Shown here piece by piece: positions 1 to 64,000 of a stretch of 64,000 bases of DNA. Position 1 is the first letter of the stretch. Each line of letters opens with the position of its first letter. The notes under the pieces were generated by a model. That model did no database searches. It was not told the DNA's origin and saw only the letters and a program-made list of their open reading frames with translations. Where the stretch lies: positions 2,170,001 to 2,234,000 of the forward strand of contig NZ_CP052909.1 in NCBI RefSeq assembly GCF_014295415.1. The letters are read 5' to 3'. The DNA is from Constantimarinum furrinae. GTDB taxonomy: Bacteria > Bacteroidota > Bacteroidia > Flavobacteriales > Flavobacteriaceae. The translations under genes and the position numbers were made by a program.

Positions 1-365
<365 letters not shown>

Positions 366-375
366 CGAATACGGA

Positions 376-729
376 TTATTTTATATTTTTTTTAAAACTA
401 ACCATCATATTCATCAAATGAAAAGAATCGGAATATGACCTATTGAAGTCTGAAGTTGAAATATAATTCCTTCTTTTAGCTTTGTAAAGGCAAGTAATAA
501 CTTCTGCCAAAGAACGAATGGCATATCCCATAAATTTTCGGAATTCTTTGTTCGATTGGCCTATTGACCCTTCTGATATATTAAGTGCTATTGAGTCTGA
601 GGCTCGTCTTAATTGAGAACTTAGATTAAACTTTTCTTTTTCTGGAAAATTATCTGCCATCTCATTTATAACTTCTCCCAATATCATAGCTCTTTTCCAA
701 ATTATCAATTTTTCAAATTTAAACTGCAT
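376..729 (-). CDS. Four-helix-bundle protein (IVS/S23-like, TIGR02436 type)
   Basis: The 117-residue protein matches in length and pattern the four-helix-bundle proteins first noticed in intervening sequences of 23S rRNA genes: an N-terminal FEKLIIWKRA motif, a central LSSQLRRASDSIALNISEGS helix junction, and a following KEFRKFMGYAIRSLAE helix. The family is related to the Avd accessory protein of diversity-generating retroelements, but no reverse transcriptase is present here. Its molecular role as a stand-alone gene is not known. It is flanked by heptanucleotide arrays in inverted orientation (197-343 and 928-969) and ends 10 bases before the likely start of the lipoprotein gene. Confidence 0.85.
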   Translation of the reverse strand: MQFKFEKLIIWKRAMILGEVINEMADNFPEKEKFNLSSQLRRASDSIALNISEGSIGQSNKEFRKFMGYAIRSLAEVITCLYKAKRRNYISTSDFNRSYSDSFHLMNMMVSFKKNIK

Positions 730-927
730 ACTCCGAATTTTAAAGGGGGAGTAAGCGTGTAAAGTTAGAAATTTTTTATTCCGATTTTAGCTTATCCGTA
801 CAACTTTTTTCTTAACTAAAAGGCACATGGAAACAACGATTCAAACATTTTTTTAAACGAGCTTCTCAATAAGAACTAAAACCTATTACTTTTAAGCCAT
901 TACATGATTTGATTCATCGTCCCTCGC

Positions 928-969
928 GACTCCTGACTCCCGACTTCTGACTCCTGACACCCGACTTCA
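928..969. repeat. Heptanucleotide array, 6 units, inverted relative to 197-343
   Basis: Units read GACTCCT, GACTCCC, GACTTCT, GACTCCT, GACACCC, GACTTCA in unbroken 7-base phase. On the minus strand this gives GTCAGGA, GTCAGAA and GTCGGGA, the same GTCNGRA pattern as the plus strand of the array at 197-343. The rest of the 730-1038 gap is AT-rich and shows no gene. Confidence 0.85.
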
Positions 970-1006
970 ACATGAGCCTAAATATGTTTAACTCAACAAT
1001 TGTTCG

Positions 1007-1014
1007 TACTTTTG
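1007..1014 (+). promoter_or_regulatory. Putative -7 box for mtaB
   Basis: TACTTTTG fits the Bacteroidota -7 consensus TAnnTTTG and lies 25 bases before the mtaB start. No clear -33 TTTG is seen at the usual distance. Confidence 0.45.
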
Positions 1015-1038
1015 CAATCCTCTAAAGATTACTAGAGA

Positions 1039-2373
1039 ATGGAATCCAAAAACAAAGTCGCATTTTACACTCTGGGCTGTAAGCTTAATTTTAGTGAGAC
1101 CTCTACCATTGCCAGAGGTTTTACTTCGGAAGGCTTTGAGCGGGTTGATTTTGAAGAGACTGCCGATATTTATGTGATCAATACCTGTAGTGTGACCGAA
1201 AATGCCGATAAGCGTTTTAAATCTATCGTAAAGCAGGCACAGAAAGGGAATCCGGAAGCATTTATTGCTGCCATTGGCTGTTATGCGCAGCTTAAACCTG
1301 AAGAATTGGCGAGGGTAGACGGGGTAGATCTGGTGCTGGGCGCTACCGAAAAGTTTAAGATCACCGATTATGTAAATGACCTTTCGAAGAATGATTTTGG
1401 GGAAGTGCATTCCTGTGAGATCGCTGAAGCCGATTTCTATGTGGGTTCTTATTCCATTGGCGATAGAACCCGAGCCTTTTTAAAAGTTCAGGACGGTTGT
1501 GATTATAAATGTACCTATTGTACCATTCCGTTGGCACGGGGAATTTCCCGAAGCGACAGTTTGCAGAATGTGCTGCGGAATGCAGAAGAAATTGCGGCGC
1601 AGGGAATCAAAGAGATCGTGCTTACCGGAGTAAACATTGGTGATTACGGTAAAGGAGAATTCGGGAATAAGAAACACGAGCATACTTTTTTTGAATTGTG
1701 TGAGGCACTGGAGACTGTTCCAGGTATTGAGCGTTTGCGAATCTCTTCCATAGAACCCAATTTGCTTAAAAATGAGACCATAGACTTTGTGGCGCAGTCG
1801 GATATTTTTGTACCCCATTTTCATATTCCGTTGCAGAGCGGAAGCAATTCAATCTTGAAATTAATGCGGCGGCGCTATATGAGAGAATTGTATATCGACA
1901 GAGTTGAGAAGATCAAACAAGTGATGCCTCATGCCTGTATAGGAGTAGACGTCATAGTGGGGTTTCCGGGAGAAACGGAAGCGCACTTTTTGGAGACCTA
2001 TCATTTCTTGAATGAACTTGATATTTCCTATCTGCATGTCTTTACTTATTCTGAACGGGATAATACGCCCGCTGCTGTAATGGACGGGGTTGTACCTAAA
2101 AAAACCAGACACAAACGTTCCAAAATGCTTCGCGGATTATCGGTTAAAAAGCGGCGTGCTTTTTATGAGAAGCAGTTAGGCACCACCCGAACCGTATTAT
2201 TTGAAGGTGAAAATAAGGAAGGGTATATTCACGGTTTTACTGAAAACTATATAAAAGTAAAAGCTCCCTGGAACCCTGAACTGGTCAATACCTTACATCA
2301 AATTAAGTTGCAAAGTATCGATGACGATGGTTTGGTTCGTTTTAGCTTTGAAAAGGAACTAATCCTGCGTTAA
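1039..2373 (+). CDS. mtaB: tRNA t6A37 methylthiotransferase MtaB
   Basis: MtaB adds a methylthio group to N6-threonylcarbamoyladenosine at position 37 of tRNAs reading ANN codons, giving ms2t6A. The 444-residue protein has the expected order: an N-terminal UPF0004 domain with cluster cysteines near 14, 50 and 81, then a radical SAM core with CDYKCTYC (Cys 154, 158, 161), and a C-terminal TRAM-like region. The opening FYTLGCKLNFSE is typical of MtaB rather than MiaB or RimO. It starts with ATG just after a -7 box and stands alone, with a hairpin directly after its stop. Confidence 0.93.
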   Translation: MESKNKVAFYTLGCKLNFSETSTIARGFTSEGFERVDFEETADIYVINTCSVTENADKRFKSIVKQAQKGNPEAFIAAIGCYAQLKPEELARVDGVDLVLGATEKFKITDYVNDLSKNDFGEVHSCEIAEADFYVGSYSIGDRTRAFLKVQDGCDYKCTYCTIPLARGISRSDSLQNVLRNAEEIAAQGIKEIVLTGVNIGDYGKGEFGNKKHEHTFFELCEALETVPGIERLRISSIEPNLLKNETIDFVAQSDIFVPHFHIPLQSGSNSILKLMRRRYMRELYIDRVEKIKQVMPHACIGVDVIVGFPGETEAHFLETYHFLNELDISYLHVFTYSERDNTPAAVMDGVVPKKTRHKRSKMLRGLSVKKRRAFYEKQLGTTRTVLFEGENKEGYIHGFTENYIKVKAPWNPELVNTLHQIKLQSIDDDGLVRFSFEKELILR

Positions 2374-2376
2374 GGA

Positions 2377-2408
2377 CTCACCATTGCGCTACCAGCGGTT
2401 ATGGTGAG
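2377..2408 (+). other. Hairpin directly after mtaB
   Basis: CTCACCAT (2377-2384) and ATGGTGAG (2401-2408) form a perfect 8-bp stem with a 16-base loop, three bases after the mtaB stop. There is no T-run, so it is not a canonical intrinsic terminator; it may stabilise the mRNA 3' end. Confidence 0.5.
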
Positions 2409-2443
2409 CTTGTTGAGGCGGCATCCTCGACCTGGCTCCTGTG

Positions 2444-2514
2444 GAGTAAGGGCGAGATATAGCCGAAAGCCTGACCCCGCCGGAGCGGTTGGAAATCGCG
2501 AAAAGGGGGAACGC
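2444..2514 (-). repeat. Interspersed repeat with GGGAACGC end (copy 1)
   Basis: The segment holds short blocks (AAGGG, AGCC, GACCC, CCGGAGCG, GGGAACGC) that recur in the same order on the minus strand of 43106-43192. The pattern resembles an interspersed intergenic element that I recall from flavobacterial genomes. It lies immediately downstream of the GNAT gene. It is too diverged to fix its borders by eye. Confidence 0.45.
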
Positions 2515-2515
2515 T

Positions 2516-2815
2516 CTAAATACTTATACCAACAGGAAGGAGATCTCTGTATTTGCGTCTGTTTTTACGCATGAAGGAAGCAATTTCAGGGCTGGTTGGT
2601 ACCAGACTAATTCCGCGCCCCCGTACTTCTTCAAATACGGCTTTAATAAAAATATCACGAAAACCCTGGTCTTCCATGTCCTGAGGCATATCGTATTTGG
2701 TAAGGAAGATCTTTCTATCCTGCAACGCGTATTCTATTCGGGCCAGATTATCGCCCACTTCCAGTTCAAATTGTCTTAAAAATTCGTTGTCGGTGATTTC
2801 TACATCTTCTATCAT
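2516..2815 (-). CDS. Small GNAT-fold N-acetyltransferase (YjdJ type)
   Basis: The 99-residue protein fits the short Acetyltransf_CG (YjdJ-like) family: an acidic N-terminus, a central FELEVGDNLARIEYAL strand pair, and a C-terminal segment RGRGISLVPTSPEIASF that resembles the helix and strand after the acetyl-CoA site. The family is about 95 residues, so it is complete. Substrates are unknown. It is monocistronic, convergent with mtaB across a structured gap. Confidence 0.75.
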   Translation of the reverse strand: MIEDVEITDNEFLRQFELEVGDNLARIEYALQDRKIFLTKYDMPQDMEDQGFRDIFIKAVFEEVRGRGISLVPTSPEIASFMRKNRRKYRDLLPVGISI

Positions 2816-3159
2816 AGGGAGGGGTTTTAGTACGTTGGTGCTTTAAAGAGGGCTGCGTAGTCATGGCGAACCATGTAATGGCTGTAAGAGGAGAAATATA
2901 GTAATCTACTTCTAATCCCTGTGATAGTGTATGCAAAAACAGTACCAGAAGGGTGAAATAAATGATTAAACCGAATAAAGTTTCTATTAAATATGCTTGC
3001 AAAAAAGGCTTTATTGGCTGAATAAAGCTGATGTATTAACTTTTTGCATGTCTTGATATTCTTCATGTCTGCCCCTGTAACTTTTAAGATAATACTATCT
3101 TTACACACAAATTTACGAATTATCTTTTGTCAAAACCATTATTCTCTTGTTAAAGCGAC
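2816..3159. other. 344-base gap without a supported gene
   Basis: Short minus-strand frames exist (for example one encoding a hydrophobic stretch around 2900-3000), but none shows a recognisable family, a signal peptide start or support from context. The gap must hold the divergent promoters of the GNAT gene and the hydrolase; a weak TATCTTTA at 3096-3103 is the only -7-like box seen. Confidence 0.5.
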
Positions 3160-3822
3160 ATGAAGTCTGAAAAAACACCTGTTTTCTTTGTTCCGGGCCT
3201 CGCGGCAGGAGAGGAGATCTTCAGAAATATAGAATTACCGGGAGAATTCTATGATATACAAGTTCTGGAATGGCAGATTCCGGAGAAAAATGAGACCCTG
3301 GTGAGCTATGCCAAACGAATGGCACAACGGATCACCCAAAAAAATGCGGTTTTAGTAGGGGTTTCCTTTGGAGGGGTTGTTGCGCAGGAAATGAGTCAGT
3401 TTTTAGAGCTGAAACAACTAATTATCATTTCGAGTGTAAAATCCAGATACGAGCTTCCGCGACGCATAAAATTTGCAAGAAAGACATTTTTTTATAAGTT
3501 GATCCCAACCAGTCTGGTATTGAGTGCCGAAGATCTTACAAAATTTGCCATTGGACCTAGAACCGAAAAGCGGCTACGAATCTATCAGGAATATCTTCAC
3601 GTAAGGGATAAGCAATATTTGGACTGGGCTATAAAACAAATGGTATGTTGGAGTAGAAAAGTTCCCATAAATGAGGTGATCCATATTCACGGAGACAAGG
3701 ATGTTGTTTTTCCCATAAAGAACATTCAGGGTGCCATTATTTTACAAGGCGGCACCCATATCATGATCATAAATAAAGGCAGGTGGCTGTCTAAAAAACT
3801 CATTGAAATTATCGGGAAATAA
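3160..3822 (+). CDS. Alpha/beta hydrolase family protein
   Basis: The 220-residue protein has an alpha/beta hydrolase layout: an early VFFVPGLAAGEEIF (oxyanion-loop region), the nucleophile elbow GVSFGG with Ser69, an acidic residue in HGDKD (Asp179 or Asp181), and a late GGTH with His200. It has no signal peptide and is probably cytoplasmic. The substrate cannot be told from sequence. It precedes the lytic transglycosylase by 59 bases on the same strand. Confidence 0.8.
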   Translation: MKSEKTPVFFVPGLAAGEEIFRNIELPGEFYDIQVLEWQIPEKNETLVSYAKRMAQRITQKNAVLVGVSFGGVVAQEMSQFLELKQLIIISSVKSRYELPRRIKFARKTFFYKLIPTSLVLSAEDLTKFAIGPRTEKRLRIYQEYLHVRDKQYLDWAIKQMVCWSRKVPINEVIHIHGDKDVVFPIKNIQGAIILQGGTHIMIINKGRWLSKKLIEIIGK

Positions 3823-3881
3823 ATGAGTGGGAATACTTTCCTCCGCCTTTTATTTTTTATCTTTAAAGAAAATTTTTAGTT

Positions 3882-4814
3882 ATGAGTATTTTGTCTAAAA
3901 TAGGGTTGGGGGCAGTGCTGTTCGTAGTTAGCGGTCTGTGTGTTAATGCTGTGCAGGAAGCCCCTACCGACGAATCGATGGTAAAGAAAATGGTGAACGA
4001 TTACAATGTTTACGCTTTACCGATCCCCGAATCCATGGATTTTGCCGGAGAGCCGGTACCACTTGATGAACCCGATATAAGGGAGCGACTGGACCGCGAA
4101 TTGCTGGTGAACACCTACTGGCAGTCTAACGGACTTCTATTATTTAAAAAGGCCAATAAATATTTTCCAATTATTGAGCCGTTACTTAAAAAGCACGGAC
4201 TTCCCGATGATTTTAAGTATCTGGCAGTAGCCGAAAGTGCGTTGGAGAACAACCGTTCTCCTGCCGGAGCTGCGGGTTTCTGGCATTTTTTATCCAGCAC
4301 GGGCAAGGAATATGGTTTAGAGATCAACGATTATGTAGATGAACGATATAATCTGGAAAAAGCTACAGAAGTAGCTGCCGAATACCTTAAGAAATCCAAA
4401 GAGCGATTCGGTAGTTGGACTCTGGCTGCTGCGGCCTATAACGCGGGAAATGCAGGTGTGAATAATCAGATTACTCGTCAGAAGGCATCCAATAATTATT
4501 ATGATCTGTTATTGAATGACGAGACGAGTCGCTATGTGTTCAGAATACTGGCTTTAAAGGAGATCATGTCCAATCCGAAAAAATACGGCTTTAATTTTAG
4601 GCCACAGGATCTGTATAAAACCATTCCCACCTACAAGGTTAAAGTGGATACCCCGGTAACCGATTTTGCCGATTTTGCCAAACAGCACGGGATCAACTAT
4701 AAGATACTGAAGATCCATAATCCTTGGTTACGTGATACTTATTTAAAAAACAGTTCCGGCAAAGAATATTTTATAGAGATTCCTGAAAAAGGGTACTATA
4801 AATCCGTAGAATAA
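3882..4814 (+). CDS. Lytic transglycosylase (SLT domain, MltD-like)
   Basis: Membrane-bound lytic transglycosylases cleave peptidoglycan glycan strands to 1,6-anhydro products. A signal peptide opens the 310-residue protein. The SLT domain shows the catalytic Glu118 in AVAESAL, then GAAGFWHF and LAAAAYNAGNAGV, all diagnostic. The C-terminal 60 residues (TYKVKVDTPVTDFADFAKQHGINYKILKIHNPWL) look like a single degenerate LysM-type wall-binding segment. The next gene starts 10 bases downstream, suggesting cotranscription. Confidence 0.88.
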   Translation: MSILSKIGLGAVLFVVSGLCVNAVQEAPTDESMVKKMVNDYNVYALPIPESMDFAGEPVPLDEPDIRERLDRELLVNTYWQSNGLLLFKKANKYFPIIEPLLKKHGLPDDFKYLAVAESALENNRSPAGAAGFWHFLSSTGKEYGLEINDYVDERYNLEKATEVAAEYLKKSKERFGSWTLAAAAYNAGNAGVNNQITRQKASNNYYDLLLNDETSRYVFRILALKEIMSNPKKYGFNFRPQDLYKTIPTYKVKVDTPVTDFADFAKQHGINYKILKIHNPWLRDTYLKNSSGKEYFIEIPEKGYYKSVE

Positions 4815-4824
4815 ACGATAAACT

Positions 4825-5196
4825 ATGAATTTAACAGTGTTACTCGCTCTTATAGCCATTGGTATTTTAGCAGGAATATTAAGTGGATTTATGGGAGTAG
4901 GAGGAGGGGTGGTTATGATTCCGTTAATGATCGTTTTTTTAGGCTACGATCAGCATGAGGCTCAGGGGATGAGTTTAGCGGTACTCGCTGTACCGGTTAC
5001 CTTTTTGGCGGCGTACAATTATCATTCATCGGGACATCCCATAAATTGGAAATTTGCTTTAGTTATTGCCGTGTGCTTTGTGATAGGAGGGTTTGTAGGG
5101 TCGAAATTTGCCGTTTCGATCAATCAGGAGGTACTTAAAAAGGTATTTGCCCTCGTCTTAGTGATCGCGGCACTTAAACTTTTCTTCGGAAAGTGA
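4825..5196 (+). CDS. TauE/SafE family membrane protein, half-length
   Basis: The 123-residue protein has about four hydrophobic segments and the glycine-rich GFMGVGGGVVMIP motif at residues 21-35 that marks the TauE/SafE (sulfite exporter or anion permease) family. Full-length members have about eight segments and 250 residues, so this is a half-size form that may act as a dimer. There is no sign of a frameshifted second half downstream. The transported ion is unknown. Confidence 0.78.
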   Translation: MNLTVLLALIAIGILAGILSGFMGVGGGVVMIPLMIVFLGYDQHEAQGMSLAVLAVPVTFLAAYNYHSSGHPINWKFALVIAVCFVIGGFVGSKFAVSINQEVLKKVFALVLVIAALKLFFGK

Positions 5197-5200
5197 TAAA

Positions 5201-5911
5201 TTATGGATTGTCTTTATTAACAAGTCCTTCATCACCCAGTTCATCAAGATTGATAAGCAGGGAAATCCCATTTAAAAAGGCGTTGTAATTGAGTTCGAAG
5301 GAAATGGCGTATTCTTCATTATAATGATGCAGGGCGCCTCGTCGTACATCTACAATTCGTTTGTCTTTATCAATAAAGAAGGAGGTAGGAAACCCAAGAC
5401 TGTGTTTCATAGTTTGGACAATGTGGTCGTGAGTGTTTTCCATTTCATCCACATAAAGTACTGTGATACGTCTGCTATACTCGCCGGCTACTTTCTTTAC
5501 CTTTTCCTTTCTATCCCAGAATAGAACGACAAAATCTATGTCTTTGTAATGGCTCTCTGCGATTTCATTTAGTGCGGGAATTTCTCCTTTCCCGGGAGTA
5601 CACCATGAAGCATAGGTCATTAAGAATACCGGCTTATCAAAATCATTTAGTTCTTTCTTTCTTCCTGAGAGCTTTCTTACCTTAAAATTATCCAGATAGC
5701 TGCCGTTTACTACATGATTTATCAAAGAGTCGAACAGAAATTCTGCCCGTTCAAAATCTTCATCCATATAGGCTTGTTGAGACAGGCGGGTGTATTTCTT
5801 GATATTTTTTCCAATGGCTTGAGAGAATAGTTCTTTAGGCTCGTTATCCTGTGATAGTGCCGTCATTGAAAACAATAAGAAAAGGAGAAGTAGTTTTCTA
5901 CCCATACGCAT
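5201..5911 (-). CDS. Thioredoxin-like (TlpA/redoxin type) protein lacking the second redox Cys
   Basis: A signal peptide is followed by about 70 helical residues and a TlpA-like thioredoxin domain: PVFLMTYASWCTPGKGEIPALNEI, then a DIDFVVLFWDR strand and a GFPTSFFIDKDKRIV strand with the cis-Pro. The active site reads W-C104-T-P-G107 where WCxxC is expected, so only the N-terminal cysteine remains. Disulfide exchange by the normal two-Cys mechanism is unlikely; a one-Cys or structural role is possible. It is convergent with the TauE gene with 4 bases between the stops. Confidence 0.75.
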   Translation of the reverse strand: MRMGRKLLLLFLLFSMTALSQDNEPKELFSQAIGKNIKKYTRLSQQAYMDEDFERAEFLFDSLINHVVNGSYLDNFKVRKLSGRKKELNDFDKPVFLMTYASWCTPGKGEIPALNEIAESHYKDIDFVVLFWDRKEKVKKVAGEYSRRITVLYVDEMENTHDHIVQTMKHSLGFPTSFFIDKDKRIVDVRRGALHHYNEEYAISFELNYNAFLNGISLLINLDELGDEGLVNKDNP

Positions 5912-6050
5912 TGTATCTTAAATACTTTGCAAATGTAGATAGTGCTTAGATTAGAAGCCCAACTATTCGATGAAATTACAATAATATTCGATAAATAGCA
6001 ACTGATTGTCAGACTTTTCCGATAAAACAGCACGTGTCTTTATTGAGAAG

Positions 6051-6617
6051 TTATCTTCTGCCGCCGCGACCGCCTCTACCGCCGAATTGTTGTCGCGGTT
6101 GTCCGGCTTTTTTCATTTGCTGTTTCATCATTTTTATCTGCTCGTCCATCATGTTGTGTTTATCGAGCTTTTTTGCTTCAGCCAAAAGCATTTCGGCTTC
6201 GCGCTTTCGGTTTTTAGTCATGGCGATTCCGGCAAGATTTAATTTAGCCATGGCCAGATCTGCATCCATAGACAATCCGAGAGAAACAGCCTTTTTAAAG
6301 TATTTTTCGGCTTCATTGATGTTGGTTTGAGAGATCATAAGTCCGTTGAGATAGTTATAGTACCCTTGTTGTTTACGAACTAAAGAAGCCTCGGGATTTT
6401 TAATTCTGTCCAGCCATTTTTTAGCACCTTCAAAATCCTGCTTCCGGAGTCTTAAAAAAGCAAGTAAAATGATCTCATTCTTAAAATAAAGGAAGATGAA
6501 AATGAGCATTAATAAAATGAACATAATACCGTTTCCAATATTCCCTTCATAGAATTGCCATACTGTTGCCGCGAGGGTTAAAAATGCCAGAACTAATTTT
6601 ATATTTTTATTGAACAT
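6051..6617 (-). CDS. Membrane-anchored TPR-like protein (DUF2892-like N-terminus)
   Basis: The 188-residue protein begins with two hydrophobic helices (about residues 5-50), then short helical repeats of TPR type (KKWLDRI, YYNYLNGL, EAEKYFKKAVSLG, AKLNLAGIAM) and ends in a positively charged RGGRGGRR tail. This architecture recurs in flavobacteria. The TPR part is likely a cytoplasmic protein-binding surface; no function is established. It is divergent from rpmH. Confidence 0.6.
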   Translation of the reverse strand: MFNKNIKLVLAFLTLAATVWQFYEGNIGNGIMFILLMLIFIFLYFKNEIILLAFLRLRKQDFEGAKKWLDRIKNPEASLVRKQQGYYNYLNGLMISQTNINEAEKYFKKAVSLGLSMDADLAMAKLNLAGIAMTKNRKREAEMLLAEAKKLDKHNMMDEQIKMMKQQMKKAGQPRQQFGGRGGRGGRR

Positions 6618-6681
6618 GAGATGTCTTTTTTTGAAGGCCTCAAAGGTATAAAAAACAATCGAAAATATTTTTGATTTTAGG

Positions 6682-6712
6682 TTTGGGAAAGTAAAAAATG
6701 ATTGTATATTTG
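6682..6712 (+). promoter_or_regulatory. rpmH promoter, Bacteroidota consensus
   Basis: TTTG at 6682-6685 and TATATTTG at 6705-6712 are separated by exactly 19 bases, the textbook arrangement for the primary sigma factor of Bacteroidota. The start codon follows 60 bases downstream. Confidence 0.85.
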
Positions 6713-6772
6713 CACCCGACTTTTAGAGGAGGTCAAACAAACGAATATTTTCAGAAGTTTAATCCATTTGCA

Positions 6773-6931
6773 ATGAAAAGAACATTTCAGCCATCAAAGA
6801 GAAAGAGAAGAAACAAACACGGTTTTAGAGAGCGTATGGCGTCTGTAAACGGTAGAAAAGTACTTGCCGCGCGTAGAGCGAAAGGCAGAAAGAAACTTTC
6901 TGTATCTTCTGAAACTCGTCACAAAAAATAA
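6773..6931 (+). CDS. rpmH: 50S ribosomal protein L34
   Basis: The 52-residue basic protein carries the L34 signature [23 protein letters not shown]34 is a small component of the large ribosomal subunit. The start is set at the ATG at 6773; an upstream in-frame start would place coding sequence on top of the promoter. A strong terminator follows. It sits alone, without dnaA or rnpA next to it. Confidence 0.97.
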
Positions 6932-6950
6932 TGTTGATAAGTCATAAATA

Positions 6951-6984
6951 AAAAGGTGTTGTTTTTTAACAGCACCTTTTTTTT
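6951..6984 (+). terminator. Intrinsic terminator of rpmH
   Basis: GGTGTTGTT (6955-6963) pairs with AACAGCACC (6968-6976), with one G-U pair, and is followed by eight T residues. Confidence 0.9.
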
Positions 6985-7000
6985 ATACCCTAATGCATCG

Positions 7001-7008
7001 TAATTTTG
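7001..7008 (+). promoter_or_regulatory. Putative -7 box for carB
   Basis: TAATTTTG matches TAnnTTTG 26 bases before the carB ATG. The -33 position holds only T-rich sequence from the rpmH terminator. Confidence 0.5.
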
Positions 7009-7034
7009 TACCACAATAAAAATTGATCTGAAAA

Positions 7035-9887
7035 ATGCCCAAAAATGCTTCTTTGAAATCCATCTTAATTATCGGCTCCGGACCTATAGTCATTGGCCAG
7101 GCATGCGAATTCGATTACTCGGGTTCTCAATCACTGAGGTCACTACGGGAAGATGGAATTGAAACCATTTTAATTAACTCGAATCCTGCAACCATCATGA
7201 CCGACCCCACAATGGCCGATCATGTTTACCTGCTTCCCTTAACTACCAAATCCATCATAAAAATTCTTAAGGAACATCCTCAAATTGATGCGGTTTTACC
7301 AACTATGGGGGGGCAAACCGCTTTAAATCTGTGTATAGAAGCAGATGAAAAGGGGATATGGAACGATTTTAATGTTGAGCTTATTGGGGTAGATATTGAT
7401 GCCATTAACATAACTGAGGATAGAGAACAGTTTCGTAACTTAATGGAGAAGATCGGGGTACCCATGGCTCCTCAAGCCACAGCAAACTCTTACCTCAAAG
7501 GAAAGGAAATTGCTCAGGAATTCGGGTTTCCTCTTGTAATTAGAGCCTCATATACCTTAGGAGGAGCTGGAGCATCTATCGTATTTAAAGAAGAAGATTT
7601 TGATGAATTGCTTACACGCGGACTCGAAATTTCCCCTATTCATGAGGTGATGATCGATAAGGCTATGATGGGCTGGAAAGAATACGAGTTAGAACTGTTG
7701 CGTGACCACAACGATAATGTAGTGATCATTTGTACCATAGAAAATATGGATCCTATGGGAATTCATACCGGGGATTCCATTACGGTAGCACCGGCAATGA
7801 CCTTAAGCGATACCACCTTCCAGCGGATGAGGGATATGGCCATCAAGATGATGCGTAGCATTGGAGATTTCGCCGGAGGATGTAATGTGCAATTTGCAGT
7901 GAGTCCCGATGAAAAAGAAGAAATTATCGCTATTGAAATAAACCCACGAGTATCCAGATCTTCGGCTTTGGCTTCAAAGGCTACAGGATATCCCATTGCG
8001 AAGATCGCTACCAAACTGGCGATCGGATATAATTTGAATGAACTGGATAATCAGATCACTAAATCTACTTCGGCATTGTTCGAACCCACATTGGATTATG
8101 TTATTGTAAAGATCCCAAGATGGAATTTCGACAAATTTGAAGGATCGGACCGTACTTTGGGACTTCAAATGAAAGCCGTTGGGGAAGTTATGGGGATTGG
8201 AAGAAGTTTTCAGGAAGCCTTACACAAGGCTACTCAATCACTGGAGATAAAACGAAACGGACTTGGCGCCGACGGCAAAAGTTATACCGACTATGATCAG
8301 ATCATCAGCAAATTGGAAAATCCAAGTTGGGATAGGGTATTCGTCATATATGATGCCATACAAATGGGAATTCCACTGAGCAGAATACATGAGATCACCA
8401 AAATTGATATGTGGTATCTGCGACAGTATGAAGAACTCTATCTGCTGGAAAAAGAAATTTCGACTTTTACTTTAGAAACTCTGCCCCGCGAACTCTTACT
8501 TGAAGCCAAGCAAAAAGGGTACGGTGACCGACAGATCGCACATATGCTTAAATGTCTTGAGAGCCAGGTATACAATAAACGAGAAGAACTCAATATTCAA
8601 AGAGTCTATAAGTTGGTGGATACCTGTGCAGCCGAATTTAAAGCAGAAACACCTTATTACTATTCTACCTTCGAGAGCGAGATGGAAACTGCCGACGGGA
8701 ATCGTTATTCAGAAAATGACAGTGTGGTAAGTGATAAGAAAAAGATCATCGTGTTAGGATCGGGACCCAACCGTATTGGTCAGGGGATAGAATTCGATTA
8801 CTGCTGTGTACACGGTGTGTTGGCAGCTTCAGAAGTGGGTTATGAGACCATCATGATCAACTGTAATCCCGAAACTGTTTCTACCGATTTTGACGTGGCT
8901 GATAAACTTTATTTCGAACCGGTCTTCTGGGAGCATATCTACGATATCATTCGGCATGAAAAGCCCGAAGGAGTTATCGTTCAGTTAGGGGGACAAACCG
9001 CATTAAAGCTGGCTGAAAAGCTTGATCGCTACGGGATCAAGATCATGGGAACCAGTTTTTCTTCTTTAGACCTTGCTGAGGATCGCGGAAGCTTTTCCAA
9101 TATTTTAAAAGAGATCAATATACCTTATCCCGAGTTTGGTGTAGCCGAAACTGCAGACGAGGCATTGGCTTTGGCAGATCAATTAGATTTTCCGTTGCTT
9201 GTACGTCCTTCTTATGTATTAGGAGGACAGGGTATGAAGATCGTGATCAATAAAAAGGAGTTGGAAGAACACGTGGTGGACTTGCTGCGAAAAATACCGA
9301 ATAACAAGTTGTTGCTGGATCATTACCTCGATGGTGCCATAGAAGCTGAAGCAGATGCGATCTGTGACGGTGATAATGTGTATATCATTGGAATCATGGA
9401 ACATATTGAGCCTTGCGGGATTCACTCTGGAGACTCGAACGCAACCTTACCTCCGTTTAATTTAGGGGAATTTGTGATGCAGCAGATCAAGGACCATACT
9501 AAAAATATAGCACTAGCTTTAAATACCGTTGGGCTTATCAATATTCAGTTTGCCATAAAGGATGACAAGGTGTATATCATTGAAGCTAACCCGAGAGCGT
9601 CGAGAACGGTTCCATTTATTGCCAAGGCCTACGGCGAGCCGTATGTAAATTATGCCACAAAGGTGATGTTAGGTCATAGTAAGGTAACCGACTTCGATTT
9701 TAATCCGCAATTGGAAGGATTTGCCATAAAACAGCCGGTCTTCAGCTTCAATAAATTCCCGAACGTAAACAAGCAACTGGGACCTGAAATGAAAAGTACC
9801 GGGGAGAGTATATTGTTTATCGATAGTCTTAAAGACGACGAGTTTTACGAGCTGTATTCACGTAGAAAGATGTATTTGAGTAAGTAG
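7035..9887 (+). CDS. carB: Carbamoyl-phosphate synthase large subunit
   Basis: CarB makes carbamoyl phosphate from ammonia (supplied by CarA), bicarbonate and two ATP for pyrimidine and arginine synthesis. Both ATP-grasp halves are present: the first from about residue 1 with GSGPIVIGQACEFDYSG, the second from about 560 with GSGPNRIGQGIEFDYCC. The protein has 950 residues, about 120 fewer than the E. coli enzyme, and stops just after the second synthetase half, so the C-terminal MGS-like domain that binds UMP and ornithine is missing. This shorter form is usual in Bacteroidota as far as I recall. carA is not in the window. Confidence 0.97.
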   Translation: MPKNASLKSILIIGSGPIVIGQACEFDYSGSQSLRSLREDGIETILINSNPATIMTDPTMADHVYLLPLTTKSIIKILKEHPQIDAVLPTMGGQTALNLCIEADEKGIWNDFNVELIGVDIDAINITEDREQFRNLMEKIGVPMAPQATANSYLKGKEIAQEFGFPLVIRASYTLGGAGASIVFKEEDFDELLTRGLEISPIHEVMIDKAMMGWKEYELELLRDHNDNVVIICTIENMDPMGIHTGDSITVAPAMTLSDTTFQRMRDMAIKMMRSIGDFAGGCNVQFAVSPDEKEEIIAIEINPRVSRSSALASKATGYPIAKIATKLAIGYNLNELDNQITKSTSALFEPTLDYVIVKIPRWNFDKFEGSDRTLGLQMKAVGEVMGIGRSFQEALHKATQSLEIKRNGLGADGKSYTDYDQIISKLENPSWDRVFVIYDAIQMGIPLSRIHEITKIDMWYLRQYEELYLLEKEISTFTLETLPRELLLEAKQKGYGDRQIAHMLKCLESQVYNKREELNIQRVYKLVDTCAAEFKAETPYYYSTFESEMETADGNRYSENDSVVSDKKKIIVLGSGPNRIGQGIEFDYCCVHGVLAASEVGYETIMINCNPETVSTDFDVADKLYFEPVFWEHIYDIIRHEKPEGVIVQLGGQTALKLAEKLDRYGIKIMGTSFSSLDLAEDRGSFSNILKEINIPYPEFGVAETADEALALADQLDFPLLVRPSYVLGGQGMKIVINKKELEEHVVDLLRKIPNNKLLLDHYLDGAIEAEADAICDGDNVYIIGIMEHIEPCGIHSGDSNATLPPFNLGEFVMQQIKDHTKNIALALNTVGLINIQFAIKDDKVYIIEANPRASRTVPFIAKAYGEPYVNYATKVMLGHSKVTDFDFNPQLEGFAIKQPVFSFNKFPNVNKQLGPEMKSTGESILFIDSLKDDEFYELYSRRKMYLSK

Positions 9888-9962
9888 TTCTTTTGTGATT
9901 TTAGAGCCTCCTAAATTTTTTATTCGTAAATTACTAGGGATAAATCTCTCAAAATCATTACT

Positions 9963-10535
9963 ATGAAAAGAATTTTACTATCCCTGCTGGCACTTTTTGC
10001 CTTTGCTATTAACTACGCTCAAACTACACATAACATCAATTGGTTTACAGGAGCGTCCCCTGGCACTACAATAGTTGCCTCAGGAGACACGGTTAATTGG
10101 ATCTGGACCGATGGAGCTTCACATTCGGTAACATCAGATTCAGGCAGTACCGAAACTTTTGACAGCGGTATTCTCCCTAATGGTTCAACGTATAACAGGG
10201 TGTTTACCGATCCCGGAAGCAATCCGTATTTTTGTGTCGTTCACCCTATGATGCAAGGCACTATTGAAGTTGCCCTTATTGGAGTTGAAGAGGATAGGCA
10301 CTTAACTTTTCAGTATTACCCCAATCCTGTAAAGGATTATTTAAAAATTGATTCTCCTTTGATCATTGATAGTGTTCAATTATTCGATTATAACGGTAAA
10401 CTCTTAATGGACGCACCGGTAGCTAATAAAGCTACCAATATCTATATGGGAGTTTTTCCTGAAGGGCTATATTTCCTCACTGTTCGATCAGGAGATGCTG
10501 TAAAGGCGATTCAGGTAGTTTTGGATAAAGATTAA
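9963..10535 (+). CDS. Secreted cupredoxin with type IX secretion C-terminal domain
   Basis: A signal peptide ending at YAQ is followed by a plastocyanin/amicyanin-like domain. Type 1 copper ligands are visible: His54, Cys91, His94 and Met97 in CVVHPMM, with the C-x2-H-x2-M spacing of amicyanin. Residues from about 110 (FQYYPNPVKDYLKI to the end) form a Por-secretion-tail sorting domain recognised by the type IX system. It probably acts as an extracellular or surface-held electron carrier. It stands alone after carB. Confidence 0.85.
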   Translation: MKRILLSLLALFAFAINYAQTTHNINWFTGASPGTTIVASGDTVNWIWTDGASHSVTSDSGSTETFDSGILPNGSTYNRVFTDPGSNPYFCVVHPMMQGTIEVALIGVEEDRHLTFQYYPNPVKDYLKIDSPLIIDSVQLFDYNGKLLMDAPVANKATNIYMGVFPEGLYFLTVRSGDAVKAIQVVLDKD

Positions 10536-10585
10536 ACATAGGTAACTATTACTATAAATTCTATTTCTAATTGTAATCGGGTTTT

Positions 10586-10954
10586 TTAATTTCTGTTGAA
10601 GTGCGGGGATTGTTCCTCTTCCACATCCGAAATAAAATATTTGGTATCACCCCAGAAAAAGAAGGTATCAAAGCGCTCTTCGTAGGTTAGTTTTACATAC
10701 TTACCCTGAAACTCCTTTAATTTTTGGATTACTTCTTCCTCCTTGTCCAAAACCGAAAACGAAAATATCTGGGCACCGCTAATCCCCTGACTTATCTCTC
10801 CTTCCCAGGTTTTTACAACCACGCCTTTATGACTGAATTTGATCAACTCACCGGCACGAGTACCTTCACTATATGGCACAAAAGATACAAACAGAAAATA
10901 AAGGATGTAGATGCCAACTAGACCTCCAAGAATGATAAGTAGTATTTTTTTCAT
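10586..10954 (-). CDS. Conserved small membrane-anchored protein, function unknown
   Basis: The 122-residue protein has one N-terminal hydrophobic helix (residues 4-30) and a soluble part with ISGAQIFSFSV and GKYVKLTYEERFDTFFFWGDTKYFI, which looks like a small beta domain. Homologues are, from memory, common in flavobacteria and sometimes misnamed 6-phosphogluconate dehydrogenase; nothing here supports that name. It starts 6 bases after the rmuC stop on the same strand and may be cotranscribed. Confidence 0.6.
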   Translation of the reverse strand: MKKILLIILGGLVGIYILYFLFVSFVPYSEGTRAGELIKFSHKGVVVKTWEGEISQGISGAQIFSFSVLDKEEEVIQKLKEFQGKYVKLTYEERFDTFFFWGDTKYFISDVEEEQSPHFNRN

Positions 10955-10960
10955 GATAAT

Positions 10961-12283
10961 TTAATCTTCATCTTCCTTCGCCTTGCTTAAAAGCTTCTGG
11001 TCAATGTGTTTGCTGGCTTTGGATCCCAATTTTTTCAACCGTTCTACCCGAGTGATAAGGTTGCCCTTACCTGTAAGTTTTTTCATGGTGGTATCGTAAC
11101 TTCCTTTTACCGTGTTTAATTGATTACCCACTTTTAAAAGGTCATCGGTGAGGTTGACAAACTGGTCGTATAGTCGTCCTGCCTGAGTCGCGATCTCCAG
11201 AGCATTCTGCTGTTGTTTTTCATTAGTCCACATACTGTCTACAGTGCGCAACGTAGCGAGCAGGGTAGAAGGAGTTACGATCACAATATTCTTTTCGAAA
11301 GCCCAGTTATACAGATTAGTGTCACTATTAAGCGCAACAGCAAAAGCCGGTTCTATGGGAACAAAAAGCAATACAAAATCCGGACTCTCTATCTTATAAA
11401 TATCCTGATAGTTCTTCGCACTAAGTTGGTCAATATGTTTTTTTAATGAGCTTACATGCTCCTTTAAAAACCTACCTCGGTCATCTTCGTCTTCGGCATT
11501 TACAAAACGCTCATAAGCGCTTAAGGAAACCTTGGAATCGATGATCATTTTTTTATTATCGGGCAAATGCAAAACCACATCAGGGAGTACCCTGCGACCG
11601 TCATCATTGGTAAAACTGTTTTGCACAAAATATTCCCTGTCTTTTTCCAGACCGCTTTTTTCCAGTACCCGCTCCAGCACCAGTTCGCCCCAATTTCCCT
11701 GGATCTTACTGTCTCCCTTCAAGGCTTTGGTTAGGTTGGTGGCTTCCTTGCTCATTTGTTCGTTGAGTTCCTTAAGTCCGATGATCTGCTGCCGCAGCAT
11801 GGCATGACGGTCTATGCTTTCTTTGTGAGTGTCTTCAATACGTTTTTCAAAGTTCTTTATCTTCTCCTGCAAGGGGTCCAGAATCGTGGTTAGGTTTTCT
11901 TTATTCTGAAGGGTGAACTTCGTGGATTTCTCATCCAGGATCTTATTGGCCAGATTTTCAAATTCTTTGGTGAATTTCTCCTGAAGTTTTTCTACTTCAG
12001 CTTTTTGTTCCCGATGCCTTTGCTCCAGATTATCGAATTGAGAATTTCGTCGGGTAAGTTCAACGTTGAGAAATTCCTTTTCTTTTCGTATCTCTTCCCG
12101 CTCTTTTAGTACGTTTTCAAAACGTTCCTGAAGCTTTTCTTCCTGATGTTGTGCCTGAAGCAATCGTTCTTCCAGTTTCCCGGACTCACTTTTCATTTTA
12201 AGACGGGCGAACAGATTGCCCAAAAAAGCACCAATCAGTATACAGACTGCTGCCAGAATTAAAAAGAGGAAGGTTTCGTTCAT
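10961..12283 (-). CDS. rmuC: DNA recombination protein RmuC
   Basis: RmuC proteins limit inversions between short inverted repeats and are predicted nucleases. The 440-residue protein has an N-terminal membrane helix, a long coiled coil (about residues 30-190, rich in E, K, Q and R), and the RmuC domain with KGDSKIQGNWGELVLERVLE, LPDVVLHLPDNKKMIIDSKVSL and the LLFVPIEPAFAVAL segment. Length and order match the family. It follows btuD on the same strand after 75 bases. Confidence 0.9.
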   Translation of the reverse strand: MNETFLFLILAAVCILIGAFLGNLFARLKMKSESGKLEERLLQAQHQEEKLQERFENVLKEREEIRKEKEFLNVELTRRNSQFDNLEQRHREQKAEVEKLQEKFTKEFENLANKILDEKSTKFTLQNKENLTTILDPLQEKIKNFEKRIEDTHKESIDRHAMLRQQIIGLKELNEQMSKEATNLTKALKGDSKIQGNWGELVLERVLEKSGLEKDREYFVQNSFTNDDGRRVLPDVVLHLPDNKKMIIDSKVSLSAYERFVNAEDEDDRGRFLKEHVSSLKKHIDQLSAKNYQDIYKIESPDFVLLFVPIEPAFAVALNSDTNLYNWAFEKNIVIVTPSTLLATLRTVDSMWTNEKQQQNALEIATQAGRLYDQFVNLTDDLLKVGNQLNTVKGSYDTTMKKLTGKGNLITRVERLKKLGSKASKHIDQKLLSKAKEDED

Positions 12284-12358
12284 TTTTTACAATCGGATTG
12301 TAGGGAGATTTACAGTGTAACTATTAGATATTGCGTAACGTAAAGATAGGGACAATTT

Positions 12359-13153
12359 CTATTCTTTTATTCCGAATTTTCCTGTTTTCCCATCAAAATC
12401 TATAGTTTCTGAAGGAAATAATGCATCAAATCTTCCGGCTTCGATGAGCGAACACGGACTTCCAAAATATGTCCTTTCCGGCGTCATTACGATCAACTTA
12501 TTGGCAAGTTGTATCGCCAGATCGATCTCGTGGGTTGAGAACAATATGGTCTTTCCCGTCTCGTTGGCCAGCTTTTTAAGCAGTTTTACAATATAGGCGC
12601 GATGATAGAGGTCTAAGTGGGTGGTGGGCTCATCTAATAGTATAAGAGGTGTGTCCTGCGCTAAAGCCCTTGCAATGATCACCCGTTGTAACTGCCCGTC
12701 ACTGAGCTCAAAACATTTGCGATGCGATAAACTTGTAGTTTCTGTACTTTTAAGAGCTTCTTTTATAACTATTTTATCGTTATCGGATAAGGTTCCCAAC
12801 CAATTGGTATGTGGTTGTCTTCCTAATGAGACCAGCTCCAGTACCGAAAGATTTCGCGAAGCCTGTGCTTCGGTTAGCACCACGCTAAGAAGACCGGCGA
12901 GTTCAATGGAATTATAGGCACTTAGATCATTTCCATTCAATGTAATTGTACCGCTTAATTTCGGTTGCATAGCGGCCAAAGTACGCAGTAGGGTTGATTT
13001 TCCAATTCCGTTTGCACCCACAAGACCAATGAGTTCTCCTTTTTGTAATTCAAAATTGATCCCTTCAGATATTACCGAGGAATTCTTTTTGTTGAAATAA
13101 CCCACTGCGAGATCTTTTGCCTGAAGCACCGTATGTTTTTCTTCCGAAGTCAT
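12359..13153 (-). CDS. btuD: Vitamin B12 / iron-type ABC transporter ATP-binding protein
   Basis: The 264-residue ATPase has Walker A GANGIGKST, the signature LSDGQLQRV and Walker B LILLDEPTTHLD, in the FecE/BtuD subfamily. Its start overlaps the permease stop by one base, so the three genes form an operon btuF-btuC-btuD. Specificity for cobalamin is inferred from the divergent riboswitch and receptor; the ATPase alone cannot distinguish B12 from siderophore uptake. Confidence 0.85.
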   Translation of the reverse strand: MTSEEKHTVLQAKDLAVGYFNKKNSSVISEGINFELQKGELIGLVGANGIGKSTLLRTLAAMQPKLSGTITLNGNDLSAYNSIELAGLLSVVLTEAQASRNLSVLELVSLGRQPHTNWLGTLSDNDKIVIKEALKSTETTSLSHRKCFELSDGQLQRVIIARALAQDTPLILLDEPTTHLDLYHRAYIVKLLKKLANETGKTILFSTHEIDLAIQLANKLIVMTPERTYFGSPCSLIEAGRFDALFPSETIDFDGKTGKFGIKE

Positions 13154-14184
13154 TAAAACAATAATTTACGTTTTCTCACCAGCAACCAGATCACCACAGG
13201 AGCTCCAATAAGCGAAGTGATCGCATTTATGGGCAGGGTATATTCGGTGAAAGGCAATTGTGCTATAGTGTCGCAGAGCAACATTAAAATACTTCCGCTT
13301 AGAATTACCGCAGGCAGCAAGATAAGATGGTTAGAAGTGGTAAAAAACTGTCGCGTTAAGTGCGGAACGGCGAGCCCGACAAAAGCGATTGGTCCGGCAA
13401 AAGCGGTGATACTCCCGGCCAGAATGCTAGTTGCGATAATGATGATGAAGGTGGTTCGTTTCATTCGAAGGCCCATGCTCTTTGCATAATTTTCACCCAG
13501 TAACAATGCATTCAGTGATTTACTACTGAAGAAGGCAAGAAAAATTCCAAAGAAAAAGCAAAAACTTAGAATAAGAATTCCTTTCCAGGACATATTTCCA
13601 AGACTACCGAAGCCCCAGAAAATATACTGCTGCAATTGTTCGGCATTACTGAAATACGACAACACAGCGACGATAGCAGCCGTTACGCTTCCAAACATGA
13701 GTCCGATGATGAGTATCGCCATAGTATCCTTAACTCTTAGAGTCACAGCCAGAACAGCAAGAAGTACCAAAAAGCTGCCAACCGCCGAAGCGATCACCAG
13801 ACTCCATTCGCTTAACAGCATACTTCCAAAAAAACCACCAAAGGCCCCGGCACCTAGAATTAGAAAAGCAACACCCAAGCTGGCTCCGCTGCTTAACCCC
13901 AGAACAAAGGGACCTGCCAACGGATTTCGAAACAAGGTCTGCATTAACAAGCCTGAGACTGCGAGTCCGCCACCCGATAACATGGCAGTAATTGCTTTGG
14001 GAAGACGGTAATCCAATACGATATATTCCCAGCTGGCCTTTGAAGCGCCATTACCGAGAAGTGTGGAAAAAACTTCGCCCAACGCGATGTTCACCGATCC
14101 CAGACTTATATTGATCATAAAGACTACGAAGAGCAGCAAGCATAATGCAATAAATGGTTTTCGATATGATCTGGTGAGTTGCAT
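13153..14184 (-). CDS. btuC: Vitamin B12 / iron-type ABC transporter permease (FecCD family)
   Basis: The 343-residue protein has about ten hydrophobic segments and FecCD family landmarks: RLPKAITAMLSGGGLAVSG near residue 60, NPLAGPFVLGLSSGASLG, and GPIAFVGLAVPHLTR, which contains the coupling-helix region that meets the ATPase. It overlaps both neighbours by one base. It forms the membrane channel for cobalamin import if the context assignment is right. Confidence 0.87.
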   Translation of the reverse strand: MQLTRSYRKPFIALCLLLFVVFMINISLGSVNIALGEVFSTLLGNGASKASWEYIVLDYRLPKAITAMLSGGGLAVSGLLMQTLFRNPLAGPFVLGLSSGASLGVAFLILGAGAFGGFFGSMLLSEWSLVIASAVGSFLVLLAVLAVTLRVKDTMAILIIGLMFGSVTAAIVAVLSYFSNAEQLQQYIFWGFGSLGNMSWKGILILSFCFFFGIFLAFFSSKSLNALLLGENYAKSMGLRMKRTTFIIIIATSILAGSITAFAGPIAFVGLAVPHLTRQFFTTSNHLILLPAVILSGSILMLLCDTIAQLPFTEYTLPINAITSLIGAPVVIWLLVRKRKLLF

Positions 14185-15320
14185 TATTCGATCCGGCTAA
14201 AAAAATACAATTGGTGTTCCGGTAAAAGTTCGGGGTGAAGGATCTTAATGATGTCCTTTAAGACCAGATCCGGGCGGTTCGGTGCCAATTCGTAATACAG
14301 CACCCCTCCGGTTTCACCTTTTCTAGTTGTAAAGCTGTAGATATGGTTGTTTTGAAACGGATCAAACTGGGCGTACACACTGTGTGCATCTTCCATTTGC
14401 TGCTTGCTTACAAATTGACCCGGTCCAATCCAGTACTCGGCATTCTTCCCTTTTTCTAAAACCGCTTCTAGATTGAGGGATAAACTGCCTGTCCCCTCGG
14501 TATCATTCCAGAGATAGTCACCGTTGGCATCTTTTATAAACTGAGCCGCCCAACTGTTTCCCTGCGGAAGATACCAAACATCCTTATACATGGCACCACT
14601 AAGTACTTTGGGTGTTTCGGTTGCCTTAGCAGCCGTTTCCCTTGCAGCATTGTATCCTGTTTCAATGGTTTTAAAAATACTATCGGCTTCTTTTTCTTTT
14701 CCGAAGAGTACTCCGAAAAATTTGATCCATTCGGCTTTCCCCAGAGGAGTCGTTTCGGTCCAATCGGCGTTATAGATCACAGGTATTCCTGTCTTTTGAA
14801 TGGTGTTTACGGTACTGTTGTTTCCTTCTACCGCAAAGGTTACGACCACATCAGGGGAAAGATCGATAAGGACTTCGGTGTTGATGTCTTCATTTTTTCC
14901 CAGTTCCATTATTTTACCATCTGCGATCATTCTTCTGGTTGCTTCGGAAGAAATATAATCCAGATTGGGAAAGCCAACCAGTTTTTCTGAGACTTCAAGC
15001 ATTTCAAGAGAGGGAATGTGCGTAGTAGAGGTAACTACGATGTTTTTCAGTGGAAGTTCCACCACCGCATCGAATTCTCCTGAAGGAGCCTCAAAACCTT
15101 CGTTTACGAGCGCATATTTAAATTCTTGTTCGGCATCCGGCCACGGATTACTGAGTGTCAATACTTTATAGTTGTCGAATTGTTCGATGGAAAAGCCTTT
15201 GGCGTATTCTATATTTAATATTTCTGAAGAGGCTTCAGACAGTGGGGATCGCTGCGGGTCTTTGCACCCAAGGGCAGCTATAAAAACTAAAAGGAAGAAT
15301 ACTGGTTTTTGCATATTCAA
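14184..15320 (-). CDS. btuF: Substrate-binding lipoprotein, BtuF-like
   Basis: A lipoprotein signal with LGC near residue 19 leads the 378-residue protein. It has the BtuF/FhuD type helical-backbone fold signs: VVTSTTHIPSLEMLEVSEKLVGFPN, LIDLSPDVVVTF and GIPVIYNADWTE. It delivers the ligand to the permease encoded next to it. The gene starts about 60 bases from the -7 box of the divergent riboswitch-receptor unit. No riboswitch is seen in its own orientation. Confidence 0.83.
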   Translation of the reverse strand: MNMQKPVFFLLVFIAALGCKDPQRSPLSEASSEILNIEYAKGFSIEQFDNYKVLTLSNPWPDAEQEFKYALVNEGFEAPSGEFDAVVELPLKNIVVTSTTHIPSLEMLEVSEKLVGFPNLDYISSEATRRMIADGKIMELGKNEDINTEVLIDLSPDVVVTFAVEGNNSTVNTIQKTGIPVIYNADWTETTPLGKAEWIKFFGVLFGKEKEADSIFKTIETGYNAARETAAKATETPKVLSGAMYKDVWYLPQGNSWAAQFIKDANGDYLWNDTEGTGSLSLNLEAVLEKGKNAEYWIGPGQFVSKQQMEDAHSVYAQFDPFQNNHIYSFTTRKGETGGVLYYELAPNRPDLVLKDIIKILHPELLPEHQLYFFSRIE

Positions 15321-15378
15321 AAGTAAGATGATTGAATAAAACAGGAAGAAATAAAGACATTAATTTTAATAATTGTGG

Positions 15379-15386
15379 TATTTTTG
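15379..15386 (+). promoter_or_regulatory. Putative -7 box for the cobalamin riboswitch transcript
   Basis: TATTTTTG fits TAnnTTTG and lies just upstream of the conserved aptamer. The -33 element is not obvious. Confidence 0.5.
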
Positions 15387-15389
15387 ATG

Positions 15390-15565
15390 CGAATTCAGGT
15401 GAGCGCAATGCGCGTTCTTAAAAGGGAATTCGGTGAAAAACCGAAGCTGTTCCCGCAACTGTAAGCCTTCCGCGAAAGCGGATCGTGCCACTACATAACC
15501 ACTGTTTTGAATGTACCAAAACGGGAAGGTAGCACCATAGGCGAGCCAGGAGACCTGCCGGATTC
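15390..15565 (+). ncRNA. Cobalamin (adenosylcobalamin-type) riboswitch
   Basis: Conserved blocks occur in order: AGGTGAGCGCAATGCGCG, AAAAGGGAAT, CGGTGAAAAACCG, GCTGTTCCCGCAACTGTAAGC, a variable arm, a TGCCACT segment and GCCAGGAGACCTGCC near the 3' end. This is a complete aptamer. About 115 bases separate it from the receptor start, room for an expression platform. It should repress the B12 receptor when cobalamin is plentiful. Confidence 0.93.
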
Positions 15566-15681
15566 ATAACTATTTTGTCAAACTTTCGGGATAAAGGTTT
15601 GGGAAACATAAACGAACGGTTGTTGCTAACAAACAACCTGCAGTTCTGCTTTCCTTTCTATTTCCGTTTTTAATCTTAAAA

Positions 15682-17610
15682 ATGAAAAGAAACTATTTGA
15701 TTCTAATTTTTTCTCTCACGTGTTTCCTCGGAACAGCACAGGTAAACCAAACAGCCGAATCACTGGATTCGGTATTTATCGACACCAAGGTGCCACTGGA
15801 ACGTAAAAATAGCGGAAAGGTGGTGGTCACAATTACAGCCGAACAACTTGAACAAAGTGCCGGTAAAACTACGGCTCAGATCATTAATGAGGTATCCGGA
15901 ATAGAGATCAACGGAAGCAGAAGTCATGCTGGCCAGAATCTTTCCTACTATGTTCGCGGTGGAAGAAACAGACAAGTGGTGATCATGGTAGACGGCGTTC
16001 AATTAACCGATCCTTCTCAAATTTCAAATGATTATGACCTCCGGTTAATTCCTGCCCACACCATAGAATCTATTGAGATCATTAAGGGGGCGTCCAGTGT
16101 GTTATACGGTTCGGGTGCTGCGACTGCTGTTATAAGTATCAATACAAAAAAAGCGTCTCAAAAACCTATTGCTGCTACTTTTATTTCAACTCTGGGGACG
16201 AATCGTTCTTCAGAGGATAAGGAGAACTTTCATATCGCCGAATTTACCAACTTTGCGACCGTAAACGGTACCCTTAATAAATTCTTTTACAACGCGAGCT
16301 TCAGTAACCGCTATGTAGACGGAATAAGCGCCGTGGCTGCTCCCGAGGGAGAGGACCCTTTTGAAAGTGATGTGTTTGATCGTTTCGACGGCCGGGTAGA
16401 TCTGGGGTATCGCATTTCAGAAGATATTACTATAAGTCAGTTTTTCGCCTTCGGAAAATTTAAAGCCGGTTTTGATGATTTCAGTTATACCGATGCTAAT
16501 CACCAATCGTTAACCAAACAATTAAGAACCGGTGGGCATTTTGAATGGAAATATAAAAATGGAGTTTATGTTTTTAACGATAATTACAGCTGGATAGAGC
16601 GGGAGATCAAATCGGGGTTTCCGGCAAAATTCGATTCTAGATCCTATGCATTAGACACCTATTTGAATCACAGAATTATTAAAAATTTTAATGTGGTTTT
16701 GGGATTAAACTTTACGAACAGCAACTTTAATTCATTCACCATTCCCTTCGGCGCTACTCAGTTTTCTCAGGATGTGGAAGAAGATACCGCTAAATTCAAT
16801 AGCGCAGACCCTTATGTGAATCTGGTATATATCTCTAATTTTGGGTTAAATCTAAATGCAGGAGCCCGCCTTAATCTTCACAGTGTCTATGATAGTCATT
16901 GGGTGTATAATTTTAATCCGTCTTATGTTTTTGAGTTTTCTGAAAACAATTTAAAACTGCTGGGATCTTATAGTACTGCTTACATTACCCCTTCTTTGTT
17001 TCAGTTATACGATCCGCTTTACGGTAATGAAGCGTTATTGCCGGAAGAGAATCGCACTATAGAAGGCGGTTTGGAGTTTAGTTCTGAAGATTTCAGAATA
17101 AGCGCTGTTTATTTTAACAGAAATGAAGAAAATTTTGTTGATTTTGTGGTGATCGACCCCGATACCTTTCGATCGCAGTATCAGAATATTTCTGAAACCT
17201 TTGAAGCCAGCGGAGTGGAAGTAGCGCTGTGGAGAAAATTTGGTGAGCGAGTGACATTTTCATCCAATTATACGAATACCCAGGCCGATGATCGATTTGC
17301 GTTGCGCATTCCGGAGCATAAAATTAATGCTACGCTGGGTTACCAACTAGGTTCTAAGACTTCCGTAGGGGTAAACTATCAATATAATAGTGAGAGAAAT
17401 GACACATTCTTTAACCCGCAAACATTTGTGAGTGAGGATATTTTACTCAGCAGTTATGGAGTCCTGGATTTGAGACTATCCCATCAGGCTACTGATACTA
17501 TAAAGCTATTTGCAGGGGTTACAAATCTTTTGGACGAAGAATATGAAGAACTGTACAGATACCAGACCCTCGGGAGAAATGTACGACTCGGATTTGCCTT
17601 AGATTTTTAG
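15682..17610 (+). CDS. btuB: TonB-dependent outer membrane cobalamin receptor
   Basis: A signal peptide (GTAQ) is followed by an N-terminal plug (VVVTITAEQLEQSAGKTTAQIINEVSGIEI, RGGRNRQVVIMVDGVQ, YDLRLIPAHTIESIEIIKGASSVLYGSGA) and a 22-strand-type barrel ending in LGRNVRLGFALDF with a terminal aromatic residue. At 642 residues it is near BtuB size. No carboxypeptidase-like N-terminal extension is present, unlike SusC proteins. Control by the cobalamin riboswitch gives the specificity. The stop codon overlaps that of the convergent lipoprotein gene. Confidence 0.93.
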   Translation: MKRNYLILIFSLTCFLGTAQVNQTAESLDSVFIDTKVPLERKNSGKVVVTITAEQLEQSAGKTTAQIINEVSGIEINGSRSHAGQNLSYYVRGGRNRQVVIMVDGVQLTDPSQISNDYDLRLIPAHTIESIEIIKGASSVLYGSGAATAVISINTKKASQKPIAATFISTLGTNRSSEDKENFHIAEFTNFATVNGTLNKFFYNASFSNRYVDGISAVAAPEGEDPFESDVFDRFDGRVDLGYRISEDITISQFFAFGKFKAGFDDFSYTDANHQSLTKQLRTGGHFEWKYKNGVYVFNDNYSWIEREIKSGFPAKFDSRSYALDTYLNHRIIKNFNVVLGLNFTNSNFNSFTIPFGATQFSQDVEEDTAKFNSADPYVNLVYISNFGLNLNAGARLNLHSVYDSHWVYNFNPSYVFEFSENNLKLLGSYSTAYITPSLFQLYDPLYGNEALLPEENRTIEGGLEFSSEDFRISAVYFNRNEENFVDFVVIDPDTFRSQYQNISETFEASGVEVALWRKFGERVTFSSNYTNTQADDRFALRIPEHKINATLGYQLGSKTSVGVNYQYNSERNDTFFNPQTFVSEDILLSSYGVLDLRLSHQATDTIKLFAGVTNLLDEEYEELYRYQTLGRNVRLGFALDF

Positions 17611-18002
17611 TTTTGGGTAATGCGCTCGTATTTTTCCAGACAGGGTTCAATACAACCCTGATAGTTGAGAATTAAGAATTCATTTTCGAAATAATAGGCT
17701 GTCTTTTGCCGGGAAGTATTGCAGTCGCCGGGTGTTATAAGTTTTGCATTCTTATCATAGGTAGCGGTCATGCCCGTTTCCTCTTGTGTGTTATCACAAA
17801 AGGAGACCGTTGAAGTTACGGTGCCGTTGTCGTGAAACGTAATTACTTTCTTACTGTCAACAGGACTAAAAGTACCATTACCGTCTCCAATATCGATAAG
17901 GGATTCAATATGTTGCCATGAGGACAAAAGTTTTTCATCAGCGCAATCCGACTTGCAGGAAGTAAAGAGCAATATGATGATTATGAGCCAACTAAATTTC
18001 AT
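17607..18002 (-). CDS. Small lipoprotein, lipocalin-like
   Basis: The 131-residue protein has a lipoprotein signal (LLFTSC) and a short beta-rich body: LLSSWQHIESL near the mature N-terminus, then VITFHDNGTVTSTVSF and KTAYYFENEFLILNYQG. This is the pattern of the small lipocalin-like lipoproteins of Bacteroidota. Several cysteines could pair in the periplasm. Ligand and function are unknown. Its stop is shared with btuB through the tetranucleotide TTAG. Confidence 0.65.
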   Translation of the reverse strand: MKFSWLIIIILLFTSCKSDCADEKLLSSWQHIESLIDIGDGNGTFSPVDSKKVITFHDNGTVTSTVSFCDNTQEETGMTATYDKNAKLITPGDCNTSRQKTAYYFENEFLILNYQGCIEPCLEKYERITQN

Positions 18003-18070
18003 GATTTAAAGAAGTTTAATTCCGGTTATATACATATTTAATCTTTTATAGATCTTGAAATTCATATGAT

Positions 18071-19234
18071 TTAAGGCTCTTGAATGTATTTATATTCAAA
18101 AGATTCGTTACCGCAACTTATTGTTTTAGATATAGGATATCCATTGGAATCATACGTGTAGGTATAACTCATCACAGGATTTGAGGATTGAGAATTAAGA
18201 ACTTCGAGTATGTTGTTTTTGCTTGTCCAAAGGCCACAATTTCTAGATTCAAAATGAAATGGTTCGTTAAATTCGAAATGTTGACTAAAAATAATATGAT
18301 CCACGTCAAGCCAATTTAATGATACGATGTCAGGAAAAGGATTGCGTTTAGTGTCATATGTAAATAAAATTTGATATCCACTCTGGTCTGTCTTAGAAAT
18401 CAGGTTTCCATTTCCATCGTATAAATAATCCATCGATTTAGAATTATTCTCATAACGGGACAACCTTCCGTCATTGTCAAAATAAATTGATGTGACTTCG
18501 GTTGTGGATTCATTCAATACATCAATTCTCCCTGCTATATACGTAATACTGTAATTCTCTATATAGGTATTAAATTCATCATCTTCAAAATTATGTTCAA
18601 GAGCAATAATTCTATTATTTGAATCATAGGTTATATTATATGTGGATGAAAAAGAATAACCAACGCTCCCATACCAAAAACGATATTGGTTAATAAGTTC
18701 ACCATCGTGTTGCAAACTTACTGTCCAAGCCTGGCTGTAAACATCATAATTTATACGTTCCATGATATAGTTGGAAATATTGATGTTTATATCTGTATCA
18801 GTAGATAGGTAGCCACAACCGCTCGTGGTGTGAATATTCTTTATCCTTTGAGTATTTTCATAATACAGATCTATAATGTTTATGGATACATTCGATTCGA
18901 CACTTGTATTTCCGTCGCTAATTTTTACTACAGCTGTAATTTCTTCATTTATTTCGAAATCAAAGATGGCCGGATCGGCAACGCGCATTTCCCCTGTATC
19001 CTCATCCAGATTAACTGCTCCGGGATGAGATTGCTGCACAAACGAAAAAGTTAAATTATTTAAAGACCCATCTACTTCAATAGAGCCTATCAACTGATCG
19101 AAATCGGGATTTTCATCAATGCTTATTAAAGAATCGGATGTTGAAAGCGGAGTGTTCAAAGTTTCTCCGGTGTCATCAGACTTACAAGCTATAATTAAAC
19201 TACATAGTACAATACAAAAAACAATCTTTTTCAT
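18071..19234 (-). CDS. Lipoprotein with cadherin-like N-terminus and YD-type beta repeats
   Basis: A lipoprotein signal (LIIAC) is followed by a cadherin-like segment (SIDENPDFDQLIGSIEV, AIFDFEINEEITAVVKISDG) over about residues 35-120. The remainder contains repeated short motifs of the YD/Rhs style (ITYDSNNRIIALEH, IYFDNDGRLSRYE, YLYDGNGNLISKTD, YTYDSNGYPISKTI). A related C-terminal part occurs in the gene at 44986-45861. It is probably surface or periplasm exposed; function unknown. Base composition is more AT-rich than in nearby core genes. Confidence 0.7.
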   Translation of the reverse strand: MKKIVFCIVLCSLIIACKSDDTGETLNTPLSTSDSLISIDENPDFDQLIGSIEVDGSLNNLTFSFVQQSHPGAVNLDEDTGEMRVADPAIFDFEINEEITAVVKISDGNTSVESNVSINIIDLYYENTQRIKNIHTTSGCGYLSTDTDININISNYIMERINYDVYSQAWTVSLQHDGELINQYRFWYGSVGYSFSSTYNITYDSNNRIIALEHNFEDDEFNTYIENYSITYIAGRIDVLNESTTEVTSIYFDNDGRLSRYENNSKSMDYLYDGNGNLISKTDQSGYQILFTYDTKRNPFPDIVSLNWLDVDHIIFSQHFEFNEPFHFESRNCGLWTSKNNILEVLNSQSSNPVMSYTYTYDSNGYPISKTISCGNESFEYKYIQEP

Positions 19235-19259
19235 AGAATGTGAATTTTTAATGTATGGT

Positions 19260-20660
19260 TTATTCTTTTTCAGCGATCATGAGCTGATACCCCGGTAATT
19301 CGGCTTTCTTTTCTGAAATTTCTTCCATTCGGTTGAAATTGTAATTTACAGGCATGTGGGTTGGAAAGATCTCGTTTAAGGCCTCGGCGAGCAAGGGCTC
19401 ATTTTCATCTCCTAAAATTCCAAGATTGCTGTAATCTTCGTCCAATGGCACATCCGGTTCCAGTCCGTCTACATAATCGGTAAACCCATTTGCATTGGCT
19501 GTTTTAAAGACCAACGGAAGCATTGCATACGTATGGGTGGGGTTTGCCTGACTTCGGCTAAATCCGGGCGCAGGGGCGTCGTACAATAGAAAGGAAGCCT
19601 GAAACTTTCCTGTGGTAGTTCCACCTACTTGAACAACATCAATATAGGGATCAAGACCGTTGATCACCAACTCACTTGCCGAAGCTGTTCTACCTGTGGT
19701 TAAAATAAAGACACGGGTAAGATTTAAACTGTTAATTGCCTCTCCGGTGGAAATGGTATTGTTAAAAAGGCCATCACTGGCATACTCCTCCTGCCGATCC
19801 TCATTCCACTGTTCGGTATAGAACAACTGACCGTTAAATTGTCCGGTGATCATGCTTGAAAGATCCACGGCTGTTTCCACAGATCCGCCGCCATTGTATC
19901 GCAGATCCAATATTAACTCGGTGATTCCGTCGGCCTGAAACTGTGCAAACGCTGCGTTGAGTTCCGGGTCGAAATCACGTGTAAAGCTATTGTACATCAG
20001 GTAACCGATATTCTGTCCTTCTATGGTCAAGGTTCGTGCAATATGTACCGGGTTTTCGGTATACTCGGTTTTTGTAAGTTCTACCGATTCACCGGTCGGG
20101 ACCACATCTTCCCCCTGTAATGTTGCCAGACCAATGGTATAGGTATCCGGAGCAAGAAGCTGGCTAAAATTATTCTCAGTGAGTTGTTGACCGTCTACTG
20201 TATTAAAGATATCACCTCGTTGTAAACCTTCAGCAGCTGCGTCGGTATTGGGAAGCACGTAACGCACATATCCGAAGACATTCCCGCTGTTGTCGGGATA
20301 TAACACCAAACCATATTCCATTCCATTATTTAGAGTTGTTCCGCCCAGCGCATTTTCTAAAGCGATATAATCGTCAACCAGCAAACTAAACCTATCTTGG
20401 GGGGACAGTAAAAAGTCGAACAGGTCTTCAGGAGTAGTGAAAGTACTTAAAAAAGCATCCAGATCTTCCGAACTCGCAAAAGCATCGTTCGCCAGTTCGG
20501 GAGTATCGGCCTTATAGAGGTAAAAGAAATTAAGTCCGCGATAAATAAAATTTTGTATTTCGAGGGCCGAGGCTACCTGAAGCGTGTCATCTCTGTCTTC
20601 AAAACATGAGGTAAATAAGGTAGAGACCGCGATTAGGGCGAGTAGGATCTTCTTTTTCAT
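19260..20660 (-). CDS. S41 family C-terminal processing peptidase-like lipoprotein
   Basis: The 466-residue protein has a lipoprotein signal (LFTSC), a helical N-terminal part, a PDZ-like domain (YVLPNTDAAAEGLQRGDIFNTVDGQQL, about residues 130-165) and an S41 catalytic domain with ELILDLRYNGGGSV and the serine in TTGRTASASE. These enzymes process or degrade periplasmic proteins. It follows the same orientation as the downstream lipoprotein gene and is divergent from the ECF sigma operon. Confidence 0.88.
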   Translation of the reverse strand: MKKKILLALIAVSTLFTSCFEDRDDTLQVASALEIQNFIYRGLNFFYLYKADTPELANDAFASSEDLDAFLSTFTTPEDLFDFLLSPQDRFSLLVDDYIALENALGGTTLNNGMEYGLVLYPDNSGNVFGYVRYVLPNTDAAAEGLQRGDIFNTVDGQQLTENNFSQLLAPDTYTIGLATLQGEDVVPTGESVELTKTEYTENPVHIARTLTIEGQNIGYLMYNSFTRDFDPELNAAFAQFQADGITELILDLRYNGGGSVETAVDLSSMITGQFNGQLFYTEQWNEDRQEEYASDGLFNNTISTGEAINSLNLTRVFILTTGRTASASELVINGLDPYIDVVQVGGTTTGKFQASFLLYDAPAPGFSRSQANPTHTYAMLPLVFKTANANGFTDYVDGLEPDVPLDEDYSNLGILGDENEPLLAEALNEIFPTHMPVNYNFNRMEEISEKKAELPGYQLMIAEKE

Positions 20661-20802
20661 GAATTATTTTTTCTGAATATGTCTTCTAAACTCCTAAAAT
20701 AGGGACATTATTGCGAAACATCAACTAAATTGTAACAAAAATTGCAGTAGTTCGTCGTAACAATAGAACGGCATAATAAATGCTTTTCACTAACCAAAAT
20801 AA

Positions 20803-21309
20803 ATGAAACAGTCTGAGTTCTTAACCACGGTAATGCCTTTTAAAGACAAGTTATACCGGCTTGCCAAAAGGTTATTGGTTTCCTCGGAAGAAGCGGAAGA
20901 TGCTGTTCAGGAAGTTCTTTTAAAACTTTGGAAAGGGAAGCAACAGATAATTGAATACAAAAATCCTGAAGCTTTTGCCATTACAATGACGAAGAATTAT
21001 TGTCTGGACCGATTAAAATCGAAACAGGCGTCCAATTTAAAGATCGTTCACAATAATTTTCAGAATCCTGAAAATATAGAACGAACGGTAGAAGGAAATG
21101 AAGGCGTGGAAATGGTGTTTAAGATCATGGAGACACTTCCCGAACAACAACGTATTGTTTTACAACTTCGGGACATAGAACAATTTGAATTTGCGGAGAT
21201 CGCGCAAATGTTAGACAATAATGAAACAGCCATACGTGTGGCTTTATCGAGAGCACGAAAGGCAGTTAGAGAACAATTAATAAAAAATTACAACTATGGA
21301 GTTAGCTAA
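20803..21309 (+). CDS. ECF-type RNA polymerase sigma factor
   Basis: The 168-residue protein has region 2 (YRLAKRLLVSSEEAEDAVQEVLLKLW, then FAITMTKNYCLDRLK) and region 4 (METLPEQQRIVLQLRDIEQFEFAEIAQML with the following VALSRARKAVRE helix), the compact two-domain layout of ECF sigma factors. It heads a four-gene operon with a membrane protein that may act as anti-sigma factor and two DUF4252 proteins. Autoregulation is likely, as for most ECF operons, but no target motif was identified. Confidence 0.92.
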   Translation: MKQSEFLTTVMPFKDKLYRLAKRLLVSSEEAEDAVQEVLLKLWKGKQQIIEYKNPEAFAITMTKNYCLDRLKSKQASNLKIVHNNFQNPENIERTVEGNEGVEMVFKIMETLPEQQRIVLQLRDIEQFEFAEIAQMLDNNETAIRVALSRARKAVREQLIKNYNYGVS

Positions 21310-21730
21310 AATAGAAGCCCTATTGGATGCTTATTTTGAAGGAAATACTACCCTGCAAGAGGAGAATCAGCTAAGAAGCTACTTTAATGGCAATGATGTT
21401 GCAAAACATCTGGAACCGTACGTGGCTCTGTTTGCAGGTTTTGAAGCCGCAAAACAGGAGACCTCTGCGAAAGAAATATCTCTTTCACAATCTTCTGCTT
21501 CGGCGAATCGCTGGTGGTATGGAGTTGCAGCCATGTTGGTTGTAGCTGTGGGAGTGGGAAGCTTTATGCTTTCTCAACCTAAGCTTTCTTCAGAAGAAAA
21601 AGAAGCTTTGGCAGCGTATCAGGAAGCAAGACAAACCATGTTGATGCTTTCAGAAAACCTGAACAAAGGCGCCAATAAACTGGTGCACATTTCAGAATTC
21701 ACAGAAACTAAAAACAAAATTTTAAAATAA
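21296..21730 (+). CDS. Single-pass membrane protein, putative anti-sigma factor
   Basis: The start overlaps the sigma gene by 14 bases. The 144-residue product has a soluble N-terminal part of about 65 residues with LDAYFEGNTTLQEENQLRSYF, which resembles the short cytoplasmic helices of Bacteroidota anti-sigma proteins, one membrane helix near residues 70-90 (WYGVAAMLVVAVGVGSFML) and a short periplasmic tail. The anti-sigma role rests mainly on position. Confidence 0.65.
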   Translation: MELAKIEALLDAYFEGNTTLQEENQLRSYFNGNDVAKHLEPYVALFAGFEAAKQETSAKEISLSQSSASANRWWYGVAAMLVVAVGVGSFMLSQPKLSSEEKEALAAYQEARQTMLMLSENLNKGANKLVHISEFTETKNKILK

Positions 21731-21746
21731 TCTAAATCAATATCAT

Positions 21747-22280
21747 ATGAAAAAGTTAGCACTTATAGCAATCCTAATGATCGCACCTTTTTTGATGTCG
21801 GCACAAAACGCCTTTGATGCCTTCGAAAATGAAAAAGATGTATCCTCGGTAGTAGTAACCAAGAACATGTTCAAATTACTAAGTAAGATCGATCTGGAGT
21901 CAGACGATCCCGAAGTAAAAGAATATATGGAGTTGGTAAACAACTTAGACAATATTAAGATCTTTACTACAGATAACCCGGAAGTGGCAAAACGAATGAA
22001 TTCGTCTGTGGCTTCCTATATTTCAAGTTCAAAAGGACTTGGGGAGTTAATGCGCGTAAAGGATGACGGGAAGAACATCAAATTCTATTCTAAAGAAGGG
22101 AAGAACGAGAACTTTGTGAGCGAACTTCTTATGCATTTGGATGGCGTGATAGACGGTAAAAAGATGACCGTGATCATGAGCATTACCGGAAATATTGATC
22201 TTAAGAAAATCTCCAAACTTACGCAAGACCTGGACGTTCCGGGAAGTGAAGAACTGAAGAACCTAAATAAAAAGCAGTAA
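21747..22280 (+). CDS. DUF4252 secreted protein
   Basis: The 177-residue protein has a signal peptide ending at MSAQ and the DUF4252 layout: a short helical start (FDAFENEKDVSSVVVTKNMFKLL), a central KIFTTDNPEVAKRMN, and a strand-rich end. DUF4252 proteins are common in Bacteroidota operons with ECF sigma factors; their function is not known. It lies third in the operon, 16 bases after the membrane protein. Confidence 0.85.
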   Translation: MKKLALIAILMIAPFLMSAQNAFDAFENEKDVSSVVVTKNMFKLLSKIDLESDDPEVKEYMELVNNLDNIKIFTTDNPEVAKRMNSSVASYISSSKGLGELMRVKDDGKNIKFYSKEGKNENFVSELLMHLDGVIDGKKMTVIMSITGNIDLKKISKLTQDLDVPGSEELKNLNKKQ

Positions 22281-22281
22281 G

Positions 22282-22839
22282 ATGGTATTAGTAAGATATA
22301 TTATCGCACTCACTCTGATTGCTTTTTCGATGATGAGTTGCAACAGTGAAGGATCTTTACAGCGTTATTTGGTAGACAAGCAGGATGACAACAAATTTGT
22401 AAAAGTCGATTTGGCAACCAGTCTACTGGAAGCCAACGATAATAATTTTTCTGAAGAACAACGTGAGATCCTAAATACAGTAAAAAAGATAAATGTGGTG
22501 GCATATCCCATTAAAGGCGGGAATAAAGCAGAGTATGAAACCGAAAGGAATGCTTTGACAGCCATTATTGATCAGGAGAAATACCAGACACTAACAAAGT
22601 TTAAATCGAACAATATTAAAACGACTCTCAAGTATGTAGGCGATGATGAAACTATTGATGAAGTGATCGTTTTTATGAGTGATGATGAACGCGGATTTGC
22701 GATCTTCAGGTTGTTAGGAGACGAAATGCGTCCCGGGCAGATGGCAAAATTGATCACCACCCTTGAACGGGGAGATTTGGATTTCACAAAATTAACAGGG
22801 TTAGGCGAGATGTTTGACGTAAAGGCCGATAGCATTTAA
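22282..22839 (+). CDS. DUF4252 lipoprotein
   Basis: This 185-residue paralogue of the preceding gene carries a lipoprotein signal (SMMSC) in place of a cleavable one. The middle (ILNTVKKINVVAYPIKG) aligns in kind with the NNLDNIKIFTT region of its neighbour. It starts one base after the preceding stop, so the two are translationally linked. A terminator follows 31 bases downstream, ending the operon. Confidence 0.83.
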   Translation: MVLVRYIIALTLIAFSMMSCNSEGSLQRYLVDKQDDNKFVKVDLATSLLEANDNNFSEEQREILNTVKKINVVAYPIKGGNKAEYETERNALTAIIDQEKYQTLTKFKSNNIKTTLKYVGDDETIDEVIVFMSDDERGFAIFRLLGDEMRPGQMAKLITTLERGDLDFTKLTGLGEMFDVKADSI

Positions 22840-22870
22840 CAATACGCCCAATATATTTAGAATTATTAAG

Positions 22871-22893
22871 AGGCTCCGTGAGGAGCCTTTTTT
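22871..22893 (+). terminator. Intrinsic terminator of the ECF sigma operon
   Basis: AGGCTCC (22871-22877) and GGAGCCT (22882-22888) form a 7-bp stem with a 4-base loop followed by a T-run. Confidence 0.92.
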
Positions 22894-23128
22894 ATGCTCC
22901 ATTTTTAAAATAAAATCCTTGTGAGGGCGGTTTTATGTTAATTAAAACCAAACAAACTGATAAAATGTCCCTAATTTATCAGATTATCGAACGATAAATG
23001 GGGTAAAAAGAGTTTTATGTAAAAATACCACGTAATTTCATGGTATTAAGAACGATAAGCGCAAAACAAATATTCTTATTTTACAGAGACCCTGTCCCCG
23101 CTAGGTGAGGAAAATAAGATTCAGGAAA
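22894..23128 (+). other. Gene-free region with inverted repeats, possible small RNA
   Basis: No coding frame is supported. Two hairpins are visible: TGATAAA/TTTATCA (22968-22974 with 22985-22991) and AATACCA/TGGTATT (23024-23030 with 23041-23047). The stretch lies between two terminators that both read on the plus strand, which would fit an independent short transcript. No TAnnTTTG box was found in it, so the idea is weak. Confidence 0.3.
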
Positions 23129-23157
23129 GGTTCCGGAAATATTCCGGAGCCTTTTTT
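23129..23157 (+). terminator. Intrinsic terminator abutting the purB stop
   Basis: GGTTCCGG (23129-23136) pairs with CCGGAGCC (23144-23151), one G-U pair, followed by six T residues. The last T belongs to the purB stop codon on the other strand. On the minus strand the stem is followed by only three T residues, so it works best for a plus-strand transcript, though it may also stop purB mRNA. Confidence 0.75.
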
Positions 23158-24500
23158 CAAATCCCCGTATAATTCATCGGACTAATTTTTCTCATTTCAG
23201 TTTTTACAGAATCAGATACATCTAGCGTTTCTATAAAATCTGTAATGGACTTACCGCTAATAGTTTCATTGGTACGGGTGAGGCCTTTAAGTGCTTCATA
23301 TGCGTTCGGATATGCTTCCCTGCGGAGAATTGTTTGGATCGCTTCGGCTACTACCGCCCAGTTATTTTCAAGATCCATTTTTATCTTGTCATCATTCAGC
23401 AATAATTTATCCAGCCCTTTTAAGGTAGACTGAAAAGCAATTATTGTATGCCCAATTGGTACGCCAATATTACGCAATACTGTACTATCTGTTAGGTCTC
23501 TTTGTAATCTGCTTACCGGTAATTTAGCCGAAAGATGTTCGAAGATGGCATTGGCGATCCCCAGATTTCCTTCACTATTCTCAAAATCTATAGGATTAAC
23601 TTTATGAGGCATTGCCGAAGATCCAATTTCCCCTTTTTTGATCTTTTGTTTAAAATAATCCATAGAAACATAGGTCCAGATATCCCGATCTAGATCGAGA
23701 ACAATGGTATTAATTCTTTTCAGACAATCAAACAAGGCGGCCATGTGGTCGTAATGCTCTATTTGAGTCGTGGGGAAGGAGTGATGTAACCCTAATTTCT
23801 CCTGAACGAATTGCGTTCCGAAGGCCTTCCAGTCTAAATCGGGGTAAGCGACCTTATGTGCGTTAAAATTCCCTGTGGCACCCCCAAATTTGGCAGCACT
23901 TTTTATGTTGTTGAGCAGATCGAATTGTTCCTCCAATCTAACCGCAAAAACTTCGATCTCTTTTCCTAAGCGGGTAGGAGAGGCCGGCTGTCCGTGGGTT
24001 CGAGCAAGCATTGGGATATTTGCCCATTCATTTGCCAGTGTTTTAAGTTTTTTCTTTAGTTCCAGAAAAAGCGGTACGTAAACTTCGTTCATCGCTTCTT
24101 TCAGGGACAGCGGGATTGCGGTATTATTTATATCCTGAGAGGTGAGTCCGAAGTGAATAAACTCCTTGTATTGCTCTAGCCCAAGGGCATCAAATTTTTC
24201 TTTTATAAAATATTCTACGGCCTTAACATCATGGTTAGTTACTTTTTCGGTATCCTTTATATGCTGAGCATCCTTGGTAGAAAATGAGGTATATAATTTC
24301 CGAATCTCTGAAAAATTACTTTTGTCAAAACTTTCCAGTTGGGGTAATGGCATTTCAACCAGAGCGATAAAGTATTCTACCTCTACCTGAACGCGATAAC
24401 GAATTAATGCTTCTTCAGAAAAGAAGGGGATTAGCGATGCGGTTTTCGATGCATAGCGCCCGTCTATAGGGGATACTGCCTGTAAGGAATGAATGGACAT
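23157..24500 (-). CDS. purB: Adenylosuccinate lyase
   Basis: PurB cleaves adenylosuccinate to AMP and SAICAR to AICAR, both with release of fumarate. The 447-residue protein carries the fumarase/aspartase superfamily signature GSSAMPHKVNPIDFENSEGN, the TSQDINNTA segment and the ARTHGQPASPT segment with the catalytic His. Length is normal. The companion HEAT-like gene lies just upstream to the right on the same strand, but a -7 box between them suggests that purB has its own promoter. Confidence 0.97.
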   Translation of the reverse strand: MSIHSLQAVSPIDGRYASKTASLIPFFSEEALIRYRVQVEVEYFIALVEMPLPQLESFDKSNFSEIRKLYTSFSTKDAQHIKDTEKVTNHDVKAVEYFIKEKFDALGLEQYKEFIHFGLTSQDINNTAIPLSLKEAMNEVYVPLFLELKKKLKTLANEWANIPMLARTHGQPASPTRLGKEIEVFAVRLEEQFDLLNNIKSAAKFGGATGNFNAHKVAYPDLDWKAFGTQFVQEKLGLHHSFPTTQIEHYDHMAALFDCLKRINTIVLDLDRDIWTYVSMDYFKQKIKKGEIGSSAMPHKVNPIDFENSEGNLGIANAIFEHLSAKLPVSRLQRDLTDSTVLRNIGVPIGHTIIAFQSTLKGLDKLLLNDDKIKMDLENNWAVVAEAIQTILRREAYPNAYEALKGLTRTNETISGKSITDFIETLDVSDSVKTEMRKISPMNYTGI

Positions 24501-24519
24501 AGTGAGAAATTTGAAAGCG

Positions 24520-24527
24520 CAAAGATA
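24520..24527 (-). promoter_or_regulatory. Putative -7 box for purB
   Basis: On the minus strand TATCTTTG matches TAnnTTTG about 20 bases before the purB ATG. No TTTG is seen 19 bases further upstream. Confidence 0.5.
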
Positions 24528-24563
24528 CGGATTTGTTGTTAGTTAACCCATGACGAAACCGAG

Positions 24564-25139
24564 TTATTGACGGTTGAATTTTTGAATTTTCCCGAGCACA
24601 TATTTTCCTCTGGCTTTATAGGCCGGACTGTTGTGATGTATGTTTTCTGAAATGATCACATTTAATTCGGGATGTATCCAGTCATATTCCGTTCCAAGGT
24701 AAAACAAGGCATGCATGGCAAATACCTTACAGGCAACCTTCTGATCGGTAATGAGCCAATCGAAGCAACATTCGGTCATTAGCTTTCGGTGTTCTACCGA
24801 GAATTTATCCTTTATTTCAGGGTCATTGTCCTTGTAATATTTTACTGCGATCATATCACAAACTTTGGCTATGGGACGGAGCGCCTGATCGCGTTTTACA
24901 TTTGGAATATTGGTAAAAAATAACTCGAAATGGGGATATAACAGCGATAAACGTTCGGCACAAACAAACTCCAGGATCCACGTCGCCTTATAGGAAAGTT
25001 CCTTTTCAGAAGAAAAGCATACTCTTAAAAGTTCCTCAAACGTTTCCGGATGATCCAATACCCATTGAGCCACTTCCAGTCTGGTTTTACGGTAGGCTTT
25101 GGTATAATTCAGTTTTTGAATGAGTAATTCAGAAGACAT
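24564..25139 (-). CDS. Conserved helical protein next to purB
   Basis: The 191-residue protein is almost entirely helical, with paired helices reminiscent of HEAT repeats (LEVAQWVLDHPETFEELLRVCF, SYKATWILEFVCAERLSLLYPHF, ALRPIAKVCDMIA, KVACKVFAMHALFYLG). It lacks signal peptide and membrane segments. As I recall, flavobacteria keep this gene next to purB and it is sometimes misnamed adenylosuccinate lyase; it has none of the lyase motifs. A scaffold role is possible but unproven. Confidence 0.65.
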   Translation of the reverse strand: MSSELLIQKLNYTKAYRKTRLEVAQWVLDHPETFEELLRVCFSSEKELSYKATWILEFVCAERLSLLYPHFELFFTNIPNVKRDQALRPIAKVCDMIAVKYYKDNDPEIKDKFSVEHRKLMTECCFDWLITDQKVACKVFAMHALFYLGTEYDWIHPELNVIISENIHHNSPAYKARGKYVLGKIQKFNRQ

Positions 25140-25239
25140 CGCGGGTTATGTTGCAAGTTGAAAATTTCAGGTTTTTTTTTATTATTTATTCTTTATTTAT
25201 TATTCACCTCATATAAACGAAAGGATATTAGCCTTCAAA

Positions 25240-25288
25240 TTCTTGGCTTCCGGCTCTTGATTCCGACCACTCACTGCCCACTTCATAC
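25240..25288. repeat. Degenerate heptanucleotide tract, about 7 units
   Basis: The sequence divides into TTCTTGG, CTTCCGG, CTCTTGA, TTCCGAC, CACTCAC, TGCCCAC, TTCATAC. It is pyrimidine-rich on the plus strand and keeps a 7-base rhythm, but units differ strongly. It lies in the gap between the helical gene and cobB. Confidence 0.5.
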
Positions 25289-25321
25289 TGGTTTCAGGGT
25301 TTAAGTTATTTGTGTATGTAT

Positions 25322-25398
25322 ACTTCATACTTCGGTCTCCCGACTTCGGACTTCCGTCTTCATACTTCTTTCTCATTTCTCATTACTTATTACTTATC
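25322..25398. repeat. Heptanucleotide array, 11 units, overlapping the cobB 3' end
   Basis: Units are ACTTCAT, ACTTCGG, TCTCCCG, ACTTCGG, ACTTCCG, TCTTCAT, ACTTCTT, TCTCATT, TCTCATT, ACTTATT, ACTTATC in unbroken phase. The minus strand gives CCGAAGT, a rotation of the GTCCGAA unit at 197-343. The last two units code for the final residues and stop of cobB. Confidence 0.8.
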
Positions 25399-26060
25399 CA
25401 TTCAACCACCTTCGGGATCCCGATGGTTGCCTTTTCGGCCAGAACAGTTATTCGTTCTGAAGAACGTATGGACGGATAAGGATCCACAAAATACACCGAG
25501 GCATGTTCGGGAGCGTATTCAATAAGTCCCGCAGCTGGATAGACCTGCATTGAAGTACCCACAATGATCACACAATCGGCGGTTGCAATTTCGTCTATTG
25601 CTGTCTCCATTAAAGGAACCGCCTCACCAAACCATACAATATGGGGTCTTAACTGATGATTATGTTCACAAAAATCACCCATATTCAAATCCGTACGCCA
25701 GTCCATCACCAGATCCTCATCGAAGGTGCTGCGTACTTTTAGGAGCTCTCCATGCAAATGAATGACCTTCGAACTTCCCGCCCGCTCATGAAGATCGTCC
25801 ACATTTTGAGTGATGATCACCACCTCATGTCCGGATTCAAGTTCGACAAGCGCCTTATGAGCCGTGTTGGGTTCTACTTCAAGCAGTTGTTTTCTTCTTT
25901 TGTTATAAAAGTCGAGTACCAGATTCGGATTATTCGAAAACCCCTGTGGTGAAGCGACTTCCATCACGTCATGACCTTCCCAGAGTCCGTTACTGTCTCT
26001 AAATGTCTTTAATCCGCTTTCGGCACTTATCCCGGCCCCGCTAAGCACTACAATTTTCAT
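25383..26060 (-). CDS. cobB: SIR2 family NAD-dependent protein deacylase
   Basis: Sirtuins remove acyl groups from lysines using NAD. The protein starts best at the ATG at 26060 (MKIVVLSGAGISAESG), giving 225 residues; an in-frame start six codons upstream is less likely. NAD-binding GAGISAESGLKTFRD, catalytic His in IHLHGE and TQNVDDLHERAG are intact. The motif FYNKRR supplies the Tyr-x-x-Arg pair that class III sirtuins use to bind succinyl or malonyl lysine. The small domain contains one Cys only, so the usual four-Cys zinc site is absent. The C-terminus runs into a heptanucleotide array. Confidence 0.9.
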   Translation of the reverse strand: MKIVVLSGAGISAESGLKTFRDSNGLWEGHDVMEVASPQGFSNNPNLVLDFYNKRRKQLLEVEPNTAHKALVELESGHEVVIITQNVDDLHERAGSSKVIHLHGELLKVRSTFDEDLVMDWRTDLNMGDFCEHNHQLRPHIVWFGEAVPLMETAIDEIATADCVIIVGTSMQVYPAAGLIEYAPEHASVYFVDPYPSIRSSERITVLAEKATIGIPKVVEWISNK

Positions 26061-26114
26061 AAAAATGTATTTATCCATTCAAAAATACTAAAATATGATT
26101 GGGTGAAGTATTAG

Positions 26115-26149
26115 TCGTGAATCGTGAATCGTGAACCGGAAGTTGTGAT
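26115..26149. repeat. Short heptanucleotide tract, 5 units
   Basis: TCGTGAA occurs three times in a row, followed by CCGGAAG and TTGTGAT in the same 7-base phase. It lies in the divergent gap between cobB and trmH. Confidence 0.6.
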
Positions 26150-26208
26150 ATATAAACAGAACGGCCGACTTCTAACAAATTTATATCTTCGTAAAAACAA
26201 AAATACCT

Positions 26209-26868
26209 TTGGATCTCGAACTCTTTGCATATTTACAAAGCCTGCTAACCGATCGTCGTAAGGAACTATTTAAAAAAGTATTGGCAGACCGAACCCGCCA
26301 TTTTACCGTAGTAACCGAAGATGTTTATCAGTTGCACAATACCAGTGCCGTGATGCGAAGTTGTGATGTTTTTGGAATACAGGATTTACACGTCGTAGAA
26401 GAAAAGACCAGCAAACGTATCGATAAGGAAATAGCCATGGGTTCTCAAAAGTGGGTCAGTTTGCATCGCCATGATAACATAGAACGTTGCATTAAAGATT
26501 TGCGAAAGCAGGATTATAAGATCATCGCAACCACACCACATCTTGACAATACCTCACTTGAGGATTTTAAGATTGAAGAAAAGTGTGCTTTTTTCTTCGG
26601 AAAGGAAAACGAAGGCCTCAGCGATTATGTATTGAGTGAAGCCGATCGCTATTTAAAGATCCCTATGTATGGTTTTACCGAAAGTCTGAATATTTCAGTA
26701 TCTGCTGCGATCATTCTTCAGCAATTGGTGTCTAGGCTGAAGCGTTCAAATATAAATTGGCAACTTTCAGAAAAAGAACGGCTGGAACTGGAAATGATCT
26801 GGACGAAAAAGACCATTAAGAGTTCCCAAAAGATCATTGAACGTTATTATGAGGATAAAAAGTTGTAA
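26209..26868 (+). CDS. trmH: tRNA (guanosine-2'-O)-methyltransferase, TrmH/SpoU family
   Basis: The 219-residue protein matches TrmH, which methylates the ribose of G18 in tRNA. It has the SPOUT knot motifs: HNTSAVMRSCDVFGIQDLHVVE with the catalytic Arg, FFGKENEGLSDYV and MYGFTESLNISVSAAI. The reading frame begins with a TTG codon; no ATG lies near and the first residues (DLELFAYLQSLLTDRRKELF) look native. Its 5' region holds the short heptanucleotide tract at 26115-26149. Confidence 0.9.
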   Translation: MDLELFAYLQSLLTDRRKELFKKVLADRTRHFTVVTEDVYQLHNTSAVMRSCDVFGIQDLHVVEEKTSKRIDKEIAMGSQKWVSLHRHDNIERCIKDLRKQDYKIIATTPHLDNTSLEDFKIEEKCAFFFGKENEGLSDYVLSEADRYLKIPMYGFTESLNISVSAAIILQQLVSRLKRSNINWQLSEKERLELEMIWTKKTIKSSQKIIERYYEDKKL

Positions 26869-26898
26869 GTTTAGTATAACAATCAAAAACTCCTCCTT

Positions 26899-27426
26899 AT
26901 GATCCTTGTTTATATTTTTGCCGTACTTATTGGCATCATAATGCTTCTTATGCTTGTTGCTCCCAGAAAGTACGATGTACAGCGCAGTATAGTAGTAAAC
27001 AGACCACTTAATGAGGTCTTTCAGTATCTAAAAATGATAAAGAATCAGGATGAGTGGTCACCATGGAAAAGTCGTGACCCTGAAATGAAACAGACCTTTG
27101 AAGGGGTTGATGGAACTGTAGGCTTCGTGGCCAGATGGGAGAGTGATAAAAAGGATGTTGGTGTTGGGGAACAGGAACTTAAGGGTCTTATCGAGAACGA
27201 ACGGGTGGATACCGAGATCCGATTTTTAAAACCTTGGAAAACGGTAAGTGACGGCTACTTGTTGCTGAGAGCGATCGAACCTTCAAAAACCGAGGTGATA
27301 TGGGGCTTTAAAGGAAACAATAACCCTCCAATAAATGTGATGATGTTGTTTTACAATATGGATAAAAGTGTAGGAAAGGATTTTGATGAAGGTCTGGCTA
27401 AGCTTAAAGCAACATTGGAAAAATAA
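26899..27426 (+). CDS. SRPBCC (START-like) family protein with membrane anchor
   Basis: An N-terminal hydrophobic helix (ILVYIFAVLIGIIMLLMLVA) is followed by a polyketide-cyclase/SRPBCC domain: RSIVVNRPLNEVFQYL, DEWSPWKSRDPEM, and a C-terminal helix DKSVGKDFDEGLAKLKATLE. The fold binds hydrophobic ligands. The 175-residue length is usual for this membrane-anchored type. It is followed closely by a VOC protein and rdgB on the same strand. Confidence 0.8.
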   Translation: MILVYIFAVLIGIIMLLMLVAPRKYDVQRSIVVNRPLNEVFQYLKMIKNQDEWSPWKSRDPEMKQTFEGVDGTVGFVARWESDKKDVGVGEQELKGLIENERVDTEIRFLKPWKTVSDGYLLLRAIEPSKTEVIWGFKGNNNPPINVMMLFYNMDKSVGKDFDEGLAKLKATLEK

Positions 27427-27454
27427 TTAGGTCTAATTTGAAAAACTATACATC

Positions 27455-27829
27455 ATGGAACAAAACGTATTTGTCTGGGTGGAGATCCCGGTGTCTGATA
27501 TGGATCGGGCGAAAACTTTTTATGAATCCGTATTTAAGATTGAAATTCAATTAGTCGATTTTGGCGGGTTGCAGATGGGGTGGTTTCCTTCTGCTCAAGG
27601 AAAGCCGGGGGCAACCGGCACACTAATTAAGCAGGATACGTATATTCCAAGTCAGGAAGGTCCTTTGGTCTATCTTCACAGTAATGACGTACAGCAGGAA
27701 TTAGATCGTATTGAAGCTGCAGGAGGGAAGATCGTTCAGAAAAAAACTCAAATTTCTCCGGATCATGGATATATGGGGGTGTTTATTGATACTGAAGGTA
27801 ACCGTATTGCGCTTCACTCCATGAGCTAA
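27455..27829 (+). CDS. VOC family (glyoxalase/bleomycin-resistance fold) protein
   Basis: The 124-residue protein has the paired beta-alpha-beta-beta-beta modules of the vicinal oxygen chelate fold: VWVEIPVSDMDRAKTFYESVF at the start and VYLHSNDVQQELDRIEAAGG in the second module, ending in GNRIALHSM. Possible metal ligands are in the strands, but they cannot be assigned safely. Substrate unknown. Confidence 0.85.
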   Translation: MEQNVFVWVEIPVSDMDRAKTFYESVFKIEIQLVDFGGLQMGWFPSAQGKPGATGTLIKQDTYIPSQEGPLVYLHSNDVQQELDRIEAAGGKIVQKKTQISPDHGYMGVFIDTEGNRIALHSMS

Positions 27830-27865
27830 TAGTCTCGTTCCCTCAACCTAAATCTATCTGTTATA

Positions 27866-28441
27866 ATGCAACTGGTTTTCGCTACTCACAATAAAAATAA
27901 ATTTAAGGAAGTCGCTGCGCAAATGCCGTCATATATTGAACTGCTGAGTCTGAATGATATTGGCTGCACAGAAGATATTCCCGAAACGGCCAATACTATT
28001 GAAGGCAATGCGGCTCTTAAAGCGACATACGTAAAGGATCGCTATGGCTACGATTGCTTCGCCGATGATACAGGACTGGAGGTGACTTCCCTGAACGACG
28101 AACCCGGTGTATACAGTGCGCGATATGCCGGACCGGACAACAATGCGCAAGCAAACATGCAAAAACTGTTGGACAATCTTAAGGGACATTTAAACCGAAA
28201 GGCCCGCTTTAAAACAGCCATAGCGCTTACTTTGAAAGGCGCCGAAACTCTTTTTCTCGGAATATGTGAAGGAAGTATCATTGAAGAACCCAGAGGTGAT
28301 AAAGGCTTTGGATATGATCCTGTTTTTCAACCTGAAGGATTGAGTACGACATTTGCAGAAATGAGTCTGCAAGAAAAAAGCGCCATAGGCCATAGAGGAA
28401 AGGCTATTCGGCAATTGATCGACTATCTATCGGAAGGTTAA
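27866..28441 (+). CDS. rdgB: Non-canonical purine NTP pyrophosphatase (RdgB/HAM1)
   Basis: RdgB hydrolyses dITP, ITP and XTP to monophosphates and keeps deaminated purines out of DNA and RNA. The 191-residue protein has the family motifs FATHNKNKFKEV at the N-terminus, FADDTGLEV, PGVYSARYAG, and KGFGYDPVF followed by SHR-like IGHRGKA near the end. It closes a run of four same-strand genes from trmH. Confidence 0.95.
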   Translation: MQLVFATHNKNKFKEVAAQMPSYIELLSLNDIGCTEDIPETANTIEGNAALKATYVKDRYGYDCFADDTGLEVTSLNDEPGVYSARYAGPDNNAQANMQKLLDNLKGHLNRKARFKTAIALTLKGAETLFLGICEGSIIEEPRGDKGFGYDPVFQPEGLSTTFAEMSLQEKSAIGHRGKAIRQLIDYLSEG

Positions 28442-28507
28442 TTTTATATAAAATCAGCAGAGAGAATAATCTTTTACCTAAAAACGTTTTCATACCATTA
28501 ATTGCAG

Positions 28508-28515
28508 TATCTTTG
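28508..28515 (+). promoter_or_regulatory. Putative -7 box for the DEAD-box helicase gene
   Basis: TATCTTTG matches TAnnTTTG. It implies a 5' leader of roughly 90 bases before the start at 28611. Confidence 0.6.
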
Positions 28516-28559
28516 CCGCTTGAAAATCCTCAGGGTGAGGAGTGTTGCAGGAAGCCGTA

Positions 28560-28597
28560 GTTTATTTGTCGATCGCTTCAGGACAGCACAAATAAAC
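28560..28597 (+). promoter_or_regulatory. Leader hairpin upstream of the DEAD-box helicase
   Basis: GTTTATTTGT (28560-28569) and ACAAATAAAC (28588-28597) are perfectly complementary over 10 bp with an 18-base loop, ending 13 bases before the ATG. A smaller CCTCA-GGG-TGAGG hairpin lies upstream at 28528-28540. There is no T-run, so it is not a terminator; translational or stability control, as in cold-shock helicase mRNAs, is possible. Confidence 0.6.
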
Positions 28598-28610
28598 ATA
28601 ACGTACTACT

Positions 28611-30401
28611 ATGAGCACATTCCAATCGTTAGGCCTGGACGAAAATCTATTGCAGGCAATTACCGACTTAGGTTTTGAAACCCCAAGTGAGGTTCAACAA
28701 AAAACAATTCCAATTCTTTTAAATGAAGAAACCGATATGGTTTCTCTGGCACAGACCGGAACAGGTAAAACTGCTGCTTTCGGGTTTCCCATGCTTCAAA
28801 AGATCAATGCTGAAAGCCGGACTACTCAAGGTCTTATTCTTTCTCCAACCCGTGAACTGTGTATGCAGATCACCAATGAGATGGAAGCCTACGGAAAATA
28901 TATAAAAGGTCTTAATGTCGTTGCCATTTACGGTGGTGCGAGCATTCAGGATCAGGCAAAGCAGATCAAGAAAGGAGCGCAGATCATCGTGGCAACTCCG
29001 GGACGGATGAAGGATATGATAGGACGTAGAATGATCGATATTTCTAAGATCGAATACTGTGTTCTCGACGAGGCGGATGAAATGCTGAATATGGGTTTCT
29101 ATGAAGATATCACCGAGATTCTATCACATTCACCCAAAGATAAAAGTACCTGGTTGTTTAGCGCAACCATGCCTAAAGAAGTGGCAACGATCGCTAAAAA
29201 GTTTATGCATACGCCGGTCGAGATCACTGTTGGGTCGAGAAACGTGAGCACAGACAGTGTTTCTCATGAGTACTATCTGGTTAATACAAGAGATCGCTAT
29301 CAGGCGTTAAAGCGACTTGCCGATGCCAATCCCGATATTTTTTCCGTAGTATTCTGTCGTACAAAGCGAGATACTCAAAAAGTAGCAGAACAGCTAATTA
29401 CCGATGGTTACAATGCTGCTGCCTTGCACGGTGATCTAAGTCAGAATCAGCGTGACCTTGTGATGAAGTCCTTCAGAAAAAGGCAGATACAAATGCTGGT
29501 TGCTACCGATGTGGCAGCAAGAGGGATCGATGTAGACGATATTACGCACGTGATCAACTATCAGTTACCCGATGAAATTGAAACCTATACGCACCGAAGC
29601 GGGCGTACCGGAAGAGCGGGAAAAAGCGGAGTATCCATGGTGATCGTTTCCAAGAGTGAGATGCGGAAGATCAATGCCATTGAGAAAAAAATTCAGAAAA
29701 AGTTTGAACAAAAAGATATTCCAAGCGGAATAGAGATCTGTGAAGTTCAGTTATTCCATTTAGCCAACAGCATTAAGAATACCAAGGTAAACCACGATAT
29801 TGATGCCTACCTTCCTAATATTGAAGAAGTTCTTCAGGATTTTACAAAGGAAGAACTTATTAAGAAGGTCTTCTCTGTTGAATTTACCAGATTCTATAAT
29901 TACTACAAAAGTGCCAAGGATCTCAATTCACCTCCCGGCGATGAATACCGTGATGACGCAAAAGATTCGGTACGTTATTTTATCAATATAGGAGGGAAGG
30001 ACGATTTCGACTGGATGAGTCTGAAAGATTTCCTTAGAGACTTACTTCAGCTTGGGAAAGATGATGTTTATAAGGTTGATGTAAAAGATACATTTTCGTT
30101 CTTCAATACAGACGAAAAACACATGGATCTGGTCCTTGGGATCTTTAATGATTTTAAACTTGACGGGCGAAATATCTCGGTAGAAGTTTCAAAAGATAGG
30201 GGCGGAAGAGGAAGAAAAGACCGTGGAAGTAGGGGTCGTGACCGAGACAGAAGCCGGGGAAGCGGAGGAAGTAAAGGAGGCTTTAAAAAGCGGAGCAGCG
30301 GTTATGGTGATGATAAGCCAAAATTTAAAGGAAAAAGCAGACGAAAAAGCGAACGTCCGGACAGTAAAGGTACCGGAGGACGTCGTCGCAAGAGAAGTTA
30401 A
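28611..30401 (+). CDS. DEAD-box ATP-dependent RNA helicase
   Basis: The 596-residue protein has the complete set of DEAD-box motifs: Q motif FETPSEVQQKTIP, motif I AQTGTGKT, Ia PTRELC, II DEADEM, III SAT, and VI HRSGRTGRAG. A DbpA-like RNA-binding domain lies near residues 460-540 (VRYFINIGGKDDFDWMSLKDFL). The tail is rich in Arg, Gly, Lys and Ser, which suggests loose RNA binding. It resembles DeaD/CsdA proteins that act in ribosome assembly and cold adaptation. Its leader is structured. Confidence 0.93.
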   Translation: MSTFQSLGLDENLLQAITDLGFETPSEVQQKTIPILLNEETDMVSLAQTGTGKTAAFGFPMLQKINAESRTTQGLILSPTRELCMQITNEMEAYGKYIKGLNVVAIYGGASIQDQAKQIKKGAQIIVATPGRMKDMIGRRMIDISKIEYCVLDEADEMLNMGFYEDITEILSHSPKDKSTWLFSATMPKEVATIAKKFMHTPVEITVGSRNVSTDSVSHEYYLVNTRDRYQALKRLADANPDIFSVVFCRTKRDTQKVAEQLITDGYNAAALHGDLSQNQRDLVMKSFRKRQIQMLVATDVAARGIDVDDITHVINYQLPDEIETYTHRSGRTGRAGKSGVSMVIVSKSEMRKINAIEKKIQKKFEQKDIPSGIEICEVQLFHLANSIKNTKVNHDIDAYLPNIEEVLQDFTKEELIKKVFSVEFTRFYNYYKSAKDLNSPPGDEYRDDAKDSVRYFINIGGKDDFDWMSLKDFLRDLLQLGKDDVYKVDVKDTFSFFNTDEKHMDLVLGIFNDFKLDGRNISVEVSKDRGGRGRKDRGSRGRDRDRSRGSGGSKGGFKKRSSGYGDDKPKFKGKSRRKSERPDSKGTGGRRRKRS

Positions 30402-30481
30402 AAAAGCCCTAAAGTTTAGCGGGCATGAAACTTCCGGTTAGAAATTACGTCTATATTGTGTACTTTTAACCACTACTTGCT

Positions 30482-31264
30482 ATGAAGAACATTATTCTAT
30501 TATTAATTTTAGTGGTTTCGGTTGCAGCCGTTTCTCAGGAATCAATTGTACAGCCTCCATTAATCGAAGGTCAGGTATTAAACGATGCTACCGATGAACC
30601 GTTGGAAAATGTGAACATAGTAAACCTGAACAGCGTTGTGGGAGCCACCACCGATGAGGCCGGTAACTTTGCCATCAGAGCCACAGTGAATGATACCCTG
30701 TATTTTAGTTATCTCGGATTTAAGTCCATAAGGGTTAGAGTGACGAACGACTGGTTAAAATTTGGGGATATTAAGATCAAAATGACCGAGTTGGGAATTG
30801 CTTTGGAAGAAGTGAAAATTCGCCCCGTACAACTTACCGGATATGTAGAAGTTGATGCCAAGATCATCCCTATTTACGATAATTATAGGTATCGAATCTC
30901 CGGACTCAGTTCGGGATACGAAGGCGGGAGTCAGCAACCGGGTGCCGTAAGTAAAGTGCTTAGTTCCATCTTTAATCCGGCCGATTTTCTCTACAATGTC
31001 TTCGGAAAGCGGCCCCAACAAATGCGGAAACTTCGGAAAATGAAGGATGATGACGAGATCCGAAATCTACTGGCCAGTAAATACGATAGAGAAACCTTAA
31101 TGGCCGTATTGCAGTTGGAGCGCGTGGATGTTGATGAAATTCTGAATAAATGCAGTTATTCCGAAGATTTTATTCGCACTGCAAACGACCTTCAGATCCT
31201 CGACGCTATTAGCGAATGCTATGAGGAATATAAGGTGCTTAACCGGGGAAAAGGTAAGGGATAA
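30482..31264 (+). CDS. Secreted CarboxypepD_reg-like domain protein
   Basis: A signal peptide (VAAVSQ) precedes a carboxypeptidase-regulatory-like beta sandwich: IEGQVLNDATDEPLENVNIVN, GATTDEAGNFAIRA and DTLYFSYLGFKSIRV over residues 25-100. In longer proteins this domain opens TonB-dependent receptors, but here no barrel follows. The rest (to 260) is a helical, charged part of unknown role with a MRKLRKMKDDDEIRNLLASKYD stretch. It is probably periplasmic. Confidence 0.8.
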   Translation: MKNIILLLILVVSVAAVSQESIVQPPLIEGQVLNDATDEPLENVNIVNLNSVVGATTDEAGNFAIRATVNDTLYFSYLGFKSIRVRVTNDWLKFGDIKIKMTELGIALEEVKIRPVQLTGYVEVDAKIIPIYDNYRYRISGLSSGYEGGSQQPGAVSKVLSSIFNPADFLYNVFGKRPQQMRKLRKMKDDDEIRNLLASKYDRETLMAVLQLERVDVDEILNKCSYSEDFIRTANDLQILDAISECYEEYKVLNRGKGKG

Positions 31265-31300
31265 GAACCAGCTCTTATCTGCTTCTTTTAAACTAATCCT

Positions 31301-32662
31301 ATGCAGCAACTGTTTAAAAGCCAACGCGAATTCTTTAATAGGAATGTAACTAAGGAGCTTTCCTTTCGAAAGAGGCAACTCCAAAAACTTGAATCGCTGC
31401 TTAAAGCACATGAAGATCAGCTTTTTAAAGCGATCTATTCCGACTTCAAAAAATCTGAGTTTGACACCTTTACATCAGAGTTGTCGATATTGTACCATGA
31501 AATAAAGGTCGCAAAAAAGCAATTGCGCAATTGGGCGAGAAAAAAAAGAATACCTACAGATCTGGCAAATTTCCCTGCTAAAAGTTACATTCTTCCCGAA
31601 CCATTAGGCGTGTGTCTGGTAATTGGTGCGTGGAATTACCCATACTTGCTGTCCTTGAATCCCGTGATCTCTGCGATTGCCGCAGGAAATACTGTGATCT
31701 TAAAACCCAGTGAATTGCCCGCTGCTACAAGTGCTGTGATGGCAAAACTCATCAATTCAAATTTTGCTCCGGAGGTTTTAAAGGTCGTTGAAGGAGGAGT
31801 TTCCGAAACGACTGCATTACTCGAACTTCCCTTCGATAAGATCTTTTTTACCGGCAGTACCAAAGTGGGAAAGATCGTTTATACTGCGGCAGCAAAACAG
31901 CTCATACCCGTCACTCTGGAACTTGGTGGAAAGAGTCCGGCAATTATTTGTGAGGACGCTAATCTGAAGATGACTGCCAAACGCCTAGTTTGGGGAAAAT
32001 TCCTTAACGCGGGTCAAACCTGTATTGCTCCAGATTACGTGGCAGTGCACAAAAATATTGAAAAGAGATTCCTCGAATTACTTAAGGCCGAAATTGAAGG
32101 AGAACAATTCAGTATAAAAAATCATAACTATGTGCAGATCATCAATGATGACAATTTTGTGCGACTAACTAACCTTATCGATCCTTCCAAAGTTTACTTC
32201 GGAGGGAAAACAGATCCTGCTTCACGTATTATTGAACCAACGATCCTACACCATTGTACCTTCAAGGATGACATAATGGAGGAAGAGATCTTCGGACCAC
32301 TACTTCCCGTTATTACCTTTGAAGATATAGCCAATCTAATTTCAAAAATAAAAACCTTGCCCAAACCATTGTCCGCTTATGTGTTTACGGAAAAATCGGC
32401 TACAAAACGAAAGGTGTTGAACGAACTGTCCTTTGGAGGAGGTGCCGTTAATGATACTGTTATGCATATTACCAACATTAAGCTTCCCTTTGGTGGCGTT
32501 GGAAACAGCGGAATAGGAAGTTATCACGGAGAATTCGGGTTTAAAGCATTCTCACACCAAAAAAGCATTATCGATAAGCCTACCTGGCTGGAACTTCCGT
32601 TAAAGTATTACCCACATAGTGAAGGAAGTTTGAAATGGATTAGACGACTTTTGAAACTGTAA
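31301..32662 (+). CDS. Aldehyde dehydrogenase family protein (class 3-like)
   Basis: NAD(P)-dependent oxidation of aldehydes to acids is expected. The 453-residue protein has GAWNYPYLLSLNPVISAIAAGN, KPSELPAATS, the Glu in LELGGKSP and the catalytic Cys in NAGQTCIAPDY, followed by EEEIFGPLLPV. Size and the compact N-terminus match class 3 (fatty aldehyde type) members. The DUF6122 gene begins one base after its stop. Confidence 0.95.
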   Translation: MQQLFKSQREFFNRNVTKELSFRKRQLQKLESLLKAHEDQLFKAIYSDFKKSEFDTFTSELSILYHEIKVAKKQLRNWARKKRIPTDLANFPAKSYILPEPLGVCLVIGAWNYPYLLSLNPVISAIAAGNTVILKPSELPAATSAVMAKLINSNFAPEVLKVVEGGVSETTALLELPFDKIFFTGSTKVGKIVYTAAAKQLIPVTLELGGKSPAIICEDANLKMTAKRLVWGKFLNAGQTCIAPDYVAVHKNIEKRFLELLKAEIEGEQFSIKNHNYVQIINDDNFVRLTNLIDPSKVYFGGKTDPASRIIEPTILHHCTFKDDIMEEEIFGPLLPVITFEDIANLISKIKTLPKPLSAYVFTEKSATKRKVLNELSFGGGAVNDTVMHITNIKLPFGGVGNSGIGSYHGEFGFKAFSHQKSIIDKPTWLELPLKYYPHSEGSLKWIRRLLKL

Positions 32663-32663
32663 T

Positions 32664-32978
32664 ATGTTGCAGCAAATTGTACATTACAGCCTTCATTTCC
32701 TTTTTCCGGGTGTAATTGCCATTATCTTTTATAGAAAACAGTGGAAGACTGCATGGCTTATAATGATCGCAACCATGCTGGTAGATCTGGATCACTTGCT
32801 GGCAACTCCCTTGTTTTCAGCAGACCGTTGCAGTATTAATTATCACCCGCTTCACAGCTATTATATCTTTCCGGTTTACGGGATCATGTTGTTTTTTAAA
32901 AAGACGCGTATTCTGGCCATCGGACTTTTATTACACATGGCTACAGACGGGCTGGACTGTATTTGGATGAAGTATTAG
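32664..32978 (+). CDS. DUF6122 family small membrane protein
   Basis: The 104-residue protein has three or four hydrophobic helices and conserved polar sites inside them: VHYSLHFLFPG, MLVDLDHLLATP, NYHPLHSYY and LLHMATDGLDC. The His and Asp pairs resemble metal-dependent membrane hydrolase motifs (YfhO/LexA-like membrane metal hydrolases), but this is only a resemblance. It directly follows the aldehyde dehydrogenase gene. Confidence 0.75.
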   Translation: MLQQIVHYSLHFLFPGVIAIIFYRKQWKTAWLIMIATMLVDLDHLLATPLFSADRCSINYHPLHSYYIFPVYGIMLFFKKTRILAIGLLLHMATDGLDCIWMKY

Positions 32979-32984
32979 TGGGGT

Positions 32985-33458
32985 CTAATGATGGTGGTAT
33001 GGTTCATTCTTCAGTATGGTAAACGCACGGTATAGCTGCTCCACAAAGAATAGTCGCACCATTTGATGCGAAAATGTCATTGTCGAAAGGGAAATTTTTC
33101 CGTTTGCTCTTTTGTAAATTTCTTCACTAAATCCGTAAGGTCCTCCAATCACAAACACCAGGTTTTTGAGTCCGCTGTTCATTTTTTTCTGAAGAAATTC
33201 CGAAAAACCGACAGAACTGAAAGAACGTCCTTTTTCATCTAATAGGATAAGCGTATCTGAAGAATTCAGTTGTTTCAGAATTTCGACACCTTCGGCCTGT
33301 TTTTGCTGAGTTTCAGTAAGATTTTTAGCTTTTTTAAGATCGGGAATGATCTGAAACTCGAAGGGTACGTAATGGTGCAATCGCTTGCCGTACTCTTCAT
33401 TAAGTGAGAAAAGTCGGTTATCATCGGTTTTTCCTATAGCCAATACGGTTATTTTCAT
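32985..33458 (-). CDS. rlmH: 23S rRNA pseudouridine-1915 N3-methyltransferase
   Basis: RlmH methylates pseudouridine 1915 in helix 69 of 23S rRNA using SAM. The 157-residue SPOUT protein has LILLDEKGRSFSSVGFSEFL, the SAM-site FVIGGPYGFSEEI and the C-terminal SLSTMTFSHQMVRLFFVEQLYRA, all typical. It is convergent with the DUF6122 gene (6 bases between stops). Confidence 0.97.
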   Translation of the reverse strand: MKITVLAIGKTDDNRLFSLNEEYGKRLHHYVPFEFQIIPDLKKAKNLTETQQKQAEGVEILKQLNSSDTLILLDEKGRSFSSVGFSEFLQKKMNSGLKNLVFVIGGPYGFSEEIYKRANGKISLSTMTFSHQMVRLFFVEQLYRAFTILKNEPYHHH

Positions 33459-33567
33459 CAGAATTTAATCAGAAATCAAAAGTACAAAGATAAAATTAGT
33501 GGTCTTAGCAATACGCAGTATGGACTTCAGACTTTTTTAAAGTATTTTAGCTGAAAGAATTCGTGCT

Positions 33568-34425
33568 ATGATTTCAAAAAAGCAATTTAATAAGGAAATT
33601 GATATCATCATATCCAATGCTATTCGTGAGGACGTGGGTGACGGTGATCACAGTTCACTGGCTAGTATCCCTTACGATGCCACTGGTACTGCTAAATTAT
33701 TGGTTAAGGACGAAGGTATCATTGCGGGTGTCGATTTTGCCCGTCAGGTTTTCGAATTTGTAGATCCCGGTCTAAAAATGGATATAAAGATCAACGATGG
33801 GGAAAGGGTACAATACGGTGATGTTAGTTTTTATGTTTCGGGACTGTCGCAATCTATTCTGAAAAGTGAACGCTTGGTACTTAATGCGATGCAACGCATG
33901 AGTGCCATTGCAACCAAAACCAGTGAGTATGTGAAACTTCTGGAAGGAACAAAAACCAAGATACTCGATACTCGTAAGACGACACCCGGAATAAGAGCAC
34001 TTGAAAAATGGGCGGTTAAAATTGGGGGTGGGGAGAATCATCGGTTTGCCTTGTACGATATGATCATGCTAAAGGACAATCATATCGATTTCTGCGGAAG
34101 TGTTACTGAAGCCATTGCACAAACAAAGAGATATTTAGAGGAACATCGGCTGAATTTGAAGATCATCGTTGAAGCGAGAAATTTAAAGGAGATCGAAGAG
34201 ATCCTAAAGGCCGGAGGGGTTTACAGGATCCTCATTGATAATTTTAATTACGAGGATACCAAGAAAGCTGTAGCACTAATAGGGGAAGCCTGTCTTACCG
34301 AATCCAGTGGTGGGATTACACTGGAAACCGCCCGCAAATATGCAGAATGTGGCGTAGATTATATATCCAGCGGTGCTTTAACACATTCGGTGCACAATAT
34401 GGACCTAAGTTTAAAAGCAGTTTAA
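33568..34425 (+). CDS. nadC: Nicotinate-nucleotide pyrophosphorylase (carboxylating)
   Basis: NadC converts quinolinate and PRPP to nicotinate mononucleotide in NAD synthesis. The 285-residue protein shows EDVGDGDHSS, LNAMQRMSAIATKT, DTRKTTPGIRALEKWAVKIGGGENHR and MLKDNHI, which carry the quinolinate- and PRPP-binding residues. The stop overlaps the next start in TAATG. Confidence 0.97.
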   Translation: MISKKQFNKEIDIIISNAIREDVGDGDHSSLASIPYDATGTAKLLVKDEGIIAGVDFARQVFEFVDPGLKMDIKINDGERVQYGDVSFYVSGLSQSILKSERLVLNAMQRMSAIATKTSEYVKLLEGTKTKILDTRKTTPGIRALEKWAVKIGGGENHRFALYDMIMLKDNHIDFCGSVTEAIAQTKRYLEEHRLNLKIIVEARNLKEIEEILKAGGVYRILIDNFNYEDTKKAVALIGEACLTESSGGITLETARKYAECGVDYISSGALTHSVHNMDLSLKAV

Positions 34426-35360
34426 TGCCTGAAACTGAATCTGAGGATACTAAATTTAAATTCCCGATCATCGGGAAGATCGTGACTCTGAGTAAACGGA
34501 TAAAAATACCGGGTTCCAACGGACTGTCGCTTTACGATCTTATGGCTATTTATGGAACCGGTATTATCAAGGGTACCTTTTCATCGCGCGCAACATCAAT
34601 TGCCTATAGTTTCTTTGTAGCGCTGTTTCCTTTTTTACTGTTTATTCTAAACTTAATCCCCTATATTCCTGTTGAAGGCTTTCAAACGCGATTCCTTATT
34701 TTTATTGAAGAATTGTTGCCACCTCAGACATCCGATTTCTTTTATCCGGTAATCGCAGATATTGCAGTAAACCCCAGAGGAAGCGGGCTCATCTCCTTTG
34801 TGATACTTTTAGCGTTGTTTCTTGCCGCCAATGGAGTAAATGCTATTTTCAGCGCCTTTGAGTATTCGTTCCATGTTACCATTAACAGAGGATTTTTCCG
34901 GCAGTATATGGTTGCTTTGGTTGTTTCTATCTTTTTGGCATTGTTGTTGTTAATTACGGTTGGTGTTATATTATACGGTGAAATCGTTATTAATGACCTC
35001 AAAGGAAAAGCTTATATTGTGAACGATCTGTTCTATATATCGGCCCTCCAGGTCACGATCTTTTTTATAATGATATACACCATAATTGCAACACTCTATT
35101 ATTATGGAACCAAGGAAGGAAAGGAGTCGAAATTCTTTTCTGTAGGCGCTTTGGTGACCACTTTATTATTTTTGTTAACTACCTATTTGTTTGGGGTTTA
35201 CATAAATAATTTTTCAAACTATAATGAGTTGTATGGCTCTATAGGTGCACTTTTGATCATGATGTTTTATATTTGGATCAATTCAAACCTATTGCTGCTT
35301 GGATTCGAATTGAATATTTCCCTGCAGCGACTTAAAGATAAATCGGAAACAAAACCTTAA
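34425..35360 (+). CDS. YihY/BrkB family inner membrane protein
   Basis: The start is set at the ATG overlapping the nadC stop (TAATG); a longer frame would lie inside nadC. The 311-residue protein has a cytoplasmic N-terminus, about six membrane helices and the family marks SRATSIAYSFFVALFPFLLF, FEYSFHV and YGSIGALLIMMFYIWI. Function in the family is not settled; it was once wrongly called ribonuclease BN. Translation may be coupled to nadC. Confidence 0.88.
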   Translation: MPETESEDTKFKFPIIGKIVTLSKRIKIPGSNGLSLYDLMAIYGTGIIKGTFSSRATSIAYSFFVALFPFLLFILNLIPYIPVEGFQTRFLIFIEELLPPQTSDFFYPVIADIAVNPRGSGLISFVILLALFLAANGVNAIFSAFEYSFHVTINRGFFRQYMVALVVSIFLALLLLITVGVILYGEIVINDLKGKAYIVNDLFYISALQVTIFFIMIYTIIATLYYYGTKEGKESKFFSVGALVTTLLFLLTTYLFGVYINNFSNYNELYGSIGALLIMMFYIWINSNLLLLGFELNISLQRLKDKSETKP

Positions 35361-35382
35361 ACACTAATTTAATCGTATACTA

Positions 35383-35946
35383 ATGAAAAATTTAATATTG
35401 CTTTTCGTCGCAGTGGTGACGGTAAACTTATCGGTTGCCCAAACTCAGGTTGGCGAAGTAACACTGCCTAACACGGCTAGTTTTGGAGGACAAGATCTTG
35501 TACTAAACGGTGCCGGGATCCGTAAAAAAGCACTGGTGCTAAAATTGTACTCCGGGGGGTTATATTTAACCAAAAAGAGCAGTGATGCAAAAAATATTGT
35601 GAATGCGGATGAGACTATGGCGATCAAACTGGTAATTACTTCAGGATTTGTTTCCAGTGAGGCTATGAGCGATGCTGTTCGGGAAGGATTTGATAATTCC
35701 ATGAATGGAAATACATCGTCATTATCTTCAGAGATCGAAAAATTTATCGGTTTTTTCAGTGAAGAGATCGTTGAAGGAAATACCTTCGATATCACCTATC
35801 AAAAAGGAAAGGGCGTGGTTGCTTATAAAAACGGAAAGGAATTGGGAACGATCCCGGGAATGAAATTTAAAAAGGCACTCTTCGGAATATGGCTGGGAGA
35901 TGACCCGGCCGACACTAAACTTAAAAAAGCTCTATTAGGCAAATAA
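35383..35946 (+). CDS. Chalcone isomerase-like secreted protein
   Basis: A signal peptide (SVAQ) precedes a chalcone-isomerase fold domain: LNGAGIRKKALVLKLYSGGLYL, MAIKLVITSGFVSSEAMSDAVREGF, and the ending KALFGIWLGDDPAD. Bacterial members have no shown isomerase activity and may bind fatty acids as related plant proteins do. It lies between the BrkB gene and a DUF2147 gene on the same strand. Confidence 0.88.
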   Translation: MKNLILLFVAVVTVNLSVAQTQVGEVTLPNTASFGGQDLVLNGAGIRKKALVLKLYSGGLYLTKKSSDAKNIVNADETMAIKLVITSGFVSSEAMSDAVREGFDNSMNGNTSSLSSEIEKFIGFFSEEIVEGNTFDITYQKGKGVVAYKNGKELGTIPGMKFKKALFGIWLGDDPADTKLKKALLGK

Positions 35947-35953
35947 TATACTT

Positions 35954-36385
35954 ATGAAAAAATATCTTTTAACTGCAATAGCTATAGTATCCGTTATGGT
36001 TTCCGCCTCGGCACAAGATGTCTTCGGAAAGTGGAAAACTATAGACGATAATACCGGTAAGGCAAAATCAATAGTAGAGATCTACGAAAGCAATGGAAAA
36101 GTCTACGGAAAAGTGGTCGAGATCCTGAATCCCGACCGTCAGCATGCAACCTGTACCGAATGTGAAGGCAAGGATAAGAACGCGCCTATAAAGGGATTGG
36201 TGATCATTAGAGGACTCGAAAAGGACGGTAGCGAATACAACGACGGACAAATACTCGATCCGGAAAATGGAAAGTTCTATAAATGCTATATAGAATTAGA
36301 GAATCCTAACAAACTGAAGGTTAGAGGGTATATTGGCTTTTCGCTCCTGGGAAGAACTCAGTATTGGGTTCGGGTAACCGAATAA
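35954..36385 (+). CDS. DUF2147 domain secreted protein
   Basis: After a signal peptide (ASAQ) comes the DUF2147 pattern DVFGKWKTIDDNTGKAKSIVEIYE, GKVYGKVVEIL, CTECEGKDKNAPIKGLVIIRGL and a C-terminal GYIGFSLLGRTQYWVRV. The fold is lipocalin-like and the protein may bind a small hydrophobic ligand in the periplasm. It starts 7 bases after the preceding stop and is followed by a terminator. Confidence 0.9.
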   Translation: MKKYLLTAIAIVSVMVSASAQDVFGKWKTIDDNTGKAKSIVEIYESNGKVYGKVVEILNPDRQHATCTECEGKDKNAPIKGLVIIRGLEKDGSEYNDGQILDPENGKFYKCYIELENPNKLKVRGYIGFSLLGRTQYWVRVTE

Positions 36386-36404
36386 ATTGTTTATAATACT
36401 ATCT

Positions 36405-36436
36405 AAAGGTCGCTCTGTAATTGAGCGGCCTTTTTT
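36405..36436 (+). terminator. Intrinsic terminator after the DUF2147 gene
   Basis: GGTCGCTC (36408-36415) pairs with GAGCGGCC (36423-36430), one G-U pair, followed by six T residues. Confidence 0.9.
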
Positions 36437-36494
36437 ATTTTTATCTATTGAAAGTTGAAAAAGAGTATTTCATTTACCTAATCACTAATATCGA

Positions 36495-36522
36495 ATTACA
36501 AACCACAAACCATAAACCAATT
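36495..36522. repeat. Short heptanucleotide tract running into the priA start
   Basis: ATTACAA, ACCACAA, ACCATAA, ACCAATT in 7-base phase; the last unit ends on the first base of the TTG start codon of priA. Confidence 0.55.
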
Positions 36523-38972
36523 TGTATTTTATAGTTGTCATTCTTCCCATTCCTTTAAAGCAGACTTTTACGTATAACGTAAATAAAGATGAAGCCGGTT
36601 TTCTTAAGCAGGGCATGCGGGTTGCGGTTCCTTTCGGAAAGAAAAAAATATATACGGCAATTGTCTATCAGGTACACGATGTAGCGCCTCCGGCATACGA
36701 AACCAAGAGCATCGATCAGATCCTTGATGAAGAACCCATCATTACGCAAAAACAGTTAGAACATTGGCAATGGATGGCATCCTATTATATGTGTACGCTT
36801 GGAGAAGTTATCAAGGCAGCCTTGCCCGGTGCGTTCTTACTGGAGAGTGAAACCGTAATTCGGTTAAAAAAAGAGACTGCGGTTCAAGAGTCTGCCCTTC
36901 AGGATGATGAGTTTCTGGTTTTTGAAGCGTTGCAACATCAATCGTCATTGCATATAAATGATATTCGCTCCATACTCGACAGGAAAAATGTAGTAAAGGT
37001 CATTCAGCAGTTGCTCGATAAACAGATCATCGAAGTAGAAGAGGAGGTTTACGAGCAGTATACTCCTAAAATGAAACGCTATATAAAACTTGCTCCGTCA
37101 TACACTTCCGAAGAAAATTTAAGAGCCTTATTGGATGATCTCAGCAGGGCTCCAAAGCAACGCGACCTATTAATGACCCTCTTTATGCTCAGTTCTCAGG
37201 CCAAACGACCTGTGGAATCGGTTGCCCTGCAGAAGCGGTCCGGTGCTTCGGCTTCAGTATTAAAATCCCTCATCGACAAGCAGATCCTGGAAGAATATTT
37301 TATTCAGCAGGATCGGGTAGTTTACGACGGTGAAGATACTTCAGAAGTAAAAAAATTAAATGAAGAGCAACAAATAGCACTATCGGAGATAGAGGCATCT
37401 TTTGAGGAATATGAAGTGAGTTTGCTTCACGGAGTAACCTCTAGTGGAAAGACGGAGATCTATGTTCAGCTTATTGCAGAGGTCATTAAGACGGGTAAGC
37501 AGGTTTTATATATGTTGCCCGAGATCGCGCTGACCACACAGCTAATAGGTAGACTTCAGCATTATTTTGGAGAAAAGGTTTCGGTGTATCATTCAAAATA
37601 TACTTCCAACGAAAGAGTGGAAGTCTGGAACAACATATTGAGTTCTAAACCCAAGGCACAGATCGTTATTGGTGCCCGCTCTTCTTTGTTTTTACCATTT
37701 TCGGATTTGGGACTCATTATTGTAGATGAAGAACACGAGCCTTCATTTAAACAATACAATCCGTCACCCAGATATCACGGTCGCGATGCGGCCATAGTGC
37801 TTGCAGATTTTCATAAAGCCAAAACCCTATTGGGCTCGGCAACTCCTTCACTGGAAAGTTATTACAATGCTGTAACCCATAAATACGGATTGATCGAGCT
37901 CAAAAAGCGCTACGGCAATGTGTTGATGCCCGATATCGAATTGGTGGACATCAAGGAAAAACACCGGAAAAAGCAAATGACCGGTCATTTTAGCGACCGC
38001 TTGCTCGAAGCGATGCACGAAGCGCTTGATAATAAGGAACAAGTGCTTTTGTTTCAGAATCGCAGGGGATTTTCGCCTGTAATAGAGTGTACTACTTGCG
38101 GTGTTTCACCTCAGTGTCCTAATTGTGACGTTAGTTTGACCTACCATCAGTACAAAAATGAATTGCGATGTCATTATTGCGGGTATCATATTGCGATGTT
38201 ACAATCCTGTATGGCCTGCGGAAGTGAAACCCTGGACGATAAAGGTTTTGGTACCGAACAGATAGAAACCGAACTTAACGCTTTATTTCCCGAACAGCGT
38301 ATTGCCCGAATGGACCAGGATACCACCCGGGGAAAGCATGCCTATGCCAAGTTGATAGAAAAACTTGAAAATGCAGAGATTGATATACTAGTAGGAACAC
38401 AGATGCTGGCGAAGGGACTCGATTTCAGAAATATTAGTCTGGTAGGTGTGATGAACGCCGATAACCTTCTTAATTTTCCCTATTTCAGGGCGCATGAACG
38501 AAGTTTTCAACTGCTGCAACAGGTTTCTGGTAGGGCAGGACGTACCAAAAAACGTGGGAAAGTGCTTATTCAAACCTATAATCCCTATCATCAGATCCTG
38601 CAGCAGGTAAGTACTAACGATTACAACGGGATGTTCAAGCAACAGGCCGAAGAGCGTTATCAGTATAAATATCCGCCACACTATCGCACCATAAAACTAA
38701 CTTTCAGGGATAGAAACTTTTCTAAAATGCAGAAAGCCGCGGTGTGGTTTGGAAACGCCCTGGCTTCGGGTTTAAAAGAAAATGTGTTGGGTCCGGAGAT
38801 CCCTCCGGTAGGGAGAATTAGGAATTTGTTTATTACCAATATACTCGTAAAAATCCCAAAAACACAATCCTTAGGGAAGACAAAGAAATATATTAAGAAT
38901 GTAGAACGCAGTTTCAACGCGTTGAAGGATTTTTCAACCGTTAAACTAACCATCGATGTAGATAATTATTAA
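36522..38972 (+). CDS. priA: Primosomal protein N' (replication restart helicase PriA)
   Basis: PriA recognises stalled forks and reloads the replicative helicase. The 816-residue protein has an N-terminal DNA-binding part (LPIPLKQTFTY, GMRVAVPFGKK), helicase motif I GVTSSGKTEIY, motif II VDEEHEPSFKQ, and paired zinc-binding CTTCG, CPNC, CHYC and CMAC motifs. The start is TTG; the following YFIVVILPIPL is the usual opening of the family, so the start is sound. The stop codon is shared with the convergent response regulator gene. Confidence 0.96.
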   Translation: MYFIVVILPIPLKQTFTYNVNKDEAGFLKQGMRVAVPFGKKKIYTAIVYQVHDVAPPAYETKSIDQILDEEPIITQKQLEHWQWMASYYMCTLGEVIKAALPGAFLLESETVIRLKKETAVQESALQDDEFLVFEALQHQSSLHINDIRSILDRKNVVKVIQQLLDKQIIEVEEEVYEQYTPKMKRYIKLAPSYTSEENLRALLDDLSRAPKQRDLLMTLFMLSSQAKRPVESVALQKRSGASASVLKSLIDKQILEEYFIQQDRVVYDGEDTSEVKKLNEEQQIALSEIEASFEEYEVSLLHGVTSSGKTEIYVQLIAEVIKTGKQVLYMLPEIALTTQLIGRLQHYFGEKVSVYHSKYTSNERVEVWNNILSSKPKAQIVIGARSSLFLPFSDLGLIIVDEEHEPSFKQYNPSPRYHGRDAAIVLADFHKAKTLLGSATPSLESYYNAVTHKYGLIELKKRYGNVLMPDIELVDIKEKHRKKQMTGHFSDRLLEAMHEALDNKEQVLLFQNRRGFSPVIECTTCGVSPQCPNCDVSLTYHQYKNELRCHYCGYHIAMLQSCMACGSETLDDKGFGTEQIETELNALFPEQRIARMDQDTTRGKHAYAKLIEKLENAEIDILVGTQMLAKGLDFRNISLVGVMNADNLLNFPYFRAHERSFQLLQQVSGRAGRTKKRGKVLIQTYNPYHQILQQVSTNDYNGMFKQQAEERYQYKYPPHYRTIKLTFRDRNFSKMQKAAVWFGNALASGLKENVLGPEIPPVGRIRNLFITNILVKIPKTQSLGKTKKYIKNVERSFNALKDFSTVKLTIDVDNY

Positions 38973-39682
38973 GTACGCATGCTGGCTGCAAGCGCTTCTG
39001 CCAGATCTGCTTTCCTGTTCCGACTCAGCGGTAATTGCTCCTGATCTAATTCGATCACTTTACTGTTGTATCGTTCAACCTTATCAAGATTCACGATATA
39101 GGATTTGTGAATTCGCAAAAAACGATCGTTTGGTAAAAGAGATTCAAAAGCCTTCATGGTCGATAATACCACTAAAGCATCGTGTTCGGTAACAAGTTTT
39201 ACATAATCTCCTAGTGCTTCAATATAACGCAACTCGTTGAGGAATACTTTTCGCTTTTTAAGATTACTTTTTACGAAGATAAAATCTTCTTCGTCGAAGC
39301 CTTCATCATTTTTAAGCTTGTAATTTGTTATAGCCTTGTGTACGGCATTTAGAAAGCGTTCTTTTGAAATTGGTTTGCGGAGGTAATCTACCGCATCATA
39401 ATCGAAGGCTTTAAAAGCATATTTGGTTTTTCCGGTTACAAAAATGATCTGTGGTTTGTTCATCAGATCATCCAAAAGGTCGAAACCGGAAAGAATAGGC
39501 ATTTCAATATCCAAAAAGATCAGATCTATTTCGGTGTTGGCCAATCCCATCTTCGCTTCGATGGCGTTATTGTATTCTGCCACAAGATTTAAAGAGGGGT
39601 GATTCTCAATAAGCTTTACGATCGAAAGGCGTTGTAAAGTGGAATCATCTACGATTGCACATTTAAGAATTGGTTTATCCAC
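38969..39682 (-). CDS. LytTR family response regulator
   Basis: The 237-residue protein has a receiver domain with phospho-acceptor Asp58 in FLDIEMP and a C-terminal LytTR DNA-binding domain (FVKSNLKKRKVFLNELRYIEALGDYVKL, FLRIHKSYIVNLDKVERYN). Regulators of this type usually pair with LytS/YpdA-like histidine kinases, but none is adjacent, so it is an orphan within this window. Targets are unknown. Confidence 0.92.
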   Translation of the reverse strand: MDKPILKCAIVDDSTLQRLSIVKLIENHPSLNLVAEYNNAIEAKMGLANTEIDLIFLDIEMPILSGFDLLDDLMNKPQIIFVTGKTKYAFKAFDYDAVDYLRKPISKERFLNAVHKAITNYKLKNDEGFDEEDFIFVKSNLKKRKVFLNELRYIEALGDYVKLVTEHDALVVLSTMKAFESLLPNDRFLRIHKSYIVNLDKVERYNSKVIELDQEQLPLSRNRKADLAEALAASMRT

Positions 39683-39832
39683 GGTTGTAATAGATTATAA
39701 TACAGCAATTATAGATAAAAAATCGATGAACTGCAAGTTTTTTTAACTTTTGTCCAAGAAAAAAGGTATTTTATCAAATTTCGTAAGAAAATTCCCGTAA
39801 TATTTACTACTAAAAAGATCTCGATATTTAGG

Positions 39833-39863
39833 TTTGAATATTAGAATTAAAATAGTATTTTTG
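39833..39863 (+). promoter_or_regulatory. Promoter of the rpsF-rpsR-rplI operon
   Basis: TTTG at 39833-39836 and TATTTTTG at 39856-39863 are separated by exactly 19 bases, matching the Bacteroidota consensus. Confidence 0.85.
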
Positions 39864-39867
39864 CACG

Positions 39868-39887
39868 CTCTTGGCAAAGTGCCAGAG
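39868..39887 (+). promoter_or_regulatory. Hairpin in the rpsF leader
   Basis: CTCTTGGCA and TGCCAGAG pair with one bulged T and a three-base loop, 29 bases before the rpsF ATG and at the predicted 5' end of the mRNA. It could be the site for feedback by S6 or S18, but the CCG-containing loop of known S6:S18 leaders is not present. Confidence 0.4.
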
Positions 39888-39915
39888 TTTGAACATTTTA
39901 ATTAAACTGATTTTT

Positions 39916-40254
39916 ATGAATCATTATGAAACTGTTTTCATCTTAAATCCCGTTTTATCTGAAGAGCAGATAAAGGAAACAGTTAAGAAATACGAAGATA
40001 TTCTTGTTTCTAAAGGTGCTAAGATGATATCCAAAGAGAATTGGGGGCTTAAAAAATTGGCCTATGCAATTCAACACAAAAAAAGTGGTTTTTACCATTT
40101 ATTCGAGTTTACTGCTCCCGGCGATGCAGTGAATGAAGTGGAAGTGGCCTTTAGACGTGATGAGCGCATTATGCGTTACCTTACTGTGGCGCTTGACAAA
40201 CATGCTATCGCATGGGCAGAAAAGAGAAGAACCCGTAACAAACAAACTGCGTAA
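39916..40254 (+). CDS. rpsF: 30S ribosomal protein S6
   Basis: The 112-residue protein opens with [23 protein letters not shown] and has [22 protein letters not shown], typical of S6. The start at 39916 is preferred; a longer frame would begin within the leader hairpin region. S6 binds S18 on the small subunit and both are encoded together here. The next gene starts two bases after the stop. Confidence 0.97.
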
Positions 40255-40256
40255 TC

Positions 40257-40553
40257 ATGGCAACACTACAACAACAAGCAAAAGGAAAAAAGGACGGAGA
40301 GATCAGATATCTTACTCCGCTGAACATAGAGACTTCAAAGGCAAAGAAATATTGTCGTTTTAAAAAGTCGGGGATCAAGTATGTAGACTACAAAGACCCG
40401 GATTTTTTATTAAAGTTTGTTAATGAGCAAGGTAAGATCTTACCACGCAGACTTACAGGTACATCTTTGAAATACCAGCGTAAGGTTGCTGTTGCTGTAA
40501 AAAGAGCGCGTCATTTGGCTTTAATGCCTTATGTTGCCGATTTATTAAAATAA
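40257..40553 (+). CDS. rpsR: 30S ribosomal protein S18
   Basis: The 98-residue protein has the S18 core [43 protein letters not shown] and [12 protein letters not shown]. The N-terminal extension of about 20 residues ([15 protein letters not shown]) is typical of Bacteroidota. It is the middle gene of the S6-S18-L9 operon. Confidence 0.97.
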
Positions 40554-40567
40554 AAGCAGATAGGAAG

Positions 40568-41020
40568 ATGGAACTTATATTAAAGAAAGACGTAGAAAAC
40601 TTAGGCTTTGCAGATGACGTTGTCAATGTGAAGAACGGATACGGAAGAAACTTTTTAATTCCAAGAGGACATGCTGTACTGGCTACTCCTTCTGCTAAAA
40701 AGGTTCTTGCCGAAACTTTAAAGCAACGTGCTTATAAAGAGAAGAAAGTTATCGAAGACGCTCAAAAAGAAGCCGATAAATTAAACGGTTTGGAAATCAA
40801 AATATCTGCTAAGGCTGGTGAAGGGGACAAACTTTTTGGTTCGGTTACCAATGCCGATCTGGCAGACGCTCTTGAGAAGGAGAACGTTTCTATCGATAAG
40901 AAGTATATCGCCATTGCCGGTGGAAGCATAAAGCGTACCGGACAATACGAAGCGACTATTCGTTTCCACAGAGATGTGATCTCAGATTTCACATTCGACG
41001 TTGTTGCCGAAGCAAAATAA
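40568..41020 (+). CDS. rplI: 50S ribosomal protein L9
   Basis: The 150-residue protein begins with the L9 N-terminal domain (MELILKKDVENLGFADDVVNVKNGYGRNFLIP) and has the connecting helix (about 45-75) and the C-terminal domain with GDKLFGSVTNADLADAL. It is the last gene of the operon, followed by a terminator. Confidence 0.97.
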   Translation: MELILKKDVENLGFADDVVNVKNGYGRNFLIPRGHAVLATPSAKKVLAETLKQRAYKEKKVIEDAQKEADKLNGLEIKISAKAGEGDKLFGSVTNADLADALEKENVSIDKKYIAIAGGSIKRTGQYEATIRFHRDVISDFTFDVVAEAK

Positions 41021-41041
41021 TTACAGGATCAAACTGTATTT

Positions 41042-41075
41042 AAAAAACCTTTCTCGTTTCGGGGAAGGTTTTTTT
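41042..41075 (+). terminator. Intrinsic terminator of the S6-S18-L9 operon
   Basis: AACCTTTCTCG (41046-41056) pairs with CGGGGAAGGTT (41060-41070), with three G-U pairs, and a T-run follows. Confidence 0.85.
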
Positions 41076-41170
41076 GTTTAATATGAATTAAAAATTGAAC
41101 GATTTCACCGTTAAAGTCAGTTCTCAGGGCCATGTGTTAATGCTCTCTGATTCTTTGAAACTCAATTCCC

Positions 41171-41638
41171 ATGAAATACACCCGACTCACCCGCGAACAG
41201 TTAGACGAGCTTCATAAAGAATTTATAACCTTCCTGGCCACTCAGTCCATTACCGCTTCAGAGTGGCAGACCATCAAGGAGAAAAAACCCGAAGTCGCCG
41301 AAGAGGAGATCGATATTTTTAGTGATCTGGTTTGGGAAGGCGTACTTTCAAAAGCCGGCTTTCTCGAGAATATTTCGGCAAAACAATTGTTTCTGTTTAA
41401 ACTGAATGAAGATACTATGGAACTTATCGCCCTTAAAATTCTTAAAGAAGGGATCGATATCACGACTTCAGAAGGATATCAGTGGCTTCAGCATAATTTT
41501 TCTTCAGATGAAGTCGAATTTTACACCGCCTCAAAGGAGTATTCCGAAGACAAACACCTTGATATTTTTAAACTAATTCAGCAAGGTGCCGTCATCACCA
41601 AAGGGGAGCTCTATCAATTCTTTGAAAAGATCTTATAA
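41171..41638 (+). CDS. Conserved flavobacterial protein (DUF6495-like)
   Basis: The 155-residue acidic cytoplasmic protein begins MKYTRLTREQLDELHKEFITFLATQSI and contains EEEIDIFSDLVWEGVLSKAGFLE. From memory it belongs to a family now called DUF6495, found in flavobacteria next to rplI. It has no catalytic motif that I recognise. It has its own upstream gap after the rplI terminator, so it is probably transcribed alone. Confidence 0.65.
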   Translation: MKYTRLTREQLDELHKEFITFLATQSITASEWQTIKEKKPEVAEEEIDIFSDLVWEGVLSKAGFLENISAKQLFLFKLNEDTMELIALKILKEGIDITTSEGYQWLQHNFSSDEVEFYTASKEYSEDKHLDIFKLIQQGAVITKGELYQFFEKIL

Positions 41639-41685
41639 GATCCATCCGTTGTCACTACAAGTGCGGAGCAGAGTGAGGACAGATG

Positions 41686-41727
41686 CAAGAATCAAGAACC
41701 AAGAACCAAGATTCAAGAACCAAGAGA
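41686..41727. repeat. Heptanucleotide array, 6 units (CAAGAAC)
   Basis: CAAGAAT, CAAGAAC, CAAGAAC, CAAGATT, CAAGAAC, CAAGAGA in unbroken phase. The unit, read as ACCAAGA, recurs in the tract at 43323-43497. Confidence 0.8.
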
Positions 41728-41792
41728 GGCAAGTCTGCTAAGACCAACTAGCTTTAATTGAAATATATATTAAAATAAATAATAAAGAATAG

Positions 41793-43034
41793 CTACTCAT
41801 ACCTCAAACTCTCAATAGGATCGAGCTTGGCGGCTTTGGAAGCCGGATAAGACCCGGCGATCACCGCAACGATAAAGGTGATGATGGTTGCCCATATCAT
41901 GGCCGTCCACGGTAAACTGAAATCAAAGTCAAATATCTGCGAGATTCCAAATCCGGTAAGTACACCCAGAACGATGCCCAGGATACTTCCAAACTGACCA
42001 ATAACTATGGTTTCCATAAAGAATTGCGTGGAAATGGTTGAACGCTTGGCGCCCAACGCCTTTCGTACCCCGATCTCCCGGGTACGCTCGGTCACCGAAA
42101 CTAACATGATGTTCATCAATGCGATCGAAGACCCCAGTATGGTTATAATGCTGATGATCCATGCGGCCATTTCAAGCACGCCGGTAATCTCACCAATTCG
42201 GTTAATAAGATCATCACTGCGTTCTATTCCGAAATTATTCTCTTCCACCGGACTCAAGCGCCGTATATTCCTGAACGTGATGATCGCTTCATCCTGAGCC
42301 CCCTGCATCATCTCCTTATCGTCTACCTTCACACTGATGGTGTAATTGATGTTGGGCTGCGTATAGATACCGCGAGCCACTTGTATGGGGATGAGCACCT
42401 TAAGATCCTGATTGTTTCCGAAAGTAGAACCCTTGGATTCCAGCACCCCGATCACTTTAAATTTGACGCCTCGTACACTAATGGTCTTGTTTAACGGATT
42501 GTCGTCCTTAAAAAGACTTTTTAAAAAATCGGCTCCAATGATACATACCTTATTGTTGTTCTGAATATCGAAAAAGGTAAAGTTCCGGCCTTTATCTACC
42601 TCCGTACCGGTATTGTCGAGATAGTGTTCGTTCACTCCATACACCTGAACTTCCGGATCGGTCTTTTCGTTTTCAAACTTAACTTCGGCTGTCGTAGTTC
42701 CCACAAAGGAAATGGAAGTCTGGGAAAAAGGAAACTCAAACCGCTCCTCAAATTCCCTGATATTGTCGTAACTAATGATAGGATTTACCTTCTGCTTTTC
42801 ACTTCCCTGTTGTCGCTGGGTTGAAAATTCGTAACGCTGAATATTAAACGTATTGGAACCCATGGAGGCAAAATTGGTAGAAATGGTATTCTCCAATGCC
42901 TTCACCGAGCTCAAAATACCCACCAGAGCCCAGATACCGATCCCGATGATAACTATAGTTAAGATCGTTCTAAGCAACTGACTCTTAATAGAATCCAGCG
43001 CAATTCTAACATTCTCCCTGAATAGTGAAAACAT
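41793..43034 (-). CDS. ABC transporter permease, MacB/FtsX family
   Basis: The 413-residue protein has an N-terminal membrane helix, a large periplasmic MacB-type domain (about residues 50-260) and three C-terminal helices of the FtsX domain, with SVTERTREIGVRKALGAKRSTI as the coupling segment. Such permeases work with a MacB-type ATPase and a membrane fusion protein in export or in mechanotransmission. Neither partner is adjacent in the window; the genes downstream of it are ribosomal. Confidence 0.9.
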   Translation of the reverse strand: MFSLFRENVRIALDSIKSQLLRTILTIVIIGIGIWALVGILSSVKALENTISTNFASMGSNTFNIQRYEFSTQRQQGSEKQKVNPIISYDNIREFEERFEFPFSQTSISFVGTTTAEVKFENEKTDPEVQVYGVNEHYLDNTGTEVDKGRNFTFFDIQNNNKVCIIGADFLKSLFKDDNPLNKTISVRGVKFKVIGVLESKGSTFGNNQDLKVLIPIQVARGIYTQPNINYTISVKVDDKEMMQGAQDEAIITFRNIRRLSPVEENNFGIERSDDLINRIGEITGVLEMAAWIISIITILGSSIALMNIMLVSVTERTREIGVRKALGAKRSTISTQFFMETIVIGQFGSILGIVLGVLTGFGISQIFDFDFSLPWTAMIWATIITFIVAVIAGSYPASKAAKLDPIESLRYE

Positions 43035-43105
43035 AAACCTGTCTAAAGTGTTTCTCGTTAGACTACAAACCTACTATAAAGTTACCATTATTTTATTTTT
43101 TTTTA

Positions 43106-43192
43106 GGGCGTTCCCTCCGCTTCGCTCCGGCAGGAGCTTGGCACGGGTCGGGCCTGTCTGCAGTCGCTAAAGCAAAAGCAGATCCCTTTCGC
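43106..43192 (+). repeat. Interspersed repeat beginning GGGCGTTCCC (copy 2)
   Basis: The segment begins GGGCGTTCCCTCCGC and ends GATCCCTTTCGC, which resembles an intergenic element that I recall as widespread in flavobacteria. Its minus strand shares ordered blocks with 2444-2514. It sits 72 bases before the start of the MacB-type permease gene. Confidence 0.5.
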
Positions 43193-43254
43193 AAACCAAC
43201 AAACGCTTAATTTTGCTGTGAATTCGTTTAGAAATTGTGATATTTGTGGAGGAT

Positions 43255-43296
43255 AGTGAGCAGTGAGCGGTGAGCAGTAGGCAGTAGGCAATATGC
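43255..43296. repeat. Heptanucleotide array, 6 units (AGTGAGC)
   Basis: AGTGAGC, AGTGAGC, GGTGAGC, AGTAGGC, AGTAGGC, AATATGC in unbroken 7-base phase. Confidence 0.8.
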
Positions 43297-43322
43297 TTAA
43301 GAAGTTCAAAGCTTTAGAATTA

Positions 43323-43497
43323 AAGACCGATGACTGAAGACCGAAGCAGGAAGCATGTAGCATCAATTGCAAATAACATGCAACCCGCAACTTGAAACCG
43401 GGATGCAGTGGGCAGTGAGCAGTATGAATCAAGAGACATGAACCAAGAGTCAGGAACCAAGAGCCAAGAGTCAGGAACCAAGAGTCTAGAGTCAAGA
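43323..43497. repeat. Long heptanucleotide-phased tract, 25 units of drifting sequence
   Basis: Starting at 43323 the sequence can be cut every 7 bases as AAGACCG, ATGACTG, AAGACCG, AAGCAGG, AAGCATG, TAGCATC and so on to ACCAAGA, GTCAGGA, ACCAAGA, GCCAAGA, GTCAGGA, ACCAAGA, GTCTAGA, GTCAAGA. The middle units (AATTGCA to TGAAACC) are weak. No gene is supported in the 43035-43566 gap; a minus-strand frame across it is a by-product of the repeats. Confidence 0.7.
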
Positions 43498-43566
43498 ATT
43501 TAAAGAATAATATCCTTTACTCTAAATAATTTGAATAAATAATATTAATAAAGAATAACCAATACA

Positions 43567-44937
43567 TTGAAAAAGCCCGGAATTCCTAAAGGTACACGTG
43601 ATTTTTCTCCACAGGAAGTACTTAAGCGCAATTATATCATGCAAACCATCAAGGATTGCTTTACCACCTATGGGTTCCAACCCATTGAGACCCCGTCCTT
43701 CGAGAACAGCGATACCCTCATGGGAAAATACGGGGAAGAAGGGGACCGGCTTATCTTTAAGATCCTAAATAGTGGGGATTATCTCAGTAAGGTAAATGAG
43801 GAATTATACGCAGCACGTGACAGCAACAAACTCACCTCCAAGATCTCCGAAAAGGCCCTGCGCTACGACCTTACCGTACCCTTTGCTCGTTATGTGGTAC
43901 AGCACCAGAATGAGATAGAGTTTCCGTTTAAACGCTACCAGATCCAACCGGTTTGGCGCGCAGACCGTCCTCAAAAAGGACGATTCAGAGAATTTTTCCA
44001 ATGTGATGCCGATGTGGTAGGTTCAACTTCCCTGTGGCAGGAAGTGGAACTGGTGCAACTGTACGACGCTGTATTCAGTAAACTCAATTTAAACGGTGTT
44101 GTAATTAAACTTAACAACCGTAAGATCCTTAGCGGGATCGCGCAGGTGATAGGTGCCGAGGATAAGCTTATCGATTTTACGGTGGCATTAGACAAGCTCG
44201 ATAAGATAGGCGAGGAGGGCGTTAAAAAGGAAATGCGGGAAAAAGGGGTCTCTGAAGATGCCATTAAAAAAGTACAACCCTTATTCGATTCGGTAGGCGA
44301 TGCTTCACAAAAACTGGATATGCTACGTGAGCTTCTGGGAACTTCAGAAACCGGTCTGCAGGGTGTTTCGGAATTGGAGTTCATCACCAAAACCATAAAA
44401 AACCTAGGCCTGCAAACCGCTACGCTGGAGATCGATGTTACTCTCGCACGCGGACTCAACTACTATACCGGAGCTATTTTTGAGGTTGCCGCCCCTTTCG
44501 AAGTAAAAATGGGAAGCATAGGCGGCGGCGGAAGGTACGATGACCTTACGGGTATCTTCGGACTTAAGAACATGAGTGGGGTAGGGATTTCCTTTGGGCT
44601 TGACCGAATCTATCTGGTGCTGGAAGAGCTCCATCTTTTTCCTGAAACCGTTTCTGAAAATACCAAAGTCTTGTTTATTAATTTTGGTGAACATGAAGCC
44701 TTGTACGCCATGAAAGCGATTACAAAATTACGGCAACAGGGTATTCCCGCCGAGCTGTACCCGGACACAGCCAAGATGGGCAAACAAATGGGACATGCCG
44801 ATAAGCGCAACATTCCCTATGTGGTCCTCGCCGGAGAAGCAGAGATGAGTGCACAAACCTATACGCTAAAAAATATGAAAACAGGTGACCAGGAACAGCT
44901 TGATCTTAAGGCGTTGAGTGGGAGGTTGGGATACTGA
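43567..44937 (+). CDS. hisS: Histidine--tRNA ligase
   Basis: HisRS charges tRNA-His. The 456-residue class II synthetase has [21 protein letters not shown], motif 2 FQCDADVVG, the histidine-binding [14 protein letters not shown] and GGGGRYDDL, and a C-terminal anticodon-binding domain ([26 protein letters not shown]). The start is TTG; no ATG lies upstream in frame nearby. It is preceded by the heptanucleotide tracts. Confidence 0.96.
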
Positions 44938-44985
44938 AGTTAATTATAAGGTGTAGATAATAATTTGTAAAACTTAATTTAAGAT

Positions 44986-45861
44986 ATGAACCTTCTTTCA
45001 AAAAATGTTTCATACGGCATAATTGCTCTAACTTTTTGTTTTTGTTCTTGTAATAATGAAGATGACGTGAACTTAAGCGATTCAGTATCAGGTAAACTAG
45101 TGTCAATTACTTCAAATGTTGCTGATTTGGATGCTCAAGATCCTTCCGATTATATAAATCAATTTGAGTATTCAAATCAAAAATTAGAAAATTGGCACTA
45201 CGCGATCGGTCAAATGGGATTAATTACTAATATTTTTTATAATGATGATCTAATTTCAGAAATCTACTATGGAACCGGTATAGAAAATCTTGGTTATCAA
45301 TTTCAATATGATGAGTCATCAAACCTAATTCGAATATCAGGATCTGAGGTTAACCTCATTTTTGATTATACAATAGAATATAACGGAAATCAAGCCATCT
45401 TAAATGATCAACTTGGTTCTGAAAATATTATCGTATTTCTTACGCAAGAAAATAAGATATCCAAATTTACATATGATGATGGAGTGGAAGTCGAATTCAA
45501 CTATAATAATGGTAATTTAAGATCCATTAAACGAAATGATACGAATAATAATGTTGTTTGGGAAGTCACTTATACACACGATAATTTCAAGAATCCTTAC
45601 TCGAACGACTCATTTAAAAATCTTGCAAGTGTGTTTCAGTGGATATCAGTGTGTGGCAATTCAGATCAATTTTTAAGAACAAAAGAATTTCTTATTCTCC
45701 AAAACAAAAATAATATTACCAATGTTGATTTTGATGGTCAAAGTCCTAACCAATATTTTATAAAGGATCAATCATATCAATATACATATTATCAAAATGG
45801 ATATCCAGCAACAAAACATTTAGTCGATCTAGATTCGTCCATTGAGTATATTTACGAATAA
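44986..45861 (+). CDS. Lipoprotein with YD-type beta repeats
   Basis: A lipoprotein signal (CFCSC) opens the 291-residue protein. The body has repeated short YD-style strands (FEYSNQKLENWHYA, YNDDLISEIYYG, FQYDESSNLIRISG, YDDGVEVEFNYNNGNLRSIKR) and ends YTYYQNGYPATKHL, like the end of the lipoprotein at 18071-19234. It is probably a distant paralogue without the cadherin-like part. Codons are strikingly AT-rich compared with hisS next door, which may point to recent acquisition. Function unknown. Confidence 0.65.
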   Translation: MNLLSKNVSYGIIALTFCFCSCNNEDDVNLSDSVSGKLVSITSNVADLDAQDPSDYINQFEYSNQKLENWHYAIGQMGLITNIFYNDDLISEIYYGTGIENLGYQFQYDESSNLIRISGSEVNLIFDYTIEYNGNQAILNDQLGSENIIVFLTQENKISKFTYDDGVEVEFNYNNGNLRSIKRNDTNNNVVWEVTYTHDNFKNPYSNDSFKNLASVFQWISVCGNSDQFLRTKEFLILQNKNNITNVDFDGQSPNQYFIKDQSYQYTYYQNGYPATKHLVDLDSSIEYIYE

Positions 45862-46109
45862 CCCACTCAAACTATTGCCAACAACGGCTATCGCAAAGTA
45901 CTACTGTTGAGTAATTTGATTGGGCTTTCTTCAAAAGTGTTATCTTAACTTCTGAAAAGACAAATTAACGGCACATTCGATGTCGCTGAATCGCACTCAT
46001 TGCTTGCGAAGCTTCAACACCACCTGAGGGTCGGGTTAGGTACCGCTTCACAATTGTCAAAGATCTCACGAAGCGATAGCCAACATAATTAATAAATAAT
46101 TTAATCAAG
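45862..46109. other. Gene-free gap, possible decayed repeat element
   Basis: The gap opens with TATTGCCAACAACGGCTATC, which resembles intergenic elements I recall from flavobacterial genomes, and later holds CCTGAGGGTCGGGTTAGG. No coding frame is convincing. This is a resemblance only. Confidence 0.3.
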
Positions 46110-46487
46110 ATGGAAGTTACAGCCGAAAAAAATGAAAATGTTGCCAAAATGGTATTTGCTTCTATTTATCCACACTATCTGAATAGATTGGAAAAAAACG
46201 GAAGAACTAAAGAAGAACTCGATCAGGTAATTGAATGGTTTACAGGGTTTGACCGGGATGAGTTACAATCTCTTATTGATGAAAAGGCTAGCTTCGGAAC
46301 ATTTTTTAAAAAGGCTAACATACATCCAAATGCCCATTTGATCAAAGGAGTTGTTTGTGGTTATCGTATTGAAGAAATTGAGGATGAATTCGAGGTGTAT
46401 AAACAATGCAGACGTATGGAAAAGCTGATTGACGAATTGGCAAGAGGTCGTAAAATGGAGAAAATTTTACGGAAAGAATCAAATTAG
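46110..46487 (+). CDS. DUF2200 domain protein
   Basis: The 125-residue protein fits DUF2200: MVFASIYPHYLNRLEKNGRTKEELDQVIEWFTGFD, a central PNAHLIKGVVCGYRIEEIED, and the end KLIDELARGRKMEKILR. The family is small, cytoplasmic and of unknown function. It is followed by a DUF6090 gene 50 bases downstream. Confidence 0.88.
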   Translation: MEVTAEKNENVAKMVFASIYPHYLNRLEKNGRTKEELDQVIEWFTGFDRDELQSLIDEKASFGTFFKKANIHPNAHLIKGVVCGYRIEEIEDEFEVYKQCRRMEKLIDELARGRKMEKILRKESN

Positions 46488-46537
46488 CCGCGAATCATCA
46501 TGATCACAATACATATCTTTAGAGAAAACAACCATCA

Positions 46538-47296
46538 ATGATCAAATTCTTTAGACGGATACGACAGCAGCTACTATCTGAAAACAAATTCAGCAAATAC
46601 CTTTTGTATGCCCTTGGAGAAATCGTATTGGTGGTTATTGGGATTTTAATTGCTCTTCAAATTAATAATTGGAATCAGGCCCAAAAGGACCTCAAACTTG
46701 AAAACAATTATTATTGCAGGATCCTAGAAGATTTTGAACTTGATCGTACACTAATATCAAATTCGATTCTAGAAGTTGAAAATAAAATTGTCGTTTCAAA
46801 ACAATTAATAATAGATATGCATAGATCCGATAAGGATAAGAATACATTATTGAATGAATGGCTTAAATCCATACGTCTGGAAGTCTATGTGCCAAGAAAA
46901 GTAGCGTTTCAAGACCTAACCACCTCCGGAAATCTCAGGCTCTTAAATAATCTGGAATTAAAAAATAGCCTATCGCAATATTATAGCAACTTGGAAAATT
47001 TATTAAAACAGATTAACCAAAACAGAGATGAATTGGTGCAGAGATCGTATCCTGTCGATGCCACTGGATTTGGGGTTCAGGAATTCGAATATGTAAAAAA
47101 TTCAATTGGAAAAGATGTCTATGATCTATTACCAAAACTAGATTGGATACATGATACCAACCACGAATATTTTAAGAAATTCCAGAGTGATTTGGTGTTT
47201 AATATTGCCATGTACGAACGTCACAAACAGCATTTGAAAAGAATTTTACAAGAGATGGAAACACCATACGAAAAACTAAAGGAAACCTGTACTTAG
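46538..47296 (+). CDS. DUF6090 family membrane-anchored protein
   Basis: The protein opens with the characteristic IKFFRRIRQQLLSENKFSKYL followed by one membrane helix (LGEIVLVVIGILIALQINNW). About 190 helical residues follow, probably in the periplasm. This family often occurs as runs of paralogues in flavobacteria; here there is one copy. Function unknown. Confidence 0.88.
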   Translation: MIKFFRRIRQQLLSENKFSKYLLYALGEIVLVVIGILIALQINNWNQAQKDLKLENNYYCRILEDFELDRTLISNSILEVENKIVVSKQLIIDMHRSDKDKNTLLNEWLKSIRLEVYVPRKVAFQDLTTSGNLRLLNNLELKNSLSQYYSNLENLLKQINQNRDELVQRSYPVDATGFGVQEFEYVKNSIGKDVYDLLPKLDWIHDTNHEYFKKFQSDLVFNIAMYERHKQHLKRILQEMETPYEKLKETCT

Positions 47297-47312
47297 TTGC
47301 CTAAAGGGCCAA

Positions 47313-49079
47313 TTAATGTACATCAATATAGATTTCATTGAATTTATTCATCATGTCGATGTTTCCAAGCATCACGATTTCGGCGCCCGCGGGAAGTTCT
47401 GTCGCTGCCGATAATAGTGTGAGGACTTTCGAATTTTCCTTGATGGCGATCACCGTTAACCCTGTTTTTGCACCTATTCCGGATTCTGCCAGTGACTTGC
47501 CTGCCAATCGTTGAGGGATCCCGGTCCGAAATAACATAATTCCCTCGCCAAGTACATTTAGCTCCTGCCCCTTAGCAATGGAGAGTACTGCTTCCGAACC
47601 TAAGGTACCATAGCTCAAAACAAAATTAGCACCGGCTCTTAGGATAATATTTATATTCCTTGCCTCCGATATTCGGCTAACAATTCGCAATTCCTTGTTT
47701 AACTGACGACAATAGGAGGCCAGATAAATATTCATAGTATCATCATTGGTAGACAATACGATGGAAGGTGATTCCAATATTCCTGCTTTAATTAATAGAT
47801 CGTAGTCTGATGCCCGACCCTGAAACACCTTATGGCATAACGGCCTTGCTCTTTCGCAAATTTCCGGATCTTTATCTATGAGATTTACGAGAATACCATT
47901 CTTATGCAAGGATTCTGCCACGGCTATTCCCACTTTTCCACCGCCTATCAATAAAACCGGATTAGGGTTTATGTTATAGTCTTGGAAGAGTTCGTCGACA
48001 TTTTCAAGTTGATCCTTGTTCCCTATTAAAATTAAAACGCTTTCATATGTTAGTTTTAAATCACTTTGTACTGGTTTTAATCTGCCTCTTTCGTTTATAG
48101 CCACAATACTGACCCCGAATTTTTGACGTAAGCCAGTTTCCCGTATCGTTTTTGAAACAAGAGGTGTATTAAGCACAGGTAATTCGGCGATAAATAGATC
48201 TTCGTATTGACCAATTGGTTGAGATCGTGCATGTCGGGCATTGACTCTGTTGGCCAATTGTTCTCCAAGCCATCTTTTAAGAGGTAAAACGTGATCGGCA
48301 CCACTCAATTCCTGAACATCAATAGACTCATTATCTGTTGCAATCGCTACTATAGGTACAGAAGGAGCTATTTCACGAATAATAAGAATGATTTTAGTAT
48401 TTAATATGTCATCTCTGTTAACAACGATTAGTTTGGCAACCTTTATGTTCGCGTTGATGTAGGTGTCTTTATTGTCCAATTCACCGAGTACAATCGGAAC
48501 ACCCTCATCAAGATATTGAAGTGCTGTGGCCAGGTCATTTTCTAGTACGAAATATGGCGTCTTTTCTTGATCGAATCGTTCAGAAAGATCTCTTGCTATC
48601 ACATCATAGGAGCACAGTAAAATATGACCGGTTACACCGGGACTTAATTGTCTTGGAACCCTTTTATTACTTTGAGACTTAAGGAAAGGAATATAAAAAT
48701 GTCTTATAAAGGCAAATGGGAGAACGATCAGTAACATGACAATTCCGGAAAGCAATACCACAATACTGAATAATCGACCGATATCAGACTGAAAGGTGAT
48801 ATCTCCAAAACCCAAGGTACTCATTACAGTAAGTGTCCAGTAAAATCCAGTGATCCACGAGTGATCCTGGCCTTCAACCTTTACCATTATAATGTGGAAA
48901 AGCATGGAATAGATCGAGATAACCACACCCAAAAGAATCACGTACTTAAGAAGTAATCTGGAGTTTCTTTTAAAGTCTTTGTCATTCAAATAATATGCTA
49001 ACTGACTACCGACAAATTTCATGGCCCTTGTTGCTAAAAAATGATTATTACGCTCCCATTGTGGATACAAAACATACAA
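47313..49079 (-). CDS. Potassium channel with two RCK/TrkA modules
   Basis: The 588-residue protein has a two-helix pore module with the selectivity filter TLGFGD at residues 88-93, then two consecutive TrkA-N/TrkA-C modules. The second module has an intact nucleotide-binding loop LLIGGGKVGIAVAESL and the acidic residue at its strand end (LIDKD). The first has lost the glycines (HILLCSYDVIARDL). Tandem RCK modules in one chain resemble GsuK and BK-type channels, with nucleotide, calcium or redox gating. It is convergent with the DUF6090 gene. Confidence 0.9.
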   Translation of the reverse strand: MYVLYPQWERNNHFLATRAMKFVGSQLAYYLNDKDFKRNSRLLLKYVILLGVVISIYSMLFHIIMVKVEGQDHSWITGFYWTLTVMSTLGFGDITFQSDIGRLFSIVVLLSGIVMLLIVLPFAFIRHFYIPFLKSQSNKRVPRQLSPGVTGHILLCSYDVIARDLSERFDQEKTPYFVLENDLATALQYLDEGVPIVLGELDNKDTYINANIKVAKLIVVNRDDILNTKIILIIREIAPSVPIVAIATDNESIDVQELSGADHVLPLKRWLGEQLANRVNARHARSQPIGQYEDLFIAELPVLNTPLVSKTIRETGLRQKFGVSIVAINERGRLKPVQSDLKLTYESVLILIGNKDQLENVDELFQDYNINPNPVLLIGGGKVGIAVAESLHKNGILVNLIDKDPEICERARPLCHKVFQGRASDYDLLIKAGILESPSIVLSTNDDTMNIYLASYCRQLNKELRIVSRISEARNINIILRAGANFVLSYGTLGSEAVLSIAKGQELNVLGEGIMLFRTGIPQRLAGKSLAESGIGAKTGLTVIAIKENSKVLTLLSAATELPAGAEIVMLGNIDMMNKFNEIYIDVH

Positions 49080-49725
49080 TTTACGCCATGTTTTTCTTAC
49101 TGCAAGGACAAAATTTGATTTAAATTTACTTTAGAAAAAAAGAGAATTATTTAGCAGACCGTCTGTATTTCCATTTTCTAATGGAGAAAGTAATGGTTAC
49201 TGTACATTTCAATGGAAGTACAAAATCTGATCAAACAAGATAAATAGTAAGTGGGGAGGTCCGATATATTTTCGGAGGCTATTACCATTGTTACCGGTTC
49301 ACATGCCAGTTCGATGGATTCCAATGTAGGCAAGCAAATTGCCTCATGTTACTGGTTGTCAAGGGGTTCGTAATTATAGATTTGATGTTCTAAACAACGA
49401 GAAATGGAAGGAAATAGCCCTTATTATTTTTAAGCGTTTAAAGCAAGAGTGAAAGATTATAATGAAACTTTAATAATGCATAATGTGAGCTAATTAGAAG
49501 GAGTTAGTTGAAAGGTATGTTCTACTTAAAAATCAGTATATTTAGATCTATAATTCTAGATGACAGCTATTTAACTCCATTATAACCTCGCTTTTTAAAG
49601 GGAAAATTCAACTTGTTAACGGTCATGTTCTGAAGGAGTTTAGATTTTCCCCAAGTCTTTCATTCGAGTAACATGCTAAAGCACTTGGTAAAAGATTATG
49701 ATGAGTATGAATTAAAAAAATACAG
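49080..49725. other. 646-base gap without a supported gene
   Basis: No frame with a recognisable family, signal peptide or plausible start was found on either strand. Short frames around 49270-49380 could be remains of a decayed gene, but no family is recognisable. No tandem repeat or heptanucleotide tract is visible. It separates the divergent potassium channel and secreted metalloprotease-like genes. Confidence 0.5.
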
Positions 49726-50634
49726 ATGAATTCAATTAAAACCATTGGGAAGTCATTTTTTTTAGGTCTGAGTATTTTGTTTTTTATGTCAGATCTTCAT
49801 AGTCAGAGTTATAAAAATCTTACGCATTTAAAAGGCGGAAATATTGAAACTTATTATAGTGAAGGGGCACTGGAGCAAGCCGAAGCAATGGCCTTTCTTT
49901 GTGAGAACGTACTTTCTTTTTATAAAACGATCATTGATTTTGAACCCACAGTTACATTGCTTGTACTGTCGCCGACCGATTGGAGTGCGTATACCCATTT
50001 TCCTGTATATGGCATGCCTCATTATCCAAATGCTAAAACACTGGTAGTAGCGTCACAGGACAATGATTTCTGGAAAAGCATGCTCCCACCACTGGATAAT
50101 CTGCCAACCGATCTTGGCAATCAAATTTCTGAAACTTACGTAGACTATAATGGTAAGATCACAATGCGCGCTTTTTTTAATCTGTTGGCGATTCACGAAC
50201 TTGGTCATGCCTATCACGAACAAGGTGGGCTTAGCATGCAACGCAAATGGCTTGGCGAATTATTTTGCAATATGTTTCTTCATACCTTTATAGCTGAAAA
50301 TAGGCCGGAACTATTACCTGCCTTAACGATCTTTCCTAATATGGTCGTATCCTCCACGAGCAGAGAGAGTTTAAAATATTCAACTTTAAATGATTTTGAA
50401 GCCAATTACGGTTTAATCGCAAGCCAACATCCGCAAAATTACGGCTGGTATCAGTGTAGGTTACACACAGCTGCCGGAAACATTTACGATGAAGCCGGTA
50501 TTACTGCATTCAGCAACCTATGGAATACGCTAAAGGCTAATAAAGATCCTATCGACGATGCAGCTTTGGCAGAGCTATTAACTACCCAGGTGCATGAAAG
50601 TGTTGCTCACGTTCAAATGCACTGGAATGACTAG
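49726..50634 (+). CDS. Secreted gluzincin-like zinc metalloprotease candidate
   Basis: The 302-residue protein has a signal peptide (DLHSQ) and a zinc-site HELGH at residues 157-161, with Glu178 in GELFCN 17 residues after the second His, the spacing of a gluzincin third ligand. The N-terminal half (EQAEAMAFLCENVLSFYKTIIDFEPTVTLLVL) resembles the propeptide-like alpha/beta part of similar hypothetical peptidases. I recognise no named family. A metal-dependent hydrolase is likely; the substrate is unknown. Confidence 0.65.
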   Translation: MNSIKTIGKSFFLGLSILFFMSDLHSQSYKNLTHLKGGNIETYYSEGALEQAEAMAFLCENVLSFYKTIIDFEPTVTLLVLSPTDWSAYTHFPVYGMPHYPNAKTLVVASQDNDFWKSMLPPLDNLPTDLGNQISETYVDYNGKITMRAFFNLLAIHELGHAYHEQGGLSMQRKWLGELFCNMFLHTFIAENRPELLPALTIFPNMVVSSTSRESLKYSTLNDFEANYGLIASQHPQNYGWYQCRLHTAAGNIYDEAGITAFSNLWNTLKANKDPIDDAALAELLTTQVHESVAHVQMHWND

Positions 50635-50713
50635 TTTGACGCCCAGTTTATTTAGAGATGTAACATTTTGAAGCTGTAAAATTTATGACCATAGAATTGA
50701 AAATTGACCGTAA

Positions 50714-51295
50714 ATGGTAACAAATCTTTTGTTCATGTCATTATTGGGTATTCTGTTCATTCAATGTTCTATAGACAGGACGATAATTCCAATAAATAAA
50801 GCTGAATTAAAATTACTGAAGGAATTTCAGCAATTGGATTCTGTACATAGCATTCAAATTAGTAGTGAAGACGAGCCTGGACAGAAGCTATGGTTATGCC
50901 TTACTATGGTTTCAAAAAACGGTAAAGCACCTTTAATGAATCAAAAAGTTCATTTGTATCATACCTCCAACAATGGGGATTACGAACCTGCTGACCTGAA
51001 TGACGAATCAACCGCAAGACTAAATGGATTTGCCATTACCGATGCGATGGGGAGGATCTTTGTTCAAACCATCTTGCCCGGTGATTACGGCAGTTCTTCA
51101 GATAATAGACATATCCATACTACTGTTGAAGACGCGATTCCAGAGGCCTACGATATTAATTTCAAGCAGTATACGGGACTATTGGGTAAAAATTTTATCA
51201 AGGGAAGCGATCAGCATTTTATCGCTAATCTGAAACAGACAAAAAACAATACCCTTGTGGTTATCTTAACGATGGAAATAAAAAAAGCGCAATAA
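50714..51295 (+). CDS. Intradiol-dioxygenase-like lipoprotein
   Basis: A lipoprotein signal ends at Cys18 (FIQC). The body has the beta-sandwich layout of intradiol ring-cleavage dioxygenases: NQKVHLYHTSNNGDYEP, LNGFAITDAMGRIFVQTILPGDY and HIHTTV. The four ferric ligands of that family can be placed at Tyr90, Tyr125, His133 and His135, with the HxH spacing conserved. At 193 residues it lacks the N-terminal helical dimer region. It may be a cell-surface enzyme or a non-catalytic relative. It follows the metalloprotease candidate on the same strand after 79 bases. Confidence 0.7.
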   Translation: MVTNLLFMSLLGILFIQCSIDRTIIPINKAELKLLKEFQQLDSVHSIQISSEDEPGQKLWLCLTMVSKNGKAPLMNQKVHLYHTSNNGDYEPADLNDESTARLNGFAITDAMGRIFVQTILPGDYGSSSDNRHIHTTVEDAIPEAYDINFKQYTGLLGKNFIKGSDQHFIANLKQTKNNTLVVILTMEIKKAQ

Positions 51296-51437
51296 CCTTA
51301 ATAGTTAACTTGGGTTATTGGCTTTCTTACGTGATTTTCAACCGTATTTTTTACCTTAAAGGTAATTATATCACTTTCTTTATAGTAGTCACACTGTTTC
51401 AATCGCCTTAAGACAGTAAAAAAATTTAGACGGAAAC

Positions 51438-51941
51438 TCAACCCTGATTGTAAATTATTTCTTCTTCAGGTTTAATATATTCACTCTGATACTTTTCCAG
51501 AAATTTCTTCTGTTTTTCAATCATTTCTTGCCTCAGTTTATCGATATTCATAAAATCCTTTCCGAAATCACTTTTAAAGAAATCATCATCGAAAAACCGA
51601 TCCCCAAAAAGGGTATCCTGAGTAAATATCCCGTGGGTGCTACGGATATTAAAATCGGAAAAGTTAGTAAAAAACCTTGATCTAAAAGATTGTATCAAAC
51701 TATCGCGATCTAGCGTAGAAAGGCTATCCAGATGACTGCTCGAGGACCAGGAATAGATGCTGTCGTATTTGATGAGATTTCCATGCTCGTCAAATTCTTT
51801 ATCAACTTTCCAAATCCCTTTGGGCACTACAGTCTCTTTCTCTTTATTTGCGCCCTGATCTTTGTTTTCAATGTCTGCTTTTTGCCCGTTGCAACTCAAA
51901 CTAATTAAAGCAACGAACCAGTATACCATGTACTTTTTCAT
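51438..51941 (-). CDS. Small acidic lipoprotein of unknown function
   Basis: The preferred start is the ATG at 51941, giving MKKYMVYWFVALISLSC with a lipobox; an in-frame start eight codons upstream would add a charged stretch ahead of the signal. The mature 150 residues are acidic with repeated Asp and Phe (FFDDDFFKSDFGKDFM) and end in a coiled helix (LRQEMIEKQKKFLEKY). No family is recognised. It follows the DUF2158-like gene on the same strand. Confidence 0.65.
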   Translation of the reverse strand: MKKYMVYWFVALISLSCNGQKADIENKDQGANKEKETVVPKGIWKVDKEFDEHGNLIKYDSIYSWSSSSHLDSLSTLDRDSLIQSFRSRFFTNFSDFNIRSTHGIFTQDTLFGDRFFDDDFFKSDFGKDFMNIDKLRQEMIEKQKKFLEKYQSEYIKPEEEIIYNQG

Positions 51942-51977
51942 CGATTTACGTTTTTTGTTCAACAATGTAATGGTGAT

Positions 51978-52208
51978 TTAAACTTTATACAAACCACCGG
52001 TTTCTATCATCTTTATCAATTTGTTTTGGTGTAGCACAGACGCTTTTCGTTCTCCGTTCTCGTACCAAACACATTCTAAAAAAGCATCAAGATAGGTCTC
52101 GTTGAATAGTGAACTTTTCTTTGGAACATATCGCAAGACTTCCATTTTCGGACTCTTTGCTTTTCCCTTCAACTTTACCCAATCTCCGGGTTTAAATTTC
52201 CTAATCAT
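51978..52208 (-). CDS. DUF2158-like small protein (YodC type)
   Basis: The 76-residue protein begins FKPGDWVKLKGKAKSPKMEVLRYV and has AFLECVWYENGERKASVLHQNKL. This is the SH3-like small-barrel pattern of YodC/DUF2158, where a basic strand and a C-x-W motif are typical. It lies between hsp20 and a lipoprotein on the same strand. Function unknown. Confidence 0.7.
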   Translation of the reverse strand: MIRKFKPGDWVKLKGKAKSPKMEVLRYVPKKSSLFNETYLDAFLECVWYENGERKASVLHQNKLIKMIETGGLYKV

Positions 52209-52295
52209 AGCAAAACAATTTAATCAATCCCTATTAAAACGAGGAGGTTGATTCTTCAACCTCCCATTTTAATAAAACCTAAATTAATACAATCA

Positions 52296-52772
52296 TTAAG
52301 AGATTTTAATGGATCTGGCCGGTTGACGCTTAGCCTCTTCTTTTTTAGGGAGAAGAATGCTAAGGATGCCATCCTTATAATTAGCATTAATTTGTTCGTC
52401 GTTTACCGTTTCAGGTAAGGTAAACGTCCTTTTAAAGGAAGAATAACCAAACTCTCTACGAGTGTAATTACCTTCTTTTTGTTCATTTTGTTCCTTGGTT
52501 TCAGTAGAAATTGATAAAACCTGATTGTCCAGTTCAATTTGGAAATCTGATTTCTTTAAGCCCGGAACCGCCATTTCTACCATAAAAGCGTCGTCGCTTT
52601 CTTTTATATTTACTTTTGGCAATGACATACCCGTATTAAAGTTTGACGTAAATACGGAAGGAAGGTCTCTATTAAAGATATCATCTAACCAAGTAGACCA
52701 GCTTGGGAAGTTTACGTTTGAACTAGTGCTTGCTAAACTTCCATTTTTAGGAACACTTACTAAATTGCTCAT
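52296..52772 (-). CDS. Hsp20/alpha-crystallin family small heat shock protein
   Basis: Small heat shock proteins bind unfolding proteins without ATP. The 158-residue protein has an N-terminal region with WLDDIFNRDLPSVF, an alpha-crystallin domain from about residue 50 (PKVNIKESDDAFMVEMAVPGLKKSDFQIEL to YSSFKRTFTLPETVNDEQINANYKDGILSILLPK) and a C-terminal tail with ARSIKIS replacing the usual I-x-I. The 230-base upstream gap gives room for heat-shock control, but no operator was recognised. Confidence 0.93.
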   Translation of the reverse strand: MSNLVSVPKNGSLASTSSNVNFPSWSTWLDDIFNRDLPSVFTSNFNTGMSLPKVNIKESDDAFMVEMAVPGLKKSDFQIELDNQVLSISTETKEQNEQKEGNYTRREFGYSSFKRTFTLPETVNDEQINANYKDGILSILLPKKEEAKRQPARSIKIS

Positions 52773-53017
52773 AATAACAAAAATTTAAATTAAACATTAT
52801 TTCAACACTTAATCCTTTTTAGGATTTCAATAAATTATCGGCAAACAAAATGCCAATTCCGCTTCAGGCATTATAGCCCATTCTTTTAGATGAAAATCTG
52901 TTAAAAAATTTTTAAAGAAGACGAATTTTTGTCACGATTCCCTTATTGAAAATGTCAGGTTGACAGTTTTTTCGGACCATAAGATCTTTTAAATTATTCT
53001 AGTCCATTTTCAGAATT

Positions 53018-54931
53018 CTAGGGTAATTGTAACCGGACGCTGGTTCCCTTTGTATTGGTTGAAATATCTAATAGGGCTCCCAGTTTAGTTGCCCTTGACC
53101 TCATATTCCGGAGTCCGTCGCTACCTGTAGTAACTGTTGACGGATCGTAGCCCTTGCCATTGTCTAATATCTCAATAACAACAGGAGTCTCTGTAATTAC
53201 ACTAATCTTAATTTCACGTGCTTTTGAATGCTTTACTGCATTATTTACAGCTTCCTGAATAATTCGAAAAATATCCATGGTCTTTGCCGGATTTAGTGGA
53301 GTGTCATCATCGCCATTTTTTTCGACCTTAACCGCTATTCCGGTGGTATTTGAAACTTTATGAGCCAGATATCTGATGCGTTCGGTTAGATCTTCCCAGG
53401 AGATTGCATTTCGATTCATCACCCAGATAGTGTCACGTAAGTCGGTAATCGCTTCCTGACTAAAATTTGAAAGTTCAGTTAATTTTTCCTGAGTAACATC
53501 GTTCGATACCCTGTTCATTCCGGAGCCTATATTTTGTGCGGCACTTGCGAGATAAGTAAGTTGAGAGCCAATATTATCGTGTAATTCCTTGGCTATTCGT
53601 TGCCTTTGTTCTTCAAGTTTCTTGTTGTTTTCTACGGTGAGTAAAGCTTCGTTAAGAGATTGTTCCTGTTTTTGATTTTTAATTTTAAGCCGTTGCTCAC
53701 GATAGACTAGAATGCCGATCAGAGCTAGCAACAACGCACCTACACCCAGTAACGTGATGAGAAGACGCTGAAAATCCAAATCTGCCTGTTGTAGTTCGAG
53801 AAGTTGCTCTTTTTCTTTTGTTCTGAATTCAGTTTCCTTGGTTTGTATGATTTCCAAATTTTCTACATTGTGCAAACTATCAATGGCTTTCGAATATCTG
53901 TTAAAAACTTCATCCGCTTCTTGTGGCCTGCCTAATTGCAGCAAGTTTGCGGCTTTATAGAACAGGAATTCTCTATTTCTGAGATCGGATAACTTGTGGA
54001 GATCGGTAATGCTGTCTGCCAACATCACATAGCGAGAAGCTACCACTGGCCGGGACAGCTGATTATTTGCGTAAATAAGTCCGTTAAGCGCTTCAATAAG
54101 CTTAAACGGTTCGAGATTGGACGCAGTACTCATTTCATATGCCTGAGCATAGGCAGCGATACCTTCTTCAAAAAGATCCTGACGAAGGTACACCGAGCCG
54201 ATACACAGTTGATTACCGGCAGCTGCGTAACCGTCATTTTTACGTTTGGCTTCTGCTACTCCTAATTGAAAAATTTCGAGTGCTTTTTCATATTGCATCT
54301 TCTCCATATAGCATATTCCAAGGTTCCAATATGTATGAGCTTTAAATCCCGAATCGAAGTTTTTTTGATGTTCAAGTGAATTTCGAAGATAGGGAATGGC
54401 TTGATCGAAGCGTTCCATATTTAAAAACGCCATCCCAATGTTATTTCCTGCCATTGCCACTGGCTGAACATTATCCGGCATTTTTTGGGCAACGGTGAGA
54501 TATTCGATGAATTGTACGGTTGCGTTGGTATAATCTGACAAATTAGAATAAGCATTTCCGCTGTAGTTCAGCAAGCTGGCTTGCAGTTTTAAATGCCCTA
54601 GAGCTTTAGCAAAAGGCAGTATGGAATCGAGAATATCAATTGCATCTTTATAAGCACCGGCAGCATACAATTTTTTTGCTTGCTGAAATGCGAGCTCCAG
54701 TTCTGCTTCTTTATCGTTTATGCTTTGGGTATATGCAATTCCTTCGGCTAAATATTGTTTAAAAAGCACTGAATCTGATTGCATATAATGCCCTGTAATA
54801 GCCTTATACGCTCCAATCTTCGCTTTGCTGTCTGTAGATGTTAAAATTACCTGTTTGAGACTGTCGATACTTTGGCCGACAGAAAAGAAAGCATTTAGTA
54901 ATAACAGGATGAAGCAAAAAAGTTTAGTCAT
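53018..54931 (-). CDS. TPR-containing sensor histidine kinase (HisKA_3 type)
   Basis: The 637-residue protein has a signal peptide, about six TPR repeats in the periplasm (residues 60-340), one membrane helix (LLITLLGVGALLLALIGILVY), a coiled coil, the HisKA_3 dimerisation helix with the phospho-His in KELHDNIGSQL, and a HATPase_c domain (EAVNNAVKHSKA, DNGKGYD, GLRNMRSRA). This NarX-like class normally pairs with a LuxR-type regulator. None is adjacent, so it is an orphan here. Confidence 0.92.
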   Translation of the reverse strand: MTKLFCFILLLLNAFFSVGQSIDSLKQVILTSTDSKAKIGAYKAITGHYMQSDSVLFKQYLAEGIAYTQSINDKEAELELAFQQAKKLYAAGAYKDAIDILDSILPFAKALGHLKLQASLLNYSGNAYSNLSDYTNATVQFIEYLTVAQKMPDNVQPVAMAGNNIGMAFLNMERFDQAIPYLRNSLEHQKNFDSGFKAHTYWNLGICYMEKMQYEKALEIFQLGVAEAKRKNDGYAAAGNQLCIGSVYLRQDLFEEGIAAYAQAYEMSTASNLEPFKLIEALNGLIYANNQLSRPVVASRYVMLADSITDLHKLSDLRNREFLFYKAANLLQLGRPQEADEVFNRYSKAIDSLHNVENLEIIQTKETEFRTKEKEQLLELQQADLDFQRLLITLLGVGALLLALIGILVYREQRLKIKNQKQEQSLNEALLTVENNKKLEEQRQRIAKELHDNIGSQLTYLASAAQNIGSGMNRVSNDVTQEKLTELSNFSQEAITDLRDTIWVMNRNAISWEDLTERIRYLAHKVSNTTGIAVKVEKNGDDDTPLNPAKTMDIFRIIQEAVNNAVKHSKAREIKISVITETPVVIEILDNGKGYDPSTVTTGSDGLRNMRSRATKLGALLDISTNTKGTSVRLQLP

Positions 54932-55063
54932 ACATGATGCTTTTTGCTAAGATAAAATTTTTGACGTTACGTACAACGGCGTCTTATATATCTGAATACC
55001 GCAAATTGTCTAGATTGCAAGGAGTTGAATTCAAAATAATCCCACGATGCAGACAGAGGAGAA

Positions 55064-55580
55064 GAATTACCTCTTGAAGCTCGGTGAGTCTTTCGAAGGG
55101 GAGCTATACAAGCTCAAACCCAAACACTTCATGTTCGGTTCTTTCAATTTCAAAATTCGATTAAGAAGGAGAATTACCTCGCGAAGCTCGGTGAGTCTTT
55201 CGAAGGGGAGCTATACAAGCTCAAACCCAAACACTTCGTGTTCGGTTCTTTCAATTTCAAAATTCGATTAAGAAGGAAAATTACCTCGCGAAGCTCGGTG
55301 AGTCTTTCGAAGGGGAGCTATACAAGCTCAAACCCAAACACTTCGTGTTCGGTTCTTTCAATTTCAAAATTCGATTAAGAAGGAGAATTACCTCGCGAAG
55401 CTCGGTGAGTCTTTCGAAGGGGAGCTATACAAGATCAAACCCAAACACTTCGTGTTCGGTTCTTTCACTTTCAAAATTCGATTAAGAAGGAGAATTACCT
55501 CGCGAAGCTCGGTGAGTCTTTCGAAGGGGAGCTATACAAGATCAAACCCAAACACTTCGTGTTCGGTTCTTTCAATTCCA
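55064..55580. repeat. Five-copy tandem repeat, 107-bp unit
   Basis: The block AAGCTCGGTGAGTCTTTCGA recurs five times with exact 107-base spacing (the TCGG at 55081, 55188, 55295, 55402 and 55509). Units are nearly identical from end to end, without variable spacers. Each unit holds an AGCTC/GAGCT hairpin and an AACAC-TTC-GTGTT hairpin followed by a T-rich run. The first three copies read CAAGCTCAAACCC and the last two CAAGATCAAACCC, the latter identical to the tRNA-Met flank in inverted orientation. 107 is not a multiple of three, so the array is not a coding repeat. Confidence 0.93.
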
Positions 55581-55618
55581 TTAGAACGTAAAAGCAAGTT
55601 TTCGTTCACGGAATTGAA

Positions 55619-55644
55619 AAACCCGATACTGTCGTATCGGGTTT
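55619..55644 (-). terminator. Intrinsic terminator of tRNA-Met
   Basis: AAACCCGATAC (55619-55629) and GTATCGGGTTT (55634-55644) are perfectly complementary over 11 bp with a four-base loop. On the minus strand the stem is followed by a short T-run. Confidence 0.88.
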
Positions 55645-55651
55645 GATCTTG

Positions 55652-55725
55652 TAGCGAGAAGGAGACTTGAACTCCTGACCTCCGGGTTATGAATCCGACG
55701 CTCTAACCACCTGAGCTACCTCGCC
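55652..55725 (-). tRNA. tRNA-Met (anticodon CAU)
   Basis: The minus strand folds as a complete 74-base tRNA: acceptor GGCGAGG paired with TCTCGCT (G-U at both ends of the stem), D arm AGCTCAGGTGGTTAGAGC, anticodon stem-loop with CAT in GGATTCATAACCC, and T arm AGGAGTTCAAGTCTCCT. The discriminator is A and CCA is not encoded. A first G-U pair and absence of the three G-C pairs of initiator tRNA suggest elongator Met; a tRNA-Ile with lysidine-modified CAU cannot be excluded. Confidence 0.92.
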
Positions 55726-55740
55726 GTATTTTTCGGTTTG

Positions 55741-55771
55741 CAAATATAGAAACAAATTGACTTGCCGCAAA
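55741..55771 (-). promoter_or_regulatory. tRNA-Met promoter, Bacteroidota consensus
   Basis: On the minus strand TTTG (55771-55768) and TATATTTG (55748-55741) are separated by exactly 19 bases, 15 bases before the tRNA 5' end. Confidence 0.88.
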
Positions 55772-55897
55772 CAATCAATTCACTTTTATTACCGAATTGC
55801 ACTATCATATTGTAAATTTTATCGTCTAAATATTGTAGTTCTTTCTTTCCCAGTTTGTAATAAATATATATATTGGGCTTCGGCTAACTAATAAAAT

Positions 55898-56284
55898 ATG
55901 GAGGACAAAATAAAATACGAGATGGAGTTTCCAATACATGTATCTCCCTCACTTTTATATCAGTATATTTCTACTCCTTCGGGAATGAGTGAATGGTATG
56001 CAGACAATGTAAACTCCAGAGGTGAGTTTTTTACTTTTATATGGGAAGGAAGTGAAGAAAAGGCGAAACTTCTAAGTAAAAAAAGCCCGGAACGAATAAA
56101 ATTTAAATGGTTGGAAGACGCTGAAACCGATTACTATTTTGAATTGAGAATTCAGGTAGATGAAATTACGAAAGATGTTTCCTTAATGGTAACCGATTTT
56201 GCCGAAGAAGATGAGGTTGATGAAGGAAAAATGCTTTGGGAAAATATGATCTCGAATCTCAAACAGATTTTAGGTTCTTCTTAG
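55898..56284 (+). CDS. START-like domain protein (AHSA1/SRPBCC type)
   Basis: The 128-residue protein has the START-like pattern EFPIHVSPSLLYQYISTPSGMSEWYADNVN, FTFIWEGSEEKAKLL and a final helix MLWENMISNLKQIL. This short type is highly conserved in Bacteroidota and likely binds a hydrophobic ligand or helps a partner. It has no signal peptide. It ends 53 bases before the hairpin that precedes the aminotransferase gene. Confidence 0.9.
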   Translation: MEDKIKYEMEFPIHVSPSLLYQYISTPSGMSEWYADNVNSRGEFFTFIWEGSEEKAKLLSKKSPERIKFKWLEDAETDYYFELRIQVDEITKDVSLMVTDFAEEDEVDEGKMLWENMISNLKQILGSS

Positions 56285-56326
56285 AATACCGTATGGAATC
56301 CATTCTTTAATGGATTTTAAATATAG

Positions 56327-56334
56327 TATCTTTG
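56327..56334 (+). promoter_or_regulatory. Putative -7 box for the class IV aminotransferase gene
   Basis: TATCTTTG matches TAnnTTTG. Transcription would begin about 56340, inside the left arm of the following hairpin. Confidence 0.55.
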
Positions 56335-56336
56335 CG

Positions 56337-56365
56337 CCGTCTCACTGAAAAGAGACGGTTTTTTT
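56337..56365 (+). terminator. Terminator-like hairpin directly before the aminotransferase ATG
   Basis: CCGTCTC (56337-56343) and GAGACGG (56352-56358) form a 7-bp stem with an 8-base loop, followed by seven T residues that end at the base before the ATG. It most likely terminates the START-like gene transcript. Confidence 0.75.
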
Positions 56366-57211
56366 ATGGTCAATTTCAACGGTACGCTTTTAGAAAATGA
56401 AAATGCATTTTTAGATCCTTCAAACCGGGGGCTTCATTATGGTGATGCCTTGTTTGAAACGATAAAAGTATCGGGAGGTAAGATCCTGTTCTGGGAAGAT
56501 CATTATTTCAGACTTATGGCCTCTATGCGGATACTGCGCATGGAAATACCCATGACTTTTACGCTTGAATTTCTGGAAGAACAAATTTTTAAAACGCTTC
56601 GGGCGAAATCGCAGCTTTCAAATACATTTCGGGTTAAGTTATTGGTATGGCGTAAAGTAGGGGGTAAGTATACTCCAAAAGATCGGGATGTAGAATTCTT
56701 AATTTCCTATGAAGAGATCACCACACCTTTCTATATACTTGAGGAATCTTTTTACGAGATAGAACTTTTTAAAGATCACTATATCACTTCGGGATTGCTT
56801 TCTACCTTAAAGTCGAATAACAGGATCATTAATGTATTGGGTAGTATTTACGCTGAAGAAAACGAATACGACAATTGTTTGTTGCTCAATGAAAATAAAC
56901 AGGTGGTGGAAGCTCTTAATGGAAACATCTTCCTCGTTAATGGCTATAAGATCAAGACTCCTCCGTTGAACGATGGTTGTTTAAATGGTATTCTTCGAAA
57001 ACAGATCATTGCTATTTTAGGGCAGATGCCCGACTATATATTAGAGGAAACTTCTGTCTCTCCTTTTGAGTTGCAAAAGGCAGATGAACTGTTTATCACG
57101 AATGTGATTCAAGGAATACGCCCCGTCTCTAAATACCGAAAAAAGGAATATTCCAATGCGGTCGTTAAAGAATTACTCGCTAAACTGAATGTAAAGGCAA
57201 GGATGGGTTAG
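56366..57211 (+). CDS. Class IV aminotransferase (branched-chain / ADC lyase family)
   Basis: The 281-residue PLP enzyme has the class IV layout: FLDPSNRGLHYGDALFETIKVSGGKILFWEDHYFRL at the N-terminus, the lysine in STLKSNNRI (PLP Schiff base), and the EALNGNIFLVNG and ETSVSPFELQKADELFITN segments. It could be a branched-chain aminotransferase, D-amino acid aminotransferase or 4-amino-4-deoxychorismate lyase; the sequence alone does not decide. The ATG directly follows a T-run. Its stop is shared with yqgE. Confidence 0.88.
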   Translation: MVNFNGTLLENENAFLDPSNRGLHYGDALFETIKVSGGKILFWEDHYFRLMASMRILRMEIPMTFTLEFLEEQIFKTLRAKSQLSNTFRVKLLVWRKVGGKYTPKDRDVEFLISYEEITTPFYILEESFYEIELFKDHYITSGLLSTLKSNNRIINVLGSIYAEENEYDNCLLLNENKQVVEALNGNIFLVNGYKIKTPPLNDGCLNGILRKQIIAILGQMPDYILEETSVSPFELQKADELFITNVIQGIRPVSKYRKKEYSNAVVKELLAKLNVKARMG

Positions 57212-57768
57212 TTGTAGGTTGGATTTTCAGGGGCATTTGACCAGATCACATAATCTCCTCCAAATTCGATCATTTTTTCCTTCCAAAAATTGCTGTAGGA
57301 TTTACCTAGGATTTCATTCTTGTAATTATTAGGCACAACCACCCAGCTATTCACTTCCAGTTCCTGTTCTAATTGTTCACTCGCCCAACCTGAGTACCCT
57401 AAAAAGAAACGTATCTGATCTTTTTTTAAGCTGTCATTCTCCAGCAATCCTAATATAGCATTAAAATCTCCACCCCAGTAGATACCGTTGCTTATTTCTA
57501 CACTATCCGGAATGAGTTCCGGTATGCGATGAATAAAATATAAATTATCCTGTTCTACGGGTCCGCCATTATACACGGGCAGATTACAATTAATTTCAGG
57601 GATAAAATCCTTGAGTTTGTATTTAAGCGGTTTGTTGAGAATAAAGCCAACCGAACCTTCTACATTATATTCGGCTAATAACACCACAGACCTATTAAAG
57701 GAAACATCGCCGATTATAGAAGGTTCAGCGACCAGAAGAACTCCTTTTTCAGGTTTTAACGTAGTCAT
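57208..57768 (-). CDS. YqgE/AlgH family protein
   Basis: The 186-residue protein has the UPF0301/AlgH pattern: KGVLLVAEPSIIGDVSFNRSVVLLAEYNVEGSVGFILNKPL, VYNGGPVEQDNLYFIH, and FFLGYSGWASEQLEQELEVNSWVV. The family is widespread and its function is not settled. It is convergent with the aminotransferase gene, sharing the tetranucleotide TTAG. Confidence 0.95.
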   Translation of the reverse strand: MTTLKPEKGVLLVAEPSIIGDVSFNRSVVLLAEYNVEGSVGFILNKPLKYKLKDFIPEINCNLPVYNGGPVEQDNLYFIHRIPELIPDSVEISNGIYWGGDFNAILGLLENDSLKKDQIRFFLGYSGWASEQLEQELEVNSWVVVPNNYKNEILGKSYSNFWKEKMIEFGGDYVIWSNAPENPTYN

Positions 57769-57848
57769 TTGGTGCGTTTAGTTAATTAAATCTAAGTATT
57801 AATTTTATAAAAAGCAACAACTACGGGCTTTCTTATGAATTAGAGCAT

Positions 57849-57878
57849 AAAAAAACCCTGCTTTCGAGCAGGGTTTTT
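57849..57878 (-). terminator. Terminator of the HU gene, bidirectional
   Basis: CCCTGCT (57856-57862) and AGCAGGG (57867-57873) form a stem with a TTCG tetraloop, flanked by an A-run on the left and a T-run on the right, so it can act on both strands. On the minus strand it lies 22 bases after the HU stop. Confidence 0.9.
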
Positions 57879-57899
57879 ATCAAAACGTATTTCTTACAA

Positions 57900-58172
57900 T
57901 TAGTTTACACTGTTTTGTAAATCCGATCCCGCTTTAAATTTTACTACATTTTTTGCAGCGATTTTAATAGTTTTACCGGTTTGTGGGTTTCTTCCTTCTC
58001 TAGCAGCTCTTCTGGAAACTGACCAAGAACCAAAACCTACTAAAGAAACTCTTTTACCTTTTTTAAGAGATTTTTCTACATTTCCTAAGAAAGATTCAAG
58101 TGCTTTTTTTGCAGCAGCTTTTGTGATTCCGGCATCTTCAGCCATTCCGTCGATTAAATCTGATTTGTTCAT
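57900..58172 (-). CDS. HU family DNA-binding protein
   Basis: HU bends and compacts DNA. The 90-residue protein has the full fold: NKSDLIDGMAEDAGITKAAAKKALESFL, GKRVSLVGFGSWSVSRRAAREGRNPQTGKTI with the beta-arm Arg-Asn-Pro, and AAKNVVKFKAGSDLQNSVN. It is monocistronic with its own promoter and terminator. Confidence 0.97.
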   Translation of the reverse strand: MNKSDLIDGMAEDAGITKAAAKKALESFLGNVEKSLKKGKRVSLVGFGSWSVSRRAAREGRNPQTGKTIKIAAKNVVKFKAGSDLQNSVN

Positions 58173-58224
58173 AGTTTACTTTTTAAAAATTAAATTGTTG
58201 GTTAAACTTCAATTAATTGCTCTA

Positions 58225-58255
58225 CAAATTTAATCGGATTATCGGTTCGCGCAAG
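58225..58255 (-). promoter_or_regulatory. HU gene promoter
   Basis: On the minus strand CTTG (58255-58252) and TAAATTTG (58232-58225) are separated by 19 bases, close to the Bacteroidota consensus, about 53 bases before the start codon. Confidence 0.75.
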
Positions 58256-58358
58256 TAATAGCGCGCTAAATCGGGATTTTTGTTGATAACTTCGGAGGTT
58301 TGTTAATAAACTTGAGGTCTTTTTTCGGAATTTTAGAGAATTCAGCAACAGCAAGGGA

Positions 58359-59306
58359 TTACACCATTTTGGCTTCTTTTGTAAAACTGTAACCGTTTAA
58401 AAGTGCTGCAACATCCATTTTCCGCTTTCCGGGGAGTTGAATCTCCTTAATATATAGGTACCCGTCTTTTACCGCAATTTTCATCTCCTTTTTTGAAGAG
58501 GACAGATGACCTGATTCTTCAGAATGAGTCTCAGCTCTATATTTCGCTTCATATATTTTCACCTTCAATTCTTCTCCCTTGTCTACAAGTATAGTCCAGG
58601 CCACCGGATAGGGTGACAATCCCCTTATAAATGCATCTATTTGCTCTCCCGAATTATTCCAATTAATCCGCGTGTTTTCCGTTGTAAGCTTAGGAGCTTC
58701 TTTTATTATTCCGGTTTCCGGTTGCGGAGTGGTTTTTACATCTCCGGTGGCAATGAGTTCTACGGTGTCTATAACGAGCTCGCTTCCCAAGAATAAGAGC
58801 TTGTCGTGCAAAGTTTCAGCCGTTTCTCTTGGGTCGATCTCAATTTCTTCAGAAAGAATTATTGCCCCGGTATCGATCTTTTCGTCAATAAAAAAAGTGG
58901 TAACTCCTGTTTTTTCTTCCGAATTTATAATCGCCCAGTTAATTGGCGCAGCCCCACGATATTGAGGTAATAGGGATGCGTGCAGATTAAAAGTGCCATA
59001 TTTAGGCATAGACCATACCACTTTTGGAAGCATTCTGAAGGCAACTACGATTTGAAGATCGGCCTGTAAGGATTTTAGCTTATTCAAAAATTCTTCGCTC
59101 TTCAAATTCGTGGGTTGTAGTACAGGAATGTTTTGTGACAGAGCGTATTCTTTTACGGCAGATGGTGTTACCTTCTGACCTCTGCCGGATGGTCGGTCGG
59201 GTGCAGTGATAACCCCAACGACGCGCTTTTCTTCCTCTATGAGTTTTTTGAGTACGCCTACAGCGAAGTATGGAGTACCCATAAATACGATCCTTGCATC
59301 TTTCAT
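58359..59306 (-). CDS. fmt: Methionyl-tRNA formyltransferase
   Basis: Fmt formylates initiator Met-tRNA with 10-formyl-THF. The 315-residue protein has the N-terminal RIVFMGTPYFAVGVL, the active-site NLHASLLPQYRGAAPINWAI with the His and the SLLPxYRG motif, and the C-terminal oligonucleotide-binding part from about residue 205. Its start overlaps the recQ stop by four bases. Confidence 0.97.
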   Translation of the reverse strand: MKDARIVFMGTPYFAVGVLKKLIEEEKRVVGVITAPDRPSGRGQKVTPSAVKEYALSQNIPVLQPTNLKSEEFLNKLKSLQADLQIVVAFRMLPKVVWSMPKYGTFNLHASLLPQYRGAAPINWAIINSEEKTGVTTFFIDEKIDTGAIILSEEIEIDPRETAETLHDKLLFLGSELVIDTVELIATGDVKTTPQPETGIIKEAPKLTTENTRINWNNSGEQIDAFIRGLSPYPVAWTILVDKGEELKVKIYEAKYRAETHSEESGHLSSSKKEMKIAVKDGYLYIKEIQLPGKRKMDVAALLNGYSFTKEAKMV

Positions 59307-61204
59307 TCGTTCAACTGGAATTGATTTTTAGCGTTTAACCTCACCTTTCCGCTATCCAATAATGCGTTGAGGACAATAATTATATTGTTTTCTGTAAAAG
59401 TAAGGGTTTCAGAAATTTTTCTTGAGGTCATGGGTGATTCTTTAAGTAATTGCACGATCTGTTTTGCGAGGTCTTTTAACTGTGCCCTTGTTAATTTGGT
59501 TTCTTCGGAAGTACATACCGAGCATTTACCACAGGCTCCAATTCCCGTTTCTCCAAAGTAACGCAGCAACTGAACACTTCTACATTCCTGATTATTTTCA
59601 ATATAGTTTAAAACAGCAGCAACCTGAGCCGCTTTTTTTGCATTAAGCTCTGAAACATCCCGCGCCATACGGTTGATGGTTCTATCATCTTCCCGCGGTA
59701 CCAAAAACGTGATGGATGCGTCGGTTTCGTTAATATTGAGTGTTAGTACCTGATCATGTTCCATCTTCTTCAGCGTTGCAATGACCACGGAAACACTTTG
59801 GCCCGTCTTTTTTGCGATCATGTCGATATTAACCGGAGTAGGGGTTTCAAAAATTCCACCATAGATCCGTAACATCGTCTTTCCTATTACCGAACTCCTC
59901 ATATCTTTTTCGAAATAATTCAGTAAGCTTTCTGAAGGAATTAAAAATTGTGCGATGGTTTTTCTTCCGAAGGATTTAGATAATTGAATAACTCCAAGTC
60001 GGTCCAAAGTATTTAAACCATTAAAAGTGAGTAATGAGTTTAAGTCATAGGTGCTGCAGAAATCTGAAAAATTAAAATTGTGCTCACTGTATTCACCCTC
60101 TCCATAGGAAATCTGAAAATAATTATTGAGCTTGTTATATAGGAGTTTGAGATCGTTTTGATCGGGGAGGGCATCGACAAATTGCTTTTTTACCAGCGTT
60201 TTGTCAAAATCATTATATATAAGGACGGCGCGCGCCGGGGCATCATTCCTTCCTGCGCGTCCGGCTTCCTGAAAGTAACTTTCTATGCTTTCGGGCAACT
60301 GACTGTGGATCACTATATTCACGTTAGGATTGTCGATACCCATTCCAAATGCATTGGTAGCGACTATGGTTGGCGTAGTTCTCGCTTTCCATTGCTCGAG
60401 CTTCTTATTTTTTTCGGTTGCGGCAATTCCTCCGTGGTAGAAGGCTGAAGGAATTCCAAGGGCATTGAGATGTTTACAAGTTTCAACTGCCGTACTCCTG
60501 CTTCTAACATAAACGATGGCCGAGCCCTGGTTGTCCTTCAACAATTGTTCTATTCTATAAAGTTTGTCATCTTCCTTAAGTACTTCGTAGGCTAGATTAT
60601 CGCGATAAAATGACTCTTTAAAGATTTTTGGAAGTTCCATTTTTAGAGAAGTGATCGTATCTTCAAGTACTTCAGGGGTAGCGGTGGCCGTTAATGCAAT
60701 AACTGGCACGAGTGGATGAATAGTGCGCAGTTGGGTTATGTTTTTATAGGCAGGTCTAAAATCATTTCCCCATTGCGATATACAATGAGCTTCGTCTACA
60801 GCAATGAGATTAACTTTCATTTCACGAATGGCGTATTGCACCATTTCCTGCTGAAGACGCTCTGGAGAAACATACAGGAATTTGTAATTTCCGAAAATGG
60901 CATTGTCGAGCAAGGTTCGCAATTCATCTGTTGAAATGCCCCCGCTTATCGCCAATGCTTTTATTCCCTTTTCCTTTAGGTTCTTAACCTGATCTGTCAT
61001 CAATGCAACTAAAGGTGAGACTACGATACAGATGCCTTCCTGCGCAAGCGCAGGGATCTGAAAACAGATCGATTTCCCACCGCCGGTGGGCAATAAGGCA
61101 ACGGTATCTTTGCCATCCAGCACCGAGTTAATGATCTCTTCCTGCATGGATTTAAAGGAAGCATGGCCCCAGTACTTTAAAAGAAGATGTTGGGAGATAC
61201 TCAA
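59303..61204 (-). CDS. recQ: ATP-dependent DNA helicase RecQ
   Basis: The 633-residue protein has motif I LPTGGGKSICFQIPAL, motif II DEAHCISQWGNDFRP, motif VI region QEAGRAGRND, and a zinc-binding CRSVQLLRYFGE...CGKCSVC region followed by a winged helix. No clear HRDC domain is seen at the C-terminus; the last 65 residues look like an extra winged helix. RecQ unwinds recombination intermediates. It overlaps both neighbours by four bases, forming an operon with the AAA_28 gene and fmt. Confidence 0.94.
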   Translation of the reverse strand: MSISQHLLLKYWGHASFKSMQEEIINSVLDGKDTVALLPTGGGKSICFQIPALAQEGICIVVSPLVALMTDQVKNLKEKGIKALAISGGISTDELRTLLDNAIFGNYKFLYVSPERLQQEMVQYAIREMKVNLIAVDEAHCISQWGNDFRPAYKNITQLRTIHPLVPVIALTATATPEVLEDTITSLKMELPKIFKESFYRDNLAYEVLKEDDKLYRIEQLLKDNQGSAIVYVRSRSTAVETCKHLNALGIPSAFYHGGIAATEKNKKLEQWKARTTPTIVATNAFGMGIDNPNVNIVIHSQLPESIESYFQEAGRAGRNDAPARAVLIYNDFDKTLVKKQFVDALPDQNDLKLLYNKLNNYFQISYGEGEYSEHNFNFSDFCSTYDLNSLLTFNGLNTLDRLGVIQLSKSFGRKTIAQFLIPSESLLNYFEKDMRSSVIGKTMLRIYGGIFETPTPVNIDMIAKKTGQSVSVVIATLKKMEHDQVLTLNINETDASITFLVPREDDRTINRMARDVSELNAKKAAQVAAVLNYIENNQECRSVQLLRYFGETGIGACGKCSVCTSEETKLTRAQLKDLAKQIVQLLKESPMTSRKISETLTFTENNIIIVLNALLDSGKVRLNAKNQFQLNE

Positions 61205-61746
61205 AATGTAGAATTAAGGTGATTTATGATATAGTTCTCCCGGAATTCAACATCGCCAATAGGAACCTCGTGTACCGTATATCCGTATTTCTGATAACCC
61301 TTTAGTAAAAAAGTATAAATCTTCTCTGCCTGTTCATAGGATTCATATCGCTCATTATCTTGAGTATAGATCTCTTTCCACGGTGGAAGAAGATAAATTC
61401 CATCATAGCGATGTTGCTCGCAGATCTCATCGAATTTGTTAGGGTAGTGCGCATTGATATAATCCATATAAGCGGTAACATCGGGCATCCCTCTATCGTA
61501 AAAGAGAAATTCATCATCAAAAGTTTCAGCTTCATTAAACTGTGTTAACCGCCCTTCCAATAGTTTTTCACTGAACAGTATCGGGTTTTCGAGAAAGAGT
61601 TGTGCTATGCCTTCCTGCTGAGCGTCGAGAATAACCTGTCTCGATATTTCGTGCATACAGGAATAACCTTGATTTTCCAGATGTTCTATAAGCGTGGTTT
61701 TTCCCGATCCGGGTCCACCAATGATCACAATTCTTTTGGTTTTCAA
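61201..61746 (-). CDS. AAA_28 family ATP/GTP-binding protein
   Basis: The 181-residue P-loop protein has Walker A GGPGSGKT at residues 10-17, CMHEISRQVI, FYDRGMPDVTAYMDY and a C-terminal DVEFRENYIINHL. It matches the AAA_28 family of small nucleotide kinases or NTPases, substrate unknown. It heads the recQ-fmt operon and is divergent from the DUF493 gene with 79 bases between starts. Confidence 0.88.
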   Translation of the reverse strand: MKTKRIVIIGGPGSGKTTLIEHLENQGYSCMHEISRQVILDAQQEGIAQLFLENPILFSEKLLEGRLTQFNEAETFDDEFLFYDRGMPDVTAYMDYINAHYPNKFDEICEQHRYDGIYLLPPWKEIYTQDNERYESYEQAEKIYTFLLKGYQKYGYTVHEVPIGDVEFRENYIINHLNSTF

Positions 61747-61796
61747 TCGTTATGGTTTCGTACAAATTTCGTAAATTATTATTGATACTGAAAGCG

Positions 61797-61804
61797 TATC
61801 TTTG
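61797..61804 (+). promoter_or_regulatory. Putative -7 box for the DUF493 gene
   Basis: TATCTTTG matches TAnnTTTG 22 bases before the ATG. Confidence 0.5.
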
Positions 61805-61825
61805 CCTTAAAATTGTGCATTCATA

Positions 61826-62116
61826 ATGAAACAAGATAAAAAGACTTCAGAATTCTATGATCGTTTACGACAGCAGTTGCAAGATGACACGCAATGGCCG
61901 TCACAATATCTTTATAAGTTTATAGTGCCATCGTCTCATGAAAAAATAGCAGAGATCGAGGCGGTATTTGATGGCACCGATGCATTTATAAACACTCGCG
62001 ATTCCTCAAAAGGAAACTACACCAGTGTTTCGGTAAAAGTTACAATGGACTCTCCCGAATCGGTCATTGAAAAATATCTCGAAGTTTCTAAGGTTGAAGG
62101 TGTGATTTCTTTATAA
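61826..62116 (+). CDS. DUF493 family protein (YbeD-like)
   Basis: The 96-residue protein matches DUF493 (YbeD, ACT-like fold): QWPSQYLYKFIVPSSHEKIAEIEAVFDG, SSKGNYTSVSVKVTMDSPESVIEKYLEVSKVEGVISL. The fold resembles regulatory ACT domains; a role in lipoate metabolism has been suggested for other species. It has its own -7 box and is followed by the DUF4290 gene after 114 bases. Confidence 0.9.
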   Translation: MKQDKKTSEFYDRLRQQLQDDTQWPSQYLYKFIVPSSHEKIAEIEAVFDGTDAFINTRDSSKGNYTSVSVKVTMDSPESVIEKYLEVSKVEGVISL

Positions 62117-62230
62117 TTTTAGTATTTTGCGTGATAGAATTTTAACGCCTTCCAACTCGATCCCTTTTATTTCTCAAGGGTCTTTAACGATACAAAGGCA
62201 AGGTAACACCTCCTTTTTAATACTTACATT

Positions 62231-62878
62231 TTGATAGAAAATTTAGAATACAATACCGAACGCCCTTATCTCATTATACCCGAATACGGACGACATATTC
62301 AGAAAATGGTAGACCATGCTATTTCTTTAGATGATAAAGACGAGCGAAATAAAGTGGCAAAGAGCATCATCGCGGTTATGGGAAATCTAAACCCTCACCT
62401 CCGTGATGTACCCGATTTCCAACACAAACTATGGGATCAATTGTTTATTATATCCGACTTTAAACTGGATGTAGATTCTCCCTACGGGAAACCTTCAAAG
62501 GAAGAATTGATGGAACGGCCACAGCCTTTGGAATACCCTCAAAATTTCCCCAAATACCGATTCTATGGGAACAATATCAAGCGAATGATCGATGTGGCCA
62601 ATAGCTGGGAGGACGGTGAAAAGAAAGAAGGTCTGGTCTTAACCATCGCCAATCATATGAAAAAATGTTTTCTTAACTGGAACAAGGACACGGTTGAGGA
62701 TGATGTTATATTTAAACATCTGTATGAGCTGTCTGAAGGGAAAATTAACCTTAAGAACAGCGATGAAGATCTTTCCGATCCTTCCGACCTTATGAAAAAT
62801 AAAAAACGTTTTACAAACAGTAATAGTAACAGCGGTAAAAAGAACTACAAAGGGAACCGCGGACGAAAGCGTTACTAA
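62231..62878 (+). CDS. DUF4290 domain protein
   Basis: The 215-residue protein fits DUF4290: LEYNTERPYLIIPEYGRHIQKMVDHAISL, VMGNLNPHLRDVPDFQHKLWDQLFIISDF, NIKRMIDVANSWEDGEKKEGLVLTIANHMKKCFLNWN. The C-terminal tail is Asn-, Lys- and Arg-rich. It begins with TTG; no ATG is near in frame. Bacteroidota keep it just before murA, as here (18 bases). Function unknown. Confidence 0.9.
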   Translation: MIENLEYNTERPYLIIPEYGRHIQKMVDHAISLDDKDERNKVAKSIIAVMGNLNPHLRDVPDFQHKLWDQLFIISDFKLDVDSPYGKPSKEELMERPQPLEYPQNFPKYRFYGNNIKRMIDVANSWEDGEKKEGLVLTIANHMKKCFLNWNKDTVEDDVIFKHLYELSEGKINLKNSDEDLSDPSDLMKNKKRFTNSNSNSGKKNYKGNRGRKRY

Positions 62879-62896
62879 AAATATTCATTATAATAC

Positions 62897-64000
62897 ATGG
62901 CAACTTTTCAAATTGAAGGCGGGCACAAACTGAAAGGAGAGATTACTCCACAGGGTGCTAAAAATGAAGCCTTACAAATTTTATGCGCAGTACTTTTAAC
63001 TTCTGAAGAAGTAATTATAGAAAACATTCCCGATATCCGTGATGTCAACAAACTCATCACCATACTTAAGAATCTGGGAGTTAAAACCGAAAAGATAGCA
63101 AAGGGTACATACTCGTTTAAAGCGGATGCACCCGACCTTGCATATTTAGAATCTGAACTATTTAAAGAAGAGGGAAGTTCCTTACGGGGTTCCATTATGA
63201 TAGTAGGTCCGCTACTTGCTCGTTTCGGCAAAGGGTATATCCCTCGACCGGGAGGCGATAAAATTGGCCGACGAAGACTAGATACCCACTTTGAAGGATT
63301 TATCAATCTAGGTGCAACATTCAGATATAATAAAGAGGAACGCTTTTATGGCGTTGAAGCTCCTAACGGTTTAACGGGGACGTATATGTTGCTCGATCAG
63401 GCATCTGTAACGGGTACGGCCAATATTGTAATGGCAGCGGTGTTAGCAAAAGGTACGACGACTATTTACAATGCTGCTTGTGAACCCTATTTGCAACAGC
63501 TTTGTAAGATGCTTAACTCCATGGGAGCTAAGATTTCAGGAGTAGGATCAAATCTCCTAATTATAGAAGGTGTGGAGCGCCTGGGTGGATGTAAACATCG
63601 AATTCTTCCCGATATGATAGAAATTGGTAGTTGGATTGGATTGGCTGCCATGACGCGTAGTGAGATCACAATAAAGGATGTTAGCTGGAACAATTTAGGT
63701 CTTATCCCAGATACCTTTAGAAAATTGGGAATTACCTTAGAACAAAAAGGTGATGACATTTTCATCCCCTCTCAGGACAGCTATGAAATTCAGGGGTATA
63801 TCGACGGATCGATACTTACGGTGGCCGATGCGCCCTGGCCCGGATTCACACCGGATCTGCTAAGTATCGTTCTTGTAGTGTGTACGCAGGCTAAAGGTAG
63901 TGTGCTCATACATCAGAAAATGTTTGAAAGCCGATTGTTCTTTGTCGATAAATTGATAGATATGGGAGCTAAGATCATTCTGTGTGATCCGCATCGCGCT
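62897..64000 (+). CDS. murA: UDP-N-acetylglucosamine 1-carboxyvinyltransferase, 5' part
   Basis: MurA transfers enolpyruvate from PEP to UDP-GlcNAc, the first committed step of peptidoglycan synthesis. 368 codons are in the window and the gene continues past the right edge. Family motifs include EGGHKLKGEITPQGAKNEALQILCAVL with the Lys-Asn pair and the KMFESRLFFVDKL region. The active-site loop reads RPGGDKIGRRRLDTH: Asp121 (codon 63257-63259) stands where E. coli MurA has Cys115. This replacement is known from other bacteria to keep activity and prevent covalent inhibition by fosfomycin. Confidence 0.96.
   Translation, partial: MATFQIEGGHKLKGEITPQGAKNEALQILCAVLLTSEEVIIENIPDIRDVNKLITILKNLGVKTEKIAKGTYSFKADAPDLAYLESELFKEEGSSLRGSIMIVGPLLARFGKGYIPRPGGDKIGRRRLDTHFEGFINLGATFRYNKEERFYGVEAPNGLTGTYMLLDQASVTGTANIVMAAVLAKGTTTIYNAACEPYLQQLCKMLNSMGAKISGVGSNLLIIEGVERLGGCKHRILPDMIEIGSWIGLAAMTRSEITIKDVSWNNLGLIPDTFRKLGITLEQKGDDIFIPSQDSYEIQGYIDGSILTVADAPWPGFTPDLLSIVLVVCTQAKGSVLIHQKMFESRLFFVDKLIDMGAKIILCDPHRA

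Follow-up and report, generated by a model that had tools for sequence, protein, structure and literature searches.

We analyzed a 64,000-nt stretch of the Constantimarinum furrinae genome (the window), in which a tRNA-Met(cat) gene occupies positions 55651 to 55725 on the minus strand (ARAGORN; Rfam RF00005, 60.4 bits). On the 3' side of the gene, 74 nt beyond its end, TRF detected a tandem array with a period of 107 bp, 4.8 copies, 98% matches, and 0% indels (55063 to 55577, no strand assigned), confirming the five near-identical units reported in the first-pass annotation of this DNA. When the unit was searched against the 2.99-Mb genome (E ≤ 0.001), the five units of this single site were the sole matches, the last one over 89 bp.

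The last two units share the 15-mer TACAAGATCAAACCC, which recurs inverted and 100% complementary beside tRNA-Met, exactly as first described, and a longer match connects 55563 to 55579 with 55610 to 55626 (88% complementary across 17 nt). The earlier view that the array and the tRNA flank are convergent copies of one module was nearly right, except that the 15-mer represents both inverted-repeat arms inside one element. The left arm comprises the last bases of tRNA-Met and its trailer (55639 to 55653, minus strand), and the right arm lies on the plus strand in the tRNA-proximal unit (55535 to 55549) and again in the next one (55428 to 55442). A first hairpin past tRNA-Met (AAACCCGATAC..GTATCGGGTTT, then T-rich; 55618 to 55644, minus strand) was read by eye; it looks terminator-like and is paired in a computed fold, and it is absent from the output of the terminator scan. 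It is followed by a central hairpin with a CUUG-type loop (55584 to 55607, minus strand), recognized by sequence reading and by a family test, which recurs behind other tRNAs.

Each unit also contains a conserved module on the plus strand, scored with a covariance model (R1) described below: 55487 to 55542 in the proximal unit (55.7 bits; this sequence was part of the training set of R1), 55380 to 55435 in the fourth (55.7 bits), 55273 to 55327 in the third (43.9 bits), 55166 to 55219 in the second (52.3 bits), and 55059 to 55112 in the first, distal unit, the outer end of which is degenerate (40.2 bits). In the proximal unit, where covariation supports it, the module consists of a hairpin, GAGA.A.UUACC..GGUGA.G.UCUU, and a G-rich stretch. 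At the unit junction (55485 to 55493, minus strand), we found TCTCCTTCT, a 9-nt copy of the 3' strand of the tRNA-Met T-stem; this is the longest stretch of the tRNA end that the array retains, the remainder being gone.

Single units folded no better than shuffled sequences (two units, each folded on both strands; z scores of -1.01, -1.16, 0.77, and -1.09), and energy alone therefore gives no support to the two hairpins per unit that had been proposed. The suggestion that the units are tandem terminators or a short repeated RNA was not borne out either: a terminator scan returned terminator-like sites in two units, on the minus strand only, and a scan for sigma-70-type promoters, which does not cover Bacteroidota promoters, found none within the array. 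Near the array, nothing but the tRNA attained an Rfam gathering score; the RtT family (RF00391) had no match in the window and none around the array even at E ≤ 1, and phage and plasmid collections gave no match to the array. The array is overlapped by two ORFs of 74 and 64 aa, which we attribute to chance. A coding array was rejected, as anticipated, because 107 is not divisible by 3 and because the module frames differ among relatives, where they contain stops. Elsewhere in the window, we noted tandem repeats of heptamers (AGTCCGA and others, some scored as period 14 or 21) at 217 to 335, 928 to 968, 41686 to 41725, and 43424 to 43498 and a cobalamin riboswitch at 15380 to 15576 (RF00174, 104 bits).

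The tRNA-Met module in relatives and its conserved hairpin

Relatives of the START-like ORF that adjoins tRNA-Met were present at 233 loci, of which we took the best 80, the nearest being from Flavobacteriaceae; ARAGORN located tRNA-Met in 74 of these. A diverged module adjoins tRNA-Met in 7 of the 80 loci (L020, L022, L023, L025, L026, L082, and L074). In the tRNA sense, its parts run from the tRNA end through the trailer to a hairpin, the central hairpin, and a second hairpin and then through the inverted trailer and a C-rich stretch to the conserved hairpin and T-stem sequence. Judged by eye, the inverted trailer agrees well with the tRNA-Met trailer of its own genome in the window, L082, L074, and L022 and more poorly in L025 and L026, and in some relatives the two arms differ in sequence yet still match each other. 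The far end in L020, L025, and L114 repeats the tRNA 3' end, completely or almost so, with terminator-like sequence behind it. Tandem modules at tRNA-Met were also observed in L082 (3463 to 3664) and L115 (1030 to 1674), with a stem swapped through compensatory changes and with fixed outer bases.

An exact pattern of the module proved too strict, occurring in only two of 397 genomes. Model R1, a covariance model built from these modules (nine sequences in all), strongly finds the module in only the same 7 of 80 loci. Run over the 397 genomes of the family, it gave 36 matches in 21 genomes (E ≤ 0.01), 30 of which were examined as loci. Nineteen of them adjoin a complete tRNA-Met, one a tRNA-Met 3' half (L116), and two a tRNA-Tyr (ARAGORN). 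One lies ∼290 nt from a tRNA-Leu, two are on one short contig from a genome having an array at tRNA-Met, and five weak matches (E of 0.001 to 0.007) are without a tRNA. Eight of the 19 tRNA-Met loci come from genomes that supplied training sequences (G000, which is C. furrinae itself, G089, G283, and G193, with G012 assigned by sequence). Among the 22 loci outside the training genomes, 11 have a complete tRNA-Met, 7 are without a tRNA in the sequence inspected, and 1 is the locus near tRNA-Leu. Seven nontraining genomes carry the module at tRNA-Met (G365, G117, G062, G203, G204, G312, and G077); G232 has it at a tRNA-Met 3' half, and G142 and G189 have it at tRNA-Tyr, the latter two matches (both E = 0.0025) being as weak as some of those lacking a tRNA. 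The first-pass annotation had proposed looking for the unit near tRNA genes; the exact unit is unique in its genome, but diverged modules do occur near tRNAs elsewhere, which leaves its idea unrefuted.

The conserved hairpin precedes the tRNA-end copies, and its foot is complementary to the 3' strand of the T-stem. We assessed its covariation on 42 matches from 19 chosen loci, aligned to R1 in an alignment that leans towards the structure. Paired cells reached 93.5%, versus 33 to 57% for slid versions of the structure (at most 56.6%); cells with two-sided changes numbered 24, versus 0 to 3; and the covariation score was 0.227, versus ≤0.059. For each of these three measures, none of 500 shuffles was as high. 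The number of pairs with a two-sided change (40/500 shuffles) and the number of further pair types (123/500) were not outstanding. In 37 of 40 rows, a U.G pair is conserved, an observation that favors folding of the strand opposite the tRNA.

Under a strict rule, the hairpin occurs on that opposite strand in 12 of the 37 tRNA 3' flanks of C. furrinae, versus 3 on the tRNA strand and 5 on the 5' side. We compared three relatives, Halomarinibacterium sedimenti CAU 1614 (G397), a MAG (G398), and Ulvibacter litoralis (G399), where the opposite strand and the tRNA strand had 5 versus 7, 8 versus 3, and 2 versus 2 hairpins, respectively; there is no such strand bias in H. sedimenti. These counts overlap, since neighboring tRNAs share flanks, and a few of the 12 flanks (such as that of Ala) look like chance. 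Seven of the 14 tRNA genes with an array (see below) are among the 12.

Arrays and tRNA-end copies across tRNA genes

We scanned stretches around all 37 tRNA genes of C. furrinae (25 loci, 72 kb) and found a 3' tandem array at 14 of them, 5 to 235 nt from the tRNA end; the remaining 23 had none. The unit differs from one tRNA's array to the next. Expressed as period × copies, the arrays are 119 × 2.1 at Leu(taa), 207 × 2.5 at Leu(gag), 41 × 2.0 and 39 × 2.3 at Tyr, 69 × 8.7 at Val(gac), 91 × 7.5 at Phe, 82 × 9.4 at Arg(tct), 84 × 2.4 at Pro(ggg), 78 × 8.7 at Asp, 45 × 9.1 at Gln, 48 × 5.0 at Arg(acg) (also 24 × 9.2 and 168 × 2.1), 151 × 1.9 at His, 86 × 7.9 at Arg(tcg), 61 × 4.6 at Ser(gga), and 107 × 4.8 at Met. 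Copy number exceeds 4 at 9 of the 14 tRNAs and is about two at 5. Twenty tRNA-free control stretches of the same genome (400 kb) yielded two arrays of period ≥24, 25 × 1.9 (L172) and 263 × 1.8 (L181), which places the Met array above chance; the 263-bp repeat (16215 to 16694 of L181) overlaps the 3' end of the tmRNA gene (ssrA). The earlier proposal that the units are remnants of tRNA-linked insertions is supported both by these different arrays behind other tRNAs and by the diverged modules at tRNA-Met of other genera. Arrays were rare in the relatives, draft assemblies in which arrays may be collapsed: we found one at Val(gac) of the MAG and two in U. litoralis, at Leu(tag) and at one Met, and the rows in H. 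sedimenti lie 5' of tRNA-Arg(tcg) and 0.7 kb from tRNA-Asp.

The central, CUUG-type hairpin was found ≤250 nt 3' of 15 of 37 tRNA genes in C. furrinae, 5 of 35 in H. sedimenti, 7 of 33 in the MAG, and 0 of 35 in U. litoralis. In the same order, the counts were 1, 2, 1, and 0 on the other strand and 4, 2, 2, and 0 upstream; the control contained 43 per 800,000 strand-bases, or 0.013 per 250 nt.

We then looked for copies of each tRNA's own 3' end, defined as an exact match of ≥12 nt to its last 20 nt within the 800 nt beyond the gene, for the 140 tRNA genes (ARAGORN) in the stretches taken from the four genomes (G400 was left out of all counts). Such copies follow 15 of the 140 genes (3/37 in C. 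furrinae and 4/35, 7/33, and 1/35 in H. sedimenti, the MAG, and U. litoralis, respectively), and mismatched tRNA/flank pairs gave 0 of 4,596. Over equal spans of ≤230 nt, the copy was present on the 3' side of 14 genes and on the 5' side of none (n = 140). Ten of the 15 copies begin at nt 57 to 60, in the T-loop, and 14 extend to the last nucleotide of the tRNA; one of the 15, in L226, is part of a GIY-YIG element. In C. furrinae itself, a 12-nt copy is restricted to the 3 flanks counted above, and an exact 7-mer test of T-stem copies (9 observed versus 3.1 expected) was weak because many T-stems are alike.

Proposed insertion at the T-arm and candidate enzymes

Two comparisons suggest insertion at the tRNA. 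At tRNA-Met, L025 and L043 differ by 168 bp; the far junction in L025 consists of the tRNA end, with one mismatch, and the trailer of L043, and the alignment of the flank past the junction extends, with gaps, as far as the next gene and into it. They form a filled and empty pair, which we infer to have arisen by gain, not loss, of an element. At tRNA-Pro(ggg) of C. furrinae, two different elements stand in series: nt 3 to 129 are 91% identical to the single element of the MAG, and nt 129 to 254 are 90% identical to the single element of H. sedimenti. Together, the pair and the series point, at the level of sequence comparison, to elements that would be mobile.

These observations bear on the simplest alternative, a plain minisatellite, in which slippage in hairpin-rich tRNA trailers would have produced each array from its own flank with no mobile element. 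Units that are near identical within an array and unlike between tRNAs fit this explanation, as do the short direct repeats at the unit ends, which are good slippage sites, and the fact that the E. coli analogue varies in copy number (see below). However, the minisatellite explains neither the near restriction of arrays to tRNA and tmRNA 3' ends nor the covarying hairpin common to tRNA-Met and tRNA-Tyr flanks nor the frequency of the CUUG-type hairpin behind tRNA genes relative to the control. Slippage alone is also hard to reconcile with the tRNA-Pro series, in which the two elements are different, and we regard this origin as unlikely.

Our preferred reading, which we consider probable though far from certain, is that the Met array arose by amplification of what remains of a miniature noncoding element that targets the T-arm of tRNA (and tmRNA) genes. 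The miniature elements that we read are noncoding and about 110 to 170 bp long. Such an element would enter the T-loop near nt 57/58 of a tRNA or tmRNA gene and bring or copy the tRNA 3' end, so that the tRNA stays intact. In the tRNA sense, a full element comprises the tRNA 3' end, the trailer (left arm), a hairpin, the central CUUG-type hairpin, a second hairpin, the inverted trailer (right arm), a C-rich stretch, the hairpin with its foot complementary to the T-stem, and the tRNA 3' end once more, beyond which lies the old trailer. Older elements would be pushed outward by newer ones, and short direct repeats would permit gain and loss of units via slippage or recombination, which may have led to the homogeneous 107-bp array.

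Other elements are also found at tRNA genes. In H. sedimenti (contig C8, 141250 to 210225, L264 to L267), the tRNA-Met 3' end is present four times in one orientation, at spacings of 24, 33, and 12 kb, with a tyrosine integrase ORF at the first copy and a miniature element after the third. These copies are probably serial islands. Islands that integrate into tRNA genes by means of a tyrosine integrase likewise split and restore the tRNA, as they appear to have done at this tRNA-Met. In contrast to the miniature elements, which mostly start in the T-loop, these copies lie 12 to 33 kb apart and the duplicated block begins near the anticodon loop, for which reason we rejected the islands as the source of the array.

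GIY-YIG-like ORFs directly follow tRNA-Met in L083 (3034 to 3734, with two tandem copies), L020, L045, L059, and L073; Pfam was run on, and confirmed, only the protein of L020. They are followed by a copy of about nt 27 to 75 of the tRNA, in which the anticodon arm carries a TCCGCC..GGCGGA hairpin. Since the duplicated part of the tRNA starts at the anticodon arm in these elements, they are of a different kind, and we rejected the array as a remnant of one. A mirror image of the tRNA-Met case is found in L099 (1430 to 1740; near 2488925 of the C. furrinae genome), where a GIY-YIG ORF (Pfam) is located between tRNA-Ser(gct) and tRNA-Pro(tgg) and is preceded by a modified copy of the 5' portion of tRNA-Pro.

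As for the enzyme, C. furrinae encodes four tyrosine recombinases: XerD (342.8 bits; cut-off, 329.6), an XerC-like protein (309.2 bits, under the cut-off of 335), a phage-type protein, and a 387-aa protein (G000:C1:1785210) that falls just under the XerA_Arch cut-off (217.8 bits of 220). Against the integron integrase family TIGR02249 (cut-off, 265), the 387-aa protein scored 194.3 bits, XerD scored 150.5, and the XerC-like protein scored 118.4, and the phage-type recombinase had no match at E ≤ 0.001. The gene for the 387-aa recombinase is at least 50 kb from every one of the 37 tRNA genes, and we propose the protein only as a candidate for the enzyme of the element.

One rival reading is an integron-like system, in which the hairpins would serve as attC-like sites, the T-loop as the entry point, and a recombinase such as the 387-aa protein as the integrase. 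The topology is similar: tandem units are each closed by an imperfect hairpin at a fixed junction, and the newest unit would sit at the entry site, as the tRNA-Pro series suggests. The integron integrase is also the second-best NCBIfam match of the 387-aa protein, which matches the integrase IntI4 (2a3v) in third rank after two Xer proteins. Against this, the protein remains below the integron integrase cut-off, none of the 10 neighboring proteins (49726 to 58172) has an integrase domain, and the units, shorter than genes, hold no cassette genes. The attC R' consensus is GTTRRRY. This motif is absent from the array, and its two matches in L167 are both outside the array. Moreover, E. coli K-12 carries the same kind of array and, to our knowledge, has no integron integrase. 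We therefore consider an integron-like origin of the Met array very unlikely. A broader version would make tRNA genes the genome-wide entry sites of gene-free, integron-like cassettes of 24 to 207 bp, which a tyrosine recombinase would join by their hairpins to the T-loop of tRNA and tmRNA genes and which would gather behind many tRNAs, the E. coli repeats being an old branch; we offer it as an unlikely speculation.

IS200/IS605 and REP elements provide another analogy, being small and having a terminal hairpin with conserved mismatches, the foot of which pairs with the target strand. However, the C. furrinae genome has no Y1 transposase (0 matches to PF01797 at E ≤ 0.001), and we rejected this enzyme for C. 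furrinae; related genomes may encode one that acts in trans.

Relation to the tyrT/tyrV repeats of E. coli

In E. coli K-12, 3.0 units of 178 bp lie behind tyrV, each closing with the 19 terminal nt of tRNA-Tyr (A58 to CCA), and one more unit lies between tyrT and tyrV; a control search in E. coli gave four RF00391 matches. These RtT units have a hairpin foot (GAAGG..CCTTC) that is the complement of the T-stem. The units are absent from strain 4973, and one is present in LZSFT34, with a similar outer trailer. Some part of the RtT region matches 5,375 of 5,426 E. coli genomes, and none to four annotated RtT units lie under the match among the 60 matches listed. Rows of a table on Salmonella include a 175-bp VNTR at rtT RNA and a 220-bp VNTR at a tRNA-Gly (PMC2658671). 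Among the matches listed from open-access full-text literature, no title concerned arrays of this kind in Bacteroidota.

In both systems, tandem units are located 3' of a tRNA, starting from the first base after the tRNA in E. coli and at 74 nt in the Met array, and a hairpin foot complementary to the T-stem lies ahead of a tRNA-end copy. That copy runs from A58 in RtT units, whereas 9 nt remain in the Met array and fuller copies are found in L020, L025, L114, and at other tRNAs. The tRNA, the sequence, and the unit length are different, and the window has no RF00391 match. The arrays described here thus have the anatomy of RtT in common with E. coli, not its sequence. They were found at 14 of 37 tRNA genes in C. 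furrinae, whereas in E. coli the tRNA-Tyr locus alone was looked at.

RtT units have been suggested to act as a functional RNA, and RefSeq annotates RtT as an sRNA that is released from the tyrT transcript by processing. If the same held here, the units would be a functional RNA or a series of terminators under selection, and the covariation does support a structured strand. Yet the array lacks a sigma-70-type promoter, its units fold no better than shuffles, an E. coli strain (4973) lives without any unit at tRNA-Tyr, and the relatives of C. furrinae have few arrays, all of which makes selection for such a function improbable.

The Met array belongs to a class of noncoding, tRNA-linked arrays of the tyrT/RtT kind, which in this single genome accompany more than one-third of the tRNA genes. 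We know of no earlier counterpart that would have made the E. coli tyrT repeats anything but an isolated oddity. The same anatomy behind many tRNAs, the single and serial elements, and an apparently empty site suggest a general class of gene-free T-arm elements, whose origin and mechanism can now be tested with the help of a target site, a naturally occurring series of copy numbers, and a candidate recombinase.
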